From positions 1-21,459 of the IMG/VR virus record IMGVR_UViG_3300023210_000266: a DNA stretch of 21,459 nucleotides, one strand, 5' to 3'. Positions 1 through 21,459 of this stretch are shown piece by piece. Position 1 is the first letter of the stretch. The number at the start of each line of letters is the position of its first letter. This DNA comes from a virus. A program made the translations under genes and the position numbers. The notes beneath the pieces are model-generated. The model was not told the DNA's origin. It searched no databases and saw only the letters and a list, made by a program, of their open reading frames with translations.

Positions 1-1792
1 TAGTACCATCATAATTACTCTTAGGCATTGGATTATCTTTCTTAACTCCGGTTGGATTATAATCATATTCTCTCTTTAACCATGGTTCAATAATCTGATG
101 TGTTATATATTCATAATGTTCAGGATCACTATATCTATCATCATCTAACTTGCTCCAAAATGATTTCCAAGATCTTGGTAATGGTTTACCTTTTAGATGA
201 GGATTATTATCCCATCCTTCATATGGTGTAACATGACTCATAAATTTTTTATAAGGTATACCATTTAATCTTACAAGGTCTCTTAATAAACTTACCGTTA
301 AGTCTGTTGCATGACCAGGTCTTTCAGATTCAGTTAAATGTGCTACTTCTGCAAATAAAGCATCTATACCCATATTACCTGGTATATCCGCTATACGTCT
401 CTCTTGCTTATCAATTCTATCATCTATTATTTTTTGGAGATCAACATCATCAGGTATATAACTATCTACCAAACCATCGTCATGCCTTTTATCCCATTCT
501 TCATACATAAAATCAGCTTCTCCTGCTTTAACAGCTTCCTCATGACTATATGTATAACGTTTGCCGTACTCATAAAAAAGTTTCCGTTCTAACATACTTA
601 AATTATCATATACATCATCCTCTGTTTTAATATTATGTATTTTCTTTACATCAATGTCTTTTAATTCATCTATACTATAACTACCACCCACAAAGTCAAA
701 ATGGTTTCCATGGAAATTACCTTCTGAATAATCTTGTGCTTTATAGTCAGGTATAGTTATTTTGTTAAGGAATGGGGTTGCATGTGGAGTAAAATTTCCT
801 GTTTCAGCAGCCTCTACAGAACCCCTATTAAATAAATGATTAAACCATGGCTCTGATTCATGGCTTAATGTTTTTAAACCCTGTTCATCAACCATTCTTA
901 AAGCGTCCTTCCAATGTATAGACATATCACCAGCAGTTGGAATAGTTTGTCTTGTTCCATATCTATTCTGATACATATCATACACTTTCTGTTGTGGGTC
1001 AGATAATTTATTATATGTTCCGTCTGTTAAAGCTGATACTTCAATTTCAGGTAACATCCCTCCCTGAATAATTTCTTCTCCATCTTGTCTAATAGGTAAT
1101 CCAAATCCTACAGTAGCTTCTGCACCTGTCTTTGGATTATACCCTACCTTACCAGACAATAATCCTACATTTCCATATAAACCAGCAGTAGTCCCAGTAC
1201 CTCCAACTAAATCATGTCTTCCATAAATACCAGCACCATATTTCCACGGTTCTCTCCAATTATACGAATTACCACCAAACTCTCCTTCTATACCAACAGA
1301 TCCGGTTGCGTCAAGTATAGGATTAAACATCATACTTTGCTCATCTCCTTTAAGTCTAGTACCTCCACTTAATCCTAAGTGACCTGTTATAGGTGAATAA
1401 GGAATATGTGTACTATAACCTAGACCTACTCTAGCAGATCCAGACATAGACTTATCACTTATATCACCTAGAGTCATAGCTCCAGATCCATATAAATTAT
1501 GTGCTGAGTCTCTATATCCACATCCAGTTTTAACAGATTCTCCATTCCATTCTCCATTACTACACATAGATAGTTCTACACCTCTTTGTGCTATCTCTCC
1601 GTTAACAGAAGGATCTACGTTTTGATCCGGATTTTCTACCATCCCCAACCAATCCACTGATGCGTTAAAAGTTTTTCCCATACTATAATATACTAAAATT
1701 ATAAGACCTATCCAAAGTATCCCCCACCGTTTTACAAACCGGGAGACACCCCTGGGTCCATACCCCATGGCTTTTAAAAAAGTTGTGAGCAT
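1..1792 (-). CDS. Large membrane-anchored, probably virion- or envelope-associated protein (partial, C-terminus missing)
   Basis: An uninterrupted minus-strand frame of about 597 codons runs off the left edge. From the ATG at 1792 the N-terminus has a basic stretch (RGVSRFVKRW) followed by a hydrophobic span (GILWIGLIILVYY, about residues 24-36), a classic signal anchor. Residues about 105-235 are rich in Gly and alternating hydrophobic residues (GSARVGLGYS, GSVGIEGEF, ATVGFGLPI), which suggests stacked beta strands, perhaps barrel-like. An LPEIEVSA peptide follows near residue 247; similar LPEVxVTA peptides are common in Bacteroidota phage and TonB-related proteins. The C-terminal half is charged and alpha-like and I do not recognise it. 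In-frame starts also exist at 1768 and 1681; the 1681 start has the more AT-rich leader but would remove the membrane span. It is divergent from everything to its right, as expected for a late or structural arm. Function unknown. Confidence 0.8.
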   Translation of the reverse strand, partial: MLTTFLKAMGYGPRGVSRFVKRWGILWIGLIILVYYSMGKTFNASVDWLGMVENPDQNVDPSVNGEIAQRGVELSMCSNGEWNGESVKTGCGYRDSAHNLYGSGAMTLGDISDKSMSGSARVGLGYSTHIPYSPITGHLGLSGGTRLKGDEQSMMFNPILDATGSVGIEGEFGGNSYNWREPWKYGAGIYGRHDLVGGTGTTAGLYGNVGLLSGKVGYNPKTGAEATVGFGLPIRQDGEEIIQGGMLPEIEVSALTDGTYNKLSDPQQKVYDMYQNRYGTRQTIPTAGDMSIHWKDALRMVDEQGLKTLSHESEPWFNHLFNRGSVEAAETGNFTPHATPFLNKITIPDYKAQDYSEGNFHGNHFDFVGGSYSIDELKDIDVKKIHNIKTEDDVYDNLSMLERKLFYEYGKRYTYSHEEAVKAGEADFMYEEWDKRHDDGLVDSYIPDDVDLQKIIDDRIDKQERRIADIPGNMGIDALFAEVAHLTESERPGHATDLTVSLLRDLVRLNGIPYKKFMSHVTPYEGWDNNPHLKGKPLPRSWKSFWSKLDDDRYSDPEHYEYITHQIIEPWLKREYDYNPTGVKKDNPMPKSNYDGT

Positions 1793-1901
1793 GGCATTGT
1801 GGAAGGGTCCTAGTGAAACAGCTCCCTCACTTTTTCCTGTCTTAGTGTACCCCCGGGTCTTAAGTCACTTAAACTATTTTATTAATTAAAAGAAAAAAAA
1901 C
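1793..1901. promoter_or_regulatory. Divergent intergenic region where the two transcription arms separate
   Basis: This gap separates the minus-strand gene from the first plus-strand gene, so promoters for both should lie in or near it. It and the adjacent 1720-1792 are clearly richer in G and C than the rest of the window. GGGTC(C/T) recurs at 1754-1759, 1805-1810 and 1855-1860, spaced 51 and 50 bases apart. No TAnnTTTG Bacteroidota -7 element is visible, so these promoters may use a phage factor. The plus-strand end carries the leader TTAATTAAAAGAAAAAAAAC directly before the ATG at 1902. Confidence 0.5.
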
Positions 1902-2231
1902 ATGTCAAAAACAACAGTTTATTTCAAAAAAATCACCCAATCAAAGAAGGGTGTAGTCTTCTGCGTTAACAAGCCAACTGCTTCACAAGTGAAGGCATCA
2001 GGTCAGTCAACAAGCGTAGACTTCAAGATGGGCAATGCCACAGTAACTGGCCGTAAGGCTTTCCACAACTTTGGTCAACAGTACTTCGTACAGCTTGACT
2101 GTTCAAAGTTAACTAAAACTCAGGTACCAAAGGTCGGTACTGAGTTTCAAATTGTTACTACTGACAAGCCAGTAATCAACAATTCTACAGGTGAGGCAAT
2201 GCCTAACCTGAACTGGGGCTACGCAGGGTAG
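1902..2231 (+). CDS. Small, probably highly expressed early protein of unknown function
   Basis: A 109-residue protein with alternating polar and hydrophobic residues, which suggests mostly beta structure; no signal peptide or membrane span is visible. I do not recognise the family. Its codon use stands out: it prefers AAC, TTC, AAG, GAC, GGC and TGC where neighbouring genes mostly use AAT, TTT, AAA and GAT. It also has a very A-rich leader (TTAATTAAAAGAAAAAAAAC), the pattern of strong Bacteroidota translation initiation. Together these suggest high expression, as for an abundant DNA-binding or host take-over protein; that role is inference. It is the first gene of the rightward arm. The stop codon lies inside a small hairpin, GGGTA-gccagg-TACCC at 2226-2241. 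Confidence 0.8.
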   Translation: MSKTTVYFKKITQSKKGVVFCVNKPTASQVKASGQSTSVDFKMGNATVTGRKAFHNFGQQYFVQLDCSKLTKTQVPKVGTEFQIVTTDKPVINNSTGEAMPNLNWGYAG

Positions 2232-2264
2232 CCAGGTACCCAGGCAGCTGGGGCAGCCCGGATT

Positions 2265-2284
2265 GAGGAGAAATAGTTCTTCTC
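2265..2284 (+). terminator. Hairpin after the 1902-2231 gene, possible terminator
   Basis: GAGGAGAA and TTCTTCTC pair across an ATAG loop with one G-T pair. The 3' side continues into a pyrimidine-rich run (TCTCTTCT) rather than a clean T tract, so termination would be weak. It lies 34 bases after the stop codon. Confidence 0.35.
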
Positions 2285-2292
2285 TCTCTTCT

Positions 2293-2319
2293 AGTGTGGA
2301 TCACTATCATATTCACACT
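2293..2319 (+). repeat. GAT-CACT-ATC motif, copy 1, capping a hairpin
   Basis: AGTGTG (2293-2298) pairs with CACACT (2314-2319), and GATCACTATCA (2299-2309) fills the tip. The core GAT/ATC can itself pair around a CACT loop. The same 11 bases recur at 5634 and 9548 in hairpins with unrelated outer stems. Confidence 0.65.
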
Positions 2320-2432
2320 GATATTAAACCAACTCACTCAGGATTGAGGGTCACTCAGCACATTTTTAATTAAATAGTGCTCAAACCTTCTTCTGTCTTG
2401 GTTTTTTTGTGCATTGTGGACAGCATAATCAC

Positions 2433-2458
2433 AGTGGGTGGCACTATTACCCACTTTT
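2433..2458 (+). terminator. Probable rho-independent terminator
   Basis: AGTGGGT (2433-2439) pairs perfectly with ACCCACT (2449-2455) across a 9-base loop, followed by a short T run. A weaker terminator-like AAACC/GGTTTTTTT element lies just upstream at 2383-2408. Confidence 0.5.
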
Positions 2459-2482
2459 CTCCACATTATACCACGTGTGGAG
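2459..2482 (+). other. Seven-base-pair hairpin directly after the terminator
   Basis: CTCCACA (2459-2465) and TGTGGAG (2476-2482) pair perfectly across a 10-base loop. It directly abuts the terminator-like hairpin at 2433-2458. No T run follows, so it is more likely part of an RNA fold or a protein site than a terminator. Confidence 0.45.
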
Positions 2483-2508
2483 TTGACAACACCATATAAA
2501 GGATATAG

Positions 2509-2584
2509 CTATAGTAAGTACCATCTATGAGCAGTGATGGATAAATCTGTACTCACTTGACAAAAGAGCTTACTATGTCTATAG
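2509..2584 (+). ncRNA. Candidate branched RNA element upstream of the 2645 gene
   Basis: ATAGTAAG (2511-2518) pairs with CTTACTAT (2569-2576). Within it AGTAC (2517-2521) can pair with GTACT (2549-2553), enclosing CATC/GATG (2522-2525 with 2536-2539) around a 10-base loop. The first two helices share two bases, so their junction must shift slightly. CTATAG occurs at both outer edges. It is not a tRNA: no T-arm consensus is present. It matches no riboswitch I recognise. It could be a leader element for the 2645 operon or a small RNA. Confidence 0.35.
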
Positions 2585-2644
2585 TCTTATACTCTCTCTA
2601 TATAGAATGAGCATATTAGTAACCCAAATCTTAAAAATAATATT

Positions 2645-2848
2645 ATGTCACATTTAGAAACTAAGGAACAAGAACTAAAAGAATTAAGAGTACAATTCCC
2701 TGATCTGGGAGAGTCTGGAATAGAGTATTTATACTTCATGCATCACAAAGAAGAGATACAGGCAGAGAATAGAAAGAAGGAGGCAGAGTTAGAGGCTGAT
2801 TACAATGCTATGTCTGACTACTATGAAGATAATCCAGAATGGTTATGA
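2645..2848 (+). CDS. Small acidic helical protein, unknown
   Basis: A 67-residue protein rich in Glu and predicted to be helical; the middle (about residues 33-52, HHKEEIQAENRKKEAELEA) looks like a charged single helix or short coiled coil, and it ends DNPEWL. Nothing identifies a function. It opens a chain of small genes: its TGA stop overlaps the next start (ATGA at 2845), which suggests translational coupling. The leader is AT-rich without a Shine-Dalgarno sequence, as for the other genes here. Confidence 0.75.
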   Translation: MSHLETKEQELKELRVQFPDLGESGIEYLYFMHHKEEIQAENRKKEAELEADYNAMSDYYEDNPEWL

Positions 2849-2982
2849 CTAAACTAAACAGAAAGCAAAAGAGAAGTATACGTAGACAGGTAGACATTGA
2901 CCTTGGTGTTAATGCACCTTCTAGTAGTATACATAAGAATAAGACTAAGTATAACCGTAAGGTTAAACATAAAAAAAAATAA
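2845..2982 (+). CDS. Tiny, strongly basic protein (45 residues)
   Basis: The frame opens at an ATGA overlap with the preceding stop and ends TAA after a run of nine A. The product is highly basic (MTKLNRKQKRSIRRQ at the start, KVKHKKK at the end) with a short acidic and neutral centre. It is probably a nucleic-acid-binding microprotein, but that is inferred from charge only. The call rests on the overlap at its start, the tight packing of neighbours (the next gene starts 5 bases later) and native codon use. The size is below usual gene-calling cut-offs. Confidence 0.6.
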   Translation: MTKLNRKQKRSIRRQVDIDLGVNAPSSSIHKNKTKYNRKVKHKKK

Positions 2983-2987
2983 AAGAT

Positions 2988-3071
2988 ATGGCAAAGAAAT
3001 TAGAAAAATACGTAGCAGAGATATTATTAATAACACTAGCAATAGTAGTAACAACAGTCTGCTATGCCTAA
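2988..3071 (+). CDS. Single-span membrane microprotein (27 residues)
   Basis: A 27-codon frame with a basic start (MAKKLEK) followed by an uninterrupted hydrophobic segment (ILLITLAIVVTTVCYA), predicted to span the inner membrane with the N-terminus in the cytoplasm. It starts 5 bases after the preceding stop and overlaps the start of the next gene (ATG at 3064). Packing and composition support a real gene; role unknown. Four comparable membrane microproteins occur at 3622, 9020, 9130 and 9442. Confidence 0.5.
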   Translation: MAKKLEKYVAEILLITLAIVVTTVCYA

Positions 3072-3447
3072 TATATTAACAGAATTAAAAGGATTGATAG
3101 AAGACCATGGTTTAACTATGGATAACATTAAATGTGCAAGCTTATGGTTACATCAAGGTTATGGAGAACATGAAGAGATAGGTGTTTCATTCAAAATCTA
3201 TAGTTATGATGATGTTAAACCTGCATTATATGATGATCATCGTGAAGCTACTATTATTGATATGGGTAAGCATGGTTATCATAATGGATATGGAGGCCAA
3301 GAGTTATATGGTAAAGTATGGATGGATAATGGTGAATGGATAACTAGAGGAGAGTATGATGGTTCTGAATGGTGGAATTATCATAGAGTACCTGAAGTTC
3401 CTAATAAGCTGATGTTAGATAAAGCTGGTAATCCTCTTGAGTCATGA
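3064..3447 (+). CDS. Hypothetical phage protein, Trp- and Gly-rich
   Basis: A 127-residue protein with many aromatic residues and glycines, including LWLHQGYGEHEEIGVSFKI and GEWITRGEYDGSEWWNY, which suggests a compact alpha/beta fold. No signal peptide, membrane span or catalytic motif is evident. I do not recognise the family. Its start lies inside the preceding microprotein gene, and its TGA overlaps the next ATG at 3444, so it is part of a coupled chain from 2645 to 4319. Confidence 0.75.
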   Translation: MPNILTELKGLIEDHGLTMDNIKCASLWLHQGYGEHEEIGVSFKIYSYDDVKPALYDDHREATIIDMGKHGYHNGYGGQELYGKVWMDNGEWITRGEYDGSEWWNYHRVPEVPNKLMLDKAGNPLES

Positions 3448-3686
3448 AGATAAATAAGTATCAACATATCATAGACACTCTATTAGATAGAGATAAGATA
3501 CATACAGTTAGTAAACCAAAATCCAATTGGAGATATAAGGTATATCCAAAGCCACGGATATGGGTAGACATGAGCACACTTAAGCAAGCAAAGAAATATA
3601 ATAAACTAAAGAAAAAAAAAGATGAGATTAGTAATAGAAAGAGTACCAATGTTTGGGCTAACAATAATATGGGACAGAGATTTTGA
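3444..3686 (+). CDS. Small basic protein, unknown
   Basis: An 80-residue basic protein with clusters of Lys (KQAKKYNKLKKKK), possibly nucleic-acid binding by charge. It starts at an ATGA overlap with the previous gene. Its Lys-rich stretch is encoded by a run of nine A (3612-3620). The last 65 bases overlap a second frame (3622-3756) encoding a membrane microprotein whose ATG begins two bases after the A run. Function unknown. Confidence 0.65.
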   Translation: MKINKYQHIIDTLLDRDKIHTVSKPKSNWRYKVYPKPRIWVDMSTLKQAKKYNKLKKKKDEISNRKSTNVWANNNMGQRF

Positions 3687-3756
3687 AGGTCTCTTAATAG
3701 GAATAGTATTACCATTCTATCTGATTGGTATTATATTTAAAAATAATGAGATATGA
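3622..3756 (+). CDS. Single-span membrane microprotein (44 residues), overlapping
   Basis: The frame MRLVIERVPMFG begins inside the 3444-3686 gene and ends TGA at 3754-3756, where it overlaps the next start by ATGA at 3753. The C-terminal half contains a hydrophobic span (GLLIGIVLPFYLIGIIF) ending KNNEI. The 3' overlap matches the coupling seen throughout this region and is the main reason to accept it. It could be translated alone or, if the nine-A run slips, as a fusion to the upstream basic protein. Confidence 0.55.
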   Translation: MRLVIERVPMFGLTIIWDRDFEGLLIGIVLPFYLIGIIFKNNEI

Positions 3757-4319
3757 AGAAAGATAAAGAATATTGGTATGAAATAAAGAATAAAGCTGAG
3801 ACTATGTCAGGATCTACTACCATAATTGCAAGTAAGTCACAGTTTAGAGGTAACATTGTAAACATGTGGACTATTAATAAAAAGGATCAGGAAGAAATAA
3901 CTGTATCTAATTCATATTATATGGGAAGTGTACATCAAACCTATTTAATAAATAATTGTACAACAACAGTTAAATATACATGTACTGTACCTGCACCTAA
4001 GTGGTTGCGTAATAGGATTGCTAATAATAAAAACATTCGTATTCAACTGAAAGATATGCATTGTACATTTTCAGCTTATGAATACACGTTAGGTTGCACA
4101 GCTGAAAAGGAAGGTCTTATGTTTAATGGTAACATTGATAACATAAGTACTTTGAAAGAATTAAGGCGTATACTTAGTAGTGTTAGAAGTATTGTTAAAA
4201 GATATTCATATGAAACACTAGCTGAATTAGCATCAACTAAGGATTTAAATGACTATGATATGGTAATTACATATGATAAGTTGATAAAATATAACAGGGA
4301 CAAACAACACGAACTGTAA
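3753..4319 (+). CDS. Hypothetical protein, unknown (188 residues)
   Basis: A 188-residue soluble protein. The N-terminal two thirds alternate hydrophobic and polar residues with several Cys (NNCTTTVKYTCTVP, DMHCTF, LGCTAEK) and are probably beta-rich. The C-terminal third is helical (LKELRRILSSVRSIVKRY). The Cys residues do not form a clear zinc pair pattern. It starts at an ATGA overlap, ends the 2645-4319 chain, and is followed by two hairpins, the second a terminator. Family not recognised. Confidence 0.75.
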   Translation: MKKDKEYWYEIKNKAETMSGSTTIIASKSQFRGNIVNMWTINKKDQEEITVSNSYYMGSVHQTYLINNCTTTVKYTCTVPAPKWLRNRIANNKNIRIQLKDMHCTFSAYEYTLGCTAEKEGLMFNGNIDNISTLKELRRILSSVRSIVKRYSYETLAELASTKDLNDYDMVITYDKLIKYNRDKQHEL

Positions 4320-4329
4320 TAAAAGTATG

Positions 4330-4352
4330 ACAGAAGGATGAGTGATCATTCT
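4330..4352 (+). other. Hairpin with GTGA (GNRA-type) loop
   Basis: CAGA and TCTG enclose ATGA-GTGA-TCAT with a small bulge on the 5' side. The loop fits the stable GNRA class. It immediately precedes the terminator hairpin. A related string, TGACAG followed by GATGAG, also occurs near 9566-9580. Confidence 0.4.
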
Positions 4353-4366
4353 GAGTGAGTGGATGA

Positions 4367-4401
4367 GGGAGAGGACTACGGTTCTCTCCTTTATTCTTTT
4401 T
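4367..4401 (+). terminator. Rho-independent terminator with UACG tetraloop
   Basis: GGAGAGGAC (4368-4376) and GTTCTCTCC (4381-4389) pair across a TACG loop closed by C-G, an UNCG-type tetraloop, followed by TTTATTCTTTTT. It separates the 2645-4319 chain from the gene at 4421. Confidence 0.75.
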
Positions 4402-4420
4402 ATAAATTAAAATAAGTATT

Positions 4421-4750
4421 ATGACACAAGATTTTGAACTGTTAGATGACCCAAGGGTACCTCTAACTATTAAACCTATGATTAAACTGCATGATGTATT
4501 AGTCAGAGGTTGGAGACAAGACAAAGAAATAAGATTACCTAAACTTATATCAAAGATGGAGAATAGTATAAAAGAACAAGTTGAAGAGGTGGTTAAGCTG
4601 GAAGATCAAACACAATTTGTTAGTATAAGGTTAGTTGAAACACTAAATGGTATCAGGAAGTTAATAGATGAACCATCTGATGATTTAAGAGAGTCATTAA
4701 TTAGCCTATTAGATAAGAGTTGTACTAACATAGAAAAAAAATATAAGTAA
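4421..4750 (+). CDS. Hypothetical helical protein, unknown (109 residues)
   Basis: A 109-residue protein, mostly helical, with an acidic N-terminus (TQDFELLDDPRVPL) and a likely coiled-coil stretch around KMENSIKEQVEEVVKLEDQ. No known motif. It lies just after a terminator and so probably has its own promoter, with the leader TATAAATTAAAATAAGTATT. Its stop overlaps the next start as TAATG at 4748-4752, implying coupling. Confidence 0.7.
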   Translation: MTQDFELLDDPRVPLTIKPMIKLHDVLVRGWRQDKEIRLPKLISKMENSIKEQVEEVVKLEDQTQFVSIRLVETLNGIRKLIDEPSDDLRESLISLLDKSCTNIEKKYK

Positions 4751-5232
4751 TGGCAATAGAACTATCAGATAATATATTATTAAATATAATGCGTAATCAT
4801 ATCAAGGAAAACATAAACAAAGAGTATGTAATTGATTTAATCACTAGCAAGTTAAGTGATTCAGACAAAGGTATACTATTAGAGTTATTGTTAACTGAAG
4901 AAGAGCATGAACCTTTTGATATAAATGATATAGTATGGATCAAAATGGATAAGTATGCTGATTATGGTGATGAACAATCATTAAAAGATATTCAATTAAT
5001 TCATGATAACCATATACTAGCTAAAGTAACAGGATCTGATAACTATGGTACTGAATATGATAAGTGGCACTATAAGTTTATGGTTGAAGTTATTCTTCTT
5101 AGAGATAAGGATAACTGGGAAATATCTAAACAAAAAGTTGATAGAAAAGACATTAAACATATTGTTGGATCTAACTTATCACATAAAATGACACAAGCAT
5201 TCAGAGATAAATATTCAGAGATAGCTATATAA
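4750..5232 (+). CDS. Hypothetical acidic protein, unknown (160 residues)
   Basis: A 160-residue acidic protein with a helical N-terminal part (about residues 1-50, LLELLLTEEEHEPF) followed by a part with Trp and Tyr in a probable beta arrangement (INDIVWIKMDKYADYGDE, YDKWHYKFMVEVILL). No catalytic or metal-binding motif stands out and I do not recognise the family. It is coupled to the preceding gene and followed by about 100 bases carrying a promoter-like element. Confidence 0.7.
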   Translation: MAIELSDNILLNIMRNHIKENINKEYVIDLITSKLSDSDKGILLELLLTEEEHEPFDINDIVWIKMDKYADYGDEQSLKDIQLIHDNHILAKVTGSDNYGTEYDKWHYKFMVEVILLRDKDNWEISKQKVDRKDIKHIVGSNLSHKMTQAFRDKYSEIAI

Positions 5233-5300
5233 CTCCTATTTATCTTGACTCAATGCTAATATAATTCTCTAATTACTACTGCTGTAACAGGTGAAACATA

Positions 5301-5308
5301 TATCTTTG
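5301..5308 (+). promoter_or_regulatory. Bacteroidota-type -7 element
   Basis: TATCTTTG matches the TAnnTTTG -7 consensus and lies 23 bases before the ATG at 5332. The -33 position has CTG rather than TTG, a partial match. Between it and the gene is a short hairpin, CCTTA-attaa-TAAGG. Confidence 0.45.
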
Positions 5309-5331
5309 CACCTTAATTAATAAGGAACAAG

Positions 5332-5589
5332 ATGTTATATCAACTAAAGAGTGGAAGAACTATAGAAATATCTATTGAACAATACCTTGACATGACTGAT
5401 TTAGAACTTGAGGAGTTAGAAGGACTTGGTAGTGTGAATACTATGGAGATTAATAATCCATGGTACAACTCATACCAAAAGAAAACAAGGGATAAAGCAG
5501 AAGACTTAACAGATGAGAAAGAGTTAGGTAAGATACATGAGAAGGTAAGAAGGGATGATAAAGATTTTCATAACAAAGATGATGATTAG
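5332..5589 (+). CDS. Small highly charged protein, unknown (85 residues)
   Basis: An 85-residue protein. The N-terminus (LKSGRTIEISIEQYLDMTD) reads as two beta strands followed by an acidic helix (LELEELEGLGS). The C-terminus is a charged, probably disordered tail ending FHNKDDD. No known function. It has its own TATCTTTG element upstream and a terminator with the GATCACTATCA motif downstream, so it may be a single-gene transcription unit. Confidence 0.7.
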   Translation: MLYQLKSGRTIEISIEQYLDMTDLELEELEGLGSVNTMEINNPWYNSYQKKTRDKAEDLTDEKELGKIHEKVRRDDKDFHNKDDD

Positions 5590-5614
5590 GTAAACTATTC
5601 ATCAGTATACACAT

Positions 5615-5669
5615 AAGGACGTATTATAGTAGTGATCACTATCACGCATCTATAGTATGTCCTTTTTTT
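5615..5669 (+). terminator. Terminator with long stem and motif-bearing loop
   Basis: AAGGACGTATTATAG (5615-5629) pairs over its whole length, with two G-T pairs, to CTATAGTATGTCCTT (5650-5664), followed by a T run (5663-5669). The 20-base loop contains GATCACTATCA, which can form its own nested stem, GTGAT-CACT-ATCAC. Confidence 0.7.
5634..5644 (+). repeat. GAT-CACT-ATC motif, copy 2, inside a terminator loop
   Basis: GATCACTATCA here is flanked so that GTGAT (5632-5636) pairs perfectly with ATCAC (5641-5645) around CACT. TAGTGATCACTA (5630-5641) is also a perfect palindrome on DNA, so either an RNA tip or a DNA operator is possible. Confidence 0.65.
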
Positions 5670-5713
5670 ATTCAAATTCAATTCAAATTAATTAACCGCT
5701 TAAAACTAAAACA

Positions 5714-6367
5714 ATGGCAAAAGCAAATGACCAGGTAGAGATTGTACCTAATGAGCATGGAGCAAAAATCCGTGTATCTGCAAACAATCCAGAGTATGCA
5801 CATGTACTATTAGTACAAAACAAAACATGGATAGCACCATCAGGGTGGGTACGTCAAAGACGTATGAGCACACTGTTAAATGGGAAAACTGAAGTAATCA
5901 AAGAGTTAGGATTAGGTAAGAAGAAGTATTTACCTGGGCAAATAGTTATTAAGGAGCAACTTGAGCCATTTCAGTCTAATGATCCAGACAGAGATATAAA
6001 ATATGCAGGTGATACAGGAGTTATATGCTGTAAAGAAGGTGAAATTATATACAGAAAATGTTTCTATGACTCAAGTGGTCTTGACACAGATGTATTAATA
6101 GCACATACTAATGGTGACGCTATTAGAGAAGCAAACGCTACTAAAGCTGAAGCTTCTGATGAAGTAACTGTAGATGATAACACATCAATGATTAGTGGTG
6201 AAGAGTTCTTCACTAAAAGTAATGATGAGGATGAAGTAGATCCTGCACAAACAAACATCATTGACACTATAGCAGAAGTAGAAGCTGAAAATGAAGATGA
6301 AGATCTCATTGAAGAAACAGTTGAAGCTGAAGAAGTAGAAGAAGAAGTACATACATTTGATTTATAA
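5714..6367 (+). CDS. Possible ssDNA-binding protein with long acidic tail
   Basis: A 217-residue protein. Residues about 1-145 are basic to neutral and beta-rich with exposed aromatics (NPEYAHVLLVQNKTWI, SGWVRQRR, LGLGKKKYLPGQIVI), compatible with an OB-like fold. Residues about 146-217 form a long tail dominated by Glu and Asp that ends in a hydrophobic tip, VHTFDL. A basic core plus acidic tail with a terminal hydrophobic tip is the layout of phage SSBs, and the Sak4-linked SSB at 13545 also ends FDL. The assignment rests on layout, not on a recognised family motif; a host-interaction protein is an alternative. It is preceded by a terminator and followed by a structured region, so it is probably transcribed alone. 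Confidence 0.55.
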   Translation: MAKANDQVEIVPNEHGAKIRVSANNPEYAHVLLVQNKTWIAPSGWVRQRRMSTLLNGKTEVIKELGLGKKKYLPGQIVIKEQLEPFQSNDPDRDIKYAGDTGVICCKEGEIIYRKCFYDSSGLDTDVLIAHTNGDAIREANATKAEASDEVTVDDNTSMISGEEFFTKSNDEDEVDPAQTNIIDTIAEVEAENEDEDLIEETVEAEEVEEEVHTFDL

Positions 6368-6395
6368 TCATATGTATTATATAGATTAATAGGTT

Positions 6396-6489
6396 AAAGG
6401 TGTTGGATGGCGTAATTCCTGACGGGGTCATATCAACTTAATTGAGAAGAATACCACTTGCGGTGCCAACTCTCAGCCTTTTTCCTTTT
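6396..6489 (+). promoter_or_regulatory. Candidate attenuator with two mutually exclusive folds
   Basis: One fold pairs AAAGG (6396-6400) with CCTTT (6477-6481) and GTTGG (6402-6406) with CCAAC (6466-6470). The other pairs TGAGA (6443-6447) with TCTCA (6471-6475), giving a hairpin followed by CCTTTTTCCTTTT, as in a terminator. The two cross, so they would compete or form a pseudoknot. TGAC-ggg-GTCA (6420-6430) is a further small hairpin. It matches no riboswitch class I recognise. It precedes the gene at 6527. Confidence 0.4.
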
Positions 6490-6526
6490 ATATAAATAAA
6501 TTAATAACTCACTTAGAAAATAAATT

Positions 6527-7015
6527 ATGCTTAATAAGGAACAAATTCAAAAAATAGATAGAGAAAGAAGACTCAACAAACTAGAATACCTTGGTATACT
6601 GAATGATTACCAAACAATTAGAAAAGACTTAGTACAGACTGTAGTATACAGTGAACTGAGTCAACATCAACACTTCTTATTTAAAAGAGTGTTACATGGT
6701 TTAAATGTATATAAACCAGAAGAGTTAGAGAAAATGCACTGGGATAAAAAGAGAAGAGTGAAGAGGGTGTGGAGACGTGCACAAAATGTTATAAACACTT
6801 GGAAACAAATGATTTGTAACAAAAGATCTAATGAAATATTTAGTATCTTTACACATAGTAAATTAGCTAAACATATAGTTAATACACCTGTTAATGAAAC
6901 TGATCATAAGTTTATTAATGACATGAAACTTAAAACATTAGGTATAACATATGAGGATCTTATAATTAAATTTATAAGTGAAGGGTTATTACCTCGTAAT
7001 TATTACAACTTGTGA
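6527..7015 (+). CDS. Hypothetical basic helical protein, unknown (162 residues)
   Basis: A 162-residue, largely helical, basic protein. The centre (about residues 60-100, YKPEELEKMHWDKKRRVKRV) is strongly positive and followed by WRRAQNVINTWKQMIC, which suggests nucleic-acid or ribosome contact, but no known domain is recognised. Its TGA overlaps the GTG start of the HNH gene (GTGA at 7012). The coupling and shared basic character hint at a joint role in DNA processing; that is inference. Confidence 0.7.
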   Translation: MLNKEQIQKIDRERRLNKLEYLGILNDYQTIRKDLVQTVVYSELSQHQHFLFKRVLHGLNVYKPEELEKMHWDKKRRVKRVWRRAQNVINTWKQMICNKRSNEIFSIFTHSKLAKHIVNTPVNETDHKFINDMKLKTLGITYEDLIIKFISEGLLPRNYYNL

Positions 7016-7428
7016 AAGCTAAACGCAAACTGTGTGTTGGCTGTGGAAAAGAGCAATTCATCTGGAAGTCTGAAGGTAGGTATAAATATTGTAAAGCATG
7101 TTGGCTAACTAAGGTCCCAACAAAGCCACTCAGTAGGTCACCAATTAAACCATCTAAAAAACCAATTAGACATAAGTCTTCTAAGATGAATGCTCTTGAC
7201 ACAGTTTATTCTAAGTTAAGAACACATTATCTACAACAGTATCCATTATGTTGTGCATCATTACCTGGTTGCTCAAAAACTTCAACTGATATACATCATA
7301 AGAAGGGAAGGGGTAAATACCATAATGATCCAACTACATGGTTATCTGTATGTAGAACGTGTCATGATTGGATAGAGACACATCCAATTGAAGCACAAGA
7401 ACTAGGATTTTCAATTAAAAGAAATTAA
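7012..7428 (+). CDS. HNH-type zinc-binding protein (putative endonuclease)
   Basis: A 138-residue protein read from a GTG start chosen because it overlaps the upstream stop and precedes the first CxxC. An N-terminal zinc ribbon is formed by CVGCGK and CKACW. After a basic linker with repeated KP and RSP turns, a second module has CCASLPGC, DIHHKKGR and CRTCHDW, with Cys pairs and a His-His core typical of small phage HNH proteins. The spacing His-His ... Asn ... His fits an HNH metal site. Such proteins may nick DNA or act in recombination much as NinG does. Catalytic activity is not certain because the HNH match is short. Confidence 0.65.
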   Translation: MKAKRKLCVGCGKEQFIWKSEGRYKYCKACWLTKVPTKPLSRSPIKPSKKPIRHKSSKMNALDTVYSKLRTHYLQQYPLCCASLPGCSKTSTDIHHKKGRGKYHNDPTTWLSVCRTCHDWIETHPIEAQELGFSIKRN

Positions 7429-7429
7429 A

Positions 7430-7624
7430 ATGGAAAAAGCATTAGAGATTTGTAGAAATCTAAAACATACTATTGATAAAATGAATCACCAAAATCAAAC
7501 ATTAGGTAATTCTACATTGCATGACAATAACATATTCAATAGTTACAAAGCAAGTAAGAGTGTACTTGAAAGACAGTTAAAAGAATTATTAAAGAAACAT
7601 AATATAAAAAAGAATCAATTATAA
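7430..7624 (+). CDS. Small helical protein, unknown (64 residues)
   Basis: A 64-residue protein that looks like two helices separated by an Asn-rich loop (NQTLGNSTLHDNNIFN), with a basic C-terminus (LLKKHNIKKNQL). The heptad-like pattern suggests a helical hairpin or dimer. It starts one base after the HNH stop and its TAA overlaps the next ATG (TAATG at 7622-7626). No function can be given. Confidence 0.65.
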   Translation: MEKALEICRNLKHTIDKMNHQNQTLGNSTLHDNNIFNSYKASKSVLERQLKELLKKHNIKKNQL

Positions 7625-7920
7625 TGGACATACCAAAAGATATATTAAAGAAATTAAAACTACGTGAAGAACCTAAGTTAGATGCTGCAGCACAAGCTTT
7701 TGTAGATCAGATAGAGTACAAAGAAGTACTTAACAAAGAGATAGCTGAAGCTAGAGAGTACACTAATGTAGATAAGTATACTGGTGTAGATGCACATCAA
7801 CTATTGAAAATGGATAAAGGACATATCATTGAAGTATTAGTACATGCTATGGGAACTATAAGATTCTTAAGAGATTGGGACGCTGATACTTTAGGTCCGG
7901 ATGGAAAAGTAAGCTTATGA
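7624..7920 (+). CDS. Small hypothetical protein upstream of the helicase (98 residues)
   Basis: A 98-residue, mainly helical, acidic protein with short aromatic segments (HAMGTIRFLRDWDADTLGPD). No motif recognised. It is coupled at both ends: TAATG with the gene before and ATGA at 7917 with the SF2 helicase. This arrangement suggests co-synthesis with the helicase and perhaps a partner role. Confidence 0.7.
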   Translation: MDIPKDILKKLKLREEPKLDAAAQAFVDQIEYKEVLNKEIAEAREYTNVDKYTGVDAHQLLKMDKGHIIEVLVHAMGTIRFLRDWDADTLGPDGKVSL

Positions 7921-9017
7921 GCAGAGATGATGTACAACAAGAAGCATTAGACATTGCTATTAGCAACAGGAGATGTGGTCTAGGTATATCTATGGGTGTG
8001 GGCAAGACAAGAATAGGGTTAAAACATATGGTACATAACTATAATCCTATGGTTCAATACCTTGTAGTAGCACCCAAGAAGTCTATATTTAAATCATGGG
8101 ATGATGAGATGGTTAAGTCTGAGATGGAAGGTATGGGTAAACATATTACTTATACTACCTACCTCAGCATTAATAAGCATAACCCAAATGATTATGATGT
8201 AGTATACTTAGACGAGTGTCATAGTTTGCTAGACAATCATGAGAATTTTTTAGGCTCTTACACGGGGAAGATACTGGGACTAACTGGTACACCTCCTCAA
8301 AGAAAGGGCACTGAGAAATATAGAATGGTACAGAAGTATTGTCCTATGAAGTATGAGTTTAGTGTTGACCAAGCATCTGATACTAAGATACTTAACCAAT
8401 ATAAAATTATTATACATCACCTGCGCCTATCAGGCGTGAAGTCTTTAGAAAAGAATAATAAAAAGACAGGTGGTAAATGGTATACATCTGAGATAGATGA
8501 TTATAATTACAGTACCAATAGATTAGAAGAAGCAGATACTATGCAAAAGAAGAAGTTCTTTGGTATACTGCGTATGAAATCTATGATGAGCTATTCTACT
8601 AAAGAGCACTATGCTAAAGGTATGTTGAAACATATGGGTCAGAAGTGTATTGTGTTTGCTAATACACAGAAGCAAGCTGATCTAATGTGTAAGCATAGTT
8701 ACCACTCAAAGAATAAGAACTCAGATGAGAATCTTGAGTTGTTCAGTGATGGTAGGATTGACCAGCTGTCATGTGTATTACAATTAAGTGAGGGTGTAAG
8801 CATACCTAATCTTAAGCAAGGTATTATAATGCATGCATATGGTAATGAAAGAAAGACAGCACAACGTATAGGTAGACTACTACGTCTTAATCCAACTGAA
8901 ACAGCAACATGTCATGTGTTATGTTACAAGGATACTGTAGATGAGAAGTGGGTAACCAATGCATTGTCTGGCTTTGATCAAAGTAAGATAGAATATTATA
9001 ACCCTTTAAGTAATTAA
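7917..9017 (+). CDS. Superfamily 2 DNA helicase
   Basis: A 366-residue ATP-dependent helicase or translocase of the SF2/SNF2-like group. Visible motifs in order are Walker A GVGKT (about 27-31), motif Ia (VVAPKKS, about 50-56), DECH box (99-102), motif III TGTPP (124-128), motif V (SEGVSIPN, near 290) and motif VI QRIGRLLR (near 319-326). It is compact for the family and has no obvious extra DNA-binding domain. Phage SF2 helicases of this form act in replication initiation, fork remodelling or recombination. It is coupled to the 98-residue protein before it and followed by a group of membrane microproteins. Confidence 0.92.
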   Translation: MSRDDVQQEALDIAISNRRCGLGISMGVGKTRIGLKHMVHNYNPMVQYLVVAPKKSIFKSWDDEMVKSEMEGMGKHITYTTYLSINKHNPNDYDVVYLDECHSLLDNHENFLGSYTGKILGLTGTPPQRKGTEKYRMVQKYCPMKYEFSVDQASDTKILNQYKIIIHHLRLSGVKSLEKNNKKTGGKWYTSEIDDYNYSTNRLEEADTMQKKKFFGILRMKSMMSYSTKEHYAKGMLKHMGQKCIVFANTQKQADLMCKHSYHSKNKNSDENLELFSDGRIDQLSCVLQLSEGVSIPNLKQGIIMHAYGNERKTAQRIGRLLRLNPTETATCHVLCYKDTVDEKWVTNALSGFDQSKIEYYNPLSN

Positions 9018-9019
9018 TT

Positions 9020-9133
9020 ATGGAAGCATTATATATAATATTTGGCATTGTAATATATATCCTTGGAATAGTAACAGGTATGTATGCATTAACACAAATA
9101 GAAAAAGATATAGATAAAAGAATTAAAAAATGA
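9020..9133 (+). CDS. Single-span membrane microprotein (37 residues)
   Basis: A 37-codon frame starting 3 bases after the helicase stop. A hydrophobic segment (LYIIFGIVIYILGIVTGMYAL) is followed by a charged tail (EKDIDKRIKK), giving one membrane span with the C-terminus probably in the cytoplasm. Its TGA overlaps the next ATG (ATGA at 9130). Layout resembles small holin-like or inner-membrane adaptor proteins, but the replication-region setting argues against assuming lysis. Confidence 0.55.
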   Translation: MEALYIIFGIVIYILGIVTGMYALTQIEKDIDKRIKK

Positions 9134-9252
9134 TATTAGAAATTATAGTTACATTAGGAATGGGTGCCTTTGCAGGTTTCTCATTCTTAATGTCACATGA
9201 ACACTCAAAAACAAAACACAATTATGGGAAAAATGAAAGAACTATACATTAA
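9130..9252 (+). CDS. Single-span membrane microprotein (40 residues)
   Basis: The frame opens at an ATGA overlap and reads a hydrophobic segment (MILEIIVTLGMGAFAGFSFL) followed by a polar, His- and Lys-rich tail (SHEHSKTKHNYGKN). Its 3' end overlaps the start of the zinc-ribbon gene at 9224 in another frame. It is the second of three membrane microproteins in tandem here. Role unknown. Confidence 0.5.
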   Translation: MILEIIVTLGMGAFAGFSFLMSHEHSKTKHNYGKNERTIH

Positions 9253-9442
9253 AATGTTAGAAGAACAAATGAATCAAGTATTAATGGAACATGTACCAAC
9301 AGAACCATCCCCAACAGGTATCTTATGTCCTAACTGTATGAAACAGAGACTATCGTTTTATTCAACAGAAGATGTTAAGTGTGATAAAGGATGTGGTCAT
9401 TCATTTATTCTTATAGATGCTAATACAGTAAGATTTAAATAA
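9224..9442 (+). CDS. Small zinc-ribbon protein
   Basis: Read from ATG 9224 this is a 72-residue protein: a short charged helix (KELYIKMLEEQMNQVLM), then a Cys4-type zinc ribbon formed by CPNC and CDKGCG. An in-frame ATG at 9197 would add nine residues; 9224 is preferred because it has the A-rich leader (AAAACAAAACACAATT). Zinc ribbons of this size often bind DNA, RNA or a partner protein such as RNA polymerase. Its TAA overlaps the next ATG at 9442. Confidence 0.65.
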   Translation: MGKMKELYIKMLEEQMNQVLMEHVPTEPSPTGILCPNCMKQRLSFYSTEDVKCDKGCGHSFILIDANTVRFK

Positions 9443-9546
9443 TGGTAAATACTATAGCAGCATGGTCTGGTCTTTGTTTTGTATTTATCATATTTATATG
9501 TATGATTACAGAGTTTTATAAAGCAATTAAAGATAGTAGGTCATGA
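9442..9546 (+). CDS. Single-span membrane microprotein (34 residues)
   Basis: A 34-codon frame opening at a TAATG overlap with the zinc-ribbon gene. A hydrophobic span (WSGLCFVFIIFICMI) is followed by a charged tail (TEFYKAIKDSRS). The stop codon lies inside the third copy of the GAT-CACT-ATC inverted repeat. It is the last gene of the chain from 6527. Confidence 0.55.
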   Translation: MVNTIAAWSGLCFVFIIFICMITEFYKAIKDSRS

Positions 9547-9562
9547 GGATCACTATCATCAT
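9543..9562 (+). repeat. GAT-CACT-ATC motif, copy 3, in an imperfect inverted repeat
   Basis: ATGAgGAT-CACT-ATCaTCAT forms a seven-base-pair hairpin with one G-A mismatch. It overlaps the stop codon of the 9442 gene. Immediately downstream a second hairpin, CATTTC/GAGATG (9560-9579), can form and would compete for a few bases. Confidence 0.65.
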
Positions 9563-9610
9563 TTCTGACAGCGGAGATGAGCAACCAGGAACACACATAA
9601 TAAAAGTTTT

Positions 9611-9967
9611 ATGAAAATAATATACAACACAGTACTAATTAAACGTGATGGGAAATTAGAACACACTATAAAAGCTAAGGAAAATATACTTAATGATATA
9701 ATTAAAGATCTTCCTGAAGGTACAAAGATAGAAGTATTTGCTAACACTGTAGGTATGAAGGGTAGTAATGCCCAATTAGCTAAGATACATGCAATGATCC
9801 GTCAACTGGCTAATGATATTGGAGAGGATCCTGTTACTTTAAAAGGTATTATTAAAGATACAGCAATGGTTACTAAATCATTTGCTGATTGTGATACAGA
9901 AGAGTTAAACTCTGTTATACAGACAATTTTAACTATAGGAGATTTTAATGGGTCTAACTTACGTTAG
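9611..9967 (+). CDS. NinB-like recombination protein (tentative)
   Basis: A 118-residue protein. After a short beta segment (IIYNTVLIKRDGKLEHTI), the central LAKIHAMIRQLANDIG helix, a Lys-containing helix, and the KSFADCDTEELNSVIQTIL segment follow the layout of the lambda NinB (Orf) family, which binds ssDNA/SSB and helps load recombinases. The match is by pattern only; NinB is usually somewhat longer. It sits next to the recombination genes (SF2 helicase, Sak4, RusA), which supports the role. It is preceded by two hairpins and followed by a convergent gene starting its 3' end 2 bases away. Confidence 0.5.
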   Translation: MKIIYNTVLIKRDGKLEHTIKAKENILNDIIKDLPEGTKIEVFANTVGMKGSNAQLAKIHAMIRQLANDIGEDPVTLKGIIKDTAMVTKSFADCDTEELNSVIQTILTIGDFNGSNLR

Positions 9968-9969
9968 AT

Positions 9970-10692
9970 CTACCATTCTTCCATTTTCCCTTTCATACCT
10001 TTTTGATTTTTTAAAGGTATAGGATAATGTTCAGGATCCATGGCATCAAGAGGTATATTATCAGGATCAAGACCAAATCTACCTTTTAATATATCTTCAG
10101 CTTCAGTAGTTGTACCAGAATTAGTCATGTCATGTTGCTTAAGATACTCTTTATCAATAACTAAATCACCGGTTCTTTCATCAACTCTAAGACCCATACG
10201 GTTAGCTAGTTCTGCTTCATCAAGAGGATCTGCACCTTTAGAATCTTCTTTTCTGTCTAGTTTAAGTGCTTCAGAGAATGCATAAAACCATTCTTCTTTA
10301 TCAGCTACTCTAGATTTCTTTTGAGCAACAGCTGCTGCAGTAATGGTATTCATTAGTGTCATCACAGCCCACATTGATGTTTCAAATCTAGTAATTTTAT
10401 TAGGTGGTATAGCTTTATTATCTTCAGTTTTAAAATTACTTTTAATTCTGTATAGTGCTCTAACAACTCTAAATGATTCTTGACTTTCCATTAAATGTTC
10501 TAAAGCTAATCTTAAAGCATTAACAAATTCACCATTAAGAGCTATTGTTACTGTCTCAGAATCAGGTAGGTATGTAAAACAATCTTCAGGAAGTTTTTTA
10601 ATTTCCTGCATTTGTTTTAAAAATTCTGGAGATGCATTTTGAATCTTTGATTCTTCTCCTTTTTTTAATTTTCTTAGTTTCTTTTTAGCCAT
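9970..10692 (-). CDS. Minus-strand gene of unknown function inside the replication module
   Basis: A 240-residue protein from ATG 10692 (MAKKKLRKLKKGEE). An upstream ATG at 10725 would start ahead of the promoter's -7 element and is rejected. The N-terminus is strongly basic, the centre helical and hydrophobic (RFETSMWAVMTLMNTITAAAVA, no clear membrane span), and the C-terminal third acidic and proline-containing, ending GKMEEW. No family recognised. It is the only gene on this strand within the rightward arm and has a near-perfect host-type promoter, so it may be expressed independently of phage programmes, as accessory morons are. It overlaps neither neighbour. Confidence 0.75.
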   Translation of the reverse strand: MAKKKLRKLKKGEESKIQNASPEFLKQMQEIKKLPEDCFTYLPDSETVTIALNGEFVNALRLALEHLMESQESFRVVRALYRIKSNFKTEDNKAIPPNKITRFETSMWAVMTLMNTITAAAVAQKKSRVADKEEWFYAFSEALKLDRKEDSKGADPLDEAELANRMGLRVDERTGDLVIDKEYLKQHDMTNSGTTTEAEDILKGRFGLDPDNIPLDAMDPEHYPIPLKNQKGMKGKMEEW

Positions 10693-10714
10693 GATTTTTA
10701 TTATTTCTATGGTA

Positions 10715-10744
10715 CAAAGATACAAAAAATATACTATAAGTCAA
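10715..10744 (-). promoter_or_regulatory. Bacteroidota sigma-type promoter
   Basis: On the minus strand TTG (10744-10742) is followed after exactly 19 bases by TATCTTTG (10722-10715), matching the TTG-N19-TAnnTTTG Bacteroidota consensus. The predicted start falls a few bases downstream, giving a leader of roughly 15-20 bases before the ATG at 10692. Confidence 0.8.
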
Positions 10745-10754
10745 TGATAATTAG

Positions 10755-10762
10755 TATATTTG
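10755..10762 (+). promoter_or_regulatory. Bacteroidota-type -7 element, divergent partner
   Basis: TATATTTG matches TAnnTTTG and lies 21 bases before the ATG at 10784. The expected -33 TTG is absent (10733-10735 reads ACT). It would form a back-to-back promoter pair with the minus-strand promoter at 10715-10744. Confidence 0.45.
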
Positions 10763-10783
10763 TAATCCCAAAAACCAACACAC

Positions 10784-11389
10784 ATGTTAGAACTATTAGA
10801 AGAAATTTTGAAGGATGGTATTACACCAAACCAACTCCTTCTATTATATGGACTTGATGAGTCTATACACTTTCCACAAATTAATCCACATTTAGAAATG
10901 AGAGGATTAAAGAAGGAAGGATATATTATTATGAATGAAGATATAGATACCGGTGTAGAACTTACAGCTAAAGGTAGACAAGTCAAAATAAAGTATGACA
11001 ATTACTTTCTTAAATCTAAAAAGAAAACTAGTAGTATACTTATGGGTAAAGACTATATAAAAAAAGTAGAAGAATATAGAGAGATATTTCCTGCTAGAAA
11101 ATTACCAAGTGGTAAACCAGCAAGAACTAATGTAAAGACATTAACAAAAAACTTTATATGGTTCTTTGGTGAATACAATGTAACATGGGATGAAATAATA
11201 ACTGCAACTAAGAGATATGTAAATGAATATGAAACAAAAGAGTTTATGTATATGCAGACTAGTCAGTATTTTATATGTAAGTCAGACCAAAATAAAGTAA
11301 AACAATCACAACTCATGGATTATGTTGACATGATTAGAGACGGGATAGATGAAGAAGATATTAATCATTTTAAAGAAAAAATAGTATGA
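10784..11389 (+). CDS. Possible replication initiator or helicase loader
   Basis: A 201-residue protein directly upstream of, and coupled by ATGA to, the DnaB-type helicase, the usual place for a phage helicase loader or replisome organiser. Residues about 10-70 look like a winged helix (GITPNQLLLLYGLDE, MRGLKKEGYIIM, a turn, then ELTAKGRQ). The middle is a Lys-rich linker and the C-terminal half is helical (TWDEIITATKRYVNEYE, LMDYVDMIRDG). No Walker motif is present, so it is not a DnaC-type ATPase. The winged-helix reading and the role are inference from pattern and position. Confidence 0.5.
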   Translation: MLELLEEILKDGITPNQLLLLYGLDESIHFPQINPHLEMRGLKKEGYIIMNEDIDTGVELTAKGRQVKIKYDNYFLKSKKKTSSILMGKDYIKKVEEYREIFPARKLPSGKPARTNVKTLTKNFIWFFGEYNVTWDEIITATKRYVNEYETKEFMYMQTSQYFICKSDQNKVKQSQLMDYVDMIRDGIDEEDINHFKEKIV

Positions 11390-12333
11390 GTAAAGCATGG
11401 GGTGGTCAACACACGGCCTTTCAAGAAGCACTTAGATACATGCTTGATAGACAATCAGGTAAGGAGAAATCCATATATACACCATGGCATAAGTTTAATG
11501 ATGCTGTAACAGATGGACTAGAATGGAATACACTTACAGTTATAGGTGGTAGACCAGGTTCAGGTAAAACATTAATAAAAGATCAAATAATTAGAGAGTC
11601 TTTTGTGCTTAACCCACAAGAAGACTTTAGAGTATTAGAATTTCAATTTGAAATGGTTGGTAGAACCTCAGCAATTAGAGAGTTTTCATCACTAACTGGT
11701 CAAACATATAAGCAACTATGTAGTGCAGGTACACAACTAACACAAGAAACATTTGATAGGTGTCATGCATATGCTAAACAAAGGATTAAAAATCCTGTAG
11801 ATATTATATCTACTCCTATGACTGTCAATCAAATGAGAGAACAAGTAGATGCATATATGAATGAGCATAAGGGCAAGAAGACTATTATAACATTAGATCA
11901 TACTATACTAGTTAAGAGAGCTCCCTATCAAAATAACAGGTTAGATATGTTATTTGAATTAGGTGAATTCTTTACACAAGTTAAGCGTGAATATCCCTGT
12001 ATGTTTATTGCATTGTCACAATTGAACCGTAACATTGACAATCCGGATAGAGCTGTTGATGGTAAGTATGGTAACTATGTACTTGAGTCAGACATATTTG
12101 GATCAGATGCTATGCTTCAACATGCTGATACTCTAGTAGGTATTAACAGGCCAGCTAAACAAAAGATTAGATTATATGGACCTGATAGATATATTATTGA
12201 AGATGATAAAACATTAGTATTACATTTTCTTAAGGCAAGAAACGGGGATGCCCGTATGAGTTTCTTTAAAGCTGCCTTTGAGAGAATGGAAATTCAGGAG
12301 ATGGACACACCTCCACAACAACAAAGAAGATGA
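11386..12333 (+). CDS. dnaB: Replicative DNA helicase, DnaB-type
   Basis: A 315-residue RecA-fold ATPase matching the C-terminal domain of DnaB, the hexameric helicase that unwinds DNA at the fork. Visible are Walker A GRPGSGKT (55-62), a hydrophobic strand ending in Asp (TIITLDHT, Walker B) and the ALSQLNR segment characteristic of DnaB motif H3. The usual N-terminal primase-interacting domain is absent or very short, as in several phage versions. The C-terminus is Pro- and Gln-rich (TPPQQQRR). It is coupled by ATGA at both ends. The primase that should act with it is encoded at 14309. Confidence 0.88.
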   Translation: MSKAWGGQHTAFQEALRYMLDRQSGKEKSIYTPWHKFNDAVTDGLEWNTLTVIGGRPGSGKTLIKDQIIRESFVLNPQEDFRVLEFQFEMVGRTSAIREFSSLTGQTYKQLCSAGTQLTQETFDRCHAYAKQRIKNPVDIISTPMTVNQMREQVDAYMNEHKGKKTIITLDHTILVKRAPYQNNRLDMLFELGEFFTQVKREYPCMFIALSQLNRNIDNPDRAVDGKYGNYVLESDIFGSDAMLQHADTLVGINRPAKQKIRLYGPDRYIIEDDKTLVLHFLKARNGDARMSFFKAAFERMEIQEMDTPPQQQRR

Positions 12334-12833
12334 GTAAATTAAATACAAAAAAAAAGATGACACCTCAAGAACGTAAAGCTAAAGTTGAAGAGTTGTTACA
12401 AGAACATAAGGATTACTTTGATACTAATAATCTAAACAATCCAGCATACATACCAAAGATGGCATATAGACCATCAGGCAAGGATGAACTTCATGTATCA
12501 TTCTTTCCTAGTGAGTTAGAAAATAATCAAGATATATATACAGAGTTTGTAAGTATTGATTATGATTCAGAAGATCCAAAGAGGACCCTTTATTTATTAA
12601 AGTATAACCCTCATTGGAAAGAAGAGTATGAACTAATTACAAGTAACTCAGGCTTTCAAAGGCACATTGTACCTGCAGGAGAGCTTAAAGCAATTAAAGA
12701 TGTAACAAGTAAGAGTACATCACCCACTGTACAACCACCAATTGAATTAACAGACCCGGATGAAAGAGATATAGTGGATGTCCTAAAGGGTATTGAAAAA
12801 GCATTATTAAGTATTAATCAAAAATTAAAATAG
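12330..12833 (+). CDS. Hypothetical protein between DnaB and Sak4 (167 residues)
   Basis: A 167-residue protein: a basic, helical N-terminus (KKKMTPQERKAKVEELL), a beta-containing middle with aromatics (ELHVSFFPSELENN, TLYLLKYNPHWKEEYEL), a Ser/Thr/Pro-rich linker (TSKSTSPTVQPPIELTD) and a C-terminal amphipathic helix (VDVLKGIEKALLSINQKL). The layout suggests an adaptor tethered by a flexible linker. Coupled to the helicase by ATGA and followed one base later by the Sak4-like gene, so a replication or recombination accessory role is likely but unproven. Confidence 0.7.
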   Translation: MSKLNTKKKMTPQERKAKVEELLQEHKDYFDTNNLNNPAYIPKMAYRPSGKDELHVSFFPSELENNQDIYTEFVSIDYDSEDPKRTLYLLKYNPHWKEEYELITSNSGFQRHIVPAGELKAIKDVTSKSTSPTVQPPIELTDPDERDIVDVLKGIEKALLSINQKLK

Positions 12834-12834
12834 A

Positions 12835-13515
12835 ATGGCACAAAGCGTATTAGTTATTGCTGACTCAGGGACAGGTAAGTCCACAGCAATTAGGACATTG
12901 GATCCTAAAGAAACATTTATAGTTAACATTGCAAACAAACCTTTACCTTTCAAGGGATGGAAAAAAGATTATGTAAATATATCTAAAGATAATCCTAAAG
13001 GTAATATGACATCAGCTTCATCAGCACCTGGTATTGTTAAAGCAATGCAACATGTGAATGATAAAATGCCACATATAACTAATCTTATTATAGATGATTG
13101 GCAGTATATGTCTAGCTTTGAATACTTTGATAGAGCTAATGAAAAAGGGTATGATAAGTTTACTCAGATTGCAGCTAACTTAGCGCAGGTTGCTAAGATG
13201 CCTAAAGATATGAGGTCAGACTTAACTATATTTTTCTTGACACACTCAGAAGAATCAGTAGATGGCAATGGGCACAGAAAAGTTAAAGCTAAAACAATTG
13301 GTAAGATGATTGACAACACCTTAACACTAGAAGGTTTATTCTCTATAGTATTATTTGGTAGAGTTAAGAAGACTGATGATGGTTTAGAGTACGGGTTTGA
13401 TACCCAAAATAATGGAGAGAACACATGTAAATCTCCTATGGACATGTTTGAAGAGTCCTTTATAGATAATGATCTACAGTTAGTAAAGAACTGTATAGCA
13501 GAGTATGAACAATAA
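12835..13515 (+). CDS. Sak4-like RecA-fold ATPase (phage recombinase, AAA_24-type)
   Basis: A 226-residue ATPase. Walker A (ADSGTGKS, residues 9-16) lies at the extreme N-terminus, and a Walker B-like strand (NLIIDDWQ, about 83-90) and an ordered-strand FFLTHSEE segment follow. This short N-terminal layout is typical of the Sak4/AAA_24 group, RecA-core single-strand annealing proteins that need a cognate SSB. The next gene looks like such an SSB, with a similar order to known Sak4-SSB pairs. Expected role: phage homologous recombination and replication restart. A general P-loop ATPase is the fallback reading. Confidence 0.75.
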   Translation: MAQSVLVIADSGTGKSTAIRTLDPKETFIVNIANKPLPFKGWKKDYVNISKDNPKGNMTSASSAPGIVKAMQHVNDKMPHITNLIIDDWQYMSSFEYFDRANEKGYDKFTQIAANLAQVAKMPKDMRSDLTIFFLTHSEESVDGNGHRKVKAKTIGKMIDNTLTLEGLFSIVLFGRVKKTDDGLEYGFDTQNNGENTCKSPMDMFEESFIDNDLQLVKNCIAEYEQ

Positions 13516-13544
13516 TCAATTAATTAATTAAAAAAAAAGAAAGT

Positions 13545-14228
13545 ATGTTAAGTACAAAAGACATGAGCGTAGGCTCAGGAAAAGCAAGACCTTTAATGGG
13601 TCCAGGTAACAACGTGGTAAGAATCAACTCAATCACATTTGATCAAACACCTTATGACAGAGAAGCATATAATGTTAATCTACATATGGAGTCAGAGCCA
13701 ATGGGTGGTGAGTTTGAAGGATTCTTTAGAGACAAAGATAATGAATCTAAGGGTAGATATGATGGTCAAATTGGTAGAGTAAGGGTAACACCATTTCCTT
13801 TTAAGGATACTACATTACCAAGTGGTAGAGAAATTAGCAGAGACCAAGAGATACTTAAGTCTATGATATTCTTATCTGAAACATTAGGTAAGAGATCTGA
13901 GTTAGATGCTATAGAAGCACAAACAATGGAAGACTTTATGTCTAAGTGTAACAGCTTATTCTCTAATAGTAACTTCTTTAATGTTTGTTTAGCTAGCCGT
14001 GAATGGGAAAACAAAGAAGGATATATCAATAATGATTTATATCTTCCTAAGTTATCTAAGGATGGTATACCTATGGAAGCTAAAGATGCTGAGAACTCTA
14101 GACTAATTAGCTTTAATGCTTCTACACATGTTAAAGCAGTGGTTAAGAAAGATGTACCATCTAATGGTCAAGCTAGTAACTTTGAACCAAAGATTGCAAA
14201 GGTGAATGGTTCTGATTTTGATCTTTAA
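13545..14228 (+). CDS. Probable single-stranded DNA-binding protein paired with Sak4
   Basis: A 227-residue protein with a beta-rich centre (NVVRINSITFDQTPYDREAY, GQIGRVRVTPFPF), a helical segment, and a C-terminal flexible part ending KVNGSDFDL, an acidic-hydrophobic tip like those of SSBs. It directly follows the Sak4-like ATPase, the usual place for its partner SSB. A strong leader (TTAATTAATTAAAAAAAAAG) precedes the ATG, consistent with the high levels SSBs need. A large hairpin follows the gene. Assignment is by context and layout, not by a certain OB-fold motif. Confidence 0.6.
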   Translation: MLSTKDMSVGSGKARPLMGPGNNVVRINSITFDQTPYDREAYNVNLHMESEPMGGEFEGFFRDKDNESKGRYDGQIGRVRVTPFPFKDTTLPSGREISRDQEILKSMIFLSETLGKRSELDAIEAQTMEDFMSKCNSLFSNSNFFNVCLASREWENKEGYINNDLYLPKLSKDGIPMEAKDAENSRLISFNASTHVKAVVKKDVPSNGQASNFEPKIAKVNGSDFDL

Positions 14229-14239
14229 TATATAAGAGT

Positions 14240-14293
14240 AGGGGTGGGCATAAAGGCGCTATTGCCATACAGTTAATACACTTGTCCACCCTT
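14240..14293 (+). terminator. Eleven-base-pair hairpin between SSB and primase
   Basis: Positions 14240-14250 pair with 14283-14293 (core GGGTGG/CCACCC, two G-T pairs), enclosing a second hairpin GGC-gctatt-GCC. It is followed by GCTATTATTTTG, a weak T tract, so it may be a leaky terminator. It ends 15 bases before the primase ATG, so it may instead control primase translation. Confidence 0.55.
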
Positions 14294-14308
14294 GCTATTA
14301 TTTTGATT

Positions 14309-15283
14309 ATGATAAGTACAAAGAATTTTATAAGTGAAAAAGATGAGATAAAAAGTAGCTGGGTATTTGAATACTATTTGGATCTACCTGAAAGATTAAC
14401 AGGACAAGATGTTAAGATCAAGTCTATATTTAATCCTAATGAGAAAACACCAAGTATGTTTATTTATTTAGATACAACTCGTAATGAATATAGGTACAAG
14501 GATTTCTCTACTGGTAATCAAGGTGGTAAGATAGATCTGATATTATTATTATTTAATCTAACATATTCTCAGGCATTGTTCAGAGTAGTGGAAGATTATA
14601 ATGCATATATCAGAGAGAATGGCTCACTAGATAATATAAAGTATACACCTGTTGCTAAGTACCAGGTAGACTATATAAAGAAACGTGAGTGGAATCAAAT
14701 AGATGCTGCTTACTGGTTACAATATAACATTGGTTCTAGTTTATTAAAACAGTTTAATGTTGTACCTATTGAGTATTATACAATGATTAAAGAAGAAGAA
14801 GAGAACATACAGAAGATCACTATCACCAATCCCATGATCTATGGATACTATGACAAGGAGGGAGAAATATATAAAATATATCAACCCAAACAAAAGAGAC
14901 ACAAGTTTATAAAAGTTAAACAATATCTCCAAGGCCTTGACCAGTTAAAGTATGATAAGGATTATTTAGTTATATGTAGTTCACTTAAGGATGCTATGTG
15001 TGTTGTTAGTTTTCAATTTAGATTAGAAGTAATAGCTCCTGACTCAGAGAACACTATGATTAAACCATATGTAATGCAAAATCTTTTGTCAAAGTATAAA
15101 AAAGTTGTATGTTTGCTGGATAATGATGAGGCCGGGCATAACGCAATGGAAAAGTATAAGAAATTATATAACATTGAGTCAGTCAAATTAAACTCTGAGA
15201 AAGATATATCTGACGCTGTTCAGAAATATGGACCAGAGTTAGTTAAGCCTAAGTTGTTCAAATTAATTAAAGATACAATATGA
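14309..15283 (+). CDS. DNA primase with Toprim domain, zinc-less
   Basis: A 324-residue primase, which makes RNA primers for the fork. The ATG at 14309 is chosen; a TTG-started extension to 14282 would run through the 14240-14293 hairpin. The N-terminal part follows the CHC2 primase layout (FNPNEKTPSMFIYLD, then YKDFSTGNQGGKIDLI) but lacks the zinc-binding Cys/His residues. A Toprim domain follows, with CSSLKDAM (about 222-229) and LLDNDEAG (about 269-276, the DxD-like metal site). The usual Toprim glutamate position (EGxxD) reads SSLKD, a change I associate with several phage primases. Its stop overlaps the RusA start by ATGA. A GATCACTATCA copy lies inside. Confidence 0.82.
   Translation: MISTKNFISEKDEIKSSWVFEYYLDLPERLTGQDVKIKSIFNPNEKTPSMFIYLDTTRNEYRYKDFSTGNQGGKIDLILLLFNLTYSQALFRVVEDYNAYIRENGSLDNIKYTPVAKYQVDYIKKREWNQIDAAYWLQYNIGSSLLKQFNVVPIEYYTMIKEEEENIQKITITNPMIYGYYDKEGEIYKIYQPKQKRHKFIKVKQYLQGLDQLKYDKDYLVICSSLKDAMCVVSFQFRLEVIAPDSENTMIKPYVMQNLLSKYKKVVCLLDNDEAGHNAMEKYKKLYNIESVKLNSEKDISDAVQKYGPELVKPKLFKLIKDTI
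14815..14825 (+). repeat. GATCACTATCA motif, copy 4, within the primase gene
   Basis: The 11 bases match the intergenic copies exactly. In frame they encode part of K-I-T-I-T using ATC codons, which are uncommon here compared with ATA and ATT. The flanks do not extend the stem beyond GAT/ATC, so this may be chance coding sequence. Confidence 0.4.
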
Positions 15284-15669
15284 AATGGTTCATACCAGGT
15301 AACGTACCAAGTTCTAAAAATAGTAGACGGTGGACAGGAAAGTTCTTTATAGCAAGTAAAACTGTTATGAAGTACAGAAAAGAAACTGAAAAATTATTTA
15401 AAGAAAAGTCTATTGAGTTTGTAAGAGAATTCAGTAAGTATGAGTTACCTGTGTATGTACATTTTACCTTTATAAGAGGAACAAGGCATAAGTTTGATTA
15501 CTTAAACCCTGCTCAGACTGTACAGGATGATATGACTAAGCACGGTTGGATAGTAGATGATAACTGTGAGTACATTATACCATGCTTTGACAAGTATTCT
15601 TATGATAAAGAAAATCCGGGAGTAATAATAGAATTAAAAGATGACAGAAATAAAAAAAGAAATACTTGA
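15280..15669 (+). CDS. rusA: RusA-like Holliday junction resolvase
   Basis: A 129-residue nuclease of the RusA family, which cuts four-way DNA junctions as a dimer. The start PGNVPSSKNSRRW matches the family's N-terminal strand and loop. Conserved acidic residues appear in the expected order: Asp near 73 (RHKFDYLNPAQ), Asp-Asp at 83-84 followed by a helix ending in Gly, and Asp-Asp at 93-94 (GWIVDDNCEYI). Length is close to RusA (about 120). Phages use it to resolve replication and recombination intermediates before packaging. Coupled by ATGA to the primase; the next gene overlaps its end by 29 bases. Confidence 0.82.
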   Translation: MKWFIPGNVPSSKNSRRWTGKFFIASKTVMKYRKETEKLFKEKSIEFVREFSKYELPVYVHFTFIRGTRHKFDYLNPAQTVQDDMTKHGWIVDDNCEYIIPCFDKYSYDKENPGVIIELKDDRNKKRNT

Positions 15670-16048
15670 TTACAAAACTTTCAAAAATATATTAGCCATG
15701 TTAAAGTCCTCATCCAGTGAGGATTTTTTTTTGGCATTAAAAATATGGGGTGGTTATAAAATTAATATAACACTTAATACTATAGTAGCTAGAAGAATGG
15801 GTAAAAGTGAATATGAAGGTACGAGAGAGATGCATAAAAGAATGCTAGAGTTTTCTAGAGTCTATAATACATTTAATCTTGATACAACCTTTCATATATT
15901 AATCAATCAAATGGTTGAAGAAGTTGGAGATGATAAACTCTCTACTAAACTGATCAGGAAAGAAGTATTAGATACAATTAACACATTAGTAGACTACCAT
16001 GGTCTAATAAAAATAGTAAAATTAGAAGAAAAAAATATAAAAATATGA
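15641..16048 (+). CDS. Hypothetical protein with terminator-like hairpin in its 5' end (135 residues)
   Basis: A 135-residue, largely helical protein; the middle (TIVARRMGKSEYEGTREMHK) resembles a helix-turn-helix in spacing, but not convincingly. Its start overlaps RusA by 29 bases and its TGA overlaps the next start (ATGA at 16045). Codons 23-31 form a perfect hairpin followed by nine T. In frame they read SSSSEDFF, so the structure is compatible with coding. Alternatively the first part is a leader and translation starts later. Function unknown. Confidence 0.65.
   Translation: MTEIKKEILDYKTFKNILAMLKSSSSEDFFLALKIWGGYKINITLNTIVARRMGKSEYEGTREMHKRMLEFSRVYNTFNLDTTFHILINQMVEEVGDDKLSTKLIRKEVLDTINTLVDYHGLIKIVKLEEKNIKI
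15707..15732 (+). terminator. Intragenic rho-independent terminator (attenuator)
   Basis: TCCTCA (15707-15712) and TGAGGA (15718-15723) pair perfectly across TCCAG, directly followed by nine T (15724-15732), a textbook terminator. It lies 38 bases after the RusA stop and inside the next gene, just upstream of the VWA-MoxR cassette. It may lower expression of the downstream genes unless translation or antitermination prevents it. Confidence 0.7.
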
Positions 16049-17211
16049 CACACATAGCAGACATTGTTGCAAGAGCAGCTAAAACGTTAATGTTCTCAGA
16101 GCCTTTCTATGGCCTGTTCTTAGTAGGACTTAACAAGAAATATAGAAAAGACTTGCCTACGGCAGGTGTAAGTAAAAATGGTATAGGTATTCAGTTAGCT
16201 ATTAACCCAGAGTTCTTTGAGGGATTACCAGAAAAACACAGGATTGGTTTACTTAAGCATGAGTTATTACATGTATCAATGGGACATTTAATTCTGAGAG
16301 ATAGGTTTGAAGATCATAAGCTATTTAATATAGCTGCAGATTTAGAGATCAATCAGTATATAGATGAAGAATATCTTCCTGAAGGTGGTATAACTATGGA
16401 GATGTTCAAAGATCTTGATCTTGATAGGAGAGCAGGTACTACATATTATTATGAAAAACTTCAACAAGCATGTGAAGATGGTAACTGTCCTAACTTAGAG
16501 AATATACTAAAGCAAATGGATGGTAACAGTCAATATGATCACCCAACATGGGATGAGTTTGAAGATCTATCTGAAGCAGATAAGAAGTTAATAGAGAAGC
16601 AAATAGAACATCAACTTAAAGAAACTGCTGATGCTACGGAGAAAAGACAAGGTCATGTACCTGGTGAACTAGCAGAGATTATTGATAGACTTAGAACAAT
16701 TGAGCCACCATCATTTCCATGGAAACAATATCTTAGAAGATTTGTAGGGAATTCATCTATTAGTTATACTAAGAAGCTCAGACGTAAGTATAATAAAAGA
16801 TATGCTGCTAACCCTGGTCTTAAGATTAAGTTTAAAAATCATATATGTGTTGGTGTTGACACAAGCGGATCTGTATCTAATGATGAGCTCAAAGAATTTA
16901 TGAATGAGTTATGTCATATGCATAAAACAGGACACCAGATTACAGTAGTTCAATGTGATACACAAATAGTATCAATAGAAAAATTTAACCCAAAGAAAGA
17001 TTGGGATATAAAAGGTAGAGGTGGAACAAGTTTCCAACCAGTTGTAGATCATTACAATGAGAAGAAAGAGTATACAGCTCTTATATATTTAACAGATGGA
17101 GAAGCATACCCTCCAGAAGACTGTCCAAAGAATGCATTATGGGTACATAGTAGTAGTAACTACTGTCAAATCAATGAAGACTTACCGGGACAAAAAATTC
17201 AACTTAACTAA
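16045..17211 (+). CDS. Metallopeptidase-like plus VWA domain protein (DUF2201-like)
   Basis: A 388-residue two-domain protein. Residues about 1-110 form a metallopeptidase-like domain with HELLHVSMGH (72-81), that is HExxH with a further His. After a charged middle, a von Willebrand A domain begins near residue 268, with MIDAS motif DTSGS (272-276), GGTSF near 328 and LTDGE near 350, so metal binding looks intact. This is the architecture of DUF2201-like VWA proteins, usually encoded next to a MoxR-type AAA+ ATPase that acts on them as partner chaperone. Here the MoxR gene is 20 bases downstream. Coupled by ATGA to the gene before. Peptidase activity is unproven; the target may be a replication complex or a host protein. 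Confidence 0.82.
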   Translation: MTHIADIVARAAKTLMFSEPFYGLFLVGLNKKYRKDLPTAGVSKNGIGIQLAINPEFFEGLPEKHRIGLLKHELLHVSMGHLILRDRFEDHKLFNIAADLEINQYIDEEYLPEGGITMEMFKDLDLDRRAGTTYYYEKLQQACEDGNCPNLENILKQMDGNSQYDHPTWDEFEDLSEADKKLIEKQIEHQLKETADATEKRQGHVPGELAEIIDRLRTIEPPSFPWKQYLRRFVGNSSISYTKKLRRKYNKRYAANPGLKIKFKNHICVGVDTSGSVSNDELKEFMNELCHMHKTGHQITVVQCDTQIVSIEKFNPKKDWDIKGRGGTSFQPVVDHYNEKKEYTALIYLTDGEAYPPEDCPKNALWVHSSSNYCQINEDLPGQKIQLN

Positions 17212-17231
17212 TTAAAAAAAACAAAAAGAAA

Positions 17232-18497
17232 ATGGCAGAAGTAAATTTAAACATTGAAGAACTAGATGGATTTATTGATCACATCATTAGTAACAACAGA
17301 GTATTACAAGAGCAAGGTAAAAAACCTGTAGCTGTAGAAGTAGTAGGTGAATCAGGTATTGGTAAGACTACTAGTATTATGGACATGGCTAAGAAACATG
17401 AGTTGGATTTTGTTAAGTTAAACTTAGCACAAATAGAAGAGTTAGGTGATCTAGTAGGATTTCCTGTAAGACAATTTCAAATGTATAAAGAAAAGACAGT
17501 TAAGATGTCTGAAAAAGATATATTAAACTATAACTCAAGAGCAGCTGCATCAGCAGACTTAGCTAAGATGCCACAAACAGTGACTAAAAAAGTTGGTCAA
17601 TGGGTTGATGAGTTAGCAGTATCTGATTATCTAAAGAATGGATTTAAGATGACAGGTAAGAATAGAATGTCTTACTGTGCACCTGAGTGGATTGCTGATA
17701 AAAAGAATGGTGGTATACTATTATTAGATGACTGGAACCGTGCTGATGTTAGATTTATACAAGCATGTATGGAATTAGTTGACCGTCAAACATATATCTC
17801 ATGGACATTACCAAAAGACTGGCACATTATCTTAACAGCTAACCCGGATAATGGAGACTACATGGTAAACTCTGTAGATTCTGCACAAAAGACTCGTTAC
17901 ATTACAGCTAACCTTAAGTTTGATATTAATGTATGGGCTAAGTGGGCAGAGTCAGCAGGTATAGATTCAAGATGTATTAACTTCCTGTTGATGCACCCTG
18001 AACTTGTAAGTCAAGAGACTAATGCAAGATCTATATCAACATTCTTTAATGCTATATCTAGTATAGAAAAGTTTGAAGAGAGTCTATCTCTTATTCAAAT
18101 GATTGGTGAAGGTAGTGTTGGTGAAGAGTTTTCATCTATGTTTACTATGTTCATTAACAACAAATTAGATAAGCTGGTTACTCCTATGGATCTATTATGT
18201 CATACAGATGAGAAATATATCTTAGGTGAATTAAGAAGTTGTATTGGTAAAGATGATTCATATCGTGCAGATATAGCATCAGCTTTAGCAACAAGACTTG
18301 CTAACTATTCTGTTGTATACTCTAAGGAGAATACAGTAGGTCAGAAGATAACTGATAGATTGATTGCACTATGCACTAAAGATTACTTTACTGATGATCT
18401 TAAGTACTTAGTTGTAAGAACTATCTTTAATGGTAATAAGCAGAAGTTTAACAAGATGATGATGAACCCTGCAATAATTAAAATGACTGTAAAGTAA
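17232..18497 (+). CDS. MoxR-type AAA+ ATPase
   Basis: A 421-residue AAA+ ATPase. Walker A GESGIGKT (39-46) and Walker B with sensor context (GGILLLDDWNRADVRFIQA, about 160-178) are present. A sensor-1-like HIILTANP strand near 197-204 and an Arg-containing ARSISTF segment near 264 follow, as in the MoxR/RavA branch. These ATPases form rings and remodel complexes with VWA partners (as RavA with ViaA). It has a strong A-rich leader (TAATTAAAAAAAACAAAAAG), suggesting higher expression than its neighbours. Its stop overlaps the next start (TAATG at 18495-18499). Confidence 0.85.
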   Translation: MAEVNLNIEELDGFIDHIISNNRVLQEQGKKPVAVEVVGESGIGKTTSIMDMAKKHELDFVKLNLAQIEELGDLVGFPVRQFQMYKEKTVKMSEKDILNYNSRAAASADLAKMPQTVTKKVGQWVDELAVSDYLKNGFKMTGKNRMSYCAPEWIADKKNGGILLLDDWNRADVRFIQACMELVDRQTYISWTLPKDWHIILTANPDNGDYMVNSVDSAQKTRYITANLKFDINVWAKWAESAGIDSRCINFLLMHPELVSQETNARSISTFFNAISSIEKFEESLSLIQMIGEGSVGEEFSSMFTMFINNKLDKLVTPMDLLCHTDEKYILGELRSCIGKDDSYRADIASALATRLANYSVVYSKENTVGQKITDRLIALCTKDYFTDDLKYLVVRTIFNGNKQKFNKMMMNPAIIKMTVK

Positions 18498-19537
18498 TGG
18501 CAAAGAAAACAGTATTTCAAACAATTGATAATGCTGATGTTATTAATCTAGGGATAGAAGATGGCGTGTACTATGGAGTGTGCGCCTCTTCTTCTTTAGA
18601 TGAAATAGCAACAGTGTTAGTAACAGAAGATATAGAGAAGTATCAAGAAGTAGAAGAACTATTAGTAAATGAAACTACTAGTGATTTAACTACTGTTAAA
18701 AAAGGTTTTGTTCTACCGGGTTGCAGTGTATCTGCTGATAGGTTGAAAGAAGCAGCTAAAGAACATAGTATAACTATTACTAATGATTATGAGTCAGCTG
18801 ATTTTATACTCACTGATGGGAGGATTACAGCAGACTGTAGAAATGAAAAGTATCCAACATCTAAACTATTAGTTGAATGGACAAACGGTTATGTTATTAA
18901 TGATCTTAAAAACTCAGTTCTAGATTATGTTGAAGCTACAGGTAACACTGTATTATGGGATGACAGATGCAATCAGTATTGGAACTTATCTAATTTTGAT
19001 TATGAGTCAGCGCCATATACTTGTTACATATTAACAGGCCTAGCTATTAACTTAGCTACTAAGATTAAGGGTGGTGAGATGAATGTTATAGAAGTTGATA
19101 CTCTTTTAAGTTCATCTGCTAATATTCAACCTTTAACTAAGCAATTAGTTAATGATATAACAGGTATGTTAAACTGTGGTGATGACCGGGAAATGGTAGG
19201 AGCATTATTACCTACTATAGATTATAGAAAGACACCTGCACTAATGTGGCAGCTAGCTTGTAAGTTAAGAGGTAAGGATTATTATTGGCCACGTAACAAA
19301 GACCTAAAGTATTGGTGGACTGTTGCTAATATAGATCAGTTAGGTTACATGTGTGCTGAGGAAGCTGTTATTCATTATGATAAACTTGGTAAACTTGACT
19401 CAGAGAATTTTAAAATGTTAGAACCTATATGTAGAGAAGAAATTAGTATATCTAATAGATCTTTATATGTATTCAGAGTAGCAGTAAACCCTAAATGGAG
19501 AAAGTATTTAAATAATAAAACTAAAACAAATGAGTAG
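18497..19537 (+). CDS. VWA-MoxR-associated protein A, unknown family (346 residues)
   Basis: A soluble protein of unrecognised family and the diverged sister of the next gene. Shared blocks: GFVLPGCSVSADRLKEAA (70-87) then YESADFILTD (98-107); a DRCNQYWNLSNF block (near 156-167); and a helical block with LNCGDDREMVGALLPTIDY then TPALMWQLACKL. The first block (strand, helix, strand, then xSADxx) resembles a BRCT-like fold in layout, which is inference. No catalytic motif is seen. Coupled by TAATG to the MoxR gene and overlapping the next start by 8 bases, so the four genes are probably made together. Likely a structural subunit, substrate adaptor or sensor for the MoxR-VWA pair. Confidence 0.75.
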   Translation: MAKKTVFQTIDNADVINLGIEDGVYYGVCASSSLDEIATVLVTEDIEKYQEVEELLVNETTSDLTTVKKGFVLPGCSVSADRLKEAAKEHSITITNDYESADFILTDGRITADCRNEKYPTSKLLVEWTNGYVINDLKNSVLDYVEATGNTVLWDDRCNQYWNLSNFDYESAPYTCYILTGLAINLATKIKGGEMNVIEVDTLLSSSANIQPLTKQLVNDITGMLNCGDDREMVGALLPTIDYRKTPALMWQLACKLRGKDYYWPRNKDLKYWWTVANIDQLGYMCAEEAVIHYDKLGKLDSENFKMLEPICREEISISNRSLYVFRVAVNPKWRKYLNNKTKTNE

Positions 19538-20750
19538 ACAGAAAATATATGACTTAAATTTTAACGTATCAAGATATTATGATACACAAAATAAACATTC
19601 TAGACTTCAGAAAGAAGATATATCTTTCAGTTCTAGAGGTGAATTTATAGGTGAACATCATTGGAATGGTGGTAAAGAAGAATCAGAAGTACTTCTTGAG
19701 GATCTGACAAAGAGAAATCTTGATTGGTCAAAAATTAAAACAATGTATAGGTATCCTAATTTATCTTTATCTAGAGATAAAGTTTCTTTGATAAAAGATA
19801 AGTATGGTGCCAGGGTTATAAGAGATAAAGATTCAGCTGACATATGTATTATATCTAATAAGACTATTGAAAAGCTAATCCATTCTGATTTATATTACGG
19901 TGGTGTTTGGACAGTTAAAACATTTAATGAAAAGAAGATGCCTGAATTAGCAAATGTAATGACTGCTGAAGCTTATACTTCGTTAGCTGATATATTATCT
20001 CATCTTCCAGATGGAGCAATGATATTTGGTGGAGATAGATATAACTCTTGGAATAACAGTGATGAGTTTATGGAATGTCCTTTAACATATTTTACAGAAA
20101 ATACTAATGGTTATACATGGAGGTCAGATACTAATCATAGCGGTGCAATGTATATTCCTACTAAACATGTAGCAACATGGGACAGCTTTCTGGATCCAAG
20201 TAAAATATTTGTATCAGATATATATGTTAATGAAGTTTGTTCTGAAGATTCTATTGTGCTTGATTGGAACCAGTATGAAGATCTAAAAAAGATGTTAGGT
20301 GCTACTGAAGATGATAAGTCTGTTGCAATGACCATCATGGCTAACTGTAAGATTGAAGAGTCTAAGACGGCCTTGGGATTACTGTTCTTTCATTATGGTG
20401 AGTTAATGAAAGGAGCTTCCACTTGGAATCAGGTAGCATTTAAAACATTACGTAAACAATTTGATCATTATATGATTGGTGGTTGGAATGCTGCTCACAC
20501 AAGTACATTTAGCAGTCTAATAAAAAAGTTAGCTGAAGATAATGCATTAACTGAAGAAGCAATGAAACACATATGTGAATTAGTATTTGATAGAGTTTTA
20601 AACTCTGGTTGTGGATTTACCAAAGATGAGTGCGCATTTGAAATGAAACTTGAAGATGTTAGATTAACTAAACATTATAAAGATAAGTTAGTAAGAGAAG
20701 ATAAAACTCTTTCTGAGTTAGTAACCATGGGAGATGACCTTCCATTTTAA
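19530..20750 (+). CDS. VWA-MoxR-associated protein B with SSB-like C-terminal tip (406 residues)
   Basis: A diverged copy of the preceding protein. Matching blocks are YRYPNLSLSRDKVSLIKD (73-90) then KDSADICIIS (100-109), a DRYNSWNNSDEF block, and LGATEDDKSVAMTIMANCK followed by TALGLLFFHYGELM. It is about 60 residues longer, mainly in the N-terminal part and at the C-terminus. The last residues, TMGDDLPF, closely resemble the SSB C-terminal tip (DDxPF), the docking site for many replication and repair proteins. This suggests it recruits, or competes for, SSB-binding enzymes; that is inference. The next gene, a nuclease, starts 9 bases downstream. Confidence 0.75.
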   Translation: MSRQKIYDLNFNVSRYYDTQNKHSRLQKEDISFSSRGEFIGEHHWNGGKEESEVLLEDLTKRNLDWSKIKTMYRYPNLSLSRDKVSLIKDKYGARVIRDKDSADICIISNKTIEKLIHSDLYYGGVWTVKTFNEKKMPELANVMTAEAYTSLADILSHLPDGAMIFGGDRYNSWNNSDEFMECPLTYFTENTNGYTWRSDTNHSGAMYIPTKHVATWDSFLDPSKIFVSDIYVNEVCSEDSIVLDWNQYEDLKKMLGATEDDKSVAMTIMANCKIEESKTALGLLFFHYGELMKGASTWNQVAFKTLRKQFDHYMIGGWNAAHTSTFSSLIKKLAEDNALTEEAMKHICELVFDRVLNSGCGFTKDECAFEMKLEDVRLTKHYKDKLVREDKTLSELVTMGDDLPF

Positions 20751-20759
20751 ATTTAAATT

Positions 20760-21459
20760 ATGAAATTAGATACAAATAAAGAAAAAGTTTTCCTGGAGGC
20801 ATGTGCCTCTGGGAACTTTAAGTTTAGTTACTCATCACTGAACAAATTAATTTTCTCTCCAAAGTTATTCTATAAGGATTATATACTTAAGGATAGAGAA
20901 GAGAGAACAGATAAGCATTTGATCCAAGGTAAGCTTATACATTTATTATTGTTACAACCAGAGGAGTTTGATAATAACTTTGTGTTGATGCCATCAAAGC
21001 TACCGTCTGATACATTGCGTAAGGTCTTAAAAAATATTACACTCTACACGGATGCTAAGATTTTGTCTAAGGTTGATGACAAAATAATTTTAGATTCTTT
21101 AAAAGAGGTAGGACTATACCAATCATTAAAGGATGAAAATAAACGTGTAGCTAAAGTACGTACTATTGAGTGTGAAGATTACTATACGTTTTCACAGACA
21201 ACTGGTAAGGATATTATAGATGTAGATACTCTTGAGAAATGTAAGAGTTCAGTAGAGTTAATTAAAGATAATAAATCTGTAATGGATTTACTTGAAGACA
21301 ATACTACTGACTTTGAAATGGACGGAATAGAAATATTTAATGAGAAATTTCTTGAATGTTCTCTTGATCAATATACATTTGGGCTACATGGTTATGTTGA
21401 TAGATATGTTATAGATCATGACAAAAAGCTGATCACTATCATAGACATCAAAACTACGG
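20760..21459 (+). CDS. PD-(D/E)XK nuclease (partial, C-terminus beyond window)
   Basis: The first 233 codons of an exonuclease-like protein. The N-terminal part (FSYSSLNKLIFSPKLFYKDY, then GKLIHLLLLQPEEF near 56-69) matches the S-x-S-x-L and G-x-x-x-H segments that open many phage RecE/RecB/Cas4-like nucleases. Further on, GYVDRYV with Asp near 214 and ITIIDIKT with Asp 229 and Lys 231 form the PD-(D/E)XK metal-binding core. Role expected: 5'-3' resection of DNA ends for the Sak4-type recombination system. Codons 9-20 form a very stable hairpin that may limit translation. The GATCACTATCA motif lies at the catalytic core codons. The end of the protein is not visible. Confidence 0.78.
   Translation, partial: MKLDTNKEKVFLEACASGNFKFSYSSLNKLIFSPKLFYKDYILKDREERTDKHLIQGKLIHLLLLQPEEFDNNFVLMPSKLPSDTLRKVLKNITLYTDAKILSKVDDKIILDSLKEVGLYQSLKDENKRVAKVRTIECEDYYTFSQTTGKDIIDVDTLEKCKSSVELIKDNKSVMDLLEDNTTDFEMDGIEIFNEKFLECSLDQYTFGLHGYVDRYVIDHDKKLITIIDIKTT
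20784..20820 (+). other. Strong hairpin in the first codons of the nuclease gene
   Basis: AAAG and, after a two-base bulge, TTCCTGGAGGC pair with GCCTCTGGGAA and CTTT across an ATGT loop, giving about 15 base pairs with two G-T pairs. No T tract follows, so a terminator is unlikely. It begins 24 bases after the start codon. Confidence 0.6.
21431..21441 (+). repeat. GATCACTATCA motif, copy 5, within the nuclease gene
   Basis: Exact match to the intergenic copies; with the preceding T it forms TGAT-CACT-ATCA. In frame it encodes L-I-T-I-I directly ahead of the catalytic Asp, so coding constraint could explain it. The codon phase is the same as in copy 4. Confidence 0.4.

Follow-up and report, generated by a model that had tools for sequence, protein, structure and literature searches.

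Pairs of a MoxR ATPase and a metallopeptidase-VWA protein are already known in phages. In N4 they are represented by gp24/gp25, which belong to the core gene set of N4-like phages (PMC7650795); jumbo-phage group 2.2 carries a MoxR and metallopeptidase-VWA pair for which a role in virion assembly has been proposed, by analogy with Acidianus two-tailed virus (PMC7824862). N4 gp24/gp25 are produced as middle transcripts; in roseophages, virion proteins lie near the gp24/gp25 homologs, in a mid-phase module (PMC4193335). A search of the literature for a tested function or client of a tailed-phage MoxR-VWA pair found none.

We analyzed a related locus in IMG/VR record IMGVR_UViG_3300023210_000266, positions 1 to 21,459, and refer to this whole stretch of 21,459 nucleotides as the window. 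The reading we prefer, at a probability of roughly 40%, is that the locus encodes a five-gene machine in which a conserved MoxR-VWA engine operates with paralogous recognition subunits that set its targets.

Gene layout and engine motifs

The cassette lies on the plus strand, as do its neighbors. It is preceded by genes for a DNA primase (14282..15283; phrog_12622, 8.2e-20; Toprim_2, 1.9e-6) and a RusA-like resolvase (15280..15669; phrog_1682, 2.5e-19), and followed by a PD-(D/E)XK exonuclease gene (20760..21458; PF12705, 1.3e-6) that is truncated where the record ends. Between them are genes for a 388-aa VWA protein fused to a zincin-like metallopeptidase domain (DUF2201_N and DUF2201; 16045..17211; PF13203, 1.4e-19; PF09967, 1.1e-17; phrog_1314, 7.9e-67), a 421-aa MoxR-like AAA+ ATPase (17232..18497), and two adaptor-like paralogs, P6 (346 aa; 18497..19537) and P7 (406 aa; 19530..20750). 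A preliminary description had placed the same four reading frames on the same strand, as a HExxH/VWA and MoxR AAA+ pair with two extra components inside a phage replication and recombination module, bounded by RusA and a PD-(D/E)XK nuclease, and our analysis agrees on each of these points. Its start of the cassette at 16045 needs revision. A single small gene, g135 (135 aa; 15641..16048), separates RusA from VWA, and its product is a third paralog consisting of the helical domain alone. The cassette therefore has five genes, and the unit begins approximately 400 b before the start reported earlier. Its genes are tightly packed: the end of g135 and the start of VWA have ATGA in common, 20 nt separate VWA from MoxR, the MoxR/P6 junction is TAATG with one shared base, and P6 and P7 overlap by 8 nt. 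At the other end of the window, positions 1-1900 are coding and are occupied by a 597-aa ORF on the minus strand that runs off the end.

Both the HExxH and the MIDAS motifs of the VWA protein are intact. The protein contains a putative zinc-binding motif, HELLHVSMGH (residues 72-81; 16258..16287), the MIDAS motif DTSGS (residues 272-276; 16858..16872) and the further MIDAS residues T328 (17026-17028) and D351 (17095-17097); H72, E73, H76 and H81, as well as D272, S274, S276, T328 and D351, are at least 95% conserved in an alignment of 78 rows. The protein may have peptidase activity. In the ATPase, Walker A (GESGIGKT, residues 39-46; 17346..17369) and Walker B with the MoxR-type motif that follows it (ILLLDDWNRAD, residues 162-172; 17715..17747) are at least 95% conserved in 41 rows. 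No Pfam AAA model scored above cut-off against this protein (AAA_5, E 0.039). Its Walker A/B and sensor-1 motifs, a match to phrog_1297 'ATPase' at 4.6e-32, and tblastn matches to annotated MoxR-like ATPases of S-TIM5 and others nonetheless mark it as a divergent MoxR.

A family formed by P6, P7 and g135

P6 and P7 had been described as two diverged copies of an unrecognized protein. BLASTP fails to detect the relationship (E 0.43), but profile-profile comparison with hhalign bears it out (probability 95.6, E 1.1e-8, 275 columns) and identifies the two as true remote paralogs, homologous over most of their length. AlphaFold2 models of P6 (pLDDT 89.4) and P7 (pLDDT 83.8) place a helical domain, defined by secondary structure, at residues 195-340 of P6 (19079..19516) and 226-390 of P7 (20205..20699). 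A profile of the P7 helical domain matches g135 at E 1.2e-5, with a reciprocal match at 7.2e-6; of 297 ORFs taken from the RusA-VWA gap, it picks up 62 at E<1e-3; when the g135 family (108 sequences) was aligned to this domain by hhalign, the probability was 95.3 and E was 2.4e-8.

By fold, P6 and P7 match the same four BFVD proteins (E 7e-10 to 4e-5, probability 1.00): A0A8S5QMV2 from crAss-like ctYsL76, A0A6J5LXR8, and A0A8S5TKB2 and A0A8S5TL70 from Podoviridae ctz6O13. All four are uncharacterized, and the last two, like P6 and P7, occur together in one phage, although sequence identity of the four to P6/P7 is only ~9-14% and TM-scores are 0.33-0.48. A tblastn search of 50,697 phage records and a search of PDB sequences with their profiles detected no relatives of P6 or P7, and Pfam, NCBIfam and PADLOC gave nothing above noise for P6, P7 or g135. 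In line with the preliminary description, the paralogs match no described family, and we regard g135, P6 and P7 as an undescribed family without an entry in the libraries searched.

The best-supported resemblance of the N-terminal domain of P6 and P7 is to the BRCT domains of PARP-1 and phage BRCT proteins. The segment concerned spans residues 58-110 of P6 (18668..18826), from the joint P6/P7 profile and a fold match, and residues 62-116 of P7 (19713..19877), from a fold match to PARP BRCT. The joint profile (A10) has PARP-1 BRCT as its best PDB match at E 0.15, below significance; P7 matches the PARP BRCT fold with a probability of 0.87 (rmsd 2.0, 51 columns, E 0.37), P6 matches a phage BRCT protein by fold with a probability of 0.54, and the Pfam BRCT model hits one family member at E 0.17. 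With each single method below significance (E 0.15-0.8, probability 0.54-0.87), the BRCT-like assignment is suggestive only.

Carriers, divergence and exchange of P6-P7

The order VWA-MoxR-P6-P7 is kept in 127 of 127 scorable loci, including one cut before VWA, which together hold 81 distinct MoxR sequences. The arrangement is therefore not due to chance, and the four genes are neighbors in every related phage scored, as they are in the window. Of the two findings that the preliminary description named as refuting it, a described family for the paralogs and scattered genes in relatives, neither was made. A crAss capsid is present in 20 of the 23 cassette-bearing long records. The closest long relative, G001, has Crass_capsid (8.3e-32), CrAss_Ring_1 (1.5e-7), and a portal and terminase detected by PHROG; the terminase was missed by Terminase_6N. 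The long relatives of the window are Crassvirales. The window record is itself a fragment without capsid genes, and its Crassvirales context rests on these relatives. None of VWA, MoxR and P7 had a match in 13 named Crassvirales records or in Flavobacterium phage Fpv20; the VWA search recovers N4-like and other phages as a positive control, while P7 has no control outside the lineage. The carriers form a large crAss-like group to which none of the tested named records belongs. MoxR matches in human-fecal 'Bacteriophage sp.' entries were set aside: these fragments look bacterial rather than crAss-like and have MoxR-VWA genes of their own. A contig search for hosts returned three contigs from MAGs of Pseudomonadales and Campylobacteraceae, but MAG binning was rejected as host evidence because the same contig of the first MAG also matches crAss capsid.

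The components of the cassette diverge at different rates. Median identity to the window proteins is 80% for MoxR and 72% for VWA, but 36% for P6 and 26% for P7. In one group of nine, dN/dS is 0.23 for P6 and 0.27 for P7, compared with 0.05-0.13 in seven neighbors, a difference of ~2-5x; since these values are below 1, the rapid change may reflect a relaxation of constraint and not an arms race. Among close pairs, identity falls below 80% for P7 in 25 of 51, for P6 in 5 of 51, for the exonuclease in 5 of 48, and for other neighbors in none. P7 is the fastest-changing gene of the module, and drops to 37-38% identity between phages that share 96-100% identity in VWA, MoxR and the genes upstream.

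In one clean case, the only one found, P6-P7 has been swapped as a unit between phage lineages. L058 and L052 are ~97-99% identical in nucleotide sequence on either side of P6-P7 but mostly 46-64% identical within it, with breakpoints near the start of P6 and just within the exonuclease gene. The P6-P7 segment of L058 is 92-100% identical in nucleotide sequence to that of L180, whose flanks are just 62-80% identical. An assembly chimera is a conceivable though less probable source of this mosaic, as L058 has unbroken reading frames and another metagenome holds an allele that matches closely. The idea that such exchange is unusually frequent found no support in a nearest-neighbor test, which gave 4/84 for P7, 2/84 for P6 and 7/82 for Sak4.

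Rapid divergence of P6 and P7 is compatible with counter-defence or replication remodelling, and also with host-range or tail-assembly roles. One alternative is that P6, P7 and g135 are DNA- or phosphopeptide-bound parts of a replisome or recombinosome, which MoxR-VWA assembles or disassembles, and that they diverge under weak constraint. The cassette keeps a constant site between primase/RusA and exonuclease, with a DNA polymerase nearby, and both the BRCT-like domain and conserved basic residues of P7 (R74, K84, R98) would suit such a role. We nevertheless consider it unlikely, as neighboring replication genes are much more conserved, which would be unusual for a core replisome part, and P6-P7 alone were co-exchanged. 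A second alternative follows the proposal for the jumbo-phage pair: MoxR-VWA would fold, remodel or cleave tail or head proteins as a chaperone and processing peptidase, with P6/P7 as adaptors for variable tail or receptor-binding proteins. In the pair G017/G022, tail-region genes vary as much as P7 (g135, the exonuclease and the next two genes diverge too), and the roseophage gene neighborhood points in the same direction. The surroundings of the cassette, among DNA replication and recombination genes, make this role rather improbable, as do its position in G001, where the structural module is on the other strand and the capsid genes are distant, and the middle-phase transcription of N4 gp24/gp25. 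Joint exchange of P6 and P7, and their fast divergence alongside intact engine motifs, could also be explained if adaptors recruited host defence proteins to be unfolded or cleaved, with alleles matched to different host systems. Since the MoxR-VWA pair is listed among N4-like core genes, so narrow a role is less likely, and with a weak, partial match of the ATPase to DolB (E 4e-4) as the sole hit among known defence families, we think it very unlikely.

We instead prefer a model in which the MoxR-like ATPase and the VWA protein, with its fused metallopeptidase-like domain, would form a conserved ATP-driven remodelling engine to which g135, P6 and P7 bring clients as dedicated recognition subunits. 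The cassette proteins would associate physically, and P6 and P7 would act as a matched pair, exchangeable jointly without any change to the engine. Because they are jointly replaceable on a constant engine, it is probably P6 and P7 that determine target specificity. A probable target is a protein that varies from host to host or among competing phages, for instance a host factor in replication, recombination or defence. In a more specific version, which we hold doubtful, this would be a phage unfoldase or protease with a P6-P7 plug-in traded between lineages to redirect the machine to other host or rival proteins.

Comparison with other MoxR-VWA systems

RavA-ViaA of E. coli likewise couples a MoxR AAA+ ATPase to a VWA partner, but the VWA partner in the window has an HExxH domain, and the cassette is phage-borne and has extra subunits; no RavA- or ViaA-specific Pfam family matched the cassette at E<=1. 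MoxR-vWA-VMAP ternary conflict systems resemble it in combining MoxR and VWA with additional component(s), and peptidase domains fused to VWA also occur there (PMC7159879). The cassette differs in lying within a phage replication module, and Pfam, NCBIfam and PADLOC found no VMAP or effector domain in P6, P7 or g135. No PADLOC defence model matched over most of its length, the DolB match covering 34 residues. Membership in either system, both of which the preliminary description had mentioned as bacterial MoxR-VWA pairs, is thus not borne out. The closest PDB relatives of the ATPase profile are AAA modules of midasin (E 8e-8, residues 33-89), a eukaryotic remodelling factor with a similar logic of AAA ring and MIDAS; midasin is one giant chain, and the match covers only the short Walker A region.

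The N4/jumbo type is a close counterpart: its VWA-metallopeptidase is homologous to that of the window (phrog_1314) and is encoded next to or near a MoxR ATPase, and the locus has both of its gene features, an intact DUF2201-VWA and an adjoining MoxR ATPase. The pair may have a chaperone or remodelling activity. A tblastn search with the window VWA gave matches in 555 phage records, with ~26-31% identity to other phage VWAs among the matches listed; the window order of VWA then MoxR is reversed in several of these other loci. In six reference loci (Moorella, Bacillus, Alteromonas, Escherichia (Pollock), S-TIM5 and Thermus phages), no P6 or P7 was found near MoxR-VWA. MoxR-VWA pairs are found in hundreds of N4-like, jumbo and other phages, and what is new in the crAss-like lineage is a set of three putative dedicated accessory proteins, two of which, in one documented instance, were co-exchanged against an unchanged engine. 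Close phages that differ mainly in their P6/P7 alleles offer a natural handle on the clients of a phage MoxR machine.

The operon and its VWA-MoxR pair

All four ORFs that a preliminary description had recognized in this window, a whole IMG/VR virus record (21,459 b), are present on the plus strand: VWA (16045–17211), MoxR (17232–18497), P6 (18497–19537) and P7 (19530–20750). The tight spacing claimed for them was also observed, as all four junctions touch, overlap or nearly do so. The preceding gene and VWA are joined by ATGA, 20 nt separate VWA from MoxR, MoxR and P6 meet at TAATG, and P6 and P7 overlap by 8 nt. Judged from sequence, these gene ends are arranged as in a co-translated operon.

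The HExxH/VWA identity proposed for the first product was borne out by Pfam, in which it matches PF13203 (1.4e-19) and PF09967 (1.1e-17) as a DUF2201 metallopeptidase-VWA fusion. Both motifs are conserved; the histidines and glutamate of HELLHVSMGH and the MIDAS positions D272, S274, S276, T328 and D351 are each conserved in at least 95% of 78 rows. The protein falls in phrog_1314 (7.9e-67), which PHROGs labels 'HNH endonuclease'. Because a Pfam search of the VWA protein returned DUF2201_N and DUF2201 and no HNH domain, this label looks wrong for the metallopeptidase-VWA family. Members of phrog_1314 carry the name in many RefSeq phage records, and VWA homologs were found in 555 of 50,697 phage records. 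The ATPase, for which none of the Pfam AAA models scored above its own cut-off, can be assigned as a divergent MoxR-like AAA+ protein, in agreement with its initial identification. It matches phrog_1297 (4.6e-32) and, by tblastn, annotated phage MoxR ATPases; its closest solved relatives are midasin AAA modules, and GESGIGKT (Walker A), ILLLDDWNRAD (Walker B) and the sensor 1 T-NP are among its conserved motifs.

Three related accessory proteins

P6 and P7 had been described as two diverged copies of an unrecognised protein, and both parts of that statement stand. Searches against Pfam, PHROGs, NCBIfam, PADLOC and PDB sequences gave nothing above noise for either, and profile comparison revealed homology between them along 275 columns (probability 95.6, E = 1.1e-8), with the P6 profile directly matching some P7 members. 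The two AlphaFold2 models (pLDDT 89.4 for P6 and 83.8 for P7) retrieve one shared set of four phage proteins, all uncharacterised and two of them from a single phage. For the N-terminal domain, the best sequence-profile match is the PARP-1 BRCT at a non-significant E of 0.15; the fold match to PARP-1 BRCT has a probability of 0.87, yet an E of 0.37, and P6 has a fold match to a phage BRCT protein with a probability of 0.54. The domain looks BRCT-like, a term kept only as a working description, since no one test reached significance. The C-terminal part is helical.

A gene upstream of VWA, g135 (15641–16048, plus strand, 135 aa), was identified by profile searches as a third paralog, beyond the gene set originally described. 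Among the candidates searched, the P7 helical-domain profile matches it with E = 1.2e-5. Its family (108 sequences) aligns to the P7 helical domain (probability 95.3, E = 2.4e-8), and the reverse search retrieves P7. With g135 upstream, the cassette becomes g135-VWA-MoxR-P6-P7.

A crAss-like lineage

Among the best 80 of 524 viral contig candidates found with MoxR and the best 80 of 446 found with VWA, 127 loci, holding 81 distinct MoxR sequences, were scorable, with 2.6 kb or more of sequence following MoxR. P6 and P7 are present in order in 127/127 (VWA is present in 126, and the remaining locus ends before reaching it), a figure that, since the loci were retrieved by likeness to the cassette's own proteins, describes co-occurrence inside this lineage and not over all MoxR phages. 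Within it, the four genes first described are kept together and in order.

Capsid, ring, portal and terminase all place the closest long contig (123 kb) in Crassvirales, and a crAss capsid is present in 20 of 23 cassette-bearing records. In the 123-kb relative the cassette lies in the replication arm, with the structural genes on the opposite strand, and a 1789-aa protein sits at the head of that structural arm. The minus-strand ORF at 2–1792 of the window (597 aa, cut by the edge of the record) shares its N-terminal residues with this protein. It marks the start of the opposite arm in the window and explains why the GC skew is reversed there. Two conserved replication-module genes, at 12330–12833 and 13545–14228, had no Pfam or PHROG match. 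P7, VWA and MoxR gave no match in 13 named Crassvirales records and Flavobacterium phage Fpv20; as a positive control, the VWA search works on N4-like and other phages, and the P7 search was without one outside this lineage.

Some contigs assigned to MAGs of Pseudomonadales and Campylobacteraceae also carry the cassette (L193, WLWP01000004.1; L194 and L195, CAKZOX01). They probably represent phage sequence binned into bacterial genomes, as the contig with L193 also matches a crAss capsid. Three human-fecal 'Bacteriophage sp.' records with MoxR-VWA pairs (L203, L204, L205) resemble pieces of bacterial chromosome on visual inspection of their translations.

Variation of P6 and P7 and relation to known systems

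Median identity to the window among non-redundant sequences is 80% for MoxR, 72% for VWA, 36% for P6 and 26% for P7. Across 8,698 pairs, median identity was lower for P7 than for any other gene compared, in all divergence bins but the identical one. In 51 close pairs of distinct loci, identity fell below 80% for P7 in 25, for P6 in 5, for the exonuclease (the PD-(D/E)XK gene after P7) in 5 of 48, and for the other six genes in none; the pairs cluster in 13 groups, 7 of them with an outlier, and therefore cannot be counted as 51 independent events. Within a single group of nine, dN/dS was 0.23 for P6 and 0.27 for P7, and 0.05–0.13 for seven neighbours. Between L002 and L003, P7 alone is 38% identical, the preceding genes being 93–100% identical. 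Between G017 and G022 the divergent set also takes in g135, the exonuclease and the two genes that follow it, and tail-region genes vary as much as P7. The exonuclease diverges along with P7 in L102/L154 as well; the variable block can therefore reach downstream.

The clearest example of exchange involves L058 and L052, whose flanks share ~97–99% nucleotide identity and whose P6-P7 regions are mostly 46–64% identical. The breakpoints lie close to where P6 begins and a short way into the exonuclease gene. P6-P7 of L058 is 92–100% identical at the nucleotide level to that of L180, whereas the flanking genes of these two loci are only 62–80% identical. Since the flanks of L058 match L052 while its P6-P7 matches L180, the alignments indicate that the two genes were swapped as one unit. 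A nearest-neighbour test did not find exchange of P7 (4/84) or P6 (2/84) to be commoner than that of other genes (Sak4, 7/82), and the general claim therefore rests on rate together with one clean exchange.

A constant engine with a variable, jointly exchangeable pair is the pattern expected of a core with specificity modules. Most likely, MoxR-VWA would be the engine, and g135, P6 and P7 recognition subunits. The tight operon and fixed gene order support a complex, in which we infer that P6 and P7 would act as adaptors, not clients, on a host or rival protein. Virion assembly is a live rival, as a virion-assembly chaperone role has been proposed for a jumbo-phage MoxR-VWA pair (PMC7824862). 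Replisome remodelling is likewise a live alternative, and counter-defence is possible.

The preliminary description had named RavA-ViaA and conflict-type ternary systems as known bacterial MoxR-VWA pairs. Membership tests did not place the pair in RavA-ViaA, in the VMAP ternary systems or in the PADLOC defence models. By sequence, the pair belongs instead to the phage MoxR plus metallopeptidase-VWA kind. The N4 proteins gp24 and gp25 are listed as core in N4-like phages, gp25 by a single method out of three (PMC7650795), and are middle transcripts (PMC4193335). No paper in the library searched mentions MoxR or von Willebrand domains alongside crAss-like phages. What is new here is the crAss-like setting of such a pair, the three paralogous accessory proteins that form an obligatory part of it, and the rate and exchange pattern of those proteins.
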